DNA of 64,000 nt from Nocardioides caldifontis (lineage in GTDB: Bacteria; Actinomycetota; Actinomycetes; Propionibacteriales; Nocardioidaceae): the NCBI RefSeq assembly GCF_008087345.1, contig NZ_VHIB01000011.1, positions 1-64,000 on the forward strand, read 5' to 3'. Positions 1 to 64,000 of the stretch are shown piece after piece. Under the pieces are notes generated by a model. That model was not told the origin of the DNA. It saw nothing but the letters and a program-made list of their open reading frames with translations, and made no database searches. Positions within the stretch are counted from its first letter, which is position 1. Every line of letters begins with the position of its first letter. The translations under genes were made by a program, and so were the position numbers.

Positions 1-982
1 GCACGTTCCGCGTCACCTGCTCCGCCGCCGCCGAGACCAGCTCCGACTGCGACGCCGACTCCTGCGCCGACCCCGACATCTGCATCGACACGCTCGACAG
101 CTCCTCCGACGCCGACGCCAACGCCTGGGAGCTGGCCTCGATGCCGCGCAGCGTCTCGCTCATCCGGTCCAGCGCGACGTTGAGGGCGGTGCCCATGTCG
201 GCGACCTCGTCCTTGCCGACGACGTCGACCCGGGTGCCGAGCCGACCCTCGGCGACCTCGCGGAGGGCAGCGACGGTCTCGCCCACCGGCCGGGTGATGG
301 AGCGCACCAGCACTCGCACCAGCCCGGTGGCCAGGACGACAGCGAGCAGCAGCCCGACGTACACCGAGCGGCGGCCGGAGTCCTTCATCGACTGGAGCTC
401 GGCGCGCATCTCCGCGAGCCGCTCGTCGATCATCACCTTGAGCCGGTCGGTGGCGTCGTAGACCGCGCTCCAGGCTGCGCCGGCGTCACCGCCGTTGATG
501 CTCTTCATGATCCCGGGCAGCGCCGAGACCCCGTCGGTGCGGAGCCGCTGCTGGATCTTCGCGTCCTCGGCGAAGAACTGCGTGAACTGCTCCTCGGTCT
601 CGGCGACGACGGCCTTCTCGTCCGCGGTCAGCCCCGAGGTGTCCGCGGTGGCGAAGAGCTCCTCGACGCCCTTCTTGGCGTCCGCGAGCCCCTGGGCGTT
701 GTAGCCGTCCGGGCCGAGCGCGCGCTCCACACCGTACGCCGCGGCGTCGGCGAGGTAGAGCCCCTGCCAGCCGGTGACGTCGTTGATGGAGATCAGCAGC
801 TCGTCGGCGATCTGGCGGCCGTCCTGCACGGCGTTCATGTCCTCCTGGAACGCGTCCGACCGGCTCTGCGAGGAGAGCCCGTTGTAGGCGGCGGCCCCGA
901 TGCAGAGGCCGCAGAGGGTGAGGATGACAGCCAGCCGAACCCCGATCCGGAGGTTCCTCAGCCGACGGGTGATCGTGCGCAT
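1..982 (-). CDS. Methyl-accepting chemotaxis protein, 5' part only
   Basis: Membrane chemoreceptor expected to signal through CheA/CheW. About 327 N-terminal residues are visible and the gene runs off the left edge. The ATG at 982 has GGGAAG about 8 bases upstream. A first membrane helix lies near residues 10-30, followed by about 170 extracytoplasmic residues that look helical (no known ligand-binding family recognised). A second helix lies near 203-224, directly followed by a HAMP segment starting RSITRPVGETV. The last visible part is Ser/Ala-rich (SEELSSVSMQMSGSA), as in the start of the signalling coiled coil. The ligand cannot be inferred and no other chemotaxis gene is in the window. 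Confidence 0.9.
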   Translation of the reverse strand, partial: MRTITRRLRNLRIGVRLAVILTLCGLCIGAAAYNGLSSQSRSDAFQEDMNAVQDGRQIADELLISINDVTGWQGLYLADAAAYGVERALGPDGYNAQGLADAKKGVEELFATADTSGLTADEKAVVAETEEQFTQFFAEDAKIQQRLRTDGVSALPGIMKSINGGDAGAAWSAVYDATDRLKVMIDERLAEMRAELQSMKDSGRRSVYVGLLLAVVLATGLVRVLVRSITRPVGETVAALREVAEGRLGTRVDVVGKDEVADMGTALNVALDRMSETLRGIEASSQALASASEELSSVSMQMSGSAQESASQSELVSAAAEQVTRNV

Positions 983-1132
983 GTGTGTGTGCTTCCCGTG
1001 CTCGTGGTGACGCGCGGAAGCCGGGTCTCGACCCCCGCGCCGGTGTCATCGGCCGGGAGACGAGGTTCCTGAGGGGTTGGCCCAGTCGGCGGTTCGCGGA
1101 AGGCTCGACACGTCGATCCCCTTCCGGCGTGC

Positions 1133-2251
1133 TCAGAGGCGGTCGCCGTACGTCTCGACCGCGTTGTCGACCCTGACCCGCTGACGGAGCTCCGCCGGCA
1201 ATGTGGTCAGTGCGTGCCGCGGGTCGTCGTAGTCCCAGTGTGGGTAGTCCGAGCTGTACATCAGCGTCCGCTCCGCATGGGCGATCTCGCAGAGCACGTG
1301 CAGGTGGTGCCGGCGCCTCGGCTCGGGCATCGGCTGGCTCGTGAACCGGACGTGGTCGACGATGTACTCGCTCGGCAGCCGGCGGACCCACGGCACCTCG
1401 TCGCGGAGCCCCTTCACGTTCTTGTCGAGCCGCCACATGACGTCGGGGACCCAGCCCAGCCCCCCCTCGGTGAGCACCACCTTCATCTCCGGGAACCGCT
1501 CGAAGACGCCGTGGCAGACGAGGCTGATGACGTTGGCCTGGAACACCTGGCTGAGCCCGGCATGCCACTCGACGTAGTAGGTGGGGGTGCCGCCGGCCAT
1601 CGGCGGCGAGGTGCGGAAGATCCCCTCGCCGGAGTTGGGGTGCACCGTGACCGGCAGCCCGAGCTCTGCCGCGGCCTCGTAGACGGGGTAGTAGTGCCGC
1701 TCCCCCATGAGCAGGTTGGTGAGTGGGAGCAGCACCGCGACGAACCTCCGGTCCGCTCCGGCACGCCGGACCTCGGCCGCGGCGAGCTGCGGGTCCTGCG
1801 CCGCGACGACGAGGTTGCCGCGGTAGCGGGGATCGGCCGACAGCCAGGTGTCGGCCAGCCAGTCGTTGTACGCCGACGCGATGAGCGCCGCGGCGTCGGG
1901 ATCCGGCATCGCGCCCAGCCCGAGCACCTCTCCCCCGATCAGCACGGCCCTCGACACCCGGTTGCCGTCGAGGAGCTGGTGGGCCGTGAACGCCGGGTCC
2001 GCGCCGGGCGCCGAGCCGTCGGGAGCACGCGCGTCGTCCCGCAGCACGCCGGCCTGGTTGACGTAGAGGGTGTTGCGTGGGATCGAGACGGCTTCCCGGT
2101 GGCCGACGGTGGTCAGGTTCCGCCGCTCGTCGAGGCCGAGCCGGCGACGCTCCGCCTGCGAGAGGTACGGCGACAGGTCGGCCAACCCACGCTTCATGAT
2201 CGGGTGGACGTCGCAGTCGACGAGGTCGTCGGGGCCGAGCGTCTCGGTCAT
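1133..2251 (-). CDS. Amidohydrolase-2 family metal-dependent hydrolase or decarboxylase
   Basis: A 372-residue TIM-barrel enzyme of the amidohydrolase-2 (ACMSD-like) family, whose members hydrolyse or decarboxylate cyclic and aromatic acids. Visible signatures are DCDVHP near residues 12-17 (metal ligands), VTVHPNSGEG, the family stretch GVFERFPEMKVVLTEGG, and SSDYPHWD near the C-terminus with the catalytic-type Asp. The ATG at 2251 has GGAG about 7 bases upstream. It is divergent from a Rieske ferredoxin gene, and the 96-base gap holds a copy of the sugar-island operator, so both are probably part of that regulon. The substrate is unknown; an aromatic or lactone side product of plant polymer breakdown is one guess. 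Confidence 0.82.
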   Translation of the reverse strand: MTETLGPDDLVDCDVHPIMKRGLADLSPYLSQAERRRLGLDERRNLTTVGHREAVSIPRNTLYVNQAGVLRDDARAPDGSAPGADPAFTAHQLLDGNRVSRAVLIGGEVLGLGAMPDPDAAALIASAYNDWLADTWLSADPRYRGNLVVAAQDPQLAAAEVRRAGADRRFVAVLLPLTNLLMGERHYYPVYEAAAELGLPVTVHPNSGEGIFRTSPPMAGGTPTYYVEWHAGLSQVFQANVISLVCHGVFERFPEMKVVLTEGGLGWVPDVMWRLDKNVKGLRDEVPWVRRLPSEYIVDHVRFTSQPMPEPRRRHHLHVLCEIAHAERTLMYSSDYPHWDYDDPRHALTTLPAELRQRVRVDNAVETYGDRL

Positions 2252-2315
2252 GCGCAGCTCCAGGCGTGGGCAACCGTTGCGGAATGACGGCCCGATCCGT
2301 CAGGGTCATGCTTAG

Positions 2316-2327
2316 CAAATCGTTTGG
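2316..2327. promoter_or_regulatory. Putative LacI-type operator, site A
   Basis: CAAATCGTTTGG, 10 of 12 matches to CAAATCGATTTG, flanked by G and C. It lies between the divergent amidohydrolase and Rieske genes, 20 bases before the Rieske GTG. A weak plus-strand promoter (TGACGG 2285-2290, 16-base spacer, CATGCT 2307-2312) would place the start of transcription inside it. This is one of six similar sites in the island and the most degenerate along with site B. Confidence 0.6.
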
Positions 2328-2347
2328 CACCGCGATAGGGGTTCGCC

Positions 2348-2698
2348 GTGGAGATCAGGCTGGGGAGCGTGGAGGAGCTGCGCGCCGAGGGGTGCCGGGT
2401 GGTCGAGGTCGAGGGGCGGCCGGTCGGCGTGGTGAGCGTCGGCGAGGAGTTCTTCGCGATCCACGACCGGTGCCCGCACATGGGGGCGTCGATGTGCGCC
2501 GGCTCGGTCGGCGGGACGCTCCTGGCGTCCGCCCCGCACACGCTGGTCTACGGCATGGACGGCGAGGTCATCCGCTGCCCGTGGCACGGCTGGGAGTTCG
2601 ACCTCCGCTCGGGCCGGTCGCTGCTCGAGCCCGACCGCGTCGGGTTGCGCACCTACCGGGTGTCCGAGCGCGACGGCGACGTCGTGCTCCACACCTGA
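2348..2698 (+). CDS. Rieske-type [2Fe-2S] ferredoxin
   Basis: A 116-residue protein that is a complete single Rieske domain. The cluster ligands are visible as C42-P-H44 and C77-P-W-H80, the latter in CPWHGWEF. It would act as a soluble electron carrier for a Rieske or other oxygenase, although no matching oxygenase alpha subunit or ferredoxin reductase is in the window. The GTG at 2348 is the only start upstream of the conserved N-terminal strand. The length fits stand-alone Rieske ferredoxins. It is divergent from the amidohydrolase and follows operator site A. Confidence 0.88.
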   Translation: MEIRLGSVEELRAEGCRVVEVEGRPVGVVSVGEEFFAIHDRCPHMGASMCAGSVGGTLLASAPHTLVYGMDGEVIRCPWHGWEFDLRSGRSLLEPDRVGLRTYRVSERDGDVVLHT

Positions 2699-2711
2699 GC
2701 GCCCCGCCCCC

Positions 2712-2740
2712 TTGCGACCCCGCGCTCGTGGCTCTACGGT
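2712..2740 (+). promoter_or_regulatory. Promoter for the GH10 xylanase gene
   Basis: A -35-like TTGCGA (2712-2717) and a -10-like TACGGT (2735-2740) are separated by 17 bases. Transcription would begin near 2747, inside operator site B, giving a plausible repressor-blocked promoter. Confidence 0.5.
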
Positions 2741-2745
2741 CGGAC

Positions 2746-2757
2746 GCAATCGATTTG
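2746..2757. promoter_or_regulatory. Putative LacI-type operator, site B
   Basis: GCAATCGATTTG, 10 of 12 matches to CAAATCGATTTG with an intact AATCGATT core. It lies 62 bases before the xylanase start and overlaps the predicted transcription start. Confidence 0.6.
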
Positions 2758-2819
2758 CGTGACTGCCGTCACACGCCGTCCGCACCCGTCTCGCACCACC
2801 GACTCCGAGGAGCGCCGTG

Positions 2820-4019
2820 ATGACCGAGAGCACCGTCTCCAGACGATCCCTGCTGGTGGGAGCAGCGGCAGCGGCCGCCGCCGGCGTCGCGTCCGGGGTC
2901 GCAGCCCCCGCGGTCGCGGGGACGGGAGCCCCGTCCCTCCCGCCGACCGGGCGTGCCCCGCTGTGGAAGCAGGCTGCCCGCAAGGGCATCGTCTTCGGCT
3001 CGTCGATCGCCACCTGGCAGCTCGACAAGGGCTACCCGCGGCTGCACGCACGCGAGGCGGGATTGCTGTTCACCGAGGACGACCTGCTGTGGTACCAGCT
3101 CAAACCCAGCCCCGATGCGCCACTGAATTTTGGTCCCGGTGACCAGATCATCGACTTCGCCGAGAGCAACAAGCAGCTCACGATCGGCGCGCACCTCGCC
3201 TGGGACGAGGGGTTCGGCGAGGGGTGGACCGATGACGACCTCTGGGGGTTGAGCCGCAAGGAGGCGCGGCGGCTGCTCTACGGCGTGATCCGGAAGCAGG
3301 TCGCGCACTACAAGGGGCGGATGAACGGCTGGATCGTCGCCAACGAGGTGACCGACCCCGAGGAGCGCAACAAGCACGGGTTCCGCACCAACGTGCCGTG
3401 GTTCAGCACGATCGGCCCGAGCTATGTCGAGAAGTCCTTCCACCTGGCCGAGCAGGGCGACCCCAAGGCGCTGCGGATCATCAACGAGTTCGGCTTCGAG
3501 ACGGTCAACGAGTGGGGCGACCGCCCGGAGCCACGTCGCCGCGCGTTCCTCAAGGCCGTCGACTGGCTCCTCGACCGCAAGGTGCCGGTCCAGGCCGTGG
3601 GCATCCAGGGCCACCTGCTCGCCGACGGCTTCGGCCGGAAGTTCGACGAGCGCGGCTACCGCGGCTTCCTGCGGGAGATCGCCGACCGCGACCTGAAGAT
3701 CCTGATCACCGAGCTCGACGTGCTCGACGAGGGGCTGCCGCGCAACATCGTCAAGCGGGACCAGGCCGTCGCCGACACCTACCGCCGCTACCTCGACGTC
3801 ACCCTCGACGAGAAGGCAGTCAAGGCGGTGGTCGCGTTCGGGCTGACCGACCGTTACACCTGGCTCGACGAGGACCAGCCGCGCGAGGACGGCGGCCACC
3901 GGCGCCCGCTGGCGTTCGACCGCCGGCTCCGTCCCAAGCCCGCATACACCGCGATCAGCAACGCGTTCAAGCACGCCCCCGAACGCCGGCAGCTCTGGAA
4001 GCTCGAGAAGGGGCGCTGA
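2820..4019 (+). CDS. Secreted GH10 endo-beta-1,4-xylanase
   Basis: Glycoside hydrolase family 10 enzyme expected to cut xylan backbones outside the cell. Numbering from the overlapping GTG at 2817, a twin-arginine signal (SRRSLLVG near residues 8-15 followed by an Ala-rich stretch) ends near residue 35. The GH10 barrel fills the rest. The catalytic acid/base is E177 in WIVANEV, the nucleophile is E299 in LITELDV, and the substrate-site His is H266 in GIQGHL. There is no carbohydrate-binding module. The ATG at 2820 fits the CGAGGAG about 7 bases upstream better than the GTG at 2817. The operator in front ties it to the sugar island, so it may feed the ABC importer. Some GH10-like enzymes act on other glycans, so the exact substrate is not certain. 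Confidence 0.88.
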   Translation: MTESTVSRRSLLVGAAAAAAAGVASGVAAPAVAGTGAPSLPPTGRAPLWKQAARKGIVFGSSIATWQLDKGYPRLHAREAGLLFTEDDLLWYQLKPSPDAPLNFGPGDQIIDFAESNKQLTIGAHLAWDEGFGEGWTDDDLWGLSRKEARRLLYGVIRKQVAHYKGRMNGWIVANEVTDPEERNKHGFRTNVPWFSTIGPSYVEKSFHLAEQGDPKALRIINEFGFETVNEWGDRPEPRRRAFLKAVDWLLDRKVPVQAVGIQGHLLADGFGRKFDERGYRGFLREIADRDLKILITELDVLDEGLPRNIVKRDQAVADTYRRYLDVTLDEKAVKAVVAFGLTDRYTWLDEDQPREDGGHRRPLAFDRRLRPKPAYTAISNAFKHAPERRQLWKLEKGR

Positions 4020-4063
4020 GCACCCCCGCCGCCAGCACCGAGGGGGGCGCCGAGGACGGCGGG

Positions 4064-5095
4064 CTATCGGAGCTCCACGACCTGCCCGAGCCGAGCGGAC
4101 CGGTAGCCCGCCACCGCGACCTCCAGCGCCCGCACCCCGTCGACCCCCGACGCGCACGGCTCGAGCAGGGTGCCGGCACGCACGGACGCGACGAACGCCT
4201 CGAGCATCGCGCGGTCGGCGTCCTCGGCGAAGGACTCGTGCCGCAGCCCGGCCGGTGATCGCTCGCCGACGCCGGCCGCGACCACGTGCACGGCCTCGGC
4301 GCCGTCCCAGAGGTCCAGGGAGCCCTCCGCGCCGACCAGGCGGAGGTAGAAGTCGTGGTCCCAGGGGTTGCCGGCCGGCACCGACCAGCTCGGGTCCACG
4401 CTGCCCACCGCCCCGTTGTCGAGGCGCAGGGTGAGCACCGCGGTGTCGTCGACGTCGCACCCCCACAGCAGGGCGCCCGCCTCGGCCGACACGTGCGTGA
4501 CCTCGGACCCCGTCACGTGGCGCACCGCGTCGGTGACGTGCACCGAGTGGTCGATCAGCGCGCCACCGCCGGCGGCGACCGGGTCGGTGATCCAGGCGGG
4601 GTGACCGGGCGGCAGCGGCGGGCGGCCACGGTTGCCGCCGACGACGCCGACGAGCTCCCCGATCCGGCCCTGCCGCACGGCGGCCCGGGCGCGCGCCACG
4701 AGGGGCAGGAACCGGGCGACGAACGCGACGTGGAGCTGCACGCCTGCCGCCTCGCAGCACGCCACCATCGCCTCGGCGTCCTCGACCGTCGTCGCCAGTG
4801 GCTTCTCGCAGAGCACGTGCTTGCCGGCGGCCGCGGCCCGCTCGACGTGGTCGCGATGGTCGGCGTTCGCGCTGCACACGACGACCGCGTCGACGTCCGG
4901 GCTCCCGAGGAGCACGTCGGCGTCACCGGCGTACGGCGCGGCGAAGTCCCGCTCGATCCAGCGCGTGTGCTCGCGGTCGACGTCGTGGACCCCGACGAGC
5001 CGGACCCCCTCCATCGAGGTGAACGCGCGCACGTAGGCCCAGGCGTGCGGCATGTGTGCGGCGCCGAGCACCGCGATCCCGAGCTGCCGGCTCAC
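4064..5095 (-). CDS. GFO/IDH/MocA family oxidoreductase (last gene of the ABC operon)
   Basis: NAD(P)-dependent sugar or polyol oxidoreductase of 343 residues. It has an N-terminal Rossmann half with a slightly unusual dinucleotide loop (VLGAAHMPHA rather than GxGxxG), the signature EKP at 97-99 (CEKPLATT), and a C-terminal beta-sheet domain with D182 and H186 in IDHSVHVTD. These are the usual catalytic Lys98 and Asp/His pair of the family. The start is a GTG at 5095 overlapping the upstream stop (GTGA), so it is translationally coupled to a second member of the same family. It is the sixth gene of the operon beginning at 10623. The substrate cannot be read from sequence. Confidence 0.85.
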   Translation of the reverse strand: MSRQLGIAVLGAAHMPHAWAYVRAFTSMEGVRLVGVHDVDREHTRWIERDFAAPYAGDADVLLGSPDVDAVVVCSANADHRDHVERAAAAGKHVLCEKPLATTVEDAEAMVACCEAAGVQLHVAFVARFLPLVARARAAVRQGRIGELVGVVGGNRGRPPLPPGHPAWITDPVAAGGGALIDHSVHVTDAVRHVTGSEVTHVSAEAGALLWGCDVDDTAVLTLRLDNGAVGSVDPSWSVPAGNPWDHDFYLRLVGAEGSLDLWDGAEAVHVVAAGVGERSPAGLRHESFAEDADRAMLEAFVASVRAGTLLEPCASGVDGVRALEVAVAGYRSARLGQVVELR

Positions 5096-6093
5096 GTCCG
5101 CTCCCACGAGGTGAGGTCCACGGAGCGTCCGGTCCGCGCGGACTCGAGGGCGCCCAGGGCGGTGTGCAGCGCCTCGAGGGCCTCGGCAGCGGGCACCGGC
5201 GAGGGGCCACCCTGCCGGACCGCGGCGAAGAAGGCGGCGAGCTCGCTGGTGAACCCGCGGTCGGCCAGCACGTCGAACCACTCGGCGTCGCCGTCGCGCG
5301 GGTGGAGCACGCCGCCCATGAGGTGGTCGTAGCTCCATGCCACGCGGCCGGCCGTCCCGACCACCTCGCAGCCGAGCTTGAACCCGCGGCCCGCCGGGTG
5401 CGCCCAGCTGCACTCGACGTGCGCCAGGGCGCCGTTGCGGTAGCGCACGGTAGTCAGCGTGTAGGTCCGGGGACCGGCCCCGCTGTCGGCCGCCATGCAG
5501 GTCACCCGCACCGCTGGGCTCCCGACCAGCCACCGCGCGTAGTCGAAGGCGTGCACCGCCTGGTCGAGCAGCGGTCCCCCGGACACCGTCGGGTCCGCCA
5601 GCCACCCGGCCTCGCTCCAGCCCGGGAGTGCGCTGGCGGTCGAGTGCGTGACCATGCGCACCTCGCCGATCCGCCCCGACACCGCGACGTCGCGGGCCGT
5701 GCGGTGGTCGGGTTCGAACCGCGCGGCGTGACCGACCATCAGCAGCCCGGGCGCGCGCTCCGCGGCCCGCACCACCCGGCGTCCCTCCTCCATCGTGCGG
5801 GTCAACGGCTTCTCGCAGATCACGTGGCGCCCCGCGTCGAGCGCCGTGATCGTCGCCTCTGCGTGGGCCGTCGGCGGCGTGCACACGTCGACCACGTCGA
5901 CGCCCGCGTCCAGCAACCCGGTGACACCGTCGACGACCTCGGCGCCGTGCTCCCGTGCGAGCCGGTCGGCCTTCCCGGCGGCCGGGTCTGCCACCGCCAC
6001 GAGCCGCACACCGGGGTCGACCCGGTAGGCGCGGGCGTGCACCCCGGCGATCAGCCCGGCCCCGAGCAGCCCCACCGTGAGGGTGCGGCTCAC
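5092..6093 (-). CDS. GFO/IDH/MocA family oxidoreductase
   Basis: A 333-residue NAD(P)-dependent dehydrogenase of the glucose-fructose oxidoreductase/inositol dehydrogenase family. The Rossmann motif GAGLIAG is at residues 11-17, EKP is at 94-96 (CEKPLTRT), and D177 and H181 are in LLDQAVHAFD. It starts at a GTG that overlaps the stop of the PMI-like cupin gene by 4 bases, and its own stop overlaps the next family member by 4 bases. The two tandem paralogues may oxidise and re-reduce different positions or act on different steps; that is inference. Confidence 0.87.
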   Translation of the reverse strand: MSRTLTVGLLGAGLIAGVHARAYRVDPGVRLVAVADPAAGKADRLAREHGAEVVDGVTGLLDAGVDVVDVCTPPTAHAEATITALDAGRHVICEKPLTRTMEEGRRVVRAAERAPGLLMVGHAARFEPDHRTARDVAVSGRIGEVRMVTHSTASALPGWSEAGWLADPTVSGGPLLDQAVHAFDYARWLVGSPAVRVTCMAADSGAGPRTYTLTTVRYRNGALAHVECSWAHPAGRGFKLGCEVVGTAGRVAWSYDHLMGGVLHPRDGDAEWFDVLADRGFTSELAAFFAAVRQGGPSPVPAAEALEALHTALGALESARTGRSVDLTSWERT

Positions 6094-7292
6094 CCCCGCC
6101 GGACCTCGATCGACGGGGCGGTGGGCTGGAGGTCCGGGCCGAAGAAGGAGAACGCCACGAGCTCCTCGGTGCCGGTGCAGGTCACCTCGTGCACCCAGGT
6201 GGCGGCCGCGTGGGTGAGCACCAGCTCGTCGCGACCGGGCACCCCACCCTCGACGTCGACGCCGGCGTACGTGCCGCTACCCGACCACACGAAGACGCTG
6301 TGCACGCCGGGCTCCTGCAGCCGGTGGGTGGCCCCGTGCGGGACGACGATCCGCTTCCCGGCGTACTTGGTGGTGTTGTAGAAGACCCAGCTCTCCTGAC
6401 CGGCGCTGTCGGCGCCGAGCACCTGTTGCGGGGAGAGGTGGCGGTTCTCGTAGAACCATGGGTCCCCGTTGGTCTCCCAGTCGACGAAGCGCAGCGGGAA
6501 CCGCTCCCCCTCCCGCTCGCGGTCCTGCGGCCGGACGTCCTTGAAGAGCAGCTCCTTGGAGATGATCCGGCCGGCGTTGAGCGCTTGGAACATCGCGAGC
6601 ACGTCGGAGTCCTCCTGGAGCTCGAGCGTGAGCGCCGTGCCGGGCGCGTGCAGGACGCCACTGGGGACGTGGAACCCCTCACCGACGACCTGGAGCTCCG
6701 CGCGCGCGTGGCGCAGGATCAGGTCGCTGTCCCAGTCGACGAGGTAGGGCAGCAGCACCTCGTGGGCCCGCTGCTCGGCGATCCACGGGTGCACGCCGAA
6801 GAAGGTCTCGGGGTGGGCGCCGAGGTCGACGCCGCCCAGGAAGTGGTAGGACTCGTCCTTCGCGTTGCACCCGACGAGCGCGGCGTACTCCTGCGGCGGG
6901 TGGATGTGGTACGGCAACCGGGCCGCGTAGTCGAACAGCTTGGCGAGCCGGCCGAGCCCCGCCGGGTGGGAGGCGGCGTACTCCTCCCCCATGACCGCGA
7001 CGGGGTCGGCGGCCACCGCGTCGCGGAGCAGCAGCCGCTCGCCGTGCTCGCCGACGAGGTGGCTGAGCCCTTCGTCGTCCGGGCCGACCCGGTTGTCCGC
7101 CCGCGTCGTCGAGGCGAGCCACCGCTCGCAGATCGCCCCGCGCTCGCCCACGTCGTAGGCGTCCTCGGGCAGCCCGAGCCGCCGTCCCGGCGGGACGAGG
7201 TCGCGGGCCACCCATGCCGGCTCGCACCGGAGGACACCATCGCCCTGCTCGAGCAGCTGCTCGAGGACGCCGCGTGTCGCAGCCGGCTCCAT
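6090..7292 (-). CDS. Class I mannose-6-phosphate isomerase-like cupin protein
   Basis: A 400-residue double-cupin protein resembling type I phosphomannose isomerases. Metal-ligand-like residues are H129, H131 and E135 in YHIHPPQEYAAL, and H208 and H215 in the second part (GEGFHVPSGVLHAPG). Phosphomannose isomerases have an equivalent H-x-H...E...H pattern, but this lineage is found with sugar ABC operons and its true substrate is usually not known. It could isomerise an imported or oxidised sugar. The ATG at 7292 is one base past the permease stop at 7294. It lies between the transporter genes and two GFO/IDH/MocA genes. Confidence 0.72.
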   Translation of the reverse strand: MEPAATRGVLEQLLEQGDGVLRCEPAWVARDLVPPGRRLGLPEDAYDVGERGAICERWLASTTRADNRVGPDDEGLSHLVGEHGERLLLRDAVAADPVAVMGEEYAASHPAGLGRLAKLFDYAARLPYHIHPPQEYAALVGCNAKDESYHFLGGVDLGAHPETFFGVHPWIAEQRAHEVLLPYLVDWDSDLILRHARAELQVVGEGFHVPSGVLHAPGTALTLELQEDSDVLAMFQALNAGRIISKELLFKDVRPQDREREGERFPLRFVDWETNGDPWFYENRHLSPQQVLGADSAGQESWVFYNTTKYAGKRIVVPHGATHRLQEPGVHSVFVWSGSGTYAGVDVEGGVPGRDELVLTHAAATWVHEVTCTGTEELVAFSFFGPDLQPTAPSIEVRRG

Positions 7293-7293
7293 G

Positions 7294-8286
7294 TCAGCCC
7301 TTCACCCCGGTGAGCGCGATGCCCTGGACGAACTGACGCTGGAAGATCATGAAGACGATGATCATCGGCAACGTGGCGATGACCGAGCCCGCGAAGAGCA
7401 GGGTCCACGAGGTCTTGTTCTGCACGACGAAGAGCGCCAGCCCGACGGGGACCGTCATCTTCTCCGGGTCGGTCATGATGACCAGTGGCCAGAAGAAGTC
7501 CTCCCAGGCGCTCTGGAAGGTGAAGATCGCGTTGGCGGCGAGCGCGGGGGTGCACAACGGCAGCACCACGGTCCAGAAGATGCGGAACTCCCCTGCCCCG
7601 TCGATGCGCGCGGCCTCGAGCAGCTGGTCGGGGATCGACAGCATGTACTGCCGCAGCAGGAAGATCCCGAACGCCGAGACGATGCCCGGCATGATCAGCC
7701 CCCAGTAGGAGTCCAGCCACCCGTGGCCACCGTTGCCCGTCCAGTCGTTGCCGCCGAAGAACGGCACGTGCTGGATGATCAGGTAGTTCGCGATCAGGGT
7801 GATCTGCCCGGGCACCATCATCGTGGCCAGGAACAGGATGAAGATCGTGTTGCGTCCGGGGAACTTCCGCTTCGCGAAGACGTAGGCGCAGAGCGCGTTG
7901 AAGAAGGTCTGGAGGACGGTGATCGTGATCGCCACGAACGCGCTGTTGAGGAACCACCGCCACTCGCCGTGCCCCTGACCCTGCTGGGCCTTGGTCAGCT
8001 CACCGATGTTGAGGAACCCCTTGTACCCCGACGTCGTGGGGTCCTCCGGGATCCAGTGCGGGGTGGAGGAGAAGATCTCGCCCATGGGCTGGAAGGAGGC
8101 GCTCACCAGCCACGCGAAGGGCGCCACGAAGAGCAGCGCGAGCGGCGTCAGCACCAGGTAGGTCAGCAGCTTCTGTCGCAGCCCGAACTGGCTGTTGCCT
8201 TCCTTCGGTTTCTTCCTCGGCTTCTCGGGCTGGGTCACCACGGGTGCGGACGAGCGCACCTCGTGCCCGTCGACGACGCCGCTCAT
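7294..8286 (-). CDS. Carbohydrate ABC transporter permease, MalG type
   Basis: A 330-residue inner-membrane permease of the CUT1 (maltose/lactose type) importer family. A charged cytoplasmic N-terminus (residues 1-38) is followed by about six membrane helices. The ATPase-docking EAA loop is visible near residue 224 as EAARIDGAGEFRIFW. It pairs with the MalF-type permease starting at 9301 and the lipoprotein at 10623. No ATPase gene is present in the window. Confidence 0.93.
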   Translation of the reverse strand: MSGVVDGHEVRSSAPVVTQPEKPRKKPKEGNSQFGLRQKLLTYLVLTPLALLFVAPFAWLVSASFQPMGEIFSSTPHWIPEDPTTSGYKGFLNIGELTKAQQGQGHGEWRWFLNSAFVAITITVLQTFFNALCAYVFAKRKFPGRNTIFILFLATMMVPGQITLIANYLIIQHVPFFGGNDWTGNGGHGWLDSYWGLIMPGIVSAFGIFLLRQYMLSIPDQLLEAARIDGAGEFRIFWTVVLPLCTPALAANAIFTFQSAWEDFFWPLVIMTDPEKMTVPVGLALFVVQNKTSWTLLFAGSVIATLPMIIVFMIFQRQFVQGIALTGVKG

Positions 8287-8302
8287 GCGTGCTCACGGTC
8301 GG

Positions 8303-9301
8303 TCACGTGTCGTACCCCTGTCTCATCAGCCGCAGCTGCAGGGCGGTGAAGACCAGCAGCATCGCGAACAGCGCGAAGGCGAGGGTGCTGGCGTAGCCCA
8401 TGTCGAAGTACTTGAAGCCCCAGAGGTACATGTAATAGACCATCGTGGTCGTCTTGTTGACCGGTCCGCCGCTGGTCATGATGTAGATCTGCGTGAAGAC
8501 CTGCAGCGACCCGATGATCCCGAGGACCAGCAGGAACACCGTCGTCGGGCGGAGCATCGGGATCGTGATGTACCACAGCCGCCGCAGGGGACCGCACCCG
8601 TCGATCCGGGCCGACTCGTAGAGCTCCTCGGGGATCGCCTGGAGCCCGGCGAGGTAGACGACCATCGAGAAGCCGACGCTCGCCCAGACGCTCATCAGGA
8701 TGACGCCGGGCATGGCGAGGTTCTTGTCGGAGAGCCACAGCAGCGGCTCGTCGATGATGTGCAGCTCGAGCAGGTAGTGGTTGAAGAGCCCGTAGTCCCC
8801 GTTGTAGAGCCACTTCCAGAGGATCGCGGAGACCACGAAGGGCGTCACGACCGGCAGGTAGAAGGCGGTCCGGAAGATGCCACGGAACCGGAACGGCAGG
8901 TTGAGCAGGAGCGCGAGCAGCAGCCCGATCGCCATGTGCAGCGGCACCGACGCCCCGGTGAAGTACGCCGTGTTCAGCACCGACTCGACGAACCGCTCGT
9001 CACCGACCATGTCCCGGTAGTTGTCGAGGCCGACGAACGGCTTCTCCGGCTCGATGATGCTCCACCGGCGGAAGGTGAGCCAGAAGCCGAACACGAGAGC
9101 GCCCAGGGTGAAGACCGAGAAGATGATCATCCCGGGAAGCAGGAAGAAGTACGCGGACCGTTCGCCCCAGATCCGGCCGCCGAGGCCGGGTCGGTTCTCG
9201 TGCGGGATGTTCGGCTTGGCCTTCCGCCGCGACCGCCGCCCCCCGACCTCGGGGGCGGGGGTCGCGGCGTCGGTGCCGGCCGTCAGGTGCGATGCGGCCA
9301 T
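8303..9301 (-). CDS. Carbohydrate ABC transporter permease, MalF type
   Basis: A 332-residue CUT1-family permease. It has a basic N-terminal tail (GGRRSRRKAKP, residues 20-30), about six membrane helices, and the EAA-type loop ESARIDGCGPLRRLW near 229. Its ATG at 9301 overlaps the stop of the binding-protein gene (ATGA), so synthesis is coupled. It forms the channel with the MalG-type subunit 16 bases downstream. Confidence 0.93.
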   Translation of the reverse strand: MAASHLTAGTDAATPAPEVGGRRSRRKAKPNIPHENRPGLGGRIWGERSAYFFLLPGMIIFSVFTLGALVFGFWLTFRRWSIIEPEKPFVGLDNYRDMVGDERFVESVLNTAYFTGASVPLHMAIGLLLALLLNLPFRFRGIFRTAFYLPVVTPFVVSAILWKWLYNGDYGLFNHYLLELHIIDEPLLWLSDKNLAMPGVILMSVWASVGFSMVVYLAGLQAIPEELYESARIDGCGPLRRLWYITIPMLRPTTVFLLVLGIIGSLQVFTQIYIMTSGGPVNKTTTMVYYMYLWGFKYFDMGYASTLAFALFAMLLVFTALQLRLMRQGYDT

Positions 9302-10623
9302 CAGCGAGACAGGATCGCGCGGCCCTGCTCGGCAGCGCTCTCCACGGCCTCCCGGGCAGTCACGTCACCGTAGATCGCCTTGCCGAGCTCCTCGTTGAGG
9401 ATGGTCTCGACCCGCGGGTACTTCGGGTTGTTCACGGTGCTCGCCACGCCGCACTCCATCAGCTCCGCGAAGGGCTTGAGGATCGGCTTCTCCTTCTCCA
9501 GGTCCTCGCTCTCGAGCAGCGACCGCGTCGGGGGCAGCAGGGTGCCCTCGGTCTTGTAGGTCCAGTCGGCGAGGTTCTCGGGACGGGAGAGGAACTCCAT
9601 CCACAGCCACGCCGCGTCGGAGACCTCGGTGTCGTCGAACATGACCAATGAGTCACCGGCGATCGTGGTCTTGCAGCCGGCGTCGCCCTCCGGCAACGGA
9701 GCCGCAGCCCACTTGCCGTCGATCTGCGGGAACTCGTCGGCGAGCGTCCCGGCGAACCAGGCTCCGGCGACGTACATCGCGACGTCTCCCTGGGCGAAGG
9801 CCACGCGGCCGTCGTAGGAGTTGGAGTTGAAGTAGTCCGGCGGCGAGTACTGCGCGAGGTCCACGTAGAACTCGGCGGCCTTCATCCCCTCCTCGCTGTC
9901 GAACGCGATGTCCGTGCCGTCCTCGGTCAGCACGTCCCCGCCCGCCTGGTAGAGCCACGGGTACCAGTAGTACGCCGACTCGGTCGCGAACATCTCGAAG
10001 CCGTACTGGTCCTTGCTCTCGTCGGTGAGCTGCTCGGCGGCGTCGGCGAACTCCTCCCACGTCGCCGGGGGCTCGGCGATGCCGGCCTCCTCGAACAGGT
10101 CGGTGCGGTAGAAGAGCCCGGTGGTCTCGCCGTCGTACGGGAGCCCCCACATCGTGTCGTCGTAGGTGACGAAGGTCTTGAACGCGTCGACGTAGTCGTC
10201 GGACTTCACGACCTCGCTGCGGGACATGTAGTTCTCGAGGTCCACCAGGGCGCCGCGGGACGCGTAGTCGGCGGTGTCGCTGGCGTTGATGTAGGCCACG
10301 TCGGGCGCGTTGTTGCCGGCGATGCGGGTGCTGAGCACCTGCTGGGCCTGCTCAGCGGGAGCGTTCTCGAACTTGATCGTGATGTTCGGGTACTCCTTCT
10401 CGAACTCCGCCTTCATCTGCTTCATCTGCGGCTGGTTGCCCACCCACGAGAAGAACGTGACGGTCTGCGGCTCGGAAGGCTCCTCCACCGGCCCCTCGCC
10501 CTTGCCGACGTCGGCGCGAGGCTCGTCGTCGCCGTCACCGCCGCCGCAAGCGGCGAGCCCCGTGCCGGCCACGATGGTCAGGGCGACGATCGCCGGGATC
10601 CTCCAGGACTTGTGATACCTCAC
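9301..10623 (-). CDS. ABC transporter sugar-binding lipoprotein
   Basis: Extracellular solute-binding protein of CUT1 importers, 440 residues. A signal peptide ends in a lipobox LAAC with the lipid-anchored Cys at residue 26, followed by a Gly/Asp-rich linker. The rest is a two-lobed binding protein of the maltose-binding class (family stretch VTFFSWVGNQPQMKQM near the start; FNSNSYDGRVAFAQGDVAMY in the C-lobe). The GTG at 10623 is chosen because GAGGGAG lies 8-9 bases upstream and the basic signal n-region starts there. It is the first gene of the six-gene operon 10623-4064. A promoter and operator precede it. Confidence 0.93.
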   Translation of the reverse strand: MRYHKSWRIPAIVALTIVAGTGLAACGGGDGDDEPRADVGKGEGPVEEPSEPQTVTFFSWVGNQPQMKQMKAEFEKEYPNITIKFENAPAEQAQQVLSTRIAGNNAPDVAYINASDTADYASRGALVDLENYMSRSEVVKSDDYVDAFKTFVTYDDTMWGLPYDGETTGLFYRTDLFEEAGIAEPPATWEEFADAAEQLTDESKDQYGFEMFATESAYYWYPWLYQAGGDVLTEDGTDIAFDSEEGMKAAEFYVDLAQYSPPDYFNSNSYDGRVAFAQGDVAMYVAGAWFAGTLADEFPQIDGKWAAAPLPEGDAGCKTTIAGDSLVMFDDTEVSDAAWLWMEFLSRPENLADWTYKTEGTLLPPTRSLLESEDLEKEKPILKPFAELMECGVASTVNNPKYPRVETILNEELGKAIYGDVTAREAVESAAEQGRAILSR

Positions 10624-10677
10624 TGCACCCGCTCCCTCTTCTCGGACGGCGTCGACAGAGAGCCAGAGCGACCGGTG

Positions 10678-10689
10678 CAAATCGATTGG
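10678..10689. promoter_or_regulatory. Putative LacI-type operator, site C
   Basis: CAAATCGATTGG, 11 of 12 matches to CAAATCGATTTG, flanked by G and C. It lies 15 bases downstream of the -10 box and 55 bases before the binding-protein GTG, just past the predicted transcription start. This is a usual place for a LacI-family repressor. Confidence 0.72.
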
Positions 10690-10703
10690 CCTCCTGGTCG
10701 GGA

Positions 10704-10732
10704 AGCCTGCGCCGTGGTCGGGCGTTTGTCAA
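10704..10732 (-). promoter_or_regulatory. Promoter for the ABC importer operon
   Basis: On the minus strand a consensus -35 TTGACA (10727-10732) is followed, after 17 bases, by CAGGCT (10704-10709), which keeps the A2 and T6 of a -10 box. It drives the operon starting at 10623. The whole promoter lies in the gap after the AraC-type gene. Confidence 0.6.
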
Positions 10733-10751
10733 TGGATGAAGGTGGTGTCGG

Positions 10752-11582
10752 TCACACATTGTGACGTGACCGAGACGGAGCCGTGCCGTACCTCCTGCGG
10801 TAGGCGCGTCCGAAGTGCGAGAGGCTGCCGAACCCCGCCGCATGACAGACCTCGGTGACCGACAGCGAAGTCGAGGCGAGCAGCGACCGCGCGAACCGCA
10901 ACCGGCTCGCCTGGAGGTACTCCTGGAACGCCATCCCGGTGTGCTGCCGGAACCGCTCGCTGAACCAGTTCGGCGACAGGTGGGCACGCGCTGCAGCGTC
11001 CGCCAGCGTGATCGGGTCGCGGAAGTGCCGGTCGACGAAGAGCACCGCGTCACGGACCCCATCCCGCTCGTCCGCACGGCCTCCTCCGGCAGGCTCGGAG
11101 CCGTCCACCGCCGCGCGGCGCGCCAGCTCCACCAGCAGGCAGGCCAGCAGCCCCTCGGCGAGGCGTGCGCTGCCCCACCGCGGATCCTCGAGCTCGGAGC
11201 GCAGCCGTGCAAGGTCGTCCGCGGCACCGGAGAACCCGTCGGCACGCCACGGGAATCCGTCGAGGCCGCCCGTTCCCAGGGCGGCGAGCTCACGCTCCAT
11301 GACGGCCGGGGCGACGACGGTGTTGAAGCAGTCGAGCGGCTCCTCCCCCGTCACCTCGAGCGCGTGGAAGTCGGCGGGCGACAGCAGGAACGCGCTCCCC
11401 GGCCCGATCGTCGTCGCCTCGCCGTTGACGACGTGCCGTGCGGTGCCCGCGACGACCAGCCCGAGCTCGTAGTAGTCGTGCCAGTGGACCTCGACGCTGC
11501 CGAGGCGCGGCCGCATGACGCGGACGCCGGCGCGCGGGTGCAGCAGCGACTCCGTGCTGAACCGCTCCACGAGGTCGGTCAC
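10752..11582 (-). CDS. AraC family transcriptional regulator
   Basis: A 276-residue regulator with an N-terminal cupin effector domain (HWHDYYELGLVVAG, residues 33-46) and a C-terminal double helix-turn-helix of about 95 residues. The second-helix signature is VTEVCHAAGFGSLSHFGRAYRRRYGTAPS-like (C-terminal part). The GTG start at 11582 lies 18 bases from operator site D and is divergent from the LacI-type gene, so the two regulators share a control region. It points towards the ABC operon. It probably activates sugar uptake in response to a soluble effector. Confidence 0.92.
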   Translation of the reverse strand: MTDLVERFSTESLLHPRAGVRVMRPRLGSVEVHWHDYYELGLVVAGTARHVVNGEATTIGPGSAFLLSPADFHALEVTGEEPLDCFNTVVAPAVMERELAALGTGGLDGFPWRADGFSGAADDLARLRSELEDPRWGSARLAEGLLACLLVELARRAAVDGSEPAGGGRADERDGVRDAVLFVDRHFRDPITLADAAARAHLSPNWFSERFRQHTGMAFQEYLQASRLRFARSLLASTSLSVTEVCHAAGFGSLSHFGRAYRRRYGTAPSRSRHNV

Positions 11583-11599
11583 GAGAGATCCATCGGCGT

Positions 11600-11611
11600 C
11601 AAATCGATTTG
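11600..11611. promoter_or_regulatory. Putative LacI-type operator, site D (perfect copy)
   Basis: CAAATCGATTTG, a perfect 12-base palindrome. It lies between the divergent AraC and LacI-type genes. A -10-like TACAGT at 11620-11625 lies 7 bases before the lacI-type ATG, so the operator falls over the -35/spacer region. This suggests autoregulation, and possibly a leaderless transcript. Confidence 0.78.
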
Positions 11612-11631
11612 GGCTCCGTTACAGTACCGCC

Positions 11632-12672
11632 ATGTCCACACGTGAGGCGGCTGCCGGCCCGGACGGAGCGTCGTCCCCGGGCTCGCGCGTGACCATTGCG
11701 CAGGTCGCGAGCCGCGCCGGGGTGAGCCCGACGACGGTGTCGCACGTCCTGTCCGGCAAGCGCGTGGTCGGCGCCGCGACTCGGGGCACGGTGCTGGAGG
11801 CGATCCGCGAGCTCGGCTACCGGCCCAACTTCGTGGCCCGCAACCTGCGCACCCGCCAGTCCCACATGATCGCGGTCGTCGTCCCCGACATCACCAACCC
11901 GTTCTACGCCGTGCTGACGCGCGGTCTCGCCGACGCGGTCGACGCGGCGGGCTACGGCACCTACGTCTGCAACACCGACGGCCAGCACGAGCGCGAGCGC
12001 AAGTTCTTCGAGGACGTCATGGACCGCGGGGTGGACGGCATCGTCTTCGCCTCCGGCGAGACGGCCGCCGAGCTCTCGTTCGGTCCCGCGGACGCCTCGA
12101 CGCCGATCATCTGCATCGGCGAGCAGCTCGACCACCCGCTGTGCGACGCGGTCGTCCCCGACGACGAGGCGGGCTCACGCGAGGCCGGCGCGTTCCTCGC
12201 CGCCCGGGGCTACACGCGGGTGGCGATGATCCAGGGGCCGCCGCACTACGGCGCTCCGCGCACCGCAGGGTTCCGGGCGGCGATGCAGGCCGCGAAGCGC
12301 AAGGTGCCCGCCCAGCGCATGGTGCGCGGCGACTGGACGCGCAAGGGCGGCTACGAGGCGATGAAGAAGCTGATGGCCCACAGCCCGCCCCCCGACGCGG
12401 TCTTCTGCGCCAACGACCTGATGGCGATCGGCGCGATGGACGTCGCCCACGAGCTGGGGCTCGCGGTCCCCGACGACCTCGCGATCGTCGGCTTCGACGA
12501 CGTCGACGCCGCCACGATCGTCACGCCCCAGCTGACCACCGTGCGCAACCCGGCGTACGACGCGGGGAGCACGGCGGGCGATCTCCTGCTCAGCCGGATG
12601 TCCGGGCGCTACACCGGCAGCGGACGCACGGTGGTGCTCCCGTGCCCGCTGGTCACCCGGGGCAGCGCGTGA
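11632..12672 (+). CDS. LacI family transcriptional regulator
   Basis: A 346-residue sugar-responsive repressor, the likely controller of the island. The N-terminal helix-turn-helix covers residues 20-68 (TIAQVASRAGVSPTTVSHVL) with the hinge region after it. The rest is a periplasmic-binding-like effector domain with the family features SHMIAVVVPDITNPFY and FCANDLMAIGAM. The ATG at 11632 is preferred to an upstream in-frame start because it gives the usual 20-residue lead into the helix-turn-helix. The perfect CAAATCGATTTG palindrome lies 21 bases upstream. The central CG step and A/T-rich half-sites are typical of LacI-family operators. Confidence 0.95.
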   Translation: MSTREAAAGPDGASSPGSRVTIAQVASRAGVSPTTVSHVLSGKRVVGAATRGTVLEAIRELGYRPNFVARNLRTRQSHMIAVVVPDITNPFYAVLTRGLADAVDAAGYGTYVCNTDGQHERERKFFEDVMDRGVDGIVFASGETAAELSFGPADASTPIICIGEQLDHPLCDAVVPDDEAGSREAGAFLAARGYTRVAMIQGPPHYGAPRTAGFRAAMQAAKRKVPAQRMVRGDWTRKGGYEAMKKLMAHSPPPDAVFCANDLMAIGAMDVAHELGLAVPDDLAIVGFDDVDAATIVTPQLTTVRNPAYDAGSTAGDLLLSRMSGRYTGSGRTVVLPCPLVTRGSA

Positions 12673-12696
12673 GGGCACGGGCCGGGGTCGAGCGAC

Positions 12697-13650
12697 TCAC
12701 GGCTCGGGGAACGTCACCACGGCCTTGACGAACCCCTCGGGCTTGTCGCGCAGCGTCGCGAACGCGTCGTCGATGCGCTCGAGCGGGAAGCGGTGGCTGA
12801 CCATCCCGTCCATCGACAGCACGCCGGAGGCGAGCAACCGCATCCCGACGGACATCCCCCGCATGATCGTCGGGACCTCGCGGAAGTGGGCGTTGACGAC
12901 CGTGAACGCCATCCAGTTCCACCACGCCAGCGGCAGCACCCGGTCGGGCCCCTGGTGGAACCCGACGACGGCGATCTTCCCGCTCATCCTGGTGGTGTCG
13001 CCGCAGGTCGTGAGCGCGCCCTGCGTCCCGGTGCACTCGAACGTGATGTCCGCACCGCGGCCGTCGGTCACCTCGCGCACGACGTCGGGGAGCGACTCGC
13101 GGGTCACGTCGACGACCCGGGTGGCGCCGAGCCGGGCGGCGCGCTCGAGGGCGTCGGCGCGCGCGTCGGCCACGACGACCTGGCGGGGGCCGCGCAGGGC
13201 GACGAGCTTCTGCACCAGGTTGCCCATGAACCCGGCGCCGATCAGCACGACGTCGTCGGCGAGCCGGACGTCGGCGGCCTCGACGGCGTTGGCGGCGCAC
13301 GCGAGCGGCTCGCCGAGCGCCTCGTCGAGGGGCCCGTCCCCCGCCGGGAAGCAGTACGCCGCGTCCACCGCGACCAGCTCCGCGAAGCCGCGCTCGGTCA
13401 CCCAGACCGCGACCCGCTCGCCGACCGCCCAGCCGGTGACCTCGAGGCCCACCGCGGCGACCACGCCGCTCACCTCGTGGCCCGGGTAGCGGGGCTCGCC
13501 GCCGGCCGGCCCGTCGATCCACGTCTCGAGCTCGGAGGCGCAGACGCCGGAGGCGACGACGCGCACCAGCAGCTGGCCGCGGCCGGCCTCCGGCGGGTCG
13601 ACCTCCTCGAGGGAGAACTGCTGCGCCTCGCGCAGGACCGCGATCCTCAC
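12697..13650 (-). CDS. Zinc-type medium-chain alcohol/sugar dehydrogenase
   Basis: A 317-residue medium-chain dehydrogenase. Catalytic-zinc-type residues C37 (SGVCASE) and H58-E59 (PGHEV) are visible, as is a Rossmann motif GAGFMG at 138-143. The structural-zinc Cys lobe of classic alcohol dehydrogenases is shortened or absent, as in several sorbitol- or threonine-type relatives. The GTG at 13650 overlaps the stop of the upstream glycosidase-like gene (GTGA). It is the last gene of the minus-strand operon that begins at 19850. It would oxidise or reduce a sugar alcohol or keto sugar with NAD(P); the substrate is unknown. Confidence 0.87.
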   Translation of the reverse strand: MRIAVLREAQQFSLEEVDPPEAGRGQLLVRVVASGVCASELETWIDGPAGGEPRYPGHEVSGVVAAVGLEVTGWAVGERVAVWVTERGFAELVAVDAAYCFPAGDGPLDEALGEPLACAANAVEAADVRLADDVVLIGAGFMGNLVQKLVALRGPRQVVVADARADALERAARLGATRVVDVTRESLPDVVREVTDGRGADITFECTGTQGALTTCGDTTRMSGKIAVVGFHQGPDRVLPLAWWNWMAFTVVNAHFREVPTIMRGMSVGMRLLASGVLSMDGMVSHRFPLERIDDAFATLRDKPEGFVKAVVTFPEP

Positions 13651-15215
13651 CCGAGCTCCCCGTCGTGGAGCACCACGATCGTGTAGACCCCGAGGCTCTC
13701 GACGTGCAGCCGGTGGACCCCGTCCTCGACGACCACGTCGAGCGGCGTCCGCCGCCCGTCCGGGGTCACCATCGTCGCGCGCTCCTTGTCCTTCGGCAGC
13801 CGGACCCGCAACGGTACGCCGGTCACCGGCCGCACCGCGTCGAGCGCGGCGTCGTAGTCGTAGTTCACCAGGTGCAGGGCGACCGACCCGTCCGCGAGGT
13901 GCTGCAGGTTGGCCGCCACCGGCGCGGACGTGTCGACCTGGCGTCCGTGGGGCAGCAGCTCGTCGACGACGTCGTGGTGTGCGGTCCGCAGGTCGCCCTC
14001 GACGGGCAGGTTCGCGGCCCTGCGGTCGGTGACCACGACCGTGCCGCCACCGGCGAGGTACTCCTCGACCCCGGCGGCCTGGGCCTCGGTGAGCGCGTGC
14101 ACGTCCGGCAGGACCACGGTGGTGTAGCGGCGGAGCTCCTCGGCGGACGCCCGGTCCGGCGCGGTCACGCCGTCGGCCCAGATCACCACGTCGAACGGGA
14201 CGGCCGCGCCCGCCAGCGTGCCGGTCACGACCCGGTAGGGGACGACGACGGACGCGTCGGTCGCGTTGGTCGTGTTGTCGCTGGCGTCGGCCTTGCCGAT
14301 GAGCTCGCGGGTGCTCTCCACGCTGAACACGACCGCGACTTCGTTGACCGTGCGCCGTGCGAACAGCTGCTCGTGGTCGGCGAGGAATGCCTGGATCTCC
14401 GTGGCCAGCCCGTGGGGCGCGTAGAACGAGTCCTCGATGACGCTGCCCATCCACGAGCCGTAGGGCACCGACATGTTCGCCCCGAAGGCCGCCGCCTCGA
14501 AGAGCGAGAGCCGGAACAGGTCGTGCCCCTTCCCCTTCCCCAGCAGCCCGATGAGCTCGGGTACCACCCCGCCGTACGGGTTCTCGACGACGACGACGTC
14601 CTTGTCGCCGCAGAAGGCAGCGACGTAGCGGTACCACTCGGGCTGCCGGTACGTCGTGTTCCGCATCTCGGTGATGACCAGGTCGACGTCGTCGGCGAGC
14701 GCGAGGTACATCGGCTCGAGGTTGAAGAAGTTGCCGGAGACGATGATCTCCCGGCCGACCGAGCGGGCGTAGCCGCGCGCGTAGTCGGCGAGCTCGGCGA
14801 AGTAGCGCTTGATCGCACGGCACTGGAAGGCGTAGTAGTCACCGAACAGCGGCGCGGACTCCCGCCCCTCCTTGAAGTCGTGGCCGCGCTCGAGCAGCCA
14901 CTCGCCGTAGTGGAAGTCACCGAGGTCGACGCCCTCGAGCTCGGGAGGCGGTTGCGTCATCGAGCGCAGGTGCTCCCGGAACCCCTTCATGCAGTCCTTG
15001 CAGAAGCACGCGCCGTACTGGAAGGCGCCCATCGGCAGCTCGGCCTCGTCGAGCTGGATCCCGTCGACGCCGGCGTCGACCTGGATCCGGATGACGGCCT
15101 TGAGGTACTCCCGCCAGACCGGGTTGTTGCGGTCCATGTAGAAGCACTGGTGCTCGCGGTCCGGGCACTCCACCCAGTGCGCGTGGCACGGCCGCTGGTG
15201 GATGTCGCGGACCAC
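13647..15215 (-). CDS. C-terminal part of a glycosidase-like protein split by an in-frame TAG
   Basis: Reads on in the same frame as the 157-residue fragment ending at 15243, with only a TAG and nine codons between. Conserved-looking sequence (PVTDLVEECVVRDIHQRPC) continues directly after the TAG. This part carries the second half of a TIM barrel (DAGVDGIQLDEAELPMGAF near residues 48-66, with acidic residues in catalytic-type positions). It then has a Rossmann-like region like the beta-galactosidase trimerisation/GATase-like domain (VEEYLAGGGTVVVTDRR), and a small C-terminal beta domain. Together the fragments resemble uncharacterised glycosyl-hydrolase-like families (GHL6 type). A GTG at 15215 preceded by GAGGAG could restart translation, but the protein would lack half the barrel. 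Confidence 0.7.
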   Translation of the reverse strand: MVRDIHQRPCHAHWVECPDREHQCFYMDRNNPVWREYLKAVIRIQVDAGVDGIQLDEAELPMGAFQYGACFCKDCMKGFREHLRSMTQPPPELEGVDLGDFHYGEWLLERGHDFKEGRESAPLFGDYYAFQCRAIKRYFAELADYARGYARSVGREIIVSGNFFNLEPMYLALADDVDLVITEMRNTTYRQPEWYRYVAAFCGDKDVVVVENPYGGVVPELIGLLGKGKGHDLFRLSLFEAAAFGANMSVPYGSWMGSVIEDSFYAPHGLATEIQAFLADHEQLFARRTVNEVAVVFSVESTRELIGKADASDNTTNATDASVVVPYRVVTGTLAGAAVPFDVVIWADGVTAPDRASAEELRRYTTVVLPDVHALTEAQAAGVEEYLAGGGTVVVTDRRAANLPVEGDLRTAHHDVVDELLPHGRQVDTSAPVAANLQHLADGSVALHLVNYDYDAALDAVRPVTGVPLRVRLPKDKERATMVTPDGRRTPLDVVVEDGVHRLHVESLGVYTIVVLHDGELG

Positions 15216-15242
15216 GCACTCCTCGACGAGGTCGGTGACCGG

Positions 15243-15716
15243 CTAGCCGTCGCTGTTGACGAGCCCCGCCGGGAAGTAGTGCTCGACGGGCTTCCAGAGC
15301 GAGGGATAGCGGTTCGACGAGAACTCGCGCAGCCCCATCCAGTCGCGCTTCCCGACGCCCCGCAGCTCGTTGATCGCCAGCACCGTGGTCTCGTCCCCGT
15401 CGAGCTCGACGGGGAACTCCCACCCCTGCGCCTCGAAGACGATGCCGAGCACCTTGATGCCCCGCTCGTGGCAGGCGGCGACGAACTCGCTGTCGTTGAC
15501 GAACCCGTAGAACCGCGACCGGGCGTCCACCGGGCCGAAGGCCTCCTGCTCCAGGTAGGGCAGCGAGAGCGAGCCGCCGCCCATCGACGCCCAGACCAGC
15601 ACGGTCGCGCGGTAGTCGACGAGGTCGTCGACCATCTTCAGCCGCCGCGGCGGCAGGCTCGGGTGGTAGCAGTGCTGGCGCGGGAACCAGGCGTCGAAGT
15701 AGACACCGCGGTGCAT
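15243..15716 (-). CDS. N-terminal part of a glycosidase-like protein, ended by a premature TAG
   Basis: 157 residues starting MHRGVYFDAWFPRQH and ending NSDG at a TAG (15243-15245). It contains the first strands and helices of a TIM barrel (LVWASMGGGSLSLPYLEQEAFG; VLGIVFEAQGWEF), as in hypothetical glycosyl hydrolase families. The downstream 13647-15215 segment is in the same frame and completes the fold, so the intact gene would be 13647-15716 (689 codons). One base change, for example from GAG, CAG or AAG, explains the stop. Alternatives are a sequencing error or recent pseudogenisation. It sits between the TIM-barrel epimerase-like gene and the alcohol dehydrogenase gene. Confidence 0.68.
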   Translation of the reverse strand: MHRGVYFDAWFPRQHCYHPSLPPRRLKMVDDLVDYRATVLVWASMGGGSLSLPYLEQEAFGPVDARSRFYGFVNDSEFVAACHERGIKVLGIVFEAQGWEFPVELDGDETTVLAINELRGVGKRDWMGLREFSSNRYPSLWKPVEHYFPAGLVNSDG

Positions 15717-15738
15717 GCTGGGCCTTCCGGTCGGGGGA

Positions 15739-16656
15739 TCAGTCGACGATCAACGGGGAGAGGGTGCGCTCGGCGATGCCCAGCCCCTGCAGGACGCGTG
15801 TCTGGTCGCCGCTCCAGACGGGGTCCTCGTGCTCGACGGAGACCACCCCGTCGTACCCCGCCTGGTAGAGCCGGTCGACCAGCCGCCGCCAGTCGACCTC
15901 ACCCAGCCCGGGGATCCGGTAGCGCCACCAGCCACTGACCCACGGCTCCCGGTCGAGGACGCGGCCGAAGACGCCGTAGCGGGAACGGGCGTCGACGTGC
16001 ACCTCGACGTCCTTGGCCTGCACGTGCAGCACCCGGTCGGCGTGCGCCTCGAGCGCGGCGAGCGGGTCGATCCCCAACCACACCAGGTGGGACGGGTCGT
16101 AGTTGAGCCACAGCCCGAGCCCGGCCATCCACCCCCAGAGCTCCGGCGAGTAGGCGAGGTTCGCCGGGTAGCCGTCGGGGTGCCACCCCTCCATCGGGCA
16201 GTTCTCGACGACCAGCCGGACGCCGCGGTCCGCGGCGTAGTCGACCAGGGGCGGCAGCACCTTCTCGGCCAGGCGGAGGTTCTCGGCGACGCTGCGGGAC
16301 ACGTCGCGGCCGACGAAGGTGCCGACGAGTCCGACGCCGAGGAGCTGGGCGGCGTCGATGCACCGCCGCAGGTGCTCGTGCGTGGCCTCTCGTACCGCGA
16401 GGTCGGCGTGGAGGTTGTTCTCGTAGTAGGCGACCGCGGAGAGCTCGAGGCCGTGGTGCGCGAACAGCTCCCGCACCCGGTGCGCCTCGACCTCGCCGAA
16501 CGACTCGACGTCGAGGTGGCTCGCCTCCCAGTCCCGGCCCGGCCGGTCCGGCCAGGCGGCGACCTCGAGCGCGGAGTAGCCGTGCTCCTCCGCCCACGCG
16601 GCGATCTCCTCCAGCGGCGTGCCCGGCAGGCACGCGGTGAGGAACCCCAGCCTCAT
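15739..16656 (-). CDS. Sugar phosphate isomerase/epimerase-type TIM barrel (AP endonuclease 2 family)
   Basis: A 305-residue protein of the xylose-isomerase-like TIM-barrel family. Metal- and acid/base-type residues are E151 (VVENCPMEGW), D187 and H190 (NYDPSHLVW), H211 (HVQAKD) and E275 (SVEHED), the expected ring at the barrel mouth. Known relatives isomerise or epimerise keto sugars, dehydrate inosose, or cleave 3-keto-glycosides by elimination. The ATG at 16656 overlaps the stop of the dioxygenase gene (ATGA). With four GFO/IDH/MocA proteins nearby, a role after sugar oxidation is plausible. Confidence 0.85.
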   Translation of the reverse strand: MRLGFLTACLPGTPLEEIAAWAEEHGYSALEVAAWPDRPGRDWEASHLDVESFGEVEAHRVRELFAHHGLELSAVAYYENNLHADLAVREATHEHLRRCIDAAQLLGVGLVGTFVGRDVSRSVAENLRLAEKVLPPLVDYAADRGVRLVVENCPMEGWHPDGYPANLAYSPELWGWMAGLGLWLNYDPSHLVWLGIDPLAALEAHADRVLHVQAKDVEVHVDARSRYGVFGRVLDREPWVSGWWRYRIPGLGEVDWRRLVDRLYQAGYDGVVSVEHEDPVWSGDQTRVLQGLGIAERTLSPLIVD

Positions 16657-17405
16657 CGTGCCGGTGTCGGCACGTTGGCGTAGGTGTTGCCCGCGAGGTC
16701 GCGCCCGCGGGCGAGCCAGATGCTCCACCCCTCGTTCTGCGGCACGTCCTGCATCTTCACCGACGACGGGAAGTAGCGCATCGTGTAGCCGGTGCGACGC
16801 ACGGGGCTGGTGTTGGGCTTCGCGCCGTGCACGATGCGCCCGTCGTGCATCGAGAACTCCCCGCGCTGGAGCTCGAAGTCGACCGCCTTCTCCTCGTCGA
16901 CGCCCGCGATCTCGGCGTGGAACGTCTGCTCGGTCATGTCGGTGGGCACGTAGTTCGGCGAGAAGCCGCCGCTGAGGTGGCTGCCGGGGATGACCCGCAT
17001 GCAGCCGTTCTCCCGGGTGCTCGGGTTCTCCAGCGCCAGCCAGATCGTCACGATGTTGTCGTAGCTGTCGAAACGCCCTTCCCAGTAGGCGCTGTCCTCG
17101 TGCCACGGAGTTGCCCGGCCGGTGAACGGGTCCTTGCTGATGAAGTGGCTCGACCACAGCGCGATGTCCGGCCCGATCAGCGGCTCGATCCAGTCGAGCA
17201 CCTCGTCGGAGAGCAGGAACTCCAGCAGCCGCTCGTCGCGGTAGTGCGGCGTGTCGAGCTCGTCAGAGAGCTTGTCGCCCTTGTGGGCCAGGTGGTCGTT
17301 GAAGATCTCCTCGAGGCGGGCGAGCCGCTCCTCGGAGAACATCTGCTCGCCGGGCAGCAGGTAGCCGTTGGCGCGGAAGAACTGCACGTCGTCGGTGGTC
17401 AGCAC
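16653..17405 (-). CDS. Phytanoyl-CoA dioxygenase (PhyH) family Fe(II)/2-oxoglutarate oxygenase
   Basis: A 250-residue non-haem iron oxygenase. The facial triad is visible as H102-x-D104 (PWHEDSAYW) and H193 (VHGAKPNTS), with R204 close behind as the likely 2-oxoglutarate anchor. The length fits small bacterial PhyH proteins. The GTG at 17405 has AGAGGA about 6 bases upstream. It is followed by a coupled TIM-barrel gene and preceded by a 151-base gap that may hold its own promoter. Relatives hydroxylate or demethylate small molecules. In a sugar operon it could remove an ether or methyl group, which is inference only. Confidence 0.85.
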   Translation of the reverse strand: MLTTDDVQFFRANGYLLPGEQMFSEERLARLEEIFNDHLAHKGDKLSDELDTPHYRDERLLEFLLSDEVLDWIEPLIGPDIALWSSHFISKDPFTGRATPWHEDSAYWEGRFDSYDNIVTIWLALENPSTRENGCMRVIPGSHLSGGFSPNYVPTDMTEQTFHAEIAGVDEEKAVDFELQRGEFSMHDGRIVHGAKPNTSPVRRTGYTMRYFPSSVKMQDVPQNEGWSIWLARGRDLAGNTYANVPTPAR

Positions 17406-17556
17406 GGTGAGGTCCTCTCGGTCGTGGTCGGCGCCGGGTTCGACGCGGCGTCTGCGGTGGACGCTACGGAGCCGCGGCTCGCCGGACGCCGCCTCTCCTC
17501 GGCACGGTTCGACGGATCTTCGGGTTCCCGGGGCGTACGACGCGTGGCGGGCCCGA

Positions 17557-18630
17557 TCACGGCTGCTCCAGGGCCCTGATGATCTCGACGAACAGCTCCA
17601 TGTCCTGCACGTAGTCCTCCGGAGTGGTCTTCGGGGTCGCGCCGGTCGTGACGACCTCGTGGAAGTACTCGAGCTCGTGGGTGTACGGGTCCTTGAGGTG
17701 CGGCCGGACGACGGAGCGCTCGTAGGAGTCGCCCACGGTCTGCTCGATCTGCAGCGTCGTCGGGAAGTGCCGCACGTACGGGGTGTCGTACTGGACCCGC
17801 ATCGACGCGGTGGCGCCGAAGACCTCGAGGTGGGCGTCGAACCGCAGCTGGTCGTCGACACCGGTCTCATAGGTCACCATGAAGTCGCCGTAGTCGAGGA
17901 GCGCGACGACGTAGCCGCCGTTGCGCCACATCCGCGCCGCCGACACCCTCTGCGGCCGTCCGAGGAGCTCGCGCATCGCGGAGAGGTCGTGGCTGCCCAG
18001 CCCGCACAGCAGCCCGTAGGTCCAGCCGACCTCCTCCGGGACGTCGCCGAGCGCCTCGCGCACCAGGGCCGCCCGACGGGCCCACTTGTCGTCGATCGCG
18101 GCCTGCGGCACGTCGTCGGGACGGTCCACGTGGGCCGTCTGGTCGACGATCAACCGGTTCTCGCCGATCACGTCGTGCACCCGCGCGTAGCGGATCGGGC
18201 CGAGCTCGGGGAGCCGGCGCACGGCCTCGACGAACGCCGGGGCGAAGCGCCGCATGTAGGCGACCATCACTGTCTTGCCCGACCGGTCGCGCGCTGCGAT
18301 GATCTCCTCCGCCTCGCGCGGGCTCAGGCACATCGGCTTCTCGACCAGCACGTCGAGCCCGGCGTCCAGGGCCGCCACGGTGCACTCGGCGTGGTACTCG
18401 TCGCTGTTGAGGACGAGCACGCAGTCGAGCGTCGCGGAAGCGATCATCTCGGTGGCATCGGTGTAGCGGTGCTCGACGCGGTAGCGGTCACCGACCCGCT
18501 TCACGAGCCCCGGGGAGATGTCGCAGACCGCGGCCAGCTCGTAGCGGTCCGGCAGCGACTCGATGACGGGCAGGTGGATGACCTGGGCGACCTCGCCCAG
18601 CCCGATCACCCCCACGCGCAGCTTGCTCAA
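17557..18630 (-). CDS. GFO/IDH/MocA family oxidoreductase
   Basis: A 357-residue NAD(P)-dependent oxidoreductase. The Rossmann loop GLGEVAQ is at residues 10-16 and the signature EKP at 97-99 (VEKPMCLS). It is larger than the two in the ABC operon because of extra C-terminal strands, as in virulence-factor MviM-like members. The likely start is a TTG at 18630 that overlaps the upstream stop (TTGA). It places the Rossmann strand at the usual distance from the N-terminus. It is the second gene of the operon starting at 19850. Confidence 0.85.
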   Translation of the reverse strand: MSKLRVGVIGLGEVAQVIHLPVIESLPDRYELAAVCDISPGLVKRVGDRYRVEHRYTDATEMIASATLDCVLVLNSDEYHAECTVAALDAGLDVLVEKPMCLSPREAEEIIAARDRSGKTVMVAYMRRFAPAFVEAVRRLPELGPIRYARVHDVIGENRLIVDQTAHVDRPDDVPQAAIDDKWARRAALVREALGDVPEEVGWTYGLLCGLGSHDLSAMRELLGRPQRVSAARMWRNGGYVVALLDYGDFMVTYETGVDDQLRFDAHLEVFGATASMRVQYDTPYVRHFPTTLQIEQTVGDSYERSVVRPHLKDPYTHELEYFHEVVTTGATPKTTPEDYVQDMELFVEIIRALEQP

Positions 18631-19850
18631 CTCGGAAGCCTCTCTGTCGTCGCGGGGTGGTCGTCGACCGGCGTCCACGTGGCGCCGGCGGCCGAGGAGC
18701 GCTCGACGGCGTCGAGCACCCGCTGCACCTGCAGCCCGTCGGCGAACGACGGCGTCGGCGGGGTGCCGGCGGCCACGTCCCTGACGAAGTCGGCGATCTC
18801 GTGCACGAAGGTGTGCTCGTAGCCGAGCCCGTGGCCGGGCGGCCACCACGAGCCGGTGTAGGGGTGGTCGGGCTCGGTCACGTAGATCCGGCGGAACCCG
18901 GCGTCCGCGGCCGGCCCCGTGGCGTCGTACACGTGCAGCTCGTTCATCGACTCGAAGTCGAAGGCGATGCTCCCCGCGGAGCCGTTGACCTCGACGCGCA
19001 TCCCGTTCTTGCGACCAGTGGCGAACCGCGTCGCCTCGAAGGTCGCGAGCGCGCCCTGGTCGGTGCGGCCGAAGAAGACCGCGGCGTCGTCGACGGTCAC
19101 CTCCCCGGTCTCCCGGCCCGCGCTCCCGCTGAGCCCCGAGGAGCTCTCCGGCAGCGGGCGCCGGTCGACGAAGGTGGTGAGGTGCCCGACGACCTCGGTC
19201 AGCCGGTGGCCGGTGAGGAACTGCGACAGGTCGATGATGTGCGCGCCGATGTCGCCGAGCGCTCCGGAACCGGCGGTCTCCTTGCGCAGCCTCCACACCA
19301 GCGGGAACTCAGGGTCGACGATCCAGTCCTGGAGGTAGTGCGCCCGGATGTGCCGCACGGTGCCCACGGCACCACGCTCGACGAGGGTCCGCGCGTAGGC
19401 GAGCGCAGGCGTGCGGCGGTAGTTGAACCCGACCGCCGAGAGGACCCCCGCGGCGCGCGCCTTCTCCGCGGCCAGCGTCATCTCCTCGGCCTCGACGACC
19501 GTGTTCGCCAGCGGCTTCTCGCAGAGCACGTGCTTGCCGGCCTCGAGGGCCGCGATCGCGATCTCCGCGTGGGTGTCGCCCGGCGTGCAGACGTCCACCA
19601 CGTCGACGTCGTCGCGCTCGAGCACCTCGCGCCAGTCGGTCGTCCAGGCCGACCAGCCGAGCCGCTCGGCGGCGTCACGGGTGGCGGAGTCCGAACGGCC
19701 GCAGACGACGTTCATCGCGGGTCGGACCGGCAGGTCGAAGAACCGGTGCGCGTTGCGCCAGGCCTGCGAGTGGGCGGCGCCCATGAACGCGTAGCCGATC
19801 ATCGCGACGCCCAGGGTCGGCCCCTGCTCGGCCGTCTCGTGCACGCTCAT
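18627..19850 (-). CDS. GFO/IDH/MocA family oxidoreductase (first gene of operon)
   Basis: A 407-residue NAD(P)-dependent oxidoreductase. The Rossmann region is VAMIGYAFMGAAHSQAW (residues 15-31), EKP is at 111-113 (CEKPLANT), and a family D...H pair lies in GALGDIGAHIIDL. The ATG at 19850 follows GAGGGAG by 5 bases. A -35/-10 promoter and an 11-of-12 operator copy lie 24-68 bases upstream. Close relatives often sit beside TIM-barrel epimerases and ThuA-like genes in sugar loci. It heads the operon of oxidoreductase, oxidoreductase, dioxygenase, TIM barrel, glycosidase-like protein and alcohol dehydrogenase. Confidence 0.88.
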   Translation of the reverse strand: MSVHETAEQGPTLGVAMIGYAFMGAAHSQAWRNAHRFFDLPVRPAMNVVCGRSDSATRDAAERLGWSAWTTDWREVLERDDVDVVDVCTPGDTHAEIAIAALEAGKHVLCEKPLANTVVEAEEMTLAAEKARAAGVLSAVGFNYRRTPALAYARTLVERGAVGTVRHIRAHYLQDWIVDPEFPLVWRLRKETAGSGALGDIGAHIIDLSQFLTGHRLTEVVGHLTTFVDRRPLPESSSGLSGSAGRETGEVTVDDAAVFFGRTDQGALATFEATRFATGRKNGMRVEVNGSAGSIAFDFESMNELHVYDATGPAADAGFRRIYVTEPDHPYTGSWWPPGHGLGYEHTFVHEIADFVRDVAAGTPPTPSFADGLQVQRVLDAVERSSAAGATWTPVDDHPATTERLPS

Positions 19851-19874
19851 CGGGGCTCCCTCGGCACCTCGGCG

Positions 19875-19886
19875 CAAATCGTTTTG
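19875..19886. promoter_or_regulatory. Putative LacI-type operator, site E
   Basis: CAAATCGTTTTG, 11 of 12 matches to CAAATCGATTTG. It begins 3 bases downstream of the -10 box of the operon promoter, overlapping the predicted start of transcription, and lies 24 bases before the first ATG. Confidence 0.72.
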
Positions 19887-19889
19887 GCC

Positions 19890-19918
19890 ACGCTATGTCC
19901 GCAACTCGTCCGGGTCAA
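19890..19918 (-). promoter_or_regulatory. Promoter for the oxidoreductase/dioxygenase operon
   Basis: Minus-strand -35 TTGACC (19913-19918), a 17-base spacer and -10 TAGCGT (19890-19895), a good actinobacterial match (TAnnnT). It is located right after the stop of the PfkB kinase gene and drives 19850-12697. Confidence 0.65.
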
Positions 19919-19924
19919 TGAGGC

Positions 19925-20863
19925 TCAGCGCCGGATGTGCATCGGGCCGAGCCCCAGGGCCGCCGCCGTCGGGAACGACGCCTGCGCGCCCGGCCGGCCG
20001 ACGGCGTACGAGCCCACGCGGACACCGAGCTCGACCGCCTCGACCAGGGACCGGCCCGCGCTCAGCGCCGCCGCCAGTGCGCCGGTGAAGGCGTCGCCGG
20101 CGCCCGTGGTGTCGACGACGTCGACCTGCTCGGCCGGCACGTGGTGCACGGTGCCGTCCTCGCCCACGACGGCACCGTCCGGCCCTGCGGTGACGACCAC
20201 CGAGCGCACTCGGCCGAGCAGCTGGCTGACGGCCTCCCGGGCCTTCTCCACGCCCCGCATGTCGGGCGCCGCCCTGCCCAGCAGCCCGGCCGCCTCCGAC
20301 TCGTTGACGACGAGCGGGTTGCAGGCGGCGAGCACCTCGTCGGGGAGCGGCCGGTAGGGAGCGAGGTTCAGGACGACGCGGCACCCCACCTGCCCGGCCT
20401 CGCGGGCCGCGGCGACGATCGCCTCGGTGGGGATCTCGGCCTGGGTGACCACGACGCTGCGCGGACCAGCGAGCTGACGCACGGCGCAGGCGGTGGCGCC
20501 GCTCTCGAGCAGCTCGTTGGCCCCCGGCGCGACCACGATCGCGTTCTCCCCCTCCGCGTCGACGAGCACGAACGCCGTGCCGGTGGGGGTGCGGGTGGCG
20601 AGGACCTCGGTGGTGTCCACCCACGCCTTGGCGAGGTCCGCCACGAGCGCTCTGCCGTCGTCGTCCCGCCCGACGCGGCCGACCATCGCGGTGCGGGCGC
20701 CGAGCAGGCTGGCGGCGACCGCCTGGTTGCCGCCCTTGCCCCCCGAGCCCACCGACGCCTCGCCGCCGAGGACGGTCTCCCCCGGGCCCGGCAACGTGGT
20801 GACCCGGCAGACGCGGTCGCGGTTGAGCGACCCGACCACCACGACGTCGAGCGCCCTGGTCAC
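19925..20863 (-). CDS. PfkB family sugar kinase (ribokinase-like)
   Basis: A 312-residue ATP-dependent sugar kinase. The substrate-side PfkB signature is GSGGKGGNQA at 39-48. The second signature DTTGAGDAFTG at 251-261 contains the anion-hole GAGD and catalytic D257. The length and motifs match ribokinases. The GTG at 20863 overlaps the stop of the nucleoside hydrolase gene (GTGA). Downstream of a nucleoside-hydrolase-like enzyme, it could phosphorylate a released ribose or another pentose or keto sugar. Confidence 0.88.
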   Translation of the reverse strand: MTRALDVVVVGSLNRDRVCRVTTLPGPGETVLGGEASVGSGGKGGNQAVAASLLGARTAMVGRVGRDDDGRALVADLAKAWVDTTEVLATRTPTGTAFVLVDAEGENAIVVAPGANELLESGATACAVRQLAGPRSVVVTQAEIPTEAIVAAAREAGQVGCRVVLNLAPYRPLPDEVLAACNPLVVNESEAAGLLGRAAPDMRGVEKAREAVSQLLGRVRSVVVTAGPDGAVVGEDGTVHHVPAEQVDVVDTTGAGDAFTGALAAALSAGRSLVEAVELGVRVGSYAVGRPGAQASFPTAAALGLGPMHIRR

Positions 20864-21801
20864 GGCAGCGCCGCCATCCGCCCGAGGAAGAGCTCGCGGA
20901 ACGCCTCGGCGTCCACCGCGGTCGCGATGCGGCAGTTCGGGGCCGGGGGGTCCTTCCACATCAGCAGGTCTGCGACGGCGACGCCGCGGGTGACCCGGCC
21001 GGCGGTCTCGACCGAGACGTGCGCGTCCTTCCACGTGACGAGGTCGGGGCGCGTGACGACCGCGACGGCGAGCGGGTCGTGGAGCGCGCAGCTTCCCTGC
21101 TCGAGCTCCTCACCCGGCTTGACCTCCTCCTGGTAGGAGATCCACCCCTCGGTCGCCTCGGCGGCGAGCGCGGCGAACCTGCCGCCCGACCGCGCCAGCT
21201 CCCGCGCATCGTCGCGGGTCAGCCTGACCCGACGCGTGACGTCGAGCCCGACGAGCCGCAGCGGAACGCCGCTGGACAGGACGACCTGCGCCGCGTGCGG
21301 GTCGCACCAGAAGTTGTACTCGCCCGGCATCGACGCGACGTTGGTCTGCTCGAGGTAGACACCCCCCATGACCACGACCTCCTTGACCGCGGAGGCCAGC
21401 CCGGGCTCGATCGTCAACGCCAGCGCGATGTTGGTCAGCGGCCCGATCGCGACGACGGTCAGCTCGCCGGGCTCGGCCGTCGCGCGGCGGACGATCTCGA
21501 CCGCAGCATGCCCGGAGGTGCCGACCGGTGGCGCGTCGGGGCGCCGGAGCGCGGGGTCGAGCGGGGCGGACGCGCCGGTGACCACCGGCACGTCCTCGCG
21601 CCCGAGCAGCGCCAGCAGCTCCTTCGTCAGGCGGGTCGAGGTGACGACGTCGCTGTTGCCGCCGACCGTGGTGACCACCTCCACCTTGATCCCCGGGTCG
21701 GCGAGGGCCAGCGCCAGCGCGAACCCGTCGTCGATGTCCGAGCCCGGGGCACCCATCGCCAGGTCGGTGTCCAGGACGATCCGGCTCAGCGGCTGGCCCA
21801 C
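20860..21801 (-). CDS. Inosine/uridine-preferring nucleoside hydrolase family protein
   Basis: An enzyme of about 313 residues that would cleave an N-glycosidic (nucleoside-like) bond, releasing a free pentose. The calcium-site Asp cluster is present but spread out: D11, D13, then D22, D24 and D25 in DTDLAMGAPGSDIDDGFAL. Classic members have a compact DTDPGxDD. Further family features are VVAIGPLTNIALAL, MGGVYLEQ, NFWCDPHAAQVV and a C-terminal LHDPLAVA. The GTG at 21801 gives a 16-base overlap with the ThuA-like gene; a CTG at 21789 is the only nearer in-frame alternative. The next gene is a sugar kinase. Confidence 0.85.
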   Translation of the reverse strand: MGQPLSRIVLDTDLAMGAPGSDIDDGFALALALADPGIKVEVVTTVGGNSDVVTSTRLTKELLALLGREDVPVVTGASAPLDPALRRPDAPPVGTSGHAAVEIVRRATAEPGELTVVAIGPLTNIALALTIEPGLASAVKEVVVMGGVYLEQTNVASMPGEYNFWCDPHAAQVVLSSGVPLRLVGLDVTRRVRLTRDDARELARSGGRFAALAAEATEGWISYQEEVKPGEELEQGSCALHDPLAVAVVTRPDLVTWKDAHVSVETAGRVTRGVAVADLLMWKDPPAPNCRIATAVDAEAFRELFLGRMAALP

Positions 21802-22454
21802 AGCAGACCCCGCTCGGTGAGCGTGCGCACGTCGGGGTGGTCGAGGTCCTCGAGCTTGTGGCCCATCGTCGAGACGAACACCCGGCCCTTGCCCCACTGG
21901 CGGGTCCAGACCGCGGGACAGGTGAGCTCCTCGCGCCACGGGGTGTCGTCACGGACCCCGAACGTCGTGGTGGCGAGGACGTCGTTCAGCTCGTCGGTCA
22001 GCACCCAGTACTGCTCGGTGTCCAGCGACCAGCGGTCCAGCCCTGCGACGATCTCGTGTTCGGCGCGCTCGGGCACCACCTCGACGTCGTACTGCACGAA
22101 GCCGCCGGGGTGCGCCGCCCACTGGCCGCCGGTGAGGTGCAGGTAGTCGGGCGACCCGCGGAACGAGTCGACCACCCCGCCGTGCCACCCCGCCAGGCCG
22201 GTGCCGTTCGCCACGGCAGCCGAGAGCCCGAGCACCTGCTCGTCGGTGGCGACGCCCTGCGTGTAGCACTGCAGGACCAGGTCGGTGGCTGCCAGCTTCT
22301 CTGCGTCGGCGTACACCTCCGGCCCGTCGTGGACCTCGACCGCGAAGCCGTGCTCCTTGAGGAACGGGATGAACCGCTCGGTCGCCTCGACGGGGTTGTG
22401 CCCTTCCCAGCCGCCGCGGACGACCAGGGCCTGACGGGTGCGGGTGGTGTCCAT
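21786..22454 (-). CDS. ThuA-like (trehalose utilisation) domain protein
   Basis: A 222-residue class I glutamine-amidotransferase-like fold of the ThuA family. Visible features are the N-terminal strand VVRGGWEGHNP, GLAGWHGGVVDSF near residues 87-99, and the C-terminal WTRQWGKGRVFVSTMGH. ThuA proteins occur beside GFO/IDH/MocA dehydrogenases (ThuB) in disaccharide loci. Their reaction is poorly defined but is linked to keto-disaccharide handling. The ATG at 22454 follows GAGGAG by 5 bases. It heads the operon ThuA, nucleoside hydrolase and PfkB kinase, divergent from an MFS transporter. Confidence 0.85.
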   Translation of the reverse strand: MDTTRTRQALVVRGGWEGHNPVEATERFIPFLKEHGFAVEVHDGPEVYADAEKLAATDLVLQCYTQGVATDEQVLGLSAAVANGTGLAGWHGGVVDSFRGSPDYLHLTGGQWAAHPGGFVQYDVEVVPERAEHEIVAGLDRWSLDTEQYWVLTDELNDVLATTTFGVRDDTPWREELTCPAVWTRQWGKGRVFVSTMGHKLEDLDHPDVRTLTERGLLWASR

Positions 22455-22487
22455 GGCTCTCCTCGGGGTGGGTTGGAGGAACGCTAG

Positions 22488-22499
22488 CCAATCGATTTG
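22488..22499. promoter_or_regulatory. Putative LacI-type operator, site F
   Basis: CCAATCGATTTG, 11 of 12 matches to CAAATCGATTTG. For the minus-strand ThuA operon it falls between a weak -35 (TGGCGC, 22504-22509) and a -10 TAGCGT (22481-22486). Binding there would occlude the polymerase directly. It is also 98 bases before the divergent MFS gene. Confidence 0.7.
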
Positions 22500-22596
22500 C
22501 GCAGCGCCAGCGTCGGCGCTCCCGGGGCGCGCTCCCTAGGCTTGGTCGGGCGGCTGCTCGCACGGCTAGCCCTGGAGACAGCGGGAGGAACACGTC

Positions 22597-23910
22597 GTGG
22601 ACATGGGGACGCCGGCAGGAGCGGGCGCGGCGGTGGCGGGCCGGAGGCCACGGGTCGACCGGGCCTGGCTGGTCGCCGCGGTCACCTTCCTCGTCCTGCT
22701 GGCCTCGGCCGCCTTCCGCTCCAGCCTCGGCGTGCTGCTGGTCCCGATCGAGGACGACCTCGGGTGGTCCCGCACCGACACCTCGTTCGCGGTGTCGCTG
22801 AACCTCGTGGTCTACGGCGTCGCGGCACCGTTCGCCGCCGCGCTGCTCGAACGGGTCGGCGTCCGGCGTACTGCCGTGTGGGCGCTGGTCCTCATCGCGG
22901 TCGGGTGCCTCGCCACCACCGTGATGTCTGCGCCCTGGCAGCTCTCCGCCCTGTGGGGGCTGGTGATCGGGGTCGCGACCGGCTCCGTGGCCCTGGTCTT
23001 CGGCGCGATCGTCGCGAACCGCTGGTTCGTCGCCCGACGCGGGCTCGTCGTCGGGATCCTCGGCGCCGCCTGGGCGACCGGGCAGCTGATCTTCCTGCCG
23101 CTGCTGGCCGCGGTCGTCGACGCCTTCGGGTGGCGCGCGGCGGCGCTCACGATCACCCTGGTCTGCGCGGCGCTCCTCCCCGCCGTCGTCGCGGTGCTGC
23201 GTGACCGCCCCGAGGACGTCGGGCTCCTGCCGTACGGCGCGGTGGCCGAGGAGAGCCGCGGGCGGGAGGCACCGCCGAGCGCCGCGGCCGCCGTCCTCCA
23301 CGCGGTGACCGTGCTGCGCGAGGTCCTCTGGACCCGGCCGTTCCTGCTCCTCGCCGGGACGTTCTTCGTCTGCGGCTGGACGACCAACGGCATCATCAGC
23401 AGCCACTTCGTGCCGGCCGCGCACGACCACGGCATGCACGCCACCACCGCCGCCGGGCTGCTCGCGGTGGTCGGCGTCTTCGACATCGTCGGCACGATCG
23501 GCTCCGGGTGGCTGACCGACCGGCTCGACCCGCGGCTGCTGCTCGGCGTCTACTACGGGCTGCGAGGCCTGGCGCTGCTCGCGGTGCCGGCACTCCTCGG
23601 CCCGCACGTCGACCCGCCCCTCCTGGTGGTCGTGGCGCTCTTCGGGCTCGACTGGGTCGCCACCGTGCCGCCCACCGTCGTCCTGTGCCGGACGGCGTTC
23701 GGAGTCGAGCGCGCCGGCATCGTCTTCGGCTGGGTGTTCGCCGCGCACATGATCGGCGCCGGCGTCGCGGCCGCGGCCAGTGGCGCGATGCGGGCCGCGT
23801 CCGGCGACTACACCTCGGCCTGGGTGCTCGCCGGCGCCCTGGCGGTGGCAGCCGCCGGCGCGAGCCTGCTCCTGCCGCGTCCCGAGCCCCGGGTCACGCC
23901 CGCGGTTTGA
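22597..23910 (+). CDS. MFS transporter
   Basis: A 437-residue membrane protein with 12 predicted helices in two halves of six, a conserved-type loop between helices 2 and 3 (ERVGVRRTAVW), and an equivalent loop in the second half (LTDRLDPRLL). It resembles the monocarboxylate/oxalate-formate-antiporter-like MFS branch. The GTG at 22597 has GGGAGGA 7 bases upstream; an ATG two codons later is possible. It is divergent from the ThuA operon across operator site F. It may carry a second substrate or a product of the island. Confidence 0.88.
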   Translation: MDMGTPAGAGAAVAGRRPRVDRAWLVAAVTFLVLLASAAFRSSLGVLLVPIEDDLGWSRTDTSFAVSLNLVVYGVAAPFAAALLERVGVRRTAVWALVLIAVGCLATTVMSAPWQLSALWGLVIGVATGSVALVFGAIVANRWFVARRGLVVGILGAAWATGQLIFLPLLAAVVDAFGWRAAALTITLVCAALLPAVVAVLRDRPEDVGLLPYGAVAEESRGREAPPSAAAAVLHAVTVLREVLWTRPFLLLAGTFFVCGWTTNGIISSHFVPAAHDHGMHATTAAGLLAVVGVFDIVGTIGSGWLTDRLDPRLLLGVYYGLRGLALLAVPALLGPHVDPPLLVVVALFGLDWVATVPPTVVLCRTAFGVERAGIVFGWVFAAHMIGAGVAAAASGAMRAASGDYTSAWVLAGALAVAAAGASLLLPRPEPRVTPAV

Positions 23911-23986
23911 CGAGGATCACCACCGGATTCCTGGCACGACCCCGGCGCCGTCTGTGACCATCGGAGGCAGGGCCCCGGGCGGGCCC

Positions 23987-24029
23987 CCGGACGAGCGGTG
24001 CCGTACCCGGTGTGCGACAAGACGGCGCC
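23987..24029 (+). promoter_or_regulatory. Guanidine-III (ykkC-III) riboswitch
   Basis: The 43 bases just before the SMR exporter show the ykkC-III layout. A CCGG-ACGAG start (23987-23995) pairs CCGG with CCGG at 24007-24010. GGTGCCGT (23997-24004) can form the pseudoknot with ACGGCGCC (24022-24029), and the GACAAG linker precedes it. This agrees closely with the known actinobacterial guanidine-III consensus as I recall it. The pseudoknot strand directly abuts the ribosome site AAGGAG (24030-24035), so guanidinium binding could change access to it. Confidence 0.85.
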
Positions 24030-24042
24030 AAGGAGTTGTCCC

Positions 24043-24357
24043 ATGGCGTGGATCGTGCTCGTGCTCTCCGGCGTGCTCGAGGCGGTCTGGGCGACCGCGC
24101 TCGGCCGCTCCGACGGGTTCAGCAAGCCGTTGCCCACCGGGATCTTCGCGGTCTCGGTCGTCCTGAGCATGGTGGGCCTCGCCTACGCCATGCGCGACCT
24201 GCCGGTCGGCACGGCGTACGCCGTCTGGGTGGGGATCGGCGCCTCGCTGACCGTCGTCTACGCGATGGCCAGCGGCGACGAGCCGGTCTCGGTGGCGAAG
24301 GTGGTGCTCGTCTTCGGGATCATCGTCTGCGTGGCGGGGCTGAAGTACCTCCACTGA
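24043..24357 (+). CDS. gdx: Small multidrug resistance family guanidinium exporter (Gdx/SugE)
   Basis: A 104-residue four-helix SMR protein starting MAWIVLVLSGVLEAVWA, with the essential Glu in the first helix at residue 13 in the SGVLEAVWATALG context. Gdx-type SMR proteins exchange guanidinium for protons. The ATG at 24043 follows AAGGAG by 7 bases. An upstream in-frame start would translate through the riboswitch and is rejected. A guanidine-III riboswitch in the leader gives the functional assignment strong support over a general drug exporter. Confidence 0.92.
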   Translation: MAWIVLVLSGVLEAVWATALGRSDGFSKPLPTGIFAVSVVLSMVGLAYAMRDLPVGTAYAVWVGIGASLTVVYAMASGDEPVSVAKVVLVFGIIVCVAGLKYLH

Positions 24358-24367
24358 CGGGTGGGCG

Positions 24368-25006
24368 TCACCGGTCCTCCTCGGGAGCGCCCGGCGGCGC
24401 CGGCGCGTGGAGCCCGTAGTGCACTCCCACCATGCGTACGACGAAGCAGAGCACCGCTCCCCCGACCGCGGCCGGGACCTCGGGCGCACCGAGCTCCGTC
24501 GTGACCACCAGCACGAGCGCTCCGACCAGGGCCGGGATCGCGTAGAGCTCGCTGCGGAGGACGACCGGGATCCGGCCGATCAGCACGTCGCGGAGCGTCC
24601 CACCACCCACGGCGGTGACCGCCCCGAGGATGACGGCCTGGGCGATCCCGGCGTCGAGGCTGAGCGCCTTGATCGCGCCCGCCACCGCGAAGAGGCTCAG
24701 CCCGGCTGCGTCGAGAGCCACGATCGGGTTCGTCCAGCGGTCGAGGCGGTGGCCGAGGACGAAGGCCACGAGGCTGCCCGCGGCCGCCACGGCGAGGTAG
24801 CGCCAGTCGCTGAACGTCGCCGGGGGGAGCGAGTCGAGGAAGACGTCGCGGACGATGCCTCCGCCGAGCGCGGTGATGATCCCGAGCGTCACCACCCCCA
24901 CCACGTCGAGCCGCGCCACCCGGATCGCGGTCAGCGCCCCGTTCAGCGCGAAGGCGAAGACCCCGGTCAGGTCGAGCGCCAGGAACAGCGGGGAGGCGGT
25001 GTCCAC
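24368..25006 (-). CDS. TRIC-type cation channel family membrane protein (UPF0126)
   Basis: A 212-residue protein with seven predicted helices and an internal duplication. GIITALGGGIVRDV near residues 42-55 is repeated as GAVTAVGGGTLRDV near 128-141, the paired GGG-x-x-RD signature of bacterial TRIC/UPF0126 proteins. These form trimeric monovalent-cation channels. The GTG start at 25006 has GGAGGG 6 bases upstream. It lies 9 bases after a TetR gene on the same strand, so it is probably controlled with it. The C-terminus faces the SMR gene. Confidence 0.87.
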   Translation of the reverse strand: MDTASPLFLALDLTGVFAFALNGALTAIRVARLDVVGVVTLGIITALGGGIVRDVFLDSLPPATFSDWRYLAVAAAGSLVAFVLGHRLDRWTNPIVALDAAGLSLFAVAGAIKALSLDAGIAQAVILGAVTAVGGGTLRDVLIGRIPVVLRSELYAIPALVGALVLVVTTELGAPEVPAAVGGAVLCFVVRMVGVHYGLHAPAPPGAPEEDR

Positions 25007-25015
25007 GGAGCCCTC

Positions 25016-25606
25016 CTACCCCTGACCACCGGCGGTGATCGCCGGCGCCAGCAACGCGACCGTCCGGTCGGCCCACCCGGACCGCAGCTCGCCGTGGAGC
25101 AGGAGCTCGGCGAGGCAGGCGCCGAACAGCAGCCCCACCAAGGTCGCCGGGTCGACGTCGTGCACCCGACCGGCCTCGACGTCGGCGAGGACCGCCTGGG
25201 TGAGGGCTCGCAGCTGGTCGCTCAGCCGGCGGCGCAGCGAGTCGGTGAACGCCGGGTCGCTCCCGGTCAGCACGGCCGCGAGCCCGCCTCGTCCGATGCC
25301 GCGCTCGAGCACCGCGACCGCCTGGTCGAGCACCCAGCGCAGCTTCTCGGCGACGGGCAGCTCGGGGGCGGGCACCCCGGGGTCGACCAGCTCGTCGAGG
25401 ACCGTGGCCATCAGCTCGTCGCGGCTCGCGTAACGGCGGTAGATCGTCGTCCGGGCGACCCCCGACCGCGCGGCCACCGCATCGACGTTCACCGCGCCGG
25501 GACCGGCCTCACGCAACAGCGCGAGCGCGGTGTCCCGGATCGCCCGGTCGGTCTCGGGCGACCGCGGTCTCCCCCGGCCGCTGCGGCTCGCCGACCCCTC
25601 CGGCAC
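25016..25606 (-). CDS. TetR family transcriptional regulator
   Basis: A 196-residue repressor. The N-terminal helix-turn-helix lies near residues 20-66 (VDAVAARSGVARTTIYRRYASRDEL). A basic Gly/Arg-rich lead (SGRGRPRSPETDRAI) precedes it and the C-terminal ligand-binding domain is helical. The GTG at 25606 has GAGGGAG 7 bases upstream. A 17-base inverted repeat lies 36 bases upstream, between this gene and a divergent 52-residue membrane peptide gene. The likely operon partner is the TRIC-like gene downstream. Confidence 0.92.
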   Translation of the reverse strand: MPEGSASRSGRGRPRSPETDRAIRDTALALLREAGPGAVNVDAVAARSGVARTTIYRRYASRDELMATVLDELVDPGVPAPELPVAEKLRWVLDQAVAVLERGIGRGGLAAVLTGSDPAFTDSLRRRLSDQLRALTQAVLADVEAGRVHDVDPATLVGLLFGACLAELLLHGELRSGWADRTVALLAPAITAGGQG

Positions 25607-25641
25607 CTGGACTCCCTCGGAATACGTGAGGCTCGAATATT

Positions 25642-25658
25642 GCTACAGAGTATGTAGC
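25642..25658. promoter_or_regulatory. Putative TetR operator
   Basis: GCTACAgagtaTGTAGC, a perfect inverted repeat with 6-base arms and a 5-base spacer, in an unusually A/T-rich gap (25620-25666) between the TetR gene and the divergent small membrane protein gene. The size and position fit a self-regulating TetR operator. Confidence 0.65.
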
Positions 25659-25717
25659 GTAATACGGACGACCCGCCGGCCCGCAAGACCTGGCCGGCGC
25701 ACCGAAGGAGGACGACC

Positions 25718-25876
25718 ATGACCATGGCCGTGATGGCCCTGATGGCCCTCGCCGTCATCCTCACCTGCGGCGTCATGCTGATGTGGGGGTACTCGAAGGC
25801 GTCGCGGACGACCGCACCGCAGGACCGGCAGGAACCGCGGAACCAGCGCGAACGGCAGGTGCCTGGCCGCCGCTAG
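25718..25876 (+). CDS. Small membrane protein, 52 residues
   Basis: A short gene with an ATG at 25718 behind a strong GAAGGAGG (25703-25710), ending at TAG 25874-25876. The product starts MTMAVMALMALAVILTCG, has one membrane helix (residues 3-23), a short MLMWGYSKAS stretch, and a polar Arg/Gln-rich tail. I recognise no family. The coding case rests on the ribosome site, the helix, the shared operator with TetR and an intrinsic terminator about 60 bases after the stop. It is probably the principal target of the TetR protein. Confidence 0.65.
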   Translation: MTMAVMALMALAVILTCGVMLMWGYSKASRTTAPQDRQEPRNQRERQVPGRR

Positions 25877-25937
25877 ACCACTGCCGAAAGTCCATGTCGC
25901 GGCTCGACAATCGCGGCGTACAGTGCGAGCACCCCCA

Positions 25938-25976
25938 AGGGGCCCTGTCGACCTCCCAGCGACGGGGCCCCTCTTT
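25938..25976 (+). terminator. Intrinsic terminator after the small membrane protein gene
   Basis: A 13-base stem (25938-25950 with 25960-25972, one G-T pair) with a 9-base loop, followed by CTTTTG. It ends the short transcript from the TetR-controlled promoter. Confidence 0.75.
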
Positions 25977-26054
25977 TGTGCCACGACCTCCGGGCACCGC
26001 CGCTCGTCGGGCGCTCGTCGGAGTGCAGACCATTACGACGAGAGCGGGCGCGCC

Positions 26055-26171
26055 GGTCACCTCGTCAACGCCTCGTCGGCCGTCGGGCTGATCGGGATGC
26101 CGTGGCACGCGGCGTACAGCACGAGCAAGTTCGGGCTGCGCGGTGTCTCCGAGGTGCTCCGCTTCGACCTG
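26055..26171 (+). pseudogene. Fragment of a short-chain dehydrogenase/reductase gene
   Basis: 39 codons read HLVNASSAVGLIGMPWHAAY followed by STSKFGLRGVSEVLRFDL. This is the active-site segment of a classical SDR, with Ser (NASSA) and the Tyr-x-x-x-Lys pair (YSTSK). No Rossmann half precedes it and the frame soon ends in unrelated sequence, so it is a decayed remnant. Together with the terminator it accounts for the 430-base gap between the small membrane protein and phosphoglucomutase. The rest of that gap shows nothing recognisable. Confidence 0.7.
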
Positions 26172-26306
26172 GGTGCTCGACGACCGCAGCTGCCTCGAGC
26201 TCCTGCTGCTCGTCGGCCACTACGAGATGCTCGCCACGACGCCGCGCACCCTTCGGCTGCGACCGGACCCGCCACGTCACTGAGCAGCCTGTCGTAGGTT
26301 CGGGCC

Positions 26307-27950
26307 ATGAGCCACCCGCGCGCAGGGCAGCCGGCCCGCCCCGAGGACCTCGTCGACGTCGCCCACCTGGTGACCGCCTACTACACGGGCGAGCCCGACC
26401 CCACGGCCCCCGAGCAGCGGGTCACCTTCGGGACCAGCGGCCACCGCGGCAGCAGCCTCGACCTCGCCTTCAACGAGACGCACATCGCCGCGACCACGCA
26501 GGCGATCTGCGACCACCGCCGCGAGAAGGGGTACGACGGTCCGCTGTTCGTCGGGCGTGACACCCACGCGCTCTCCGAGCCGGCGTGGGCGACCGCCCTC
26601 GAGGTGCTGGTCGCCAACGACGTGACGGTCCTGGTCGACGACCGCGACGGCTACACCCCGACCCCTGCCGTCTCCCACGCCATCCTGCGGGCGAACCACG
26701 GCCGCACCACCGGGCTCGCCGACGGCATCGTGGTGACGCCGTCGCACAACCCACCACGCGACGGCGGCTTCAAGTACAACCCGCCCAGCGGTGGACCGGC
26801 CGACAGCGACGCGACGACCGCAATTGCCGAGGCCGCGAACCGCTACATCGAGGCGGGGCTCGACGGCGTGCGCCGCGTCCCGTTCGCGCGGGCCCGTGCC
26901 GCGGCCGGCGGCCACGACTTCCTCGGCGCCTACGTCGACGACCTCCCGTCGGTGCTCGACCTCGACGCGGTGCGGGACGCCGGCCTCCGCATCGGCGCCG
27001 ATCCGCTCGGCGGCGCGAGCGTGGCGTACTGGGGCGAGATCGCGGAGCGCCACCGGCTCGACCTGACGGTGGTCAACCCGTTGGTCGACCCGACGTGGCG
27101 GTTCATGACGCTGGACTGGGACGGCAAGATCCGGATGGACTGCTCGAGCCCGAGCGCCATGGCCTCGCTGATCGAGCAGCTGCGCGAGGGATCCTCGTTC
27201 CGCGTCGCCACCGGGAACGACGCCGACGCCGACAGGCACGGCATCGTCACCCCCGACGGAGGGCTGATGAACCCGAACCACTACCTCGCGGTCGCGATCT
27301 CCTACCTCTACGGCGGCGCGCGCCCCGACTGGCCCGCGACGGCCGCGATCGGCAAGACGCTCGTGTCGAGCTCGATGATCGACCGCGTCGCGGTGGAGCT
27401 CGGCCGACAGCTGACCGAGGTGCCGGTCGGCTTCAAGTGGTTCGTGCCCGGGCTGCTGTCCGGCGAGGTCGGCTTCGGCGGGGAGGAGTCCGCGGGCGCG
27501 TCGTTCCTCCGCAAGGACGGTTCGGTGTGGACCACCGACAAGGACGGGATCCTGCTGGCGCTGCTCGCCTCCGAGATCACCGCCAGGACGGGCCGCTCCC
27601 CCAGCGAGCTCTACCGCGAGCTCACCGAGCGCCACGGCGACCCGGCGTACGCCCGCGTCGACGCTCCCGCCGACCGCGAGCAGAAGGCCCGGCTCGGTGC
27701 GCTGAGCCGGGACGACGTGACCGCGACGGAGCTGGCCGGTGAGCCGATCCTCGACCGGCTGACGGCCGCGCCGGGCAACGGCGCCCGCATCGGCGGACTG
27801 AAGGTGACGACGGAGTCCGCCTGGTTCGCCGCCCGGCCGTCCGGCACGGAGGACGTGTACAAGATCTACGCCGAGTCGTTCCGGGGGCCCGAGCACCTCG
27901 CAGAGGTGCAGGCCGCGGCGCGGGAGCTGGTGGCCGCGGCGCTGGGCTGA
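26307..27950 (+). CDS. pgm: Phosphoglucomutase (alpha-D-glucose-phosphate specific)
   Basis: Interconverts glucose 1-phosphate and glucose 6-phosphate. 547 residues, the normal length for the bacterial Pgm class. The phospho-serine loop TPSHNPP has the active S146. The metal loop is GNDADADRHG with D305, D307 and D309, the sugar-recognition loop is GGEESAG, and the phosphate-binding RPSGTEDVYKIY lies near the C-terminus. The ATG at 26307 leads straight into the usual N-terminal region. It is a single gene with no operon partner. Confidence 0.97.
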   Translation: MSHPRAGQPARPEDLVDVAHLVTAYYTGEPDPTAPEQRVTFGTSGHRGSSLDLAFNETHIAATTQAICDHRREKGYDGPLFVGRDTHALSEPAWATALEVLVANDVTVLVDDRDGYTPTPAVSHAILRANHGRTTGLADGIVVTPSHNPPRDGGFKYNPPSGGPADSDATTAIAEAANRYIEAGLDGVRRVPFARARAAAGGHDFLGAYVDDLPSVLDLDAVRDAGLRIGADPLGGASVAYWGEIAERHRLDLTVVNPLVDPTWRFMTLDWDGKIRMDCSSPSAMASLIEQLREGSSFRVATGNDADADRHGIVTPDGGLMNPNHYLAVAISYLYGGARPDWPATAAIGKTLVSSSMIDRVAVELGRQLTEVPVGFKWFVPGLLSGEVGFGGEESAGASFLRKDGSVWTTDKDGILLALLASEITARTGRSPSELYRELTERHGDPAYARVDAPADREQKARLGALSRDDVTATELAGEPILDRLTAAPGNGARIGGLKVTTESAWFAARPSGTEDVYKIYAESFRGPEHLAEVQAAARELVAAALG

Positions 27951-27956
27951 GCCCGG

Positions 27957-29051
27957 TCAGGACGCGGACAGCGTCGGACGCTCGGCCTCCCGCACCAGCT
28001 TCGCGACGGCGGTCGCGGCGACGCGGCCGGCGCGGTTGCCGCCGATGGTGCTGGCCGACGGGCCGTAGCCGACGAGCTGGACGCGCGGGTCCTCGGCGGC
28101 CGTCGTCGCGCTCTGGACGTCACGGTTCGCCCTGAGCAGGCGGATCCCGCCGTGCCGGCTGCGCAGCCCGAGGGGGGCTAGGTGGCCGACGGCGGGGCGG
28201 AACCCGGTGGCCCAGAGGATCACGTCGACGGGCTCGAACGAGCCGTCGGCCCAGCGGACGCCGTCGGGCTCGATGGTCTCGAACATCGGCCGCCGCTCGT
28301 ACGCCCCGAGCCGCGCCGCCTCCTGCTCCTGCGGCCGCAGCCCGATGCCGGTGACGGAGACGACGGAGCCCGGGAGCCGCCCCTCACGCACCCGCTCCTC
28401 CACCAGGGCGATCGCGGCGCGGCCGTCGAACTCCTCGATGTGGTCGCGCCACACGGGCTCGCGCCGCGTCACCCAGACGGTGTCCGTGACGGGCCGGAGC
28501 TCGCCGAGGAACTGCACCGCGCTCGCGCCGCCACCCACGACCAGCACCCGCTTGCCGCGGAAGTGCTCGGGACCCGGGTAGTCGACGGTGTGCAGCTGCT
28601 CGCCGCGGAACGAGTCCTGCCCCGGGTACCGCGGCACGAACGGACGGCTCCACGTGCCGGTGGCGTTCACCACCGTGCGGGTGGTCCAGCTCCTCGTGCC
28701 TGCGTGGACCACGAGCAGGTCACCGGCGCTCTCCACGCGATCCACCCGCACCGGTCGCACGACGGGCAGCTCGTGGGTCCGCTCGTACTCCTCGAACCAG
28801 GCGGGGATCACGACGTTGGCGCGCTCGTCGCCGCGCCCCGGCGCCGGGCCGTCGGGCAGGTCGGCGACACCGTGGACGTCGTCCATCGTCAGCGATTCCC
28901 AGCGGTGCTGCCACGCGCCGCCCGGTCGCTCGTCGGCGTCGAGCACGACATGGTCCAGCCCCAGCCGCTTCAGGTGGTACGACGCGGACAGGCCGGCCTG
29001 ACCCGCGCCGATGACGACCGCGTCGAAGACCTCGCTTGGACGGTGACCCAC
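27957..29051 (-). CDS. FAD-dependent NAD(P)-binding oxidoreductase (CzcO/flavin monooxygenase-like)
   Basis: A 364-residue two-dinucleotide-domain flavoprotein. The FAD motif is VVIGAGQAGLSASY near residues 12-25 and the NAD(P) motif VLVVGGGASAVQF near 169-181. A family ATG-type motif is at WATGFRPAVGHL and a C-terminal GYGPSASTIGGNRAG. The length and motifs match putative flavin-containing monooxygenases often annotated CzcO. It converges with pgm, separated by 6 bases. The substrate is unknown. Confidence 0.87.
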   Translation of the reverse strand: MGHRPSEVFDAVVIGAGQAGLSASYHLKRLGLDHVVLDADERPGGAWQHRWESLTMDDVHGVADLPDGPAPGRGDERANVVIPAWFEEYERTHELPVVRPVRVDRVESAGDLLVVHAGTRSWTTRTVVNATGTWSRPFVPRYPGQDSFRGEQLHTVDYPGPEHFRGKRVLVVGGGASAVQFLGELRPVTDTVWVTRREPVWRDHIEEFDGRAAIALVEERVREGRLPGSVVSVTGIGLRPQEQEAARLGAYERRPMFETIEPDGVRWADGSFEPVDVILWATGFRPAVGHLAPLGLRSRHGGIRLLRANRDVQSATTAAEDPRVQLVGYGPSASTIGGNRAGRVAATAVAKLVREAERPTLSAS

Positions 29052-29137
29052 GCGTGGTCAACGCCCGGGACCCTCGGCGTATGCCCGGGCTGTGCGGTGT
29101 CCTCGTCCTGTCGGTGGCCGCTGCCAGACTCGGGCGC

Positions 29138-29548
29138 ATGGCCAGGCCGCCACGCATCGAGCCGTCCGCTGACGTCGTCGCCCGGATCGGCGCCACCGCC
29201 CTGACGCTGCCGGACGCGTACGAGGAGGACGCCTGGACCGGGGTGCGATGGCGGGTCCGCAAGAAGACGTTCGCGCACGTGCTGGTCGCACAGGAGGGGT
29301 ACACCTCGGCGTACCGCGACATGACCGGCGTGACCGAGCCGACGACCGTGCTCACCTTCCGCTCCTCCGGCGACGAACTGATGGTCCTCGCCAACGCGGG
29401 GCCGCCGTTCTACGCGCCGCCCTGGTCGCCCACCGTCGTCGGCATGGTGCTCGACGAGGACACCGACTGGGACGAGGTGGCCGAGCTGGTCACCGAGAGC
29501 TACCTGTTCTGCGCGCCCCAGAAGCTCAGGCGACTGCTGGAGCAGTAG
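29138..29548 (+). CDS. MmcQ/YjbR family protein
   Basis: A 136-residue protein of the MmcQ/YjbR (CyaY-like fold) family, whose members are often called DNA-binding but have no proven role. Visible family features are the N-terminal ALTLPDAYEEDAWTGVRWRV and KKTFAHV, and the C-terminal DWDEVAELVTESYLFCAP. The ATG at 29138 is preferred over a start 34 codons upstream, which would add an unrelated low-complexity lead overlapping the divergent flavoprotein. The stop is TAG. Confidence 0.8.
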   Translation: MARPPRIEPSADVVARIGATALTLPDAYEEDAWTGVRWRVRKKTFAHVLVAQEGYTSAYRDMTGVTEPTTVLTFRSSGDELMVLANAGPPFYAPPWSPTVVGMVLDEDTDWDEVAELVTESYLFCAPQKLRRLLEQ

Positions 29549-29645
29549 GACCGACTCCTCGAAGGGCGCACTCGATTTGTCCGTTTCGGCGACTCGTCGC
29601 AGCCGGCTGCTGTTCGATGGGAGCGAGCCACTCCAGGAGCGACAC

Positions 29646-29930
29646 GTGAGCGAGTTCGACCCCTACTCGAGGCGGGAGCTACGCCGTCTTCGACGGGCAT
29701 GGCTGCAGCGCAACGGGAGGCTCCTGGCGGGCGCAGCCGGCGGCACCGTCGTCATGCTCGGTTTCGCTACTGCCTTCCTCTTGCGCTTCGCGGACGGGCC
29801 CGTCGGCTGGTACGCCGTCGGAGCACTGCACGTCGGGATCGTTGCTGCTGTCCTCCACCTCCTCCATGCGGCGTTCCTGGCGCAGGACCCGAGAGCGCTG
29901 CCGCACGTCCGTGGCGCCTGGGGTGAGTAG
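29646..29930 (+). CDS. N-terminal part of a NERD-domain membrane protein, ended by a premature TAG
   Basis: 94 residues from a GTG at 29646 (AGGAG 5 bases upstream). A basic cytoplasmic lead (RRELRRLRRAW) is followed by two predicted membrane helices (about 27-49 and 55-77). The sequence stops at TAG 29928-29930 exactly inside the first NERD motif (GAWGE). The frame continues without a shift into the NERD domain at 29931-30416. Family members have an acidic residue here, so a GAG to TAG change is the simplest explanation. The intact gene would span 29646-30416 (257 codons). Confidence 0.7.
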   Translation: MSEFDPYSRRELRRLRRAWLQRNGRLLAGAAGGTVVMLGFATAFLLRFADGPVGWYAVGALHVGIVAAVLHLLHAAFLAQDPRALPHVRGAWGE

Positions 29931-29972
29931 AACACCCGGAGCGAGCTGCAGCGCGCCAGGCGTCGACGCCTG

Positions 29973-30416
29973 GTGTGGGGTTGGGTCGACAGCATCAGTC
30001 TCAAGGTCGGCGACCTCGACCACGTCGTGGTGACGCGCCGCGGCGGCGTGGTCGTCATCGACTCGAAGTGGCGGCACGAGGTCACGCCTCACGACGCGCA
30101 GGACATGGCGCGATCAGCACTCAAGGCGAAGCTGAGGGTCGAAGCAGTTGCCCGGAGCCTGCCGCATCTGAAGCTCGTCGGCGGGTCGACCGCAAGGCAC
30201 CACATCTCGGGCGTGACACCGGTCGTCGTCATCTGGGGTGCTGCGCAGCACTCCCTTCCCGACGACGCCATGCTCGACGGCGTTGCGGTCGTGGCCGGCA
30301 AGCAGCTCGTCGCCTGGTTGCAGCAGCTGCACGGTGCCGAGATCACGAAGAACGAGGCCGTAGACCTGCTCGACGACCTCGAGCGGTTCCGCACGTCGAC
30401 TGCCAGGAGCGCATGA
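29973..30416 (+). CDS. NERD-domain part of the TAG-interrupted gene
   Basis: Same frame as 29646-29930. Coding similarity resumes immediately after the TAG at 29931 (NTRSELQRARRRRLVWGWVD), while the first possible new start is the GTG at 29973. It carries the nuclease-related core LKVGDLDHVVVTRRGGVVVIDSKW, with Asp and Asp/Lys in nuclease-like positions, then a helical C-terminus. Without the upstream membrane helices and the GE motif, the fragment is unlikely to work normally. NERD proteins are thought to process DNA, but this one has no assigned role. Confidence 0.68.
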   Translation: MWGWVDSISLKVGDLDHVVVTRRGGVVVIDSKWRHEVTPHDAQDMARSALKAKLRVEAVARSLPHLKLVGGSTARHHISGVTPVVVIWGAAQHSLPDDAMLDGVAVVAGKQLVAWLQQLHGAEITKNEAVDLLDDLERFRTSTARSA

Positions 30417-30493
30417 CGTTTGCTAGCCGTCAGGCGCCGTTGCCGACTGTTCCAGAGCAGCGTTTCGTGAACGGTTCCGTCGGCACCGACGAC

Positions 30494-30499
30494 TACAAT
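30494..30499 (+). promoter_or_regulatory. -10 box for a probable leaderless transcript
   Basis: TACAAT ends 7 bases before the ATG of the DUF222 gene at 30507, the usual spacing between a -10 box and the start of transcription. No ribosome site precedes the ATG, so the message is probably leaderless. No clear -35 is seen. Confidence 0.5.
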
Positions 30500-30506
30500 C
30501 GGCAGT

Positions 30507-32174
30507 ATGTTCGAACAGTCGGTCGAGGAGCTCGACGCCACTGCCACCGCGGACGCGCTGGTAGCGGCGCAGCGGGCGGTGCTCGAGGCCGAGGCGGCGT
30601 TGTTCGTGCTGGCCGCGCATTGGGCCGACGTCACCGACCCCGACGCTGACTTGGCCGACCGGGATGTCGTGGTGTTGCCGGGGCAGCGGCGCAGGGTGCC
30701 GATCCGCCGCACCGGGTGTGTCGAGGGGTGCCCGTTGGTCGATGAGTACGCCGCGGCCGAGCTCGCCGCGCTGACCGGTCGGTCGACGGTGGCCGGGCAG
30801 CTGCTGATGGCTGATGCGGTCGCGGTCCGGCACCGCCACCCGCAGCTGTGGAGCGCAGTCCAGGCCGGGACGGTGCCGACCTGGGTGGCCGCGAAGGTGG
30901 CGCGCCGGTGCATCCGCGCCGACCTGACCGCGGCCCAGGCCGAGTGGGTGGACGCCGAGACCACCCCGTCGCTGGGCACGTTGCCGACGGGGCGGTTCCT
31001 GGACCTGGTGGACGCCAAGATCATTCAGGTCGACCCCGATGCGGCCGCGGGACGGGCCAAGCAGCGGTCGCTGGCGACGTTCGTGCACGCCGGTCAGGTT
31101 GACGAAGACGGCCTGCGCACGCTCGTGGCCCGCGCGTCCGCCGGTGACGTCACCTACCTGGTCGCGGTGATCGACCGGATCGCCCACCTCCTGGCCGAGC
31201 GCGGTGACCACCGCAAGATGGAGGTGCTCCGCGCCGAGGCGTTGCGGGTGCTGGCCAACCCCGCCCACGCCCTGGCGCTGCTGACCGAAGCCGCGCTGGC
31301 CGACGCCGACCCGCAGATCGAGACCCCCGGTGACCTCGGCCAAGGAGTGCTGTTCCCGCACGGCACCGCCGGTGGGATGGTCGACGCCACCGGCGCCCCG
31401 CTCCCCGCCTCCGTGACCGACGTCGCCGACCTCCCGGAGCTCGACGACCTCGAGCTGGCCACCTCACCTCAGGTGCAGGCCCTGCTCGGTAACGGTGCCG
31501 GTGCCGGTGAGGGTCTCGTCGTCGGGACGGATGGGGAGCCGGCGCCGGAGTCGGTCAACGACCCCGCGCTCCTGGAGCGGTTGATCACCGCACTACAGGA
31601 GTTCGACTCCTCGACGCTGGACCCGGTGACCGTGGTGCACGTGCACCTCTCCGAGGCCACCCTGACCACCCGGCACGGCACCGCGAGGTGTGAGGGGATC
31701 GGGCCGATGGTGCTCGCCGAGCTCCGCGACTGGCTCGCGCACCCGATCCACCCCGACCACATCACCACCCGCATCCACCTCCGCCCGGTGCTGGACGCCG
31801 CGACGGTGGTGCCGGTCGACCGGTACGAGGTCCCCGCCCCGATGAGCGAGCTCGCCACCCTCCGCACCCCGTACGAGGCGTTCCCGTTCGGCACCCTGGG
31901 CTCCCGCGGAGCCGACAACGACCACGCCCGCCCCTACGTCAAGGACGGACCACCGGGCCAGACCAGCCTGGAGAACCTCGCGAAGCTCAGCAGGTACCAC
32001 CACCGGTTGAAGACCAACGGCCACTGGATCCTCCACCACCCCGACCCCGGCACCTACTGGTGGCGCACACCCCACGGCCACTGGTTCCTCGTCGACCCCG
32101 ACGGCACCCACTGGCACGGCCGAGATCCCGACCTCGACCAGCAATACCGCGACGACAACAACCCCGCCGCCTGA
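30507..32174 (+). CDS. DUF222/13E12-type HNH endonuclease-like protein
   Basis: A 555-residue protein of the actinobacterial DUF222 (13E12 repeat) family. DUF222 occupies most of the N-terminal half (AALTGRSTVAGQLLMADAVAVRHRHP region). The C-terminus carries a degenerate HNH core: ADNDHARPY, SLENLAKLSRYHHRLKTNGHW. The Cys residues that usually flank this core are replaced (SRGADNDH, LSRYHHR), so the zinc knuckle seems lost while D-H and HH remain. Such genes are multicopy in many actinobacteria and mobile-like. Its promoter suggests a leaderless message. Confidence 0.87.
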   Translation: MFEQSVEELDATATADALVAAQRAVLEAEAALFVLAAHWADVTDPDADLADRDVVVLPGQRRRVPIRRTGCVEGCPLVDEYAAAELAALTGRSTVAGQLLMADAVAVRHRHPQLWSAVQAGTVPTWVAAKVARRCIRADLTAAQAEWVDAETTPSLGTLPTGRFLDLVDAKIIQVDPDAAAGRAKQRSLATFVHAGQVDEDGLRTLVARASAGDVTYLVAVIDRIAHLLAERGDHRKMEVLRAEALRVLANPAHALALLTEAALADADPQIETPGDLGQGVLFPHGTAGGMVDATGAPLPASVTDVADLPELDDLELATSPQVQALLGNGAGAGEGLVVGTDGEPAPESVNDPALLERLITALQEFDSSTLDPVTVVHVHLSEATLTTRHGTARCEGIGPMVLAELRDWLAHPIHPDHITTRIHLRPVLDAATVVPVDRYEVPAPMSELATLRTPYEAFPFGTLGSRGADNDHARPYVKDGPPGQTSLENLAKLSRYHHRLKTNGHWILHHPDPGTYWWRTPHGHWFLVDPDGTHWHGRDPDLDQQYRDDNNPAA

Positions 32175-32284
32175 CCCACGTCGGTGGCGTGGCTGCCGCG
32201 CACGGATCGACCGCGCTTGCTCATTCGGTCACGCCCATGAGTCAGGGACGTTTTGCGCGCCCTCGACTTGGCTTCCAGGTCGGG

Positions 32285-32713
32285 TCAAGCAGTGTCGGGC
32301 TCTGCGGCGCCGGTACCCGAAGGCGCCACAGGCGCCGATGCTGCAGCGTCGGCCCCTCGCGTAGTCGGACCGCCCTGCGCTGTGAGCGCGATGAGCGCGA
32401 GCCCGAGGACGACGAGGAGGAGCTCAGCCGCGACTCGGTCGTCACGCGGCGCCGTCTCGGGCGAGAGGGAGGCGTTCTCAGCCGTGGCGATCACTTCGAG
32501 CAGATCCTTCGTCACCCACCCGTTCACGACCTCCTGCTGGGGGGCCGAATCCGCCATGGCGTTGTTCATCTCGTAGCGGTCCATCGCATCGGCGATCTCC
32601 GACGAGTAGTCCGCCGTGCCGGTCGACGACTCCTCGGGCTCCAGACCGAACCACACGGCGATCGCTCCGACGGCCAGGACAAGGGCGCCCACTCGGCGCG
32701 CAAGCAACAACAT
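32285..32713 (-). CDS. Hypothetical membrane protein, two helices
   Basis: 142 residues with membrane helices near 5-23 (VGALVLAVGAIAVWFG) and 93-112 (VAAELLLVVLGLALIALTA), between them an acidic extracytoplasmic segment rich in Asp/Glu/Met, and an Ala/Pro-rich tail. The ATG at 32713 follows GGGGGAAAC. I recognise no family. The 110 bases between it and the DUF222 gene show no feature. Confidence 0.6.
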   Translation of the reverse strand: MLLLARRVGALVLAVGAIAVWFGLEPEESSTGTADYSSEIADAMDRYEMNNAMADSAPQQEVVNGWVTKDLLEVIATAENASLSPETAPRDDRVAAELLLVVLGLALIALTAQGGPTTRGADAAASAPVAPSGTGAAEPDTA

Positions 32714-32806
32714 GTTTCCCCCGATGAGATCTGAACTGATGCCCCTATCGTCCCTGCCCCTCGGGTTCGAGGCGGCCGAACGGCCGAACTCCTGCGACGA
32801 ACGCCG

Positions 32807-32926
32807 TCAGGGTGCGTCGGACAGCACGTTGAGGAGGCCACTGAGGGCGAGCAGGAAGGCGAAGATCGCGACGAACCGCCCGATGGTCAGCCAGAAGAAG
32901 TAGCCGGTCCGCGTGACGAGCTCCGA
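32807..32926 (-). CDS. Possible small membrane protein (start uncertain)
   Basis: An open frame ending at 32807 encodes a convincing membrane segment (YFFWLTIGRFVAIFAFLLALSG) with a short tail NVLSDAP. The N-terminal limit is unclear: the frame extends to 32989, where it would run through the strong hairpin at 32974-33002. The coordinates given are only the core. No family is recognised and no good ribosome site is seen, so it may be a remnant. Confidence 0.3.
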   Translation of the reverse strand, partial: SELVTRTGYFFWLTIGRFVAIFAFLLALSGLLNVLSDAP

Positions 32927-32973
32927 CCACCTTCGTCCTGAGCGGGCGAAGCCAACCCTAGACCGACACACCA

Positions 32974-33002
32974 CCGCCCCCGGTCCCACGGACCGGGGGC
33001 GG
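32974..33002 (-). terminator. Strong intrinsic hairpin after the metallopeptidase gene
   Basis: A perfect 13-base stem (32974-32986 with 32990-33002) and a 3-base loop, 17 bases past the metallopeptidase stop. There is no long T-run, as is common in high-GC actinobacteria. Confidence 0.7.
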
Positions 33003-33019
33003 CACAGCGCGACGGGAGG

Positions 33020-34120
33020 TCAGGTTCCGGCGATGATCCCGGGAAGTGCCGCGTCGAACTGGTCGGCGACCGTCTTCGCCGGCAGCACGCGGCTCGCCGG
33101 CCGGGCGCTGCTCGCGAGGTCGGCGCCCCAGGCCGAAGCGCGCTGACGCTGCAACGGGGTGCCGTGGTGGCCAGGGCTTGTGAAGCTGCAGTCACCGACG
33201 GTGTAGAAGCTCACCATCGCCTCGACGACACGCTTCTTGTTGAGCGTGAAACCCTTCTTGTGCGTCGCACTATAAGTCGCCATGGCGTCAGCCATGAGCT
33301 CGGTGCGGCGGGTCGCCTCGGAGGGGTCGGCCGGGCCGCTGTCGAAGCTCCCCAGCTCGTACTGGACGTGGTGGGCGTACTCGTGCGCCATGATCACCCG
33401 CGGGCCGACGTCACCGAGGCCGATGGCGTCGTACGCCTCGATGATGCCGTCGCCGAAGACCAGCTTGTCGGGCAGCGCCTCGATGGCGGGATCGGGGTCG
33501 CCCTCACCGCTGAACGCGAAGGCGTTGAGCGTCCACAGCGGGTTGTCGTGGAAGGTGCGCTCCTCCCGCATGAACGCCGAGACGACCTGGGCTTCCTCCT
33601 CGATCTCCGCCGCCGTCATCGGCGCGATCACGCCGAACTCGACCATCGCGGTGAGCGTCTTCACGATCCGCTCGCGGTCGAGGAGGGCGTCGCCGCGCAT
33701 CGCCATCAGCTGGATCTCGCCGGTGTCGACGTCGGTCCAGAACCGCGTCAGGTCGCGGAACGCGTTCTGCAGCTGGCGGGCGTGCGAGTCGAGCGCGTAG
33801 TCCGCGTCGCCGGTGGTGCCGAAGAACAGCGCGTCGTACGTCGGCACGTCGAACAGCGTGTCCTGGTGCGCGACGACGAACGAGAGCTGCTCGGCCGTCA
33901 TCCCCTCGATCAGCTGGTCGACGTACGCGTCGAGCAGCGTGGGGCCGCACTCGCTCGGGGCGACCGCACCGCGGAACGCTGCCTTCGCGCGGTTCTCGAC
34001 CAGCTCGCCCTGCGACGTGGCCGGCGCGTGGTCGGCGGTCGCGGTGGCGACCGGGTTGATCAGGCCGAATGAGAGCACCGCCGTGGCCGAGGCCAGGGCG
34101 ATCCGAGACGTTCTCTTCAC
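33020..34120 (-). CDS. Secreted neutral zinc metallopeptidase-like protein
   Basis: 366 residues. A Sec signal peptide (MKRTSRIALASATAVLSFG, cut near residue 29) is followed by a mature domain containing the zinc motif H246-E247-Y-A-H250 in MAHEYAHHVQYELG, with E274 in RRTELMADAM as the probable third ligand. This pattern occurs in the putative neutral zinc metallopeptidase family. The GTG at 34120 follows AAGGAG by 5 bases. It is a single-gene unit with a terminator. Its leader contains two short inverted repeats (34132-34149 and 34167-34179). Confidence 0.83.
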   Translation of the reverse strand: MKRTSRIALASATAVLSFGLINPVATATADHAPATSQGELVENRAKAAFRGAVAPSECGPTLLDAYVDQLIEGMTAEQLSFVVAHQDTLFDVPTYDALFFGTTGDADYALDSHARQLQNAFRDLTRFWTDVDTGEIQLMAMRGDALLDRERIVKTLTAMVEFGVIAPMTAAEIEEEAQVVSAFMREERTFHDNPLWTLNAFAFSGEGDPDPAIEALPDKLVFGDGIIEAYDAIGLGDVGPRVIMAHEYAHHVQYELGSFDSGPADPSEATRRTELMADAMATYSATHKKGFTLNKKRVVEAMVSFYTVGDCSFTSPGHHGTPLQRQRASAWGADLASSARPASRVLPAKTVADQFDAALPGIIAGT

Positions 34121-34166
34121 AAAGGCTCCTTCGTCGGTGATGACCGACGTAGTGGTTGTGGGTGGA

Positions 34167-34179
34167 TTGTCCCGGACAA
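34167..34179. promoter_or_regulatory. Inverted repeat upstream of the metallopeptidase gene
   Basis: TTGTCCCGGACAA, perfect 6-base arms around one base, 47 bases before the GTG at 34120. It is a possible operator; no regulator gene is adjacent. A second repeat, with arms CGTCGGT and ACCGACG (34132-34149), lies just before the ribosome site and could form a leader hairpin. Confidence 0.35.
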
Positions 34180-34232
34180 CCTAGAGGGGCCTTCACCCGT
34201 AAGGCGAGCCCCCGGAATGCAACGAATCGGTA

Positions 34233-35054
34233 TCAGCGGCCAGCTGACGAGGTCAGCCAGTCGGTCAGGTGGGTGGCCAGCGCCGCAGGCCGGTCGAGGT
34301 GGATCAAGTGGCCCGCGTCGTCGACGAGCCGCAGCTCGGCGCCGGTAACGAGCTGGTGCAACCGGTGCGCCCGGTCGACCGGGATCCAGGTGTCCTCCTC
34401 GCCCCAGACGACCAGCACCGGGAGGTCGAGCTGGGGGTAGAGCGGCTCGACGTCGTCGGTGTACCGCTGGTCGGCCTGCGCGATCTGCCGGTAGAACGCC
34501 GCCTGTCCCTCGGCTCCGCGCCACGGCGCCACGAGCGACTCCATGCTCTCCTCGCTCAACCCGCGGCGGCTCGCCCCGGCGATGTACGCCCGCACCACGC
34601 CCTCGTGGATGGCCGGCGGCACCGCGCTGAACACGTCGGCGTTCTCGCGCACGAGCCGGAAGAACTCCGAGCCCCATGGCGCGAGCGCGACGACGTCGAC
34701 GAGCGCGAGGGAGGCGTACGCCGCGTCGTGCAGCAGGTGCGCACGCAGCGCCACCGCACCCCCGTAGTCGTGGGCGACGACGTGCGGGGCATCGAGCTCC
34801 CAGTGCTCGAGGAGCGCCGCCAGCAGCTCGCCCTGGACGTCCAGCGACACCGGGTGCTCGGGATCCTTCGACGACGCGCCGTACCCCGGCATGTCCCAGA
34901 GGTACGTCGCGAACCGGCCCGACAACGCTTCGGCGAACGGGCGCCACAGCACCGACGACCACGGTGTCCCGTGGCAGAACACGACGGCCGGACCGGAGCC
35001 GAGCCTCTCCCACCGCACCGAGCGGCCTTTCCAACCGAAGATCTGGGACAGCAC
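34233..35054 (-). CDS. Alpha/beta hydrolase with an Asp nucleophile (haloalkane dehalogenase/epoxide hydrolase-like)
   Basis: 273 residues with the alpha/beta hydrolase order: oxyanion HGTPW at 28-32, nucleophile elbow HDYGG with D96 instead of Ser, acidic residue D221 (GEEDTW), and catalytic H249 (DDAGHLIH). An Asp nucleophile is typical of haloalkane dehalogenases, haloacetate dehalogenases and epoxide hydrolases. HGTPW rather than HGNP/HGEP leaves the exact class open. The GTG start is at 35054. It is divergent from a GNAT-like gene. Confidence 0.83.
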   Translation of the reverse strand: MLSQIFGWKGRSVRWERLGSGPAVVFCHGTPWSSVLWRPFAEALSGRFATYLWDMPGYGASSKDPEHPVSLDVQGELLAALLEHWELDAPHVVAHDYGGAVALRAHLLHDAAYASLALVDVVALAPWGSEFFRLVRENADVFSAVPPAIHEGVVRAYIAGASRRGLSEESMESLVAPWRGAEGQAAFYRQIAQADQRYTDDVEPLYPQLDLPVLVVWGEEDTWIPVDRAHRLHQLVTGAELRLVDDAGHLIHLDRPAALATHLTDWLTSSAGR

Positions 35055-35095
35055 GCCGCCATGGTTCCACGCGAGCCGTCCTGCGAGACTGGGCT

Positions 35096-35914
35096 GTGCC
35101 CTGGCGTGCCACCACCGAGGTCGACCGGTTCCTCACCGAGGCGGAACCGTTCCTCGTCCGCGACGCGGTCGCGAACAACACGCTGCTGACCGAGGCGCAC
35201 TTCTGGGCACGGCTACCTGGCGCCGAAGGCGGGCTCTTCGGCTGGTGGCGGGAGCGCGGCGAGGTCGAAGCTGCCTTCGTCCTCCTCCCCGACCACCCCA
35301 TGCTCTGCTCTCCCCTGCCCCGGCCTGCAGCCGCGGGGCTCGCGACCGCGGTGCCCGATGCGGTCGGTGTGGGTGTCGAGGCGAGCGACGTCGAGGCGGT
35401 GGTCGCGTCCTACGCGACCCTGGGAGTGACGCTCGGACCGGCGGCACGGCTGACCCTGCTCCGGCGGCAGGAGGCCGCGCCCATGGGTCCGTTGCCGGAG
35501 GGCCACGCCCGCCCGGCTATTCCGCGCGACCTCCCGCTGCTGCACGAGTGGTTCCGGGTGTTCCAGGCGCAGCACCCCGAGGACCGCAGCCACGTCGCGT
35601 TCGTCGTCGACCACCCGCTGCAGGACGGTGGCATCGCGGTGTGGGAGCGCGACGGGCGGCCGGTCGCCTTCGCCTCCCGCACCCCGACGGTGGCGAGCAC
35701 GACCCGGATGGGGCTCGCGTTCCAGCCGGACGGCGGGGCCGAGTGTGCCGGCGCGGCGTTCGACGCAGCGTGCGCAGAGGCGGCGCGCGTCGCCGACCAC
35801 GTGCTGGTCCTGTGCGGCTCCGGGACCACGCCGACCTACGAGTCGCGTGGGTTCGTGCCGGTCCTCGAGCGGGTGGTGCTGCGACGCGCGACCGGTGACC
35901 CTGGACAGAGCTGA
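35096..35914 (+). CDS. GNAT family N-acetyltransferase-like protein
   Basis: 272 residues. The C-terminal half has the acetyltransferase fold pattern (GGIAVWERDGRPVAFAS, VASTTRMGLAFQP, AAFDAACAEAARVADHVLVLC, TPTYESRGFVPV). The N-terminal half is a diverged, probably non-catalytic second GNAT-like domain. The GTG at 35096 is chosen because the N-terminal sequence of the fold begins there. A farther upstream start would overlap the hydrolase gene. The substrate is unknown. Confidence 0.75.
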   Translation: MPWRATTEVDRFLTEAEPFLVRDAVANNTLLTEAHFWARLPGAEGGLFGWWRERGEVEAAFVLLPDHPMLCSPLPRPAAAGLATAVPDAVGVGVEASDVEAVVASYATLGVTLGPAARLTLLRRQEAAPMGPLPEGHARPAIPRDLPLLHEWFRVFQAQHPEDRSHVAFVVDHPLQDGGIAVWERDGRPVAFASRTPTVASTTRMGLAFQPDGGAECAGAAFDAACAEAARVADHVLVLCGSGTTPTYESRGFVPVLERVVLRRATGDPGQS

Positions 35915-35937
35915 CCCCGCGGCACCAGCGTTGTCCC

Positions 35938-36420
35938 GTGACCCGCATCCCTCCGCCCGTCCTCGCCGTGCTGGCGATGCTCGCTCAGCGCCAGCTCAGT
36001 CCGAAGCCCCCGCCACCCACCACCGCGCGCCGGACCGCAGCCGCCACCGTGGCCCTCGCGTCGGTGGGGATCGCCGGGACCGCGTCGAACGGGTTCCGCA
36101 GGACCGGCACCACCGTCGACCCGATCCACCCCGACCGCGCGACGACGCTGGTGACCGGCGGGCCGTTCCGGTTCACCCGCAACCCGATGTACGTCGGGAT
36201 GACGGGGCTCGTGCTCGCCAACGCCGTACGACGCGGGGCGTGGCTGGGCGTCGTCCCCCTGGCAGTGTTCTTCGCGGTCATGGACCGCGTGCAGATCGCG
36301 GCCGAGGAGCCGGTCCTGCGCGAGAAGTTCGGGACCGACTACGAGGAGTACCGCGCCGACGTGCCCCGCTGGCTCGACAAGAGGTCGTTGAGCCGGCTGG
36401 CGCACACGCTGGCGCCTTGA
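35938..36420 (+). CDS. Isoprenylcysteine carboxyl methyltransferase family protein
   Basis: A 160-residue membrane methyltransferase-like protein. It has the ICMT/PEMT signature GPFRFTRNPMYVGM near residues 75-88 and EEPVLREKFGTDYEEY near 123-138, with two to three helices between. Bacterial members methylate unknown lipids or small molecules. The GTG is at 35938. The next gene starts one base after its stop. Confidence 0.83.
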   Translation: MTRIPPPVLAVLAMLAQRQLSPKPPPPTTARRTAAATVALASVGIAGTASNGFRRTGTTVDPIHPDRATTLVTGGPFRFTRNPMYVGMTGLVLANAVRRGAWLGVVPLAVFFAVMDRVQIAAEEPVLREKFGTDYEEYRADVPRWLDKRSLSRLAHTLAP

Positions 36421-36421
36421 C

Positions 36422-37189
36422 GTGACCACAGCCCCGGCAGCGGACTGGCGCCTCGCGGCAGTCCTGGTGATCCTCGTCGCCGTCGCGGTCCTGACGTCAC
36501 TGCGCGCCGGGCTGGGCGTGCACCGCGACCAGGTCGTCGCAGCGCTTCGCGCGGTCGCCCAGCTGTCGGCGGTCGCGCTGGTGCTGACCGCGATGATGGC
36601 GTCCCTGGCCTGGTCGTTCGCGTTCGTGGCCGTGATGTTCCTGGTCGCCTCGATCACCTCCACGCGTCGAATGGGGGCACCGGTCGGGGAGCTGCCGTGG
36701 GTCGCGCTGGCGATCGCGGCCGGAGCCGGACCCGTCGTCGCGCTGACGTTGCTCTCGGGCGTGGTCCCGCTGACCGGAGCGGGCGTCATCCCGATCGCCG
36801 GCATCGTGATCGGCGGCTCGATGACGGCCGCCACCCTCACCGGACGCCGAGCGTTCGACGAGCTCGCCGCCCAGGCCGGCGGCTACGAGGCGGCGCTGGC
36901 CGTGGGGCTTCACTCCCCGCAGGCGGCGCTGCTGGTGCTGGAGCCCACCGCACCGGAGGCGCTGACCCCGGGGCTCGACCAGACCCGGACCGTCGGGCTC
37001 GTGACCCTGCCCGGCGCGTTCATCGGGGTGATCCTCGGTGGGGGAACCGCGCTCGAGGCGGGAGCCGCCCAGGTGCTGGTGCTCATCGGGCTGCTCGCGG
37101 CGCAGGCGCTCACCACGGCGACGTTGCTGCGGGTGATCGCGCACGCCCGCGTCGTGCGCCGATCCCTGCGCGACAGCTACCCGCGCTGA
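36422..37189 (+). CDS. FetB-like (UPF0014) ABC transporter permease without its ATPase
   Basis: A 255-residue integral membrane protein of the UPF0014/FetB family with about seven helices and the conserved QxxLTTATLLRV-type C-terminal segment (AAQALTTATLLRVIAH). In enterobacteria FetB works with ATPase FetA in iron export. No fetA-like gene is adjacent. The GTG at 36422 is one base after the upstream stop. It converges, 15 bases apart, with an iron-box-controlled gene, which is suggestive but not proof of a role in iron balance. Confidence 0.8.
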   Translation: MTTAPAADWRLAAVLVILVAVAVLTSLRAGLGVHRDQVVAALRAVAQLSAVALVLTAMMASLAWSFAFVAVMFLVASITSTRRMGAPVGELPWVALAIAAGAGPVVALTLLSGVVPLTGAGVIPIAGIVIGGSMTAATLTGRRAFDELAAQAGGYEAALAVGLHSPQAALLVLEPTAPEALTPGLDQTRTVGLVTLPGAFIGVILGGGTALEAGAAQVLVLIGLLAAQALTTATLLRVIAHARVVRRSLRDSYPR

Positions 37190-37204
37190 CCGGCTCGGCG
37201 AGCG

Positions 37205-37876
37205 CTACGCGTGGGTGTCCGGCCGGCACCTGCAGGTGAGCGCGGCGCGCAGCCCGACGCCGATCTGCTCCACCGAGTCGACGGGGCCGTGCGGGAAGTG
37301 GAGCCGGAGGCTGCGGACGCCGTCGAGGCAGAGGGCGGCGAGGGTGATCCCGTAGCGGTCCAGCCGCCGTGGCACCACCGCGAGGACGTCGGCCTGGCCG
37401 TGGGCGCGGACGCAGGCCAACAGCTCCCCCGCGTGCGCGAGCTCGAGGTGGCGCAGCGTGGCTGCCGCGCACGCGCGGAGCGGGTCAGGCTCGGCGGCGG
37501 CGAACTCCGTGACGGCGACCGGCCGGACGGTGGGGCCGGCGAGCCGCACGGCCAGCAGCCGCATCCGGTACTGGCGGTGGCCGGGACGTTCGGAGGCGAG
37601 CTGCTCGAGCGGCCCGGTCAGCTCGAGCACGCGGAACGGCTCCGGCCCGCCCACCTGCACGCTGACGACGCGGCCGCCCTCGAGGAGCCGCGCGACCGGT
37701 GACTCCTCCTCGAGCCAGAGCACCGGCGACCCGTCGGGCTCCGCAGCGATCGGCACGACGGTCATGGTGCGGGCGTGGGGGCATCCTCGCGTCCGCAACG
37801 TGGCCGCCGTCGCGGCGGCGAGGGCCGTCCGTGCCTCCTCTGCCAGGGAAGGCACGTGCTCCTCGCGACCGGTCAT
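37205..37876 (-). CDS. HugZ-like split-barrel/DUF2470 protein (haem utilisation)
   Basis: 223 residues. The N-terminal pyridoxamine-oxidase-like split barrel (HARTMTVVPIAAEPDG near residues 34-49) is followed by a DUF2470 domain (LRHLELAHAGELLACVR; VPRRLDRYGITLAAL; LHFPHGPVDSVEQIG). HugZ/HutZ proteins of this layout open haem to release iron. The ATG at 37876 follows GAGGAGG. A near-consensus DtxR/IdeR iron box lies 17 bases upstream, so expression should rise on iron starvation. Confidence 0.82.
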   Translation of the reverse strand: MTGREEHVPSLAEEARTALAAATAATLRTRGCPHARTMTVVPIAAEPDGSPVLWLEEESPVARLLEGGRVVSVQVGGPEPFRVLELTGPLEQLASERPGHRQYRMRLLAVRLAGPTVRPVAVTEFAAAEPDPLRACAAATLRHLELAHAGELLACVRAHGQADVLAVVPRRLDRYGITLAALCLDGVRSLRLHFPHGPVDSVEQIGVGLRAALTCRCRPDTHA

Positions 37877-37892
37877 CCGTCCTCCTCGATGG

Positions 37893-37911
37893 TTAGGTAA
37901 CCCTTACCTAA
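37893..37911. promoter_or_regulatory. DtxR/IdeR iron box
   Basis: TTAGGTAACCCTTACCTAA, 8-base perfect inverted arms around CCC, 16 of 19 matches to the standard box TTAGGTTAGCCTAACCTAA. It lies 17 bases before the HugZ-like ATG, where an iron-loaded repressor would block transcription. Confidence 0.87.
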
Positions 37912-37955
37912 ACTCATCGAGGTGGTCCTTGGCAACGGGCGGGCCCCAGAACGAC

Positions 37956-37988
37956 GACGTCCCGAGCCACCAGATGGCTCGGGACGTC
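37956..37988 (-). terminator. Intrinsic terminator downstream of tRNA-Pro
   Basis: A perfect 14-base stem (37956-37969 with 37975-37988) and a 5-base loop, starting 7 bases past the 3' end of the tRNA gene on the minus strand. Confidence 0.8.
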
Positions 37989-37994
37989 CGTGTG

Positions 37995-38068
<74 letters not shown>

Positions 38069-38263
38069 CCGCCCGCGGCTGCACGGGCGACGGAAACCTT
38101 ACCTCAGGTCGCACGGCCGCCCGACACCGACCGGGCCAGGGTGCCGAGCGTGCTGGAGACGAGACGGTGACCGGTTTTGACCCCTGGGGCGCGTGGCGCG
38201 TCTTGGGCGACCGGCTCGCCGGTGGTCCGGTCGAGGAACCAGATGCCGTCCACGGCGGCGTAG

Positions 38264-38455
38264 TGGCGCGAGACCGTCGGGCTGACGTTCACACCGTTCC
38301 ACCTCAGGCGGGCGGTCACCGACCTCGCGGTGTTCGCCTCGCGCACCCACCAGTGCTTCGGCCACTGGTCGGGGCGGGTGCAGGACGACACCGGCTCCTG
38401 GGTACGCGTCGAGGACGTCGTCGGCTGGGCCGAGGAAGTCCACAACCGCTGGTAA
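38264..38455 (+). pseudogene. C-terminal remnant of a DUF2804 gene
   Basis: 63 codons ending ...VFASRTHQCFGHWSGRV...WVRVEDVVGWAEEVHNRW and TAA. This matches the conserved C-terminal block of DUF2804 proteins, which are normally over 300 residues. A TAG (38261-38263) stands directly before it and no matching N-terminal sequence exists back to the tRNA at 38068, so only the tail survives. The remaining 195 bases of this gap show nothing recognisable. Confidence 0.6.
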
Positions 38456-38458
38456 CGG

Positions 38459-39817
38459 TCAGCGACGGCGCTCGTTGCGCTTCCGCGGCCGCACCTGCAG
38501 GTGCACCGGGGTCCCGACGAAGCCGAACTCCTCGCGCAGCCGCCGCTCCACGAACCGGGTGTACGACGCCTCGAGCACGCCCGTCGTGAACAGCACGAAC
38601 GTCGGCGGCTCCGTCGAGGCCTGGGTCCCGAACATGATCCGCGACTGCTTCCCGCCGCGCACCGGGTGCGGGTGCTCGGCGACCAACCGGCCGAGGAACG
38701 AGTTCAGCTGGCCCGTGGTGATCCGGGTCTGCCACCCGCCGAGCGCGGCGTCGAGCGCGGGCACCAGCTTGTCGACGTGCCACCCGGTCCGGGCGGTGAT
38801 GTTGACGCGCGGCGCCCACTGCACCCGCACCAGCTCGCGGTCGATCTCGCGGTCGAGGTAGAAGCGGCGCTCCTCGTCGACGAGGTCCCACTTGTTGAAC
38901 GCGATCACCAGCGCGCGCCCGGCCTCGGCGACCGACGTGATGATCCGCTGGTCCTGCTCGGACAGCGGCTGCGAGGCGTCGACGACCATGACGCAGACCT
39001 CGGCACGCTCGATCGCGGCGCCGGTGCGGAGGGAGGCGTAGTACTCGTGCCCGGAAGCCTCCTTGACCCGCTTGCGGATGCCGGCGGTGTCGATGAACCT
39101 CCAGGTGCGACCCCCGAGCTCGATCAGCTCGTCGACGGGGTCGACGGTGGTGCCGGCGGCGTCGTCGACGACCGCCCGGTCCTCGCGTGCCAGCTTGTTG
39201 AGCAGCGACGACTTGCCGACGTTGGGCTTGCCGACGATGGCCACCCGGCGCGGGCCCCCGATCTCGGTGTCGGTCAGCTCCGGGGTCTCCGGGAGCGCCT
39301 CGAGGATCGCGTCGAGCAGGTCGCCCGACCCGCGGCCGTGGAGCGCCGAGACCGGGAAGGGCTCCCCCAGGCCGAGGTTCCACAGCGCCGCTGCCTCGGC
39401 CTCGCCGCGCAGGTCGTCGACCTTGTTGGCGGCGAGGACGACCGGCTTCCCGGACTTGCGGAGGATGCGGACGACGGCCTCGTCGGCGTCGGTGATGCCG
39501 ACCGCGGCGTCGACGACGAACAGCACCGCGTCGGCGACGGAGACCGCGACCTCGGCCTGGGCGGCGATCCGCTCGGCGAGCCCGCGGGCGTCGGGGTCCC
39601 AGCCGCCGGTGTCGACGACCGTGAAGCTGCGGCCGTTCCAGTTGGCGTCGTAGGAGACCCGGTCGCGGGTCACGCCCGGCACGTCCTGCACGACGGCCTC
39701 GCGCCGCCCGATGATCCGGTTGACCAGCGTCGACTTCCCGACGTTGGGACGTCCGACGACGGCGAGGACCGGCGTGCGGACCGTGGTCTCGTCGGAGGAG
39801 GTCGGTCGGGTGCTCAT
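38459..39817 (-). CDS. der: Ribosome-assembly GTPase Der (EngA)
   Basis: 452 residues with two tandem GTPase domains: first P-loop GRPNVGKST near 22-30, second GKPNVGKSS near 196-204, each with its own DTGG/DTAG switch. A C-terminal KH-like domain ends in a basic tail ([10 protein letters not shown]). It matures the large ribosomal subunit. The ATG at 39817 overlaps the cmk stop (ATGA), the usual cmk-der pair of bacteria. Confidence 0.98.
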
Positions 39818-40512
39818 GCGCGGTCCTCGGCGACGTGGTCCTCGGCGACGGCGTCGGCGTCCGCCACCAGGCCCGCGACGAGGTCGATCACCTCGTCGAG
39901 GGTCCGGTGGGTGGTGTCGATGTGCACGGCGCCGTCCGCCATGGTGAGCGGAGCGGTGGCACGGCCGGAGTCGATGCGGTCGCGCTCGAGGAGCCCGGCC
40001 TCGGCAGTGTTCACGTCCCCCAGGTGCGCGTGCTCGGCGATCCGCCGGCGGGCGCGGGCAGCCGCGTCGGCCGAGAGGTAGACCTTCACCTCGGCCTGCG
40101 GCCAGACCACCGAGCCGATGTCGCGCCCCTCGACGACGATGCCGCCCTCACCGATGATGGAGCGCTGCAGCTCGAGCAGCCGCTGCCGGACCTGTGGGAC
40201 CGTGCTCACCGGGCTGACGGCGGCGGTCACCTCGGCGGAGCGGATCGGCCCGGAGACGTCGACGCCGTCCACCGCGATCGTCGGGGCGAGCGGGTCGGTG
40301 CCCGACTCGATCGACGGCTCGGCGCAGCGGGCCGCGACCGCCTCGGCGTCGTTGACGTCGACCCCCTGCTCGAGCATGAACCACGTCATCGCGCGGAACT
40401 GCGCACCGGTGTCGAGGTAGCGCAGCCCGACCCGGGACGCGACACCGCGGCAGGTGCTCGACTTGCCGGAGCCGGAGGTGCCGTCGACGGCCACCACCAC
40501 GTTGCTGCTCAC
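39814..40512 (-). CDS. cmk: Cytidylate kinase
   Basis: 232 residues; phosphorylates CMP/dCMP. The P-loop is GTSGSGKSS at 11-19. Family features are [12 protein letters not shown] and the nucleotide-binding [13 protein letters not shown], with a lid-type RARRRIAEH. The GTG at 40512 has GGAAGGA upstream and gives the normal N-terminus. A longer in-frame start would add 24 low-complexity residues. The stop overlaps der. The usual order tyrA-cmk-der is kept. Confidence 0.96.
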
Positions 40513-40593
40513 CAGGGTCCTTCCCGACGGGGTCCGGCGACCCTCGTCGGCCGTCGGAAGGCGCCGCGAGGGACGCGGGCGCACCAGCCGATC

Positions 40594-41670
40594 CTACCGG
40601 TGGACCAGCCATCCCCTGCCGGTCAGCGCCTCGAGCAGGGGGTCCGCCAGGGACGCGGCGACGGTCAGCTCGAGCAGCCCGTAGGGACGACCGGGGTCGT
40701 GGTCGATCCGGACGTCCTCGACGTTGATCCCGATCTCGCCGACGTCCCCGAACAGCCGCGCGAGCTCGCCCGGGTGGTCGGGGACCCGCACGAACACGCC
40801 GGCCTCCTCCGTCGCCGGCTGGCCGTGCTTGCGTGGGATCGCGGTGGTCCCCGCGACACCGCGCCCGAGGATCTCGCCGAGCGCCGGACGGGAGCCGGTC
40901 TCCAGGGCGTCGAGGAGGGCGTCGAGCCCGTCCCGCACCTCGCGCAGCAGCCCGGTCACCGCCGGGGCGTTCGCCGCGAGGATCTGCTGCCACAGGGCTG
41001 GGTCGCCGGCGGCGATGCGGGTGACGTCGCGGACTCCCTGGCCTGAGAGCGCGAGGTGCTCGGCCGGTGCACCCGCGAGGGCCCCGGCGACGAGCGCGGA
41101 GACGACGTGCGGCACGTGGGAGGTGCGGGCGACCGCCTCGTCGTGCTCCTCCGGGGAGAAGGTGAACGCGGTCGCCCCGCACAGCTCGGCCAGCTCGGTG
41201 ACCAACGCCACCGCGTCGGTCCGCGAGGTGGCGTGCGGCGCGACCGCCCAGGGGCGGCCGTCGAACAGCGCCGCCGAGGCGGCCAGCGGGCCGGACCGCT
41301 CGCTGCCGGCCATCGGGTGGCTGCCGACGTAGCGCTCGAGCTCCTCGGGGGTGACGGTCTCGACCACCTCGGCCAGCGGCGCGCTCTTGACGCTGCCGAC
41401 GTCGGTCACCACGCCGGCGGTGTCCCGCAGCTGGGAGGCGATCACGGACGCCAGGTGGTCGGGCGGCACGGCGACCACGACGAGCTGCACGTCGCGCTCG
41501 GGGATCCCCGGCGAACCGGCTCCGAGCCCGCTCGCGGTGCGGAGGTGCTCGGCGTTGGTGTCGTGAAGGAAGACCTCGACGCCGCGGGCCCGCAGCGCGA
41601 GCCCGACCGACGTACCGAGGAGACCGGCTCCGACCACGAGGACGGGTCCGGTGAGCGTCGTCCCGGTCAC
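40594..41670 (-). CDS. tyrA: Prephenate dehydrogenase
   Basis: 358 residues; oxidises prephenate to 4-hydroxyphenylpyruvate in tyrosine synthesis. The NAD motif GAGLLGTSVG is at 14-23. The catalytic segment SHPMAGSERSGP is in the middle, and a C-terminal ACT-type regulatory domain (RVPDHPGELARLFGDVGEIG) suggests feedback control. The GTG is at 41670. It lies upstream of cmk on the same strand with 81 bases between. Confidence 0.95.
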   Translation of the reverse strand: MTGTTLTGPVLVVGAGLLGTSVGLALRARGVEVFLHDTNAEHLRTASGLGAGSPGIPERDVQLVVVAVPPDHLASVIASQLRDTAGVVTDVGSVKSAPLAEVVETVTPEELERYVGSHPMAGSERSGPLAASAALFDGRPWAVAPHATSRTDAVALVTELAELCGATAFTFSPEEHDEAVARTSHVPHVVSALVAGALAGAPAEHLALSGQGVRDVTRIAAGDPALWQQILAANAPAVTGLLREVRDGLDALLDALETGSRPALGEILGRGVAGTTAIPRKHGQPATEEAGVFVRVPDHPGELARLFGDVGEIGINVEDVRIDHDPGRPYGLLELTVAASLADPLLEALTGRGWLVHR

Positions 41671-41766
41671 GCGTCCGGCACCTCGCGCACCTGGTCTCCT
41701 CCTCCGCCGACGTCCGGGCCGACTCTACCGAGCCCACGGGGGCCGGCAGGTCGCCCCGGTCCGGGA

Positions 41767-43170
41767 TCAGACGCCCAGCGCGTGGCCGTAGCGGAACACG
41801 TTGCTGGGGTCGACGCGGCGCTTGACCGCCATCAGGCGGCGGTGCACCTCCGGCCGCCAGGCGCGGGCCACCTCGGACGGGTCGGTCGCGTCCCCGAGCC
41901 AGTTCACCAGGATCGTCCCGGTCGACCACGTCTCGAGCGCGTCGACCACCCGGCCCGTCGCCGCGCGGACCGCGTCCTGCGCACCCGGCGCCAGCACGCC
42001 GAGCGCGAGCACCGACCACGCCCCCTCGCGGCCGGCGACCGCGTTGGGCACCGCGGGCTGCCGGCCCAGGGCCCCGCCCATCAGCCGCAGCTCGACCAGA
42101 GGCAGCGGGCTGCCGGACCCGGGGCCGGCGGCCTCCAGCAGGGCCGTGACCGTGTCGGCGCCGAGCTCCCGGAGCAGCAGCCCCCGCTCGTGCACCGGCA
42201 TCGGCTCGGTCGGGTCCTGGTGGATCGCGTCGGCCGCGGTCATCGGCAGCATCCCGACACCGGGCAGCACGACCTCCCCGGCCTCGAGCATCGGCGCGAG
42301 CAGCTCCGCGCCCTCCGCCTCGCTCCCCCGGTGGGCGAACCGCAGGTGCACGACCGAGCGACCGCGCAGCGGCTCGGGGAGCGCCTCCACCGGCGGTAGC
42401 CGCAGCAGCGCCAGCGACGTGCTGCTGCGCTCCGGGAGGGTGGGGGCCCAGGCCCGGAACGAGTGCAGCACCTCCGTGGCCGACTCGGCCGCGAAGAAGA
42501 CCCCGCCGCCGTAGACCTCCGCGGCCGGGACCAGGGCGATCTCGACCTCGGTGGCGATCCCGAAGTTCCCCTTCCCACCGCGCACCGCCCAGAACAGCTC
42601 CGGGTCGGTGTCGGCGTCGACCCGGCGGACCTCCCCGTCGGCGGTGACCAGCTCCAGCGAGAGCACCTGGTCGGCACCGAAGCCGTACTCGCGCGACAGC
42701 AGCCCGAGGCCGCCGCCGAGCGAGTAGCCGACTACCCCGACGCCGGACGAGGAGCCGCTGACCCCCGCGAGGCCGTATGCCGCGGCTGCGTCGTTCACGG
42801 TCGCCCACCGGGCACCGCCGCCCACCCGGGCCGCACGCCGGACCGGGTCGACGACCACGGTGTCCATCCGCCGGGTCGAGACCAGCACGGCGCCGTCGAT
42901 CCCCGACACCGCGCCGTGCCCGGTGGCCTGGACGGCGACGCCGAGCCGGTGGTGGACCGCCCAGGTGACCGCGGCGGCCACGTCCTCGGCGGTCGTGGCC
43001 CCGACGACCACGGCGGGGCGGAGGTCGTGGGCGAGGTTGAACGCCGCGAGCTCCTCCGCGGCGCGCGGGTCGTCCCCGGCGAGGACGGGGCCGCGCACCC
43101 GGGAAGCGAGGTCGGTGAGGTCGGTGAGGTCGGTGAGGTCGGTCGTGGTCGCGGTCGTGGTCGTGGTCAT
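41767..43170 (-). CDS. FAD-linked oxidase (BBE-type)
   Basis: 467 residues of the berberine-bridge-enzyme/6-hydroxynicotine-oxidase family. The PCMH FAD domain has TGHGAVSGIDGAVLVS near residues 85-100, where the His may carry flavin. GYSLGGGLGLLSREYGFGADQ and GGKGNFGIATEVE follow, and a C-terminal BBE segment (RVDPSNVFRYGHAL). The N-terminus has an odd T-rich run and four tandem DLT-type repeats. Divergent LysR gene next door probably regulates it. The substrate is unknown. Confidence 0.9.
   Translation of the reverse strand: MTTTTTATTTDLTDLTDLTDLASRVRGPVLAGDDPRAAEELAAFNLAHDLRPAVVVGATTAEDVAAAVTWAVHHRLGVAVQATGHGAVSGIDGAVLVSTRRMDTVVVDPVRRAARVGGGARWATVNDAAAAYGLAGVSGSSSGVGVVGYSLGGGLGLLSREYGFGADQVLSLELVTADGEVRRVDADTDPELFWAVRGGKGNFGIATEVEIALVPAAEVYGGGVFFAAESATEVLHSFRAWAPTLPERSSTSLALLRLPPVEALPEPLRGRSVVHLRFAHRGSEAEGAELLAPMLEAGEVVLPGVGMLPMTAADAIHQDPTEPMPVHERGLLLRELGADTVTALLEAAGPGSGSPLPLVELRLMGGALGRQPAVPNAVAGREGAWSVLALGVLAPGAQDAVRAATGRVVDALETWSTGTILVNWLGDATDPSEVARAWRPEVHRRLMAVKRRVDPSNVFRYGHALGV
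43108..43143. repeat. 9-base tandem repeat in the flavin oxidase N-terminus
   Basis: Four perfect copies of GAGGTCGGT in a row, encoding on the minus strand a TDL repeat near residues 9-21, next to a GTGGTC-rich run. In-frame length changes would vary the N-terminus without breaking the gene. Confidence 0.85.
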
Positions 43171-43292
43171 CGTGGCCTCCTCGAGTGTCGTCGCCCGGAT
43201 CCTCCGGGCACGACAACGGTCGGCGCGACACGCGTCGCCGGTCCACGACCGCGTTGCTCACGGGCGTGAGGCTGCGCCTAACATCGCTGGTC

Positions 43293-44192
43293 ATGGAGCT
43301 GCGGCAGCTGCGGTACTTCGTCGCGGTCGCCGAGGAGCTGCACTTCGCACGCGCCGCCGCGCGGCTCCTGATCGCCACCCCGTCGTTGAGCCAGCAGATC
43401 AAGGCCCTCGAGCGGAGCCTCGCACTGACCCTCTTCGACCGGTCGAGCACGGGCGTCTCGCTCACCCCCGCGGGCGCCGAGCTGCTGCCCCTGGCCCGCT
43501 CCGTGCTCGAGAGCGCGGACGAGCTGACCGACGCCGCGCAGCGCATCGCCGCGGAGCGCGCGACCGTGCTGCGGCTGGGGTTCCTGCCCTTCGCGCTGAC
43601 CGCCACGACGCGGCGGCTGCTGACCGGGTTCGGCCGCTCGTCTCCGGAAGTGACGGTGCGGCTGCGGCAGTACGAGTGGGAGGACCCGTCCGCCGGGCTG
43701 CTCTCCGGCGCCACCGACGCGGCCCTGGTCCGGCTGCCGTTCACCGGCGACGAACGGCTCCACGCGCTGGTGCTCGCGGAGGAGCCGGTGCTCGCGGTGG
43801 TCGCCGAGTCGCACCCGCTCGCAGGCCATGACGAGGTGAGCCTCGCGCGGCTCGCCGAGGAGCCGTGGTTGGAGGCCGGCATCGTCACCGACCCGGTCTT
43901 CGCGGGATACTGGTACCTCCGCGACCTGCGGGACGTCGCCGCCACGACCGTGCGCAGCGGCGCCGAGACCGTCGAGGAGTGGCTGGCCGAGATCGGTTTC
44001 GGGCGGGGCGTGAACATCGTTCCGACCGGGCTCGCCGAGGAGTACCGCCGGCCGGGGCTGGCCTTCGTGCCGGTCGGCGACGCGCCGCTCTCACGGCTCG
44101 CGCTCGCCTGGCCCCGGACGGACGCGACCGCGGCGGCCACCGCGCTGGCCCGCTACGCGGCCGCAGGAAGGCGCCGGAGCGCGTCCCGCTAG
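43293..44192 (+). CDS. LysR family transcriptional regulator
   Basis: 299 residues. The N-terminal helix-turn-helix lies in residues 1-60 (MELRQLRYFVAVAEELHFARAA; PSLSQQIKALE), followed by the two-lobed effector domain. It is divergent from the flavin oxidase gene across 122 bases, the classic LysR/target layout. The ATG at 43293 starts exactly at the conserved MELRQLRYF. Its TAG stop overlaps the rluB TAG stop on the opposite strand by two bases. Confidence 0.94.
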   Translation: MELRQLRYFVAVAEELHFARAAARLLIATPSLSQQIKALERSLALTLFDRSSTGVSLTPAGAELLPLARSVLESADELTDAAQRIAAERATVLRLGFLPFALTATTRRLLTGFGRSSPEVTVRLRQYEWEDPSAGLLSGATDAALVRLPFTGDERLHALVLAEEPVLAVVAESHPLAGHDEVSLARLAEEPWLEAGIVTDPVFAGYWYLRDLRDVAATTVRSGAETVEEWLAEIGFGRGVNIVPTGLAEEYRRPGLAFVPVGDAPLSRLALAWPRTDATAAATALARYAAAGRRRSASR

Positions 44193-44941
44193 AGCCGGGC
44201 CGCGTCGAGCAGCACCCCGAGCTCGTCCCGGGTCAGCTCGCGCAGCTGGCCCGCCTTCAGCCTCCGCAGCTGGACCGGCCCGATGGCGGTCCGGGTGAGC
44301 CGCCGGACCGGGTGGCCGACGTGCTCGAGGAGCCGGCGGACGATTCGGTTCCGGCCCTCATGAATTGTCAACTCGACAATAGATCGCTTGTCCGTCGCCG
44401 AGACGACCCGACAGCGGTGAACCTCGACGGGGCCGTCCTCGAGCTCCACGCCGTCCTTCAGCCGTCGGACGGTGGCGCGCTCGACGACACCGTCCACCTC
44501 CGCGACGTACGTCTTGTCCAGCTCGTACGACGGGTGGGCGACCCGCTGGGCGAAGTCACCGTCGTTGGTCAGCAGGATGAGCCCCTCGGTGTCGGTGTCG
44601 AGCCGTCCGACGTGGAAGAGCCGCTCGGGCCGGTCGGCCACGAGGTCGCCGAGGGTCCGGCGGCCCTGCGGGTCCGACATCGTCGACACGACACCGCGAG
44701 GTTTGTTGAGCACCAGGTAGACATGGGGGCTCACCGGCGGCAGCCGCTTCCCCGCCACCCGGATCACGGCCGTGCGCGGGTCGACCTTCGTGCCGAGCCG
44801 GGTCACCACCTCGCCGTCGACCTCGACCTGGCCGTCGAGCATCAGCTCCTCGCACTTGCGACGGCTCGCGACGCCCGACTGGGCCAGCAGCTTCTGGAGC
44901 CGGACCAGCCCGTCGTCGTCGACCGGCAGGTCGGCGCTCAT
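44189..44941 (-). CDS. rluB: 23S rRNA pseudouridine synthase RluB family
   Basis: 250 residues with an N-terminal S4 RNA-binding domain (RLQKLLAQSGVASRRKCEEL) and a catalytic domain with D115 in GRLDTDTEGL. The RsuA/RluB/E/F family makes pseudouridine in rRNA, and the place next to scpB is typical of rluB. The ATG at 44941 overlaps the scpB stop (ATGA). An A/T-rich patch with a 17-base inverted repeat lies inside the gene at 44361-44390, in a stretch of unusual codons. Confidence 0.94.
   Translation of the reverse strand: MSADLPVDDDGLVRLQKLLAQSGVASRRKCEELMLDGQVEVDGEVVTRLGTKVDPRTAVIRVAGKRLPPVSPHVYLVLNKPRGVVSTMSDPQGRRTLGDLVADRPERLFHVGRLDTDTEGLILLTNDGDFAQRVAHPSYELDKTYVAEVDGVVERATVRRLKDGVELEDGPVEVHRCRVVSATDKRSIVELTIHEGRNRIVRRLLEHVGHPVRRLTRTAIGPVQLRRLKAGQLRELTRDELGVLLDAARL
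44364..44380. repeat. A/T-rich inverted repeat inside rluB
   Basis: ATTGTCaactcGACAAT, perfect 6-base arms, in a segment where GC drops well below the surroundings. It encodes part of IVELTIH, with ATT, TTG, ACA and CAT codons that are rare here. Function unknown. Confidence 0.5.
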
Positions 44942-45579
44942 GCCGACTGCTCGGCCGAGGGCTGCCCGGCCGCGGTCTCCTCCATCGGGACCAGCTCCTC
45001 GGGCTGGTCGAGGTCGTCGAGCTCCTCGAGGTCCGGCATCAGCGGCGCGAGCTCGGGGAGCTCGGCGAGCGAGGTGATCCCGATGCGCTCGAGGAAGTAG
45101 GAGGTGGTGCGGTAGAGCGTCGCGTTGGAGTGCGCGTCGACGCCGGCCTCCTCGATCAGCCCGCGGGACACCAGCGTGCGCATCACGCCGTCGACGTTGA
45201 CGCCGCGGATCGCCGACACCCGTGCGCGACTGACCGGCTGCTTGTACGCGACGACCGCGAGCGTCTCCAGCGCAGCCTGGGTCAGCCGTGCCTGCTGGCC
45301 GTCGAGGACGAACGCCTCGACGACGGGAGCCAGCTCCTCACGGGTGTAGTACCGCCAGCCACCAGCCACATTGCGCAGCTCGAAGCCGCGGCCCTGCTCG
45401 TCGTACTCCCGGGCCAGCGCCCCCAGGGCTTCCCGCACATCGTCGGCGGGGTGGCCGACCGCCGACGCGAGCGTCAGGTGGTCCAGCGGCTGGTCGGCGA
45501 CCATCAGGATCGCCTCCAGGGCAGGCCGCAGCTCCGCACGGGGTACGTCGACCAGCGTGTCCGGCGCTTCCTCGGTCAC
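44938..45579 (-). CDS. scpB: Segregation and condensation protein B
   Basis: 213 residues with two winged-helix domains (LRPALEAILMVADQPL; TQAALETLAVVAYKQPVSRARVSAIRG-type core, GLIEEAGVD). It pairs with ScpA and SMC in chromosome condensation. An acidic/Leu-rich C-terminal tail follows. The GTG at 45579 overlaps the scpA stop. It is part of parA-RHH-scpA-scpB-rluB, all coupled by 4-base overlaps. Confidence 0.96.
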   Translation of the reverse strand: MTEEAPDTLVDVPRAELRPALEAILMVADQPLDHLTLASAVGHPADDVREALGALAREYDEQGRGFELRNVAGGWRYYTREELAPVVEAFVLDGQQARLTQAALETLAVVAYKQPVSRARVSAIRGVNVDGVMRTLVSRGLIEEAGVDAHSNATLYRTTSYFLERIGITSLAELPELAPLMPDLEELDDLDQPEELVPMEETAAGQPSAEQSA

Positions 45580-46523
45580 TGCTCCTCCTCGCTCGTGGCG
45601 GCGCTCTCCTCGTCAGTCTCCCCCGGCGTCGGAGCCGGGGCCTCCGGCGGGGCGCCGTCGAACTCGTCCTCGATCTCGATCTCGCCGTCCTCGCTGCCGG
45701 TCCAGCGCACGGTGAGCTCGCCGAGCGGGGTGACCTGGTCGAAGCTGACGGCGTTCTCCCGGAAGAGCTCGAGCAGCGACAGGAACCGCGCCACCTTCGT
45801 CAGCGTGTCCGGGGCGTCGCCGCACAGCGCCCGGAACGTCATCGTGCCCTGGCTGCGGAGCCGGTCCACGACGATCGTGGCCTGTTCGCGGACGCTGACG
45901 GCGGGCGCGTGCAGGTGCGCGAACGACACCTCCTCGACCGGTTTCGGCTCCATCGCCTTCGCGGCCAGCGCGGCGAACTCCTCGAGGCCGAGCCCGATGA
46001 GCACCTCGGGCAGCAGCGTCGCGTAGCGCTCCTCGAGCCCCACCGCCCGCGGGAACCGCTTGGCCTCCTGGGCGAGCCGGTCCTCGAAGACCGCGGCGAC
46101 CTGCTTGAACGCGCGGTACTGCAGGAGCCGGGCGAACAGCAGGTCGCGCGCCTCGAGCAGCGCGAGGTCCTCCTCGTCCTCGACCTCGGCCTGCGGCAGC
46201 AGCCGCGCGGCCTTGAGGTCGAGCAGGGTCGAGGCGACGAGCAGGAACGACGAGGTCTGCTCGAGGTCCCAGTCGGGGCCGGCCCCCCGGATGTGCGCGA
46301 TGAACTCGTCGGTGACCTGGGAGAGCGCGACCTCGGTGATGTCGAGCTTGTGCTTGGCGATCAGGCTCAGCAGCAGGTCGAACGGGCCCTCGAAGTTGTC
46401 GAGGGTGACGACGAAGCCGCCCCCGGTGCCGTCGGTCTCCGGCTCCACGTCCCCAGTGTGAGCCCCGGTGTGGGTCACGGTGTGCGCCCGGGCGGTCTCC
46501 TCCGCCGTCAGCGTGATGGTCAC
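45576..46523 (-). CDS. scpA: Segregation and condensation protein A (kleisin)
   Basis: 315 residues. The kleisin N-terminal signature VTLDNFEGPFDLLLSLIAKHKLDI lies near residues 39-60, followed by a helical middle and the winged-helix C-terminal region, then a Glu/Ala/Pro-rich tail. It bridges SMC heads. The GTG at 46523 overlaps the stop of the RHH protein gene. The N-terminal 35 residues are longer than usual and low-complexity. Confidence 0.96.
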   Translation of the reverse strand: MTITLTAEETARAHTVTHTGAHTGDVEPETDGTGGGFVVTLDNFEGPFDLLLSLIAKHKLDITEVALSQVTDEFIAHIRGAGPDWDLEQTSSFLLVASTLLDLKAARLLPQAEVEDEEDLALLEARDLLFARLLQYRAFKQVAAVFEDRLAQEAKRFPRAVGLEERYATLLPEVLIGLGLEEFAALAAKAMEPKPVEEVSFAHLHAPAVSVREQATIVVDRLRSQGTMTFRALCGDAPDTLTKVARFLSLLELFRENAVSFDQVTPLGELTVRWTGSEDGEIEIEDEFDGAPPEAPAPTPGETDEESAATSEEEQ

Positions 46524-46864
46524 GCCTCCGTCAGCCGGCGCACGAGCGAGCTGTCCTCGCCGTGCGCGTCGAGGTCGGCGAGCGCCATCGCGATCGCGGC
46601 CCGGACGATGCGGCCTCGGTCGGCGGCGATGCCGTGGTGGCGGCGCAGCTCGAGCCGGGCGTGCTCGAGGTCGATCAGCTCGTCGGAGGTGACGTAGACG
46701 GTCATCTTCTCGTCGTGCTTGACGCGGCCGCTCGCCGTGCGCCCCTTCGGCTTGGCGGGCGTCTCCTTGGTGGTCGGCAGCTCGACGACCTCGGGCGCCG
46801 CATCCTCGGGCTGGTCCGGGACCGCGGTGGGCCGGAAGAGGTCGTCCGCCGCCGGCACCCTCAC
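46520..46864 (-). CDS. Probable ribbon-helix-helix partner of ParA
   Basis: 114 residues from a GTG at 46864 overlapping the parA stop. After a disordered Pro/Lys-rich half, residues 55-100 read KMTVYVTSDELIDLEHAR and GRIVRAAIAMALADL, a beta-strand plus two helices as in CopG/ParG-type DNA-binding proteins. This slot between parA and scpA holds a small protein in many actinobacteria. By analogy with ParF-ParG it could be the DNA-binding partner or activator of the ParA ATPase; that is inference. Confidence 0.7.
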   Translation of the reverse strand: MRVPAADDLFRPTAVPDQPEDAAPEVVELPTTKETPAKPKGRTASGRVKHDEKMTVYVTSDELIDLEHARLELRRHHGIAADRGRIVRAAIAMALADLDAHGEDSSLVRRLTEA

Positions 46865-47868
46865 GCGTCGAGACAACGGACCAGCACCTCCTTGGCGAGG
46901 GTGCGGTAGGCCTCGGCGCCCGGGGAGTCGCTGGCGTAGCTGGTGATGGGCTCTCCGGCCACGGTCGAGTCGGAGAACTTCACGGTGCGCCGGATGACGG
47001 TGTGGAAGACGTCGTCGCCCCACGCCTCGACCAGCCGCTGCATCACCTCGCGGGCGTGCAGGGTCCGGCCGTCGAACATCGTGCCGAGGACCCCGTCGAC
47101 CTGCAGCCGCGGGTTGAGCCGCTCACGCACCTTGTCGATCGTGCCCTTGAGCAGCGCGACCCCGCGCAGCGCGAAGTACTCGCACTCCAGCGGCACGATG
47201 ACCCCGTCGGCCGCGGTGAGCGCGTTGACGGTCAGCAGCCCGAGCGAAGGCTGGCAGTCGATGAGGATGACGTCGTACTCGTTGCGGGCGTCCTGCAGCA
47301 CCCGGGCCAGGGACTGCTCACGCGCGACCTCGTGGACGAGCTGCACCTCGGCGGCCGACAGGTCGATGTTCGAGGGGAGCAGGTCGACGCCGGGCACGTC
47401 GGTGCTGACGATGACGTCCTCGAGGCGGACGTCGCGCTCCATCAGCAGGTTGTAGACGCTCAGCTGGATCTCGTGCGGGTTCATCCCGAGCCCCACCGAC
47501 AGCGATCCCTGGGGGTCGAAGTCGACGAGCAGCACCTTGCGGCCGTACTCCGCGAGGCTGGCGCCGAGGTTGATCGTCGTCGTGGTCTTGCCGACGCCGC
47601 CCTTCTGGTTGCACATCGCGATCACGCGGGCGTTGCCGTGGATGCCGATCGGACGCGGCTCCGGAAGGTCGGGCCACGGGCGGCCGGTCGGGCCGAGCAC
47701 CACCTCGGGCTCGGCCGCGGCCGCCGGGGCAGGTTCCTCGCGGCGCGGGAACGGGATCGGCTCCGCGGGCTGCTCGTCGACGGGGCGTTGCGGAGGGGCG
47801 GGCGTCCTCACCAGCGGCGGCATCTCGGTGGCGCTGGACCCGTGGTTGCCGGGGCCGAAGTGGTTCAC
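46861..47868 (-). CDS. parA: ParA/Soj family chromosome-partitioning ATPase
   Basis: 335 residues. A Pro-rich N-terminal extension (about 75 residues) is followed by the deviant Walker A KGGVGKTTT near 89-97, DFDPQGSLSVG, and DCQPSLGLLTVNAL. This is the second ParA of actinobacteria, tied to scpAB rather than parB. The GTG at 47868 has GAGGGAG 8 bases upstream and is preferred to an ATG 30 codons earlier that lacks a ribosome site. It starts the operon parA-RHH-scpA-scpB-rluB. Confidence 0.94.
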   Translation of the reverse strand: MNHFGPGNHGSSATEMPPLVRTPAPPQRPVDEQPAEPIPFPRREEPAPAAAAEPEVVLGPTGRPWPDLPEPRPIGIHGNARVIAMCNQKGGVGKTTTTINLGASLAEYGRKVLLVDFDPQGSLSVGLGMNPHEIQLSVYNLLMERDVRLEDVIVSTDVPGVDLLPSNIDLSAAEVQLVHEVAREQSLARVLQDARNEYDVILIDCQPSLGLLTVNALTAADGVIVPLECEYFALRGVALLKGTIDKVRERLNPRLQVDGVLGTMFDGRTLHAREVMQRLVEAWGDDVFHTVIRRTVKFSDSTVAGEPITSYASDSPGAEAYRTLAKEVLVRCLDA

Positions 47869-48026
47869 GAATGCTCCCTCTCGTCGTACGGACTCGAGGG
47901 CAAGCCAACAACGCGACCGGCGGCGATCCGCGGAGGCGCGCCGTCGCTTTGTCGACATTCCGGAACGCTAGGCCCGCGCGTGACCCTGGGTGATGGGGCA
48001 CGCGGCGAGGTCCAGCGTCGAGCCCC

Positions 48027-49061
48027 TCATCGGCTCGTCACCGTGATCGTCTTCTTCTTCGGCGCGAGGGCCTTCGAGCCGGCGTACTTCACGACGAGCT
48101 TGTGGGTGCCCTTCGCGAGCTTCGGCAGCCGGAGCGAGATGACGCCCTTGTGCTTGGCCTTGAGCTTGCCGACGGCGAGCTGCTTCTTGCCGCGCAGGAT
48201 CATCACCTTGCCCGTGGGCTTGGCGGTGCCGCCGACCGTGATCCTGGCCGTGCCGGCCTTGTTGCGGAACGCCTTGACCTTCGCGGCCAGCTTGGTGACC
48301 AGGCCCTTCTGCACGTGGACGCCGACGAACGGGATGACGTAGTCCATGGGGCCGGTGTCGCTCTTGGACACCGCGACCTGGATGTGGTCGCCGGACTCCT
48401 TCACCGGGCAGGGCGCGTCCCCGCTGAGCCGCTCGCGGCACTGCGGCTCGCGGGTGGCCATCCCCTTCATGACCCGGGTCGCGCGGACCGGCACCTGGAG
48501 CTCGAACGACTGGCCCTGGCGGACCTCGATCGGACCACCCTGGGGGTACGCCGCGCTCTTGAGGCCGACCAGGACGCCGTACTGCCCCTTGTCGAAGACG
48601 AGGTTCTTCGTCGAGTAGCTGCTGCCGCCGCCGTCCAGGGCGAGCTTGCGCCACCGGACGGGGTTCTTCGCGCTGTCGGCGTAGGCCAGCCCTGCCGGGA
48701 GGACCAGCTCGGGCATGACGACCGGCGTCTTGGCGCACGGAAGCCCGGGCAGCCCGACCTCGACCTTGAAGTAGAACGTCTCCCCGACCTTGGGGACCTT
48801 GCCGCCGTTGCCGGCGAACGAGACGCGGGCCGTGTAGCCGGGCGCGGGCTGGCCGGTGATGCAGCTGATGATCGTGTCCTGGACCCAGGCGCCGTCGACC
48901 CAGGTCTGCTCGGCGGCACCGGCGGGCGCGGGCCCGACGAGGCCGGCGGTGGTCGCCAGGGCCGCGGCGCCGGCGGTCAGCCGGGCGGCGCGGACGCGGG
49001 CGGATCGGATGCGGGCGGATCGGATGCGGTGGTCCCGGATCCGGGCGCGGGTGGGGGTCAT
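48027..49061 (-). CDS. Secreted protein with C-terminal bacterial Ig-like domain
   Basis: 344 residues. A long Arg-rich n-region (about 28 residues, built from a duplicated 15-base unit) and a hydrophobic core (LTAGAAALATTAGLVG) form a signal peptide cut after AGA/AA near residue 50. The mature part has about 190 residues of beta-rich sequence with several Cys (CITGQ, LPCAK, QCRERLSGDAPCP) and a Lys-rich Ig-like domain (KVKAFRNKAGTARITVGG to TITVTSR). No known enzyme motif is seen. The ATG at 49061 follows GGAGGAC. It is divergent from the AfsR/SARP-like regulator. Confidence 0.72.
   Translation of the reverse strand: MTPTRARIRDHRIRSARIRSARVRAARLTAGAAALATTAGLVGPAPAGAAEQTWVDGAWVQDTIISCITGQPAPGYTARVSFAGNGGKVPKVGETFYFKVEVGLPGLPCAKTPVVMPELVLPAGLAYADSAKNPVRWRKLALDGGGSSYSTKNLVFDKGQYGVLVGLKSAAYPQGGPIEVRQGQSFELQVPVRATRVMKGMATREPQCRERLSGDAPCPVKESGDHIQVAVSKSDTGPMDYVIPFVGVHVQKGLVTKLAAKVKAFRNKAGTARITVGGTAKPTGKVMILRGKKQLAVGKLKAKHKGVISLRLPKLAKGTHKLVVKYAGSKALAPKKKTITVTSR
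48996..49025. repeat. 15-base tandem duplication in the secreted protein signal region
   Basis: Two perfect copies of GCGGGCGGATCGGAT (48996-49010 and 49011-49025), giving the repeated ARIRS motif in the signal-peptide n-region. Confidence 0.85.
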
Positions 49062-49196
49062 GGTGTCCTCCGGAAGGTGCTGAAGCGGTGCCAGGAACCT
49101 TCGTCGAGGCGCCTTGCAGCCTTCTTGTGGTTCGCTGACGGCTCCGCTGACACCCGGGTGCGAGAATCGCGCGGCGGGCGGAGAGCAGGGGGCCAC

Positions 49197-52094
49197 GTGG
49201 GCGCAGAGTGGGGCATCAGGGTCCTCGGGACCGTGGACGCGGTCCTCGGTGACCGCGTCGTCGACGTCGGCGCCCGACGCAACCGCGAGGTGCTGGCGGC
49301 GCTCGCCCTCGACGCGGGCCGGGTCGTCCCGGCGCCGGTCCTCGTGGACCGCATCTGGGCCGACGGCGGCACCGGCGCCTCGACCGCCAACCTGCACGCG
49401 ATCGTCTCCCGGCTCCGCAGCCGGCTCGTCGGTGCCGGGATCGAGGACGCGGTCGTCACGCGGCCGCCCGGGTACCTGCTCCAGGTCGACCCCGACCAGG
49501 TCGACGCGCTGCGGTTCGGACGGCTGGTGAGCACGGCTCGCCAGCTCCGCGCGGACGGCGACGTCCGGACGGCCCGCGCGGCGGTGCAGGAGGCGCTGGA
49601 CCTGTGGCGTGGCACGGCGTACTCGAACGTCTCGTGCGCCTTCAGCGACCTCGAGGCCGCGCGCCTCGAGGAGCAGCGGCTCGGGGCCGTCGAGCTCTCC
49701 GTCGAGCTCGACCTCGCCCTCGGGCGCGACGCCGAGGTCGCCGAGCAGCTGGTGCCCCTCGTCGAGCAACACCCGCTGCGGGAGGGGCTGCGCGGCTCGC
49801 TGATGACCGCGCTCTACCGCACCGGGCGCCAGGCCGACGCGCTGCAGGTCTACGAGCAGGGCCGGGCCGTGCTCGCCGAGGAGCTCGGCCTCGACCCGGG
49901 CCCCGAGCTGCAGCGGCTCCACCAGCGCGTGCTGACCCAGGACGAGGCGCTGCTGCCACCCTCGACCCCGGCTCCTGACCGGACGGAGCTCGACGCGACC
50001 GGGCCGCTCACCCGTCCGGCGCCCGCACGGTCGCGGGCGCTGGTGGTGCCGCCGACCCGGCTGTACGGGCGGGAGGCCGACGTGGCCGCGGTGACCTCGC
50101 TCCTCCGCACCGACGCCCGGCTCGTGACCCTGGTGGGTCCCGGCGGGGTGGGCAAGACGCGGCTCGCCGCGGCCGTCACCGACGCGGTCGCCGAGCACTT
50201 CCCCGACGGCACCGTGCAGGTCTCCTTGGCGCCGGTGTCCGACGCGTCCGACGTCGTCGCCACCGTGGGGCGGGCCGTCGGGCTGACCGGTGACGACGAG
50301 CTGGACGCCGTGGCCGCCCACATCGGCGAGGCGCGGCAGCTGCTCGTGCTCGACAACTTCGAGCACGTGATGGACGCGGCCACCGACGTCGGTCGGCTGG
50401 TCGCGCTGTGCCCGCAGCTGACGGTGCTGGTGACGAGCCGGTCGCCGCTGAGGGTGCGTGCCGAGCGGGAGCACGCCGTGGACCCGCTCGGTCTGCCGCC
50501 GCTGGCGGCCCGGACGAGCGAGGAGCTGGCCGCGGCCCCCGCGGGCGCGCTGCTCCTCGACCGGGCCCGCAGCGTCGAGCCGCGCGCGGGCTCGACCCCC
50601 GACGACGTCGAGGCGCTCGCGGAGCTCTGCCACCGGCTCTCGGGGCTGCCGCTGGCGATCGAGCTCGTCACCGCTCGGATGCGCACCCTGCCGCCCCGCG
50701 CCCTGCTGCGGCGGCTCGACGCCGCGCTGTCCGCGGAGGGTGCGCGCGACCTCCCCCAGCGCCAGCGCACGATGCGGGCCGCCCTCGACTGGAGCCACGG
50801 GCTGCTCGACGCCGACCAGCAGCGGATGTTCACCCTGCTCGGCACCTTCCGCGGCGGTGCGGAGCTGTCCGCTGTCGAAGCGGTGGCCACCGCCGGCGAC
50901 GACCTGCCCGCCGACGACGTCCTGACCCTCCTGGACGACCTGGTGGCCCAGTCGCTGGTGCGGGTGCGCCACGGCGCGGGCGGCGCCACCCGCTTCGACA
51001 TGCTCGAGCCGGTGGCGCAGTACGCGCGGTCGCTCCTCGACGAGGAGCGCTCCGCCCGGCTGCGCCGAGCGCATGCCGCGACGTTCCGGGAGCTGGCGTG
51101 CGAGGCGGCGGTGGGCTACGAGCTGGCGGACCAGGTGGCCTGGCTGGACCGCACCGAGGCCGACGAGGCGAACCTCGTCGCCGCGGTCGAGAGCGCCGTC
51201 GAGCTCGGGGATGCCGACACGGCGGCGACGATCACCTGGTCGCTGTGGCTCTACTGGTGGCTGCGCGGCGGCGTCGCCGTGGGACGCCGGCTCGCCGAGC
51301 TCTGCCTCACCCAGCCGCTGTCCCCGCCGGTGCACCCGCGCGGGACGCTGGCGGCGGCCACCATGTCCTACGCCCAGGGCGACCACGCGGCGGCCTCCGC
51401 CCACTGGGCCGAGGCGCTCCGCCTCGGCGAGGAGCTCGGCGACGAGGAGGTGCTGGCCAAGGCGAGCGCCGGCACCGGGCTCGCCGCCATGGCCGCCGGT
51501 GACCTCGAGCTCGCCGCACGCCAGTTCCGCACCGCCCTCGGGCACACCGAGAAGGCCGGGGCGGAGGGCGTCTGGATGGCCTCGCTCACCCACGTCTGGC
51601 TCGGGACCACGCTGCTGGTGCAGGGCCGGCCGACCGAGGCGGCGTCAGCGGTCCGCAAGGGGCTCGAGATCGCCCGGGCCCGGGGAGACCGGCTCGCGAC
51701 GTACGTCGCGCTCTACAACCTCTCGCAGGCGGCGCTCGCCGCCGGCGACGACCGCTCCGCCCGCCAGCACGTGCTCCAGGGGCTGGTGCTCTCGGAGGAG
51801 ACCGGCGACCGGGCGAACCTCGCGCACTGCCTGGAGATGCTCGCGCTGGTCGAGTTCCGCGCCCAGGCGCACCGACGGGTGGCCACCCTGCTCGGCGGTG
51901 CGCAGGCGCTGCGCGAGGAGGTGGGCTCGGTCTACGGCTACTACCTGCCCGACGAGTCGCTCCGCGCCGCGGCGGAGAAGGCGGCCCTCGAGAACCTGGG
52001 ACCGGAGGAGCACGCCGCCGCGGTCGAGCGTGGCCGTGCGATGGGCGACGCCGAGCTGGTCCGCTACGCCCGCCGCGAGCTCCCCGACGGCTGA
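49197..52094 (+). CDS. AfsR/SARP-like transcriptional regulator with NTPase and TPR domains
   Basis: 965 residues. The order is: an OmpR-type winged helix (about 4-95, GIRVLGTVDAVLGDRVV to RPPGYLL), a bacterial transcriptional activation domain (about 100-245, LDPGPELQRLHQRVL at its end), an NB-ARC/STAND-type ATPase with Walker A GPGGVGKTR near 314-322 and a LLVLDNFEHV Walker B, and a C-terminal half of TPR-like helices. Such proteins switch on secondary-metabolite or secreted-protein genes. The GTG at 49197 starts the winged helix. It is divergent from the secreted Ig-like protein, the most likely local target. Confidence 0.9.
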   Translation: MGAEWGIRVLGTVDAVLGDRVVDVGARRNREVLAALALDAGRVVPAPVLVDRIWADGGTGASTANLHAIVSRLRSRLVGAGIEDAVVTRPPGYLLQVDPDQVDALRFGRLVSTARQLRADGDVRTARAAVQEALDLWRGTAYSNVSCAFSDLEAARLEEQRLGAVELSVELDLALGRDAEVAEQLVPLVEQHPLREGLRGSLMTALYRTGRQADALQVYEQGRAVLAEELGLDPGPELQRLHQRVLTQDEALLPPSTPAPDRTELDATGPLTRPAPARSRALVVPPTRLYGREADVAAVTSLLRTDARLVTLVGPGGVGKTRLAAAVTDAVAEHFPDGTVQVSLAPVSDASDVVATVGRAVGLTGDDELDAVAAHIGEARQLLVLDNFEHVMDAATDVGRLVALCPQLTVLVTSRSPLRVRAEREHAVDPLGLPPLAARTSEELAAAPAGALLLDRARSVEPRAGSTPDDVEALAELCHRLSGLPLAIELVTARMRTLPPRALLRRLDAALSAEGARDLPQRQRTMRAALDWSHGLLDADQQRMFTLLGTFRGGAELSAVEAVATAGDDLPADDVLTLLDDLVAQSLVRVRHGAGGATRFDMLEPVAQYARSLLDEERSARLRRAHAATFRELACEAAVGYELADQVAWLDRTEADEANLVAAVESAVELGDADTAATITWSLWLYWWLRGGVAVGRRLAELCLTQPLSPPVHPRGTLAAATMSYAQGDHAAASAHWAEALRLGEELGDEEVLAKASAGTGLAAMAAGDLELAARQFRTALGHTEKAGAEGVWMASLTHVWLGTTLLVQGRPTEAASAVRKGLEIARARGDRLATYVALYNLSQAALAAGDDRSARQHVLQGLVLSEETGDRANLAHCLEMLALVEFRAQAHRRVATLLGGAQALREEVGSVYGYYLPDESLRAAAEKAALENLGPEEHAAAVERGRAMGDAELVRYARRELPDG

Positions 52095-52104
52095 GCGCGC
52101 CGGA

Positions 52105-53034
52105 TCACTCCAGGGCGCGGGGATGGGCGGTCGCGTAGACCTCGCGCAGCGAGTCCACCGTCACCAGCGTGTAGACCTGGGTCGTGGTCACCGAGGCGTG
52201 GCCGAGCAGCTCCTGGACGACCCGCACGTCGGCGCCGCCCTCGAGCAGGTGGGTCGCGAACGAGTGGCGCAACGTGTGCGGCGACACCTCGGCCTTCACG
52301 CCCGCCCGCTCGGCCGCCCGCACCAGCACGGTCCAGGCGCTCTGCCGCGACAGCCGTCCCCCGCGGGCGTTGAGGAAGAGCGCGGGCCCCGAGGCCGGAG
52401 CGGCGAGCGTCGGCCTGGCACGTACGAGGTACGCCTCGACCGCCTCCCGGGCCATCGACCCGAACGGCACCACCCGTTCCTTGCGCCCCTTGCCGCGCAG
52501 CAGCACCGACCGCGTCTCCAGGTCGACGTCGTCCACGTCGAGCCCGACGGCCTCGGAGATCCGCGCCCCCGAGGCGTAGAGCAGCTCGAGCAGCGCCCGG
52601 TCCCGGAGCGCCAGGGCCGTCCCCGGCGCACCTGCCGCGTCCAGGATCCGCTCGATGTCCGCGAGCGGCAACGCCTTCGGCAGCCGCTTCGCCGGCGACG
52701 GGGGGCGTACGGCGGCCGCCGGGTCGACCTCCGCGAGGCCGTCACGGACGGCGAACTTGTGGAACCCGCGGACCGCCACCACCGCCCGACCGGCGCTCGA
52801 GGCGGACAGCGGCGGGTGGTCGGCGTCGCCCTCGCGGAGATGGGCGAGGAACTCGGTGACGACCTGCTCCCCCACGGCCGCGAGGTCGTCGACGCCGCGG
52901 GCCGCGAGGAACGCGACGTAGCGCCGCAGGTCGCGCCGGTAGGACTTCAGCGTGTTGTCCGCGAGCCCGCGTTCGACGGCGAGGTGGTCGAGGTAGGTCC
53001 GCAGGGCGACCTGGAGCGGCCCCGGCCCGGCCAC
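52105..53034 (-). CDS. xerD: Tyrosine recombinase XerD
   Basis: 309 residues. The SAM-like N-terminal domain ([21 protein letters not shown]) precedes the catalytic domain with R158 (ASGARISE), K182 ([10 protein letters not shown]), H253-x-x-R256 ([19 protein letters not shown]), H279 ([14 protein letters not shown]) and nucleophile Y288. With XerC it resolves chromosome dimers. The GTG at 53034 gives the usual length, though its ribosome site is weak. It follows ald by 11 bases. Its usual neighbour parA lies beyond the inserted regulator pair. Confidence 0.95.
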
Positions 53035-53045
53035 GACCGGCGCGC

Positions 53046-54161
53046 TCAGCCCAGGACCTCGTCGAGCGAGGACGATGCCAGGCCGTGCGCCTCGGCGACC
53101 CACTCGTTGGTCACCGCGCCGCCGTGGACGTTCAGCCCGAGGGCCAGCGACCGGTCGTCGCGGCAGGCCTGGTGCCACCCCTTGTCCGCAAGCGCCACCG
53201 CGTAGGGCAGCGTCACGTTGGTCAACGCGTAGGTCGAGGTGTGCGGCACGGCGCCCGGCATGTTGGCCACGCAGTAGAACACCGAGTCGTGCACCGGGTA
53301 GGTCGGGTCGTCGTGGGTGGTGGGACGCGAGTCCTCGAAGCAGCCGCCCTGGTCGATCGAGATGTCCACCAGTACGGAGCCGGGCTTCATCCGCGACACC
53401 AGGTCGTTGGAGACCAGCGTCGGCGCCTTCGCCCCCGGCACCAGCACCGCCCCGATCACCAGGTCGGCGTCGATCACCGCGCGCTCGATCTCGTAGCGGT
53501 TCGACGCCACCGTCTGCATGTGGCCCTGGTAGATCCGGTCGGCCTGCCGGAGCCGCTCGATGTTCTTGTCGAGCAGGAGCACCTCGGCCTGCATCCCGAG
53601 CGCGATCGCGGCGGCGTTCATCCCGGACACCCCGGCACCGATCACCACGACCTTCGCCGCGTAGACGCCCGAGACCCCGCCCATGAGGATCCCGCGCCCG
53701 CCCTGGGCGCGCATCAGCGTGTGCGCCCCCACCTGCGGCGCGAGCCGGCCGGCGACCTCGCTCATCGGCGCCAGCAGCGGCAGCGCCTGGTCGGCGGTCT
53801 GCACCGTCTCGTAGGCGATCGCGGTGACCCCGCGCTCCATGAGCTTCTCGGTCAACGGCTTGTCTGCCGCGAGGTGCAGGTAGGTGAAGAGCAGCTGCCC
53901 TTCCCGCATCCGGTCGTACTCCTCGGCGATGGGCTCCTTGACCTTGAGCACCATGTCGCCGGCCGCCCACACCTCGTCGGCCGACTCGAGCAGCTTCGCG
54001 CCGGCCTCGACGTACTGCTCGTCGGGGATCGAGGAGCCCAGCCCGGCCCCGGACTCGACGAACACCTCGTGCCCGTGGACCACCAGCTCGTGCACCCCGG
54101 CCGGCGTCATCGCGACGCGGTACTCGTGGTTCTTGACTTCCTTCGGCACGCCGACGCGCAT
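53046..54161 (-). CDS. ald: Alanine dehydrogenase
   Basis: 371 residues, the standard Ald length; interconverts L-alanine and pyruvate with NAD. The N-terminus is [17 protein letters not shown], the substrate segment is [14 protein letters not shown], and the NAD motif [13 protein letters not shown] lies near 170-182. The C-terminal [15 protein letters not shown] is also typical. The ATG at 54161 has GAGGAGA upstream and removes a 25-residue low-quality extension. In actinobacteria ald commonly lies next to xerD. Confidence 0.97.
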
Positions 54162-54254
54162 CGACCCGTCTCCTCGCTGTGAGCGCCGCCACGTTCCGCG
54201 GCACGGCTGCGGCGAGTCTAGACCCCTGCCCCCCACAACGGAATCAGCGCCGGT

Positions 54255-54848
54255 TCACGCGCTGCGGGCGCGATTCCGAAGGATTTCGTAGGTCAGGACT
54301 GCGGTTGCCAGCGGTCCGTCGGTCAGCCGCCGCTCCAACACGCCGTCGACAAGCTCGTCGACCGGCACCCACTCCGCCGTCATGTCCGCCTCCTCGTGCT
54401 GCGGCTCGAACCCCCCACGGTCCGGTACGGCGGTCAGCGACCGGGCGAGGTAGACCTCGATGCGCTCGGAGTTGATCCCGGGCGAGGTGTGCAGCGTGTT
54501 GAGGTGGTCCCACTCGTCGGCCCGGACCGCGCCCTCCTCGAGCAGCTCGCGCTCGGCAGCGACCTGCGGGTCCTCCCCCGGCTCGTCGAGGAGCCCCGCC
54601 GGCAGCTCGACGAACCGCGTGCCCGTCGGGTGGCGGTACTGCCGGAGCACCAGCGCCCGCTCCTCGTCGTCGACCGCGAGCACCACGACGGCGCCGGGGT
54701 GCTCCATCACGAGCCGCCAGAACCGCTCCGCGCGCCCCGGCGCGCTGATCAAGTCGTTGCGCACCGCGAACGGCGCCGGGCCGCGCCAGACGTCGCGCGA
54801 CTCGTGGACCGGCCAGCGCTCCGGCTGGTCGGCGAGCTTCCCCGTCAC
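54255..54848 (-). CDS. Nudix hydrolase (ADP-ribose pyrophosphatase type)
   Basis: 197 residues with the Nudix box at about 85-107 (AGLLDEPGEDPQVAAEREL followed by LEEGAV). The final part departs from the strict EExGU pattern (Gly-Ala instead of x-Gly). A Pro and acidic pattern before the box and WVPVDELVDGV near the C-terminus fit ADP-ribose pyrophosphatases. The GTG at 54848 is 7 bases past the pyrG stop, so the two are co-transcribed. Confidence 0.9.
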   Translation of the reverse strand: MTGKLADQPERWPVHESRDVWRGPAPFAVRNDLISAPGRAERFWRLVMEHPGAVVVLAVDDEERALVLRQYRHPTGTRFVELPAGLLDEPGEDPQVAAERELLEEGAVRADEWDHLNTLHTSPGINSERIEVYLARSLTAVPDRGGFEPQHEEADMTAEWVPVDELVDGVLERRLTDGPLATAVLTYEILRNRARSA

Positions 54849-54855
54849 GCCGGGC

Positions 54856-56625
<1,770 letters not shown>

Positions 56626-56677
56626 CTAGCAACCCCGCCGGTGAAACGGTGAATCCACGCCGTCCGCGAGCGACGGA

Positions 56678-57610
56678 TCACTCGCCGCCGGCCCCGGGCA
56701 CCGCACCGTCGGCCGCGGCGCTACTGCCGTAGTGGCCGCTCCGACCGGCCCCCTCGCCCGCGAGCGCCATCGCGGAGACCACGGCGCCTCCGACCGTCCC
56801 GCCGACGTCCACGGTCGAGACCTGCGCGGCGGCGACCGGGTCGCGACGCAGCGCGCCGACCAACCCGTCCTCGCCCGCCGAGGCGAGCGGACCGGTGAGC
56901 ACGACCCCGTCGCTGCGCGAGTCGATCGCGGTCAGCAGGGTGGCCAGGATCGTGCCGGCGCCCTGCCGCTCGTCCGCGCTGCCGTACGGCGGACCGCCGA
57001 CGGCGAGGACGAGGCTCCCCCGCCGGTCGAGGTCGCCTTGCACCTCGGCGAGCTCGGCGGTGGCGAGCCCGGCCAGCACCGACTCCCCCGCCTCGTCCTG
57101 CGGCTGTCCGGCCGGCGTGGTGGTGGCGAGGGCGTGGGCGATCAGCAACCCCATCGCCTCGTAGCCGCTCGCGTCGCCGGGCACCTCGACCGCCCGGCCC
57201 GCCTGCTCGGCCATCTGGGCGGCGAGCTGCTCGACGAGCTGGCGTTCGCCGACGTCGAGGAGCTGCTGGTCGAGGACGGCCCGGGCCGTCACCGTCCCGC
57301 CGGCGCTGGTGACCGCGTCAGCCGCGTCGGTCACCGCGGCGTCGGTCGCGCCGGGCAGCAGGAGCAGGGTCACGGCGCGCCCCTGCAGAGCAGTCCCGAG
57401 AAGGGCACCGGTCGAGGCCCGTGCGTACTCGTCGTAGAAGGCCAGCCGGCTCTCCAGCTCGGAGACCTCCGACTCCGCGGCGCCGGACGGCTCGTCCCCG
57501 TCGCCGCCGTCGTCGTCGCGCTGCAGGGGGCCGCTGCCGACCGCGATGCCCACGGCGAGCGCGAGCAGCACCGCGAGCAGCGAGACGACGTGGTAGCGGA
57601 AGGAGATCAC
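56678..57610 (-). CDS. steB: SteB/MctB family protein (copper transport/cytokinetic partner)
   Basis: 310 residues. One N-terminal membrane helix (SLLAVLLALAVGIAVGSG, residues 10-27) is followed by a coiled-coil stretch (SEVSELESRLAFYDEYA) and an extracytoplasmic domain. It matches MctB (called a copper transporter in mycobacteria) and SteB, which acts with SteA at the division site in corynebacteria. The GTG at 57610 overlaps the steA stop (GTGA), the conserved pair. Confidence 0.87.
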   Translation of the reverse strand: MISFRYHVVSLLAVLLALAVGIAVGSGPLQRDDDGGDGDEPSGAAESEVSELESRLAFYDEYARASTGALLGTALQGRAVTLLLLPGATDAAVTDAADAVTSAGGTVTARAVLDQQLLDVGERQLVEQLAAQMAEQAGRAVEVPGDASGYEAMGLLIAHALATTTPAGQPQDEAGESVLAGLATAELAEVQGDLDRRGSLVLAVGGPPYGSADERQGAGTILATLLTAIDSRSDGVVLTGPLASAGEDGLVGALRRDPVAAAQVSTVDVGGTVGGAVVSAMALAGEGAGRSGHYGSSAAADGAVPGAGGE

Positions 57611-58827
57611 AGGAGCACTCCTGGGCTGCTGTCGACGGGACCGGTGACCGGCGCCGTCCGGACGGTGGTGCGGAGCTCGTCGAGCCAGTCCTCGCCGCGA
57701 GGCGTGGTGGCCACCGCGGCGAGCAGGGCCAGGAGCCCCGCGAGGAGCACGACCGCGAGCTGCCACAGCCGCACCCGCCCGGCGTACAGGGACGGCACGC
57801 TCCGCGCGTCGACCAGCCGGGGCCCGACGCGCAGCCGGGTGAGGAACGTGGAGGCGAGGCCGCCGTGGTGCCGGTCGAGGAACTCGTCGAGCGTCGCGTG
57901 CGTGCCGACGCTGACGATGAGCGAGGCGCCCTTGATGTCGGCGAGGAGCAGCGCGGCGTCCTCGGTCGTGCCCTCGGCGGCCATCGGCGCAACGCGGACG
58001 CCGAGCCGGTCGAGCTTCTCCGAACCCGGGGCCCGCCGCGAGGAGTCGGTGTGGAGGACGACCTCCCGCGCCTTCCTCAGGGCCTTCTCGGACACCGGCG
58101 GGTTGCCGTCGCCGCCGGAGATCCCCTGCTCGCCGATGACGAGCAGGTCGGGGCGCCACCCCACCTCGAGGAGGGCGTCGGCCCCGGCGTCGACCCCGAC
58201 CAGCACCGGCTTCTGCTCCCGGACGAACTCCTTGATCCGGCGCAGCTCCTCGGCGTGGTCGAACGCGCGCACCACCACGACCGTCGGCTTCCCGTCCATG
58301 TCGGTGCGCAGGTCGGGGGTGCCGAGGCCGTGCAGGAGCAGGTCCTGGTCGCGGCGGAGGTACTCGGTCGTGTTGTGGGCGAACGACTGCAGCTGCGCGC
58401 TCAACCCCTCCCGAGCCGCGTCCATCTGTTCGCGCACGTCGTCGAGCGTCAGCAGCCGCCCCGAGAGGACGACCGTCGAGCCGACGTGCACCCTCCCGCC
58501 CACGATCCTCGCCCGGGCGCCGTCCTTGACCTTCGCCAACGCGTCGGCGCCGACCTGGTCCACCAGGACGACGCCGGCGGTGGCGAGCCGTTCGGGGCCG
58601 AGGTTCGGGAACCGGCCGGAGATGAACGGCGACGCGTTGACCACCGCCCTCACGCCGTGGTCGAGCAGCGCGTCCGCCGCCCGCCGGTCGAGGTCCAGGT
58701 GGTCGACGACGGCGATGTCACCGGGGCGAAGCGAGCGCAGGAGCGAGGCGAGCCGGCGGTCGACCCTCAGGGTGCCCTCGGCGACGGCCTCGCCCTCGTC
58801 CTCGGGGTGCCGGCGGGAGAACCTCAT
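57607..58827 (-). CDS. steA: Cytokinetic ring protein SteA
   Basis: 406 residues. A large cytoplasmic domain (LRPGDIAVVDHLDLDRRAAD; NASPFISGRFPNLGPE; VVVVRAFDHAEELRRI) with a thiamin-pyrophosphokinase-like fold is followed by one C-terminal membrane helix (LAVVLLAGLLALLAAVA, about 356-372) and a short outside tail. SteA binds the division ring and affects cell-wall hydrolase control. The ATG at 58827 follows GGAGGCG. It is upstream of its partner steB. The 136 bases to recN hold nothing recognisable. Confidence 0.9.
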   Translation of the reverse strand: MRFSRRHPEDEGEAVAEGTLRVDRRLASLLRSLRPGDIAVVDHLDLDRRAADALLDHGVRAVVNASPFISGRFPNLGPERLATAGVVLVDQVGADALAKVKDGARARIVGGRVHVGSTVVLSGRLLTLDDVREQMDAAREGLSAQLQSFAHNTTEYLRRDQDLLLHGLGTPDLRTDMDGKPTVVVVRAFDHAEELRRIKEFVREQKPVLVGVDAGADALLEVGWRPDLLVIGEQGISGGDGNPPVSEKALRKAREVVLHTDSSRRAPGSEKLDRLGVRVAPMAAEGTTEDAALLLADIKGASLIVSVGTHATLDEFLDRHHGGLASTFLTRLRVGPRLVDARSVPSLYAGRVRLWQLAVVLLAGLLALLAAVATTPRGEDWLDELRTTVRTAPVTGPVDSSPGVLL

Positions 58828-58963
58828 CCGGGTCGCCTCCTGCCCGGGCTGCGTCGGGACGGGTCCGCGGCTGGGTGGAAAGGCATGGCTGCGTCATGGT
58901 TGCACGGCCCGGCCGCGCGCGCCGCGGACCCGCTGCCGTCGGCGCGTCACGACCGGCGCCGCC

Positions 58964-60685
58964 TCACCGTCCGGCGCGCGCCGCCTCCAGGAGCTCCTCG
59001 GCGTGCGCCCGCGCGGTCTCCGACCCCTCGAGCCCGGCGAGCATCCGCGAGAGCTCCCGCACCCGCGCCTCGTCGTCGAGCAGGGTCAGCCCGGAGGTGG
59101 TGACGGTCCCGTCCTGGCTCTTCGCGACGACGACGTGCCGGTCGGCGAACGCCGCCACCTGGGGCAGGTGGGTCACCACCAGCACCTGGGAGCTCCGGGC
59201 GAGCGCGGCCAGCCGGCGTCCGACCTCGACGGCGGCCTTGCCGCCGACCCCGGCGTCGACCTCGTCGAAGACGAACGTCGGGACCGGGTCCGAGCCGGCG
59301 AGCGCCACCTCGAGCCCGAGCATCACGCGGGAGAGCTCGCCCCCGGACGCCCCTTTGTGCAGTGGCCGCGGCTCCGCGCCTACGTTGGCGGCGAGGAGCA
59401 GCTCCACCTCGTCGAACCCGGTCGAGGTCGCGCGGAGCCGACGCCCCTCGACCTCGATGCCGTCGGGGTCCTCCTGCTGGGAGACGACGACGCTGACCTG
59501 GGCGTGCGGCATCGCCAGCGCGTGCACCTCCTCGGTGATCGCGGCGCCCAGGCGGGCGGCGGCCTCGGTGCGCTCACGGGTGAGCGCAGCACCGGTGGCG
59601 GCGAGGGCCGCGAGGAGCTCCTCACGACGCTCGGTCAGCCCGGCGATCCGCCCGTCGGTGTCGTCGAGCTCGAGCAGCCTCCTCGACGAGCGCTCGGCCC
59701 AGGCGAGCACCTCGTCGAGGCTGTCGCCGTACTTCCGGGTGAGTGCGGTCAGCGCCGCCCGGCGCTCGGAGACGGCGGCGAGCCGGACCGGGTCGGTCTC
59801 GACCCCCGAGGCGTACGACGCCACGTCGGCGGCGAGGTCCGAGAGCACGTAGCTCACCTCGGCGAGCCGGTCGGCCAGCTCGGCGGCCTGCGGGTCGTGC
59901 TCGCGGACCCCGTCGAGCAGCCGGCGGGCGGCGCCGACCGCGCCGAGCGCGTCGGGACCGCCGTCATCGGAGGAGAGCACCGCCCGGGCCTGCTCGGCGG
60001 CGGTGCGCAGGGTGTCGGCGAACCCGAGGCGGCTCTCCTCGGCCGCCAGCTCGGCGTCCTCCCCCGGCGCGGGGGCGACCTTCTCGATCTCGTCGAGCCC
60101 GAACCGCAGCAGGTCGGCCTCCTGGGCCCGCTCGCGGACCGTGGCCCGCACGTCTGCCAGCTCGGCCTCGGTCGCCCGCAGCTCGGCGTGCTCGCGGCCG
60201 AAGCGCTCCCGCAGCTCGGCCGTCGCGGCGCCGGCGAACCGGTCCAGCGCGTCCCGCTGGGCTCCGGCGCGCAGCAGCCGGTGCTGGTCGGACTGGCCGT
60301 GCACCGCGACGAGGGTCTCGGCGAGCCGGCCCAGGGTCGCGGCCGGCACTCCGGCGCCGCCGGCGAACCCTCGCGAGCGGCCCTCCGCGCTGACCTGGCG
60401 GGCCAGCACCAGCCGGCCCTCCTCGACCTCGGCGCCGACCTGGTCGAGCACCTCGTGCACGGCGCGGAGCCCGTCGACGTGGACCACGCCCTCCACCCGC
60501 GCGCTCCGGGCACCCGTGCGCACCGCGCCGCTGTCCGCGCGGCCGCCCATCAGCAGCCCGAGCGCGGTCACGACCATCGTCTTGCCGGCCCCGGTCTCAC
60601 CGGTGATGGCGGTGAACCCGGGTCCGAGCTCGAGCACGGACTCGTCGATGACGCCGAGCCCGGTGATGCGCAGCTCCTCGAGCAT
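58964..60685 (-). CDS. recN: DNA repair protein RecN
   Basis: 573 residues; an SMC-like ATPase in double-strand-break repair. The N-terminal Walker A is GETGAGKT at 29-36, followed by coiled-coil arms, then the ABC signature GGELSRVMLGLEVALA and Walker B TFVFDEVDAGVGG near the C-terminus. The ATG at 60685 fits the GGAGG six bases upstream; the GTG two codons earlier overlaps it. It is two bases after nadK, in the common tlyA-nadK-recN order. No LexA box is seen directly upstream. Confidence 0.97.
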   Translation of the reverse strand: MLEELRITGLGVIDESVLELGPGFTAITGETGAGKTMVVTALGLLMGGRADSGAVRTGARSARVEGVVHVDGLRAVHEVLDQVGAEVEEGRLVLARQVSAEGRSRGFAGGAGVPAATLGRLAETLVAVHGQSDQHRLLRAGAQRDALDRFAGAATAELRERFGREHAELRATEAELADVRATVRERAQEADLLRFGLDEIEKVAPAPGEDAELAAEESRLGFADTLRTAAEQARAVLSSDDGGPDALGAVGAARRLLDGVREHDPQAAELADRLAEVSYVLSDLAADVASYASGVETDPVRLAAVSERRAALTALTRKYGDSLDEVLAWAERSSRRLLELDDTDGRIAGLTERREELLAALAATGAALTRERTEAAARLGAAITEEVHALAMPHAQVSVVVSQQEDPDGIEVEGRRLRATSTGFDEVELLLAANVGAEPRPLHKGASGGELSRVMLGLEVALAGSDPVPTFVFDEVDAGVGGKAAVEVGRRLAALARSSQVLVVTHLPQVAAFADRHVVVAKSQDGTVTTSGLTLLDDEARVRELSRMLAGLEGSETARAHAEELLEAARAGR

Positions 60686-60687
60686 CC

Positions 60688-61671
60688 TCACCCTCCCCCG
60701 TCAGCCAGGTCGTCGCGCTGCGACGCGCTGAGCTTCTCGCGCCCGGCACGGCGCCGCTCCGCTCCCCCGCGCCACCCGGTGACCGGCAGCTCGAACTTGG
60801 CCACCAGCCGGTCGGTGAAGGGGGCCAGGTGAAGCCGCGCGAGCCGGACGGGGGCGTGGCCCCGCCGGACCTCGATGCGGGCGCCCGGCGGCAGGTCGAC
60901 GGTGCGTCGGCCGTCGCACCAGAGCACCGCCGCGCCCTCGGTGTGGGCGATCACCTCGACCGCGAGGACCGAAGTGGGGGCGACCACCATGGGCCGGGCG
61001 AAGAGAGCGTGGGCCGAGAGCGGCACCAGGAGGAGCGCCTGCACCTGCGGCCACACGATCGGCCCGCCGGCCGAGAAGTTGTACGCCGTCGACCCGGTCG
61101 GCGTGGAGCAGACGACCCCGTCGCACCCCCACCGGGAGAGCGGCCGGCCGTCGACCTCGACGACCACCTCGATCATCCGCTCGCGGGCCGCCTTCTCGAC
61201 GCTCGCCTCGTTGAGCGCCCAGGTGGAGCAGACCAGCTGGTTGTCGTTGTAGACCGAGACGTCGATCGTCAGCCGTTCCTCGGCCTCGTAGCGGCGGGCG
61301 ATGATCGCGTCGATCGTGTGCTCGACGTCCTCCTGCTCGGCCTCGGCGAGGAACCCGACGTGACCGAGGTTGACCCCGAGCAGCGGGGTGCCGGACTCCC
61401 GGGCGAACTCCGCGGCGCGGAGGATCGTCCCGTCGCCACCGATCACCAGCACCAGCTCGCAGCCGGCCGAGGCGTCGTCGGACGGCTCGACGACCTCCAC
61501 GCACGGGTCACCGACCTCGGCCGGCCGCACCTCGGCCGCGTCCTCGGCGAGCATCCGGACCACGATGCTCGAGGTGGTCAGCGCCGTGCAGAACTGCTGC
61601 GCCACCTCGACGGCCTTCTCCCGTCGGGTGTTCACGAGCAGGAAGACCCGCCGCTGGCCGTCGTCGATCAC
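60688..61671 (-). CDS. nadK: NAD kinase
   Basis: 327 residues; makes NADP. The signature GGDGTILRAAE starts near residue 78, NLGHVGFLAEAE follows, and the C-terminal sheet has CDGVVCSTPTGSTAYNFSAGGP. The length suits actinobacterial NAD kinases with an extended tail. The GTG at 61671 overlaps the tlyA stop (GTGA). Confidence 0.97.
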   Translation of the reverse strand: MIDDGQRRVFLLVNTRREKAVEVAQQFCTALTTSSIVVRMLAEDAAEVRPAEVGDPCVEVVEPSDDASAGCELVLVIGGDGTILRAAEFARESGTPLLGVNLGHVGFLAEAEQEDVEHTIDAIIARRYEAEERLTIDVSVYNDNQLVCSTWALNEASVEKAARERMIEVVVEVDGRPLSRWGCDGVVCSTPTGSTAYNFSAGGPIVWPQVQALLLVPLSAHALFARPMVVAPTSVLAVEVIAHTEGAAVLWCDGRRTVDLPPGARIEVRRGHAPVRLARLHLAPFTDRLVAKFELPVTGWRGGAERRRAGREKLSASQRDDLADGGG

Positions 61672-62507
61672 GGGTCCACCTTCTCACCGGCCACCCCCAG
61701 GACGTGGGGTCCACGCGCCACCTCCGCCTCGATCTCCTCGGCGGTCACCCGCGGAGCCCCCTCGGCGAGCCACAGGAAGAACTCCACGTTGCCGGACGGC
61801 CCCGGCAACGGGCTGGTCGTCACCGCCCGGGCGCCCCACCCTCGCTGCGCCGCGGCGTCCGCCACCCGCACCACGGCCTCGGCGCGCAGCGCCGGGTCGC
61901 GGACCACCCCGCCCTTGCCGACCCGGTCCTTGCCGACCTCGAACTGCGGCTTGACCATCGGCACCAGGTCGGCGCCGGGCGCGCAAGCCCCGAGGAGGGC
62001 GTCGAGCACCACCAGCAGCGAGATGAAGCTGAGGTCGCCGACGACGACGTCGACCGGCCCGCCGACGAGCTCCGGGGTCAGGTCACGGACGTTGGTGCGG
62101 TCGTGCACCCGGACGCGCGGGTCCTGCCGCAGCGACCAGGCCAGCTGGCCGTAGCCGACGTCCACCGCGACGACCTCCGCCGCCCCTGCCCGCAGCAGCA
62201 CGTCGGTGAACCCGCCCGTCGACGCGCCTGCGTCCAGGCAGCGCCGCCCTTCGACGGTCAGTCCGGCGGGCTCGAAGGCGGCGAGCGCGCCGGCGAGCTT
62301 GTGGCCGCCGCGCGAGACGTAGTCGGGGCGGTCGGGGTCGCTGGTCACCACGATCGCCACGTCGGTGGTGACCCCGGTCGCGGGCTTCGCGGCCACGGTG
62401 CCGCCGACCTTGACCCGGCCGCCGGCGACCAGCTCCGCGGCATGGTCGCGCGAGCGGGCCAGCCCCCGGCGGACCAGCTCGGCGTCGAGGCGCAACCGGC
62501 GGGGCAC
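61668..62507 (-). CDS. tlyA: TlyA family rRNA 2'-O-methyltransferase
   Basis: 279 residues. An N-terminal S4 domain (RRLRLDAELVRRGLARSRDHA) precedes a Rossmann methyltransferase with the SAM motif LDAGASTGGFTDVLLRAGA, DVGYGQLAW and VGDLSFISL. TlyA methylates cytidines in 16S and 23S rRNA and sets capreomycin sensitivity in mycobacteria. The GTG is at 62507. It leads into nadK with a 4-base overlap. Confidence 0.94.
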   Translation of the reverse strand: MPRRLRLDAELVRRGLARSRDHAAELVAGGRVKVGGTVAAKPATGVTTDVAIVVTSDPDRPDYVSRGGHKLAGALAAFEPAGLTVEGRRCLDAGASTGGFTDVLLRAGAAEVVAVDVGYGQLAWSLRQDPRVRVHDRTNVRDLTPELVGGPVDVVVGDLSFISLLVVLDALLGACAPGADLVPMVKPQFEVGKDRVGKGGVVRDPALRAEAVVRVADAAAQRGWGARAVTTSPLPGPSGNVEFFLWLAEGAPRVTAEEIEAEVARGPHVLGVAGEKVDP

Positions 62508-62513
62508 GAGGGG

Positions 62514-62735
62514 TCAGGCAGGCTCGACCGGGCGGCTGAGGGCGTCCCGCAGCGAGGCGTGCGCCTGCTCGAGCACGGCCACGTGCTCGTCGACCGGGAG
62601 CTCGTCGAGCCCCTCCAGCGACCCCAGCGCGGCGTCGACCTGCTCGTGCCCGGTGCGGGGTGCGGCGAGCCCCGGTGCGACGTCAGGCGTGGTCACGCGG
62701 TCCACGGTCGGCTCTCGCTCCGGCTGCTCGCTCAC
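62514..62735 (-). CDS. Conserved small protein between tlyA and the HAD phosphatase
   Basis: 73 residues from a GTG at 62735 with AGGAG 7 bases upstream. Acidic, with a C-terminal helical repeat-like part (HEQVDAALGSLEGLDELPVD; HVAVLEQAHASLRDALSR). Small proteins with this helix pattern often lie in this slot in Nocardioides-type genomes (recalled, not checked). No function known. A longer start at 62798 is possible but lacks a ribosome site. Confidence 0.65.
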   Translation of the reverse strand: MSEQPEREPTVDRVTTPDVAPGLAAPRTGHEQVDAALGSLEGLDELPVDEHVAVLEQAHASLRDALSRPVEPA

Positions 62736-62799
62736 GGCGTGCTCCTGCACCTCGGGTCGTGGTCGTCGTACGGGCCCGGCTGGCCGGGCGCGCTCCACG

Positions 62800-63882
62800 C
62801 TACTGCCTGCCCGCAGCCGGGACGGTGGGCGACCTGCCGGGAAGCTCCACCCCGGCCACGTCCACCGGCGTCCCGTTCGTGTCGAGGTGCTCCCAGCCGG
62901 CCGCTGCGGCCACCCGCCACCAGTCGTCGGCGTCCTGGCCGCGGGGCTCCGCGGGGAGCCGGTCGCCCTGGTCGGCGCGGAGCTCGAGCACCCCGTCGGT
63001 GACGGTGGCCCGCCACCGCCGACAGCTCCACCCTGCGGCCGTGCGGATGGGCCGCGGCTGCGGCTCGAGCAGCGCGGCGAGCGTGCCCGCGACGTACGAC
63101 GGACGCCGTCCGGGCTCGGCGGTGACGAGCTGGGCGAGGTCGGTGACGCCGGTCATCACCAACAGGCTGTCATAGCCGGCCAGCCGCGCTCCCTCGATGT
63201 CGGTGTCCAGCCGGTCCCCGACCACGAGCGGTCGTTCGCCGCCGACCCGTCGCCGCGTCTCGTGGAAGAGCGGCGGCCGGGGCTTCCCGGCCACCACGGG
63301 CTCCACCTGCGCGTAGTCCGCGACGGCCTTGACCAGCACGCCGTTGCCGGGGCCGGGCCCGCGCGGAGTCGGCACGGTCATGTCGGTGTTCGAGACCACC
63401 CACGGTAGGCCTTCGCGCACGAGCATCGCGCCGTCCATGATCGTGCGCCACCGCAGGTCGGGGCCGTACCCGGACACCACCGCGACGGCCCCGTCGTCGA
63501 TGGCCTGGGTGGGCCGCAGCCCGAGCTCCTCGAGCGCCTCGACGAGCCCGGCGCCGCCGATCACGAAGACCGCGGCGCCCGCGGGGACGCGCTCGGCCAC
63601 GAGCCGGGCGGCCGCCTGCGCCGACGTCACGACGTCCTCCGGGGCCGCGCCGATGCCGAGCTCCTGCAGGTGCGCAGCCACCGCCGCCGGCGGCCGTGAG
63701 GCGTTGTTGGTCACGTAGGCGAGGTGCATCCCCCGCGCCGACGCGGCCGCGAGGTCACCGGGCGCATCAGGGACGGCGTGACGCCCGACGTACACCACCC
63801 CGTCCAGGTCGAGCATCGCGAGGTCGTAGGCGTCGCAGAGCGGCTCCGTGGACTCCTCGAGCTGCTCCGGTCCCGTGGCCAT
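62800..63882 (-). CDS. HAD-superfamily (class IIA) sugar/nucleotide phosphatase
   Basis: 360 residues. The HAD nucleophile motif is DLDGVVY with D25 and D27. Class IIA features are YVTNNASRPP, the KPRPPLF Lys motif and VVGDRLDTDIEGA. It resembles NagD/4-nitrophenylphosphatase-type enzymes. After about residue 265 an extra C-terminal domain of about 90 residues (TVTDGVLELRADQ; DWWRVAAAAGWEHLD) is specific to actinobacterial members. The ATG at 63882 follows GGGAGGG. The last 118 bases of the window show no certain gene. Confidence 0.9.
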   Translation of the reverse strand: MATGPEQLEESTEPLCDAYDLAMLDLDGVVYVGRHAVPDAPGDLAAASARGMHLAYVTNNASRPPAAVAAHLQELGIGAAPEDVVTSAQAAARLVAERVPAGAAVFVIGGAGLVEALEELGLRPTQAIDDGAVAVVSGYGPDLRWRTIMDGAMLVREGLPWVVSNTDMTVPTPRGPGPGNGVLVKAVADYAQVEPVVAGKPRPPLFHETRRRVGGERPLVVGDRLDTDIEGARLAGYDSLLVMTGVTDLAQLVTAEPGRRPSYVAGTLAALLEPQPRPIRTAAGWSCRRWRATVTDGVLELRADQGDRLPAEPRGQDADDWWRVAAAAGWEHLDTNGTPVDVAGVELPGRSPTVPAAGRQ

Positions 63883-64000
63883 CGGCTGCCGCCCTCCCTC
63901 TCGCGCGGACCGGCCGTCGCCGAGCCCACGCGAACCCTAGCCACCACCCGGCGACGCCACCGGGGCCCTGCTCACCGTCCGGGCGGAGAGCACCTCCACC

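Follow-up and report, generated by a model that had tools for sequence, protein, structure and literature searches.

An SMR gene on this contig of Nocardioides caldifontis is preceded by a short leader that had been read as a guanidinium-sensing switch, and the question that the locus raises is whether leader and gene form a sensing and export unit. The window is the whole 64,000-nt stretch of DNA that was analysed, and all coordinates refer to it. Aptamer identity, pseudoknot covariation, gene type and conserved linkage were computed here. The reading that we favour, with a probability of roughly 0.9, is that a guanidine-III riboswitch activates the gene for a Gdx-type SMR guanidinium/H+ antiporter; this value was lowered from 0.92 to 0.90 because the Shine-Dalgarno sequence is not freed in the folding model described below.

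The Leader Contains a Guanidine-III Aptamer

A covariance-model scan of the window, the check named in the original prediction of a guanidine-III switch, gave a strong match to Rfam RF01763 (Guanidine-III) at 23967-24031 on the forward strand (63.1 bits against a gathering score of 36; E 1.2e-10), spanning the whole model length (positions 1-67 of 67). It is the single match to this model found in the 33-contig, 4.8-Mb assembly (E 2.0e-12 at assembly scale). Guanidine-I and guanidine-II riboswitches had no match in the assembly, and guanidine-IV was covered only within the window, through the scan against Rfam and insofar as Rfam includes that class. The leader and gene comprise the following features, with the helices named after Huang et al. 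2017 (PMC5696562).

23967-24031, +, Guanidine-III (ykkC-III) riboswitch aptamer (Rfam RF01763, 63.1 bits)
23970-23986, +, 5' hairpin of the aptamer, GGGCCC/GGGCCC with a 5-nt loop (sequence, Rfam structure line and free folds)
23987-23990, +, pseudoknot helix P1, 5' strand CCGG, pairing with 24007-24010 (covariation)
23991-23995, +, ACGAG, conserved core strand (conservation in 24 aptamers; triplex and ligand site according to the literature)
23997-24004, +, helix P2, 5' strand GGTGCCGT, pairing with 24022-24029 (covariation in 24 aptamers)
24007-24010, +, pseudoknot helix P1, 3' strand CCGG, pairing with 23987-23990 (covariation)
24022-24029, +, helix P2, 3' strand ACGGCGCC, whose last four bases can re-pair with the start region (covariation, folding)
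24030-24035, +, Shine-Dalgarno AAGGAG, adjoining the P2 3' strand, 7 nt before the ATG (sequence; putative role)
24043-24357, +, SMR exporter, Gdx (SugE) type, 104 aa (PF00893; alignment with PDB 6wk5, Gdx-Clo)

P2 consists of eight pairs between GGTGCCGT and ACGGCGCC, one of them G.U, and it crosses P1 to give an H-type pseudoknot. The CCGG/CCGG stem, the ACGAG, both pseudoknot strands and a ribosome site touching the pseudoknot are all present as had been claimed, the AAGGAG following immediately after the P2 strand. The interval originally given for the unit, 23987-24357, is correct at its end, where the stop codon finishes, and wrong at its start, since the aptamer begins 20 nt earlier and the 5' hairpin had been omitted. 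The aptamer ends 11 nt before the ATG at 24043, in a 5' UTR position ahead of the Gdx-type gene. Of the five ACGAG columns in 24 aptamers, four are invariant and the remaining one, the C, has a conservation of at least 90%; this core strand forms part of the triplex and ligand site (PMC5696562). Judged by its sequence, the leader of the SMR gene contains a complete and well-formed Guanidine-III aptamer, and aptamer and gene together are an ordinary instance of a pairing that is common in this well-known class. The remark that the site is easily missed is apt for gene-first annotation only, since a standard Rfam scan detects it.

The aptamer shares with the guanidine-III riboswitch of Thermobifida fusca the two-helix H-type pseudoknot, the ACGA core strand, the proximity to a ribosome binding site and the location before emrE-type genes (PMC5696562, PMC2864571). 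The ribosome site of T. fusca lies 16 nt from the aptamer (PMC5696562), whereas here the Shine-Dalgarno sequence directly follows P2; here also a 5' hairpin precedes the pseudoknot, as in Rfam's model.

Covariation of the Pseudoknot

Compensatory changes in the relatives track RNA pairing. Across P1 and P2 in 24 aptamers of relatives, 8 of the 12 pairs are changed on both sides, a count inflated by the relatedness of the loci, and 89.9% of cells are paired; none of 500 shuffles was as high and slid versions were 30.9-47.7% paired. P2 alone has both-side changes in six of its eight pairs and 84.8% of its cells paired, with mismatches toward the outer end. P1 has its full four pairs in 162 of 166 aptamers, compared with a mean of 114.3 and a maximum of 126 when the strands were re-paired; these 166 are the aptamers readable by pattern, of 187 tried, and come from two sets of related loci between which duplicates are possible.

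The P1 variant CCCG/CGGG occurs in 15 of the 166. By eye, CCCG/CGGG replaces CCGG/CCGG in family f19 (L193, L196-L198, L203, L205, L207-L210, L212, L213, L215, L216 and L219), whose aptamers often have a TTGCTA-like box right before the core, apparently without a 5' hairpin.

The Start of the SMR Protein

The site had also been described as lying inside a plausible upstream coding extension of the exporter. A rival reading would have the SMR protein begin at GTG 23998 and the aptamer-like stretch be coding sequence. The open frame exists (ORF 23998-24357, in frame from the GTG) and takes in only the 3' half of the aptamer, but its phase varies among the relatives. Over 94 SMR loci, a set that includes L087 and in which the starts of L003 and L065 are in-frame GTG codons, the distance from aptamer core to start is spread over the three phases (36, 31 and 27 loci), and 18 loci have an in-frame stop. 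Most homologues align from M-A/S-W at ATG 24043, and the compensatory changes obey RNA pairing, making a start at the GTG extraordinarily improbable. The extension is no conserved coding stretch, so that the SMR protein likely starts at ATG 24043.

A Probable Gdx-Type Exporter

The predicted protein matches PF00893 with 71.1 bits (cut-off 23.7; E 1.2e-19). Its best PDB match is Gdx-Clo 6wk5 (E 4.1e-19), and its four PDB matches comprise Gdx-Clo sequences at 4.1e-19 and 1.4e-18 and EmrE sequences at 2.3e-4 and 3.6e-4, with 8vxu taken for a Gdx-Clo variant because its sequence is near-identical. Like the Gdx-Clo/SugE guanidinium-H+ antiporters (6WK5), it is an SMR protein of 104 aa in which E13, W16, S42, Y59 and W62 are aligned. 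We take Y59 to have a role at the substrate site. The other four residues, all present in the alignment to 6wk5, have substrate-site roles described in PMC7695847, where W16 is conserved in Gdx proteins and replaced by Gly or Ala in Qac proteins. The gene type had been named correctly at the outset, although by the NCBIfam rule the protein is a relative of SugE and not a SugE equivalog, its NF008512 score being 84 bits where 126 are required; all 21 NCBIfam SMR models listed stayed short of their cut-offs.

SMR proteins overlap in substrates (PMC7695847), which would leave room for a guanidine-III fold that has taken up another ligand and controls a Qac-type drug exporter. This is very improbable given that the aptamer core agrees with the Rfam consensus, that W16 is present and that the protein is much closer to Gdx-Clo than to EmrE. 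The gene product very probably exports guanidine as a protein of the Gdx type, and a gene that annotation would otherwise label a generic drug exporter can be predicted with confidence to serve guanidinium export under guanidinium control.

Upstream of the unit is an MFS gene on the same strand, ending at 23910, and downstream a convergent gene for a PF03458 membrane protein. Among candidate genes for guanidine breakdown, the assembly has one of the arginase family at another place, and no match to urea carboxylase exceeds the cut-off.

Linkage of Aptamer and Gene in Relatives

The aptamer is present in 24 of 58 genomes, own genome included, and an SMR match lies directly downstream in 18 of these 24 loci. 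A small membrane protein of 82-90 aa follows it in five (L009, L014, L019, L022 and L024), and in genome G014 (L005) the first codons read MAWLILV yet the SMR match is absent, so that the gene may be broken. Among 80 homologues from named genomes, the best 80 of at least 573 confirmed, a model built from the 24 aptamers places an aptamer immediately ahead of the gene in 77 (E <= 0.01); two of the 80 were already among the 24 loci (L091 is L004 and L134 is L021), and L069 is a weak member of the 77, at 35.2 Rfam bits against 36. The three close Gdx homologues without an aptamer among these best 80 are L076, L084 and L130. Twelve remoter SMR homologues (L043-L054, 38-53% identity) had no guanidine riboswitch at the Rfam gathering score, and their best E with the custom model was 0.16. 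In L084 a TGA stands directly before the start and is, by eye, the end of the preceding gene.

When genomes were drawn from across the class, 116 of 246 had a match at E 0.001, with 110 over the cut-off. We read 88 of the 122 listed matches, the omitted ones being mostly same-family rows and the weakest, and the gene after the aptamer encoded an SMR protein in 76 (L208 counted among them), a small membrane protein in three (L156, L174 and L194) and something else in eight, L145 being unreadable. Five of these eight look alike and by eye resemble speB-type ureohydrolases, Pfam giving nothing on a 90-aa piece of one, and another has an isochorismatase-like piece (E 2.5e-5; 24.9 bits, below the cut-off of 27). 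Both emrE and speB were reported for the guanidine-III motif in 2010 (PMC2864571). The proteins after the aptamer in L220 and L221, two of the eight, resemble each other, and a 90-aa stretch from one of them drew nothing in Pfam.

The two small membrane proteins examined both match the CBU_0592 family NF047864 (53.7 and 44.2 bits; cut-off 25) and no credible Pfam family, and the literature searched yielded no mention of 'CBU_0592'. Members of this family are possibly an uncharacterised guanidinium-related membrane protein. At two sites, G052:C48:30929-31551 and G022:C1:1459440-1460062, one aptamer is followed by two tandem SMR genes, which suggests a paired exporter.

The 5' End of the Transcript

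Among 99 loci, 33 show a TANNNT box that starts 6-16 nt ahead of the aptamer, compared with a mean of 5.5 and a maximum of 14 in letter-shuffled sequence and with counts of 2, 1, 1 and 3 in four other intervals of equal width. Measured from helix P1, such a box occurs at -45 to -14 in 81 of 166 aptamers (shuffled mean 21.2, maximum 30); these -10 ranges were set after a first look at 24 loci that are themselves among the 99. The boxes between -45 and -14 fall into two groups, at about -35 to -26 and -15 to -11, and the latter by eye fits the f19 loci, which have a promoter-like box where others have the 5' hairpin. The relatives have poor -35 boxes (6 of 33). This clustering of -10-like boxes just before the aptamer indicates that many of the mRNAs probably begin at the aptamer. 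The window lacks a TANNNT in this position, where it offers only the following, and a start at the aptamer would hold for its copy by extrapolation.

23956-23961, +, weak -10 candidate GACCAT, in the position of the TANNNT of many relatives (by eye)

A Predicted OFF Hairpin and a Proposed Switching Mechanism

The P2 3' strand could take part in a second, competing structure.

24026-24048, +, predicted OFF hairpin, 24026-24030 pairing with 24044-24048 and 24032-24034 with 24039-24041 (folding)

In the mechanism that we propose, transcription would start at the aptamer's first base or close to it, leaving a leader with hardly anything besides the aptamer. When guanidinium is absent (OFF), bases 24026-24029 of the P2 3' strand would pair with the start and second codons, and the GGA of the Shine-Dalgarno sequence with the UCC ahead of the start. 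Guanidinium would stabilise the pseudoknot, bringing the strand back into P2 and freeing the start region, and the exporter would be made until guanidinium drops. According to Huang et al. (PMC5696562), in whose 2017 text the switching mechanism of the class is 'less well established', the ligand probably acts by destabilising competing structures and exposing the ribosome site.

The OFF hairpin has a predicted energy of -9.6 kcal/mol as an isolated segment, and in free minimum-energy folds of the leader at four lengths 24026-24030/24044-24048 and GGA 24032-24034/UCC 24039-24041 are paired. The start-codon U and G are predicted to be unpaired at only 0.00-0.25 in the free fold, and the A at 0.88-1.00, compared with 0.72-0.99 for the start-codon bases when the ON fold is forced (P2 and the 5' hairpin, with P1 reserved). 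The corresponding values for the Shine-Dalgarno GG (24032-24033) are 0.04-0.40 when P2 is forced and 0.00-0.21 in the free fold. The ON state of the model would open the start codon and not the Shine-Dalgarno sequence, where the residual pairing is 3 bp, which argues against simple Shine-Dalgarno unmasking in the window's copy. The nested folding model omits the pseudoknot, so ON and OFF energies are not comparable.

Evidence from relatives comes from a re-pairing test on 86 loci, in which the P2 3' strand gave a mean of -8.31 kcal/mol with the linker and start of its own locus and -7.49 (sd 0.21) when re-paired with those of other loci (0 of 5000 permutations, which only partly allow for the relatedness of loci). 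The 86 are what is left of 101 loci after removal of two duplicates, L087 (motif unread), five with another gene, three for start or linker length (L003, L021 and L065) and four identical segments. For 28 representatives below 75% identity the means were -8.85 and -7.73 (20 of 5000). Control segments showed no gain, whether coding (3785 of 5000; representatives 4968) or upstream (3485 of 5000; representatives 1172). For the start segment of the window, folding with the strands of other loci (mean -9.26) is almost as good as with its own (-9.6), so the support owes more to the family than to the window's copy.

Of 94 aptamer-SMR loci, 55 have the triplet GTC immediately ahead of the start; it stands there in none of the 12 SMR homologues without an aptamer and at 9 of 130 Shine-Dalgarno-preceded candidate starts of the window, these last being mechanical ORF starts, several per gene. 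GTC has a possible pairing partner in a near-invariant GAC (24021-24023), the last two bases of which are the first two of the P2 strand. The window has CCC in place of GTC, and there the start codon itself would be used. We regard these results together as moderate evidence for an OFF hairpin common to the relatives, and the comparison supplies concrete pairs to mutate.

Once bound, an aptamer at the 5' end may in addition shield the mRNA from RNase E. It might even act mainly in this way, the ligand-bound pseudoknot blocking RNase E scanning and affecting mRNA stability with little effect on translation; a review reports such protection for the guanidine-III class, citing Richards and Belasco 2021 (PMC12186494), and the -10-like boxes of relatives put the aptamer at the 5' end. 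We consider a main role in stability unlikely, because the P2-start pairing signal and the immediate Shine-Dalgarno sequence favour a translational part, and both effects may operate together. We offer as a tentative generalisation, which we hold to be somewhat less likely than not, that a single expression platform serves the guanidine-III switches of actinobacteria: their mRNA would begin at the aptamer, the P2 3' strand would be common to the pseudoknot and to a start-masking hairpin, commonly via GUC before the start, and the ligand would trade one pairing for the other. Only these details of mechanism may add something beyond the known class, and earlier papers may already contain them.

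Two aptamers among the relatives are unusual in layout. That of Gordonia effusa (L073:902-991) has about 26 additional nt between GTACCCGG and GACAAGAC. In Arthrobacter sp. RIT-PI-e (L075:862-921) a weak second match lies just upstream of a good one, scoring 23.3 bits with the custom model (E 0.0027) and 24.6 bits with Rfam, below the cut-off of 36, and is perhaps a decayed tandem copy.
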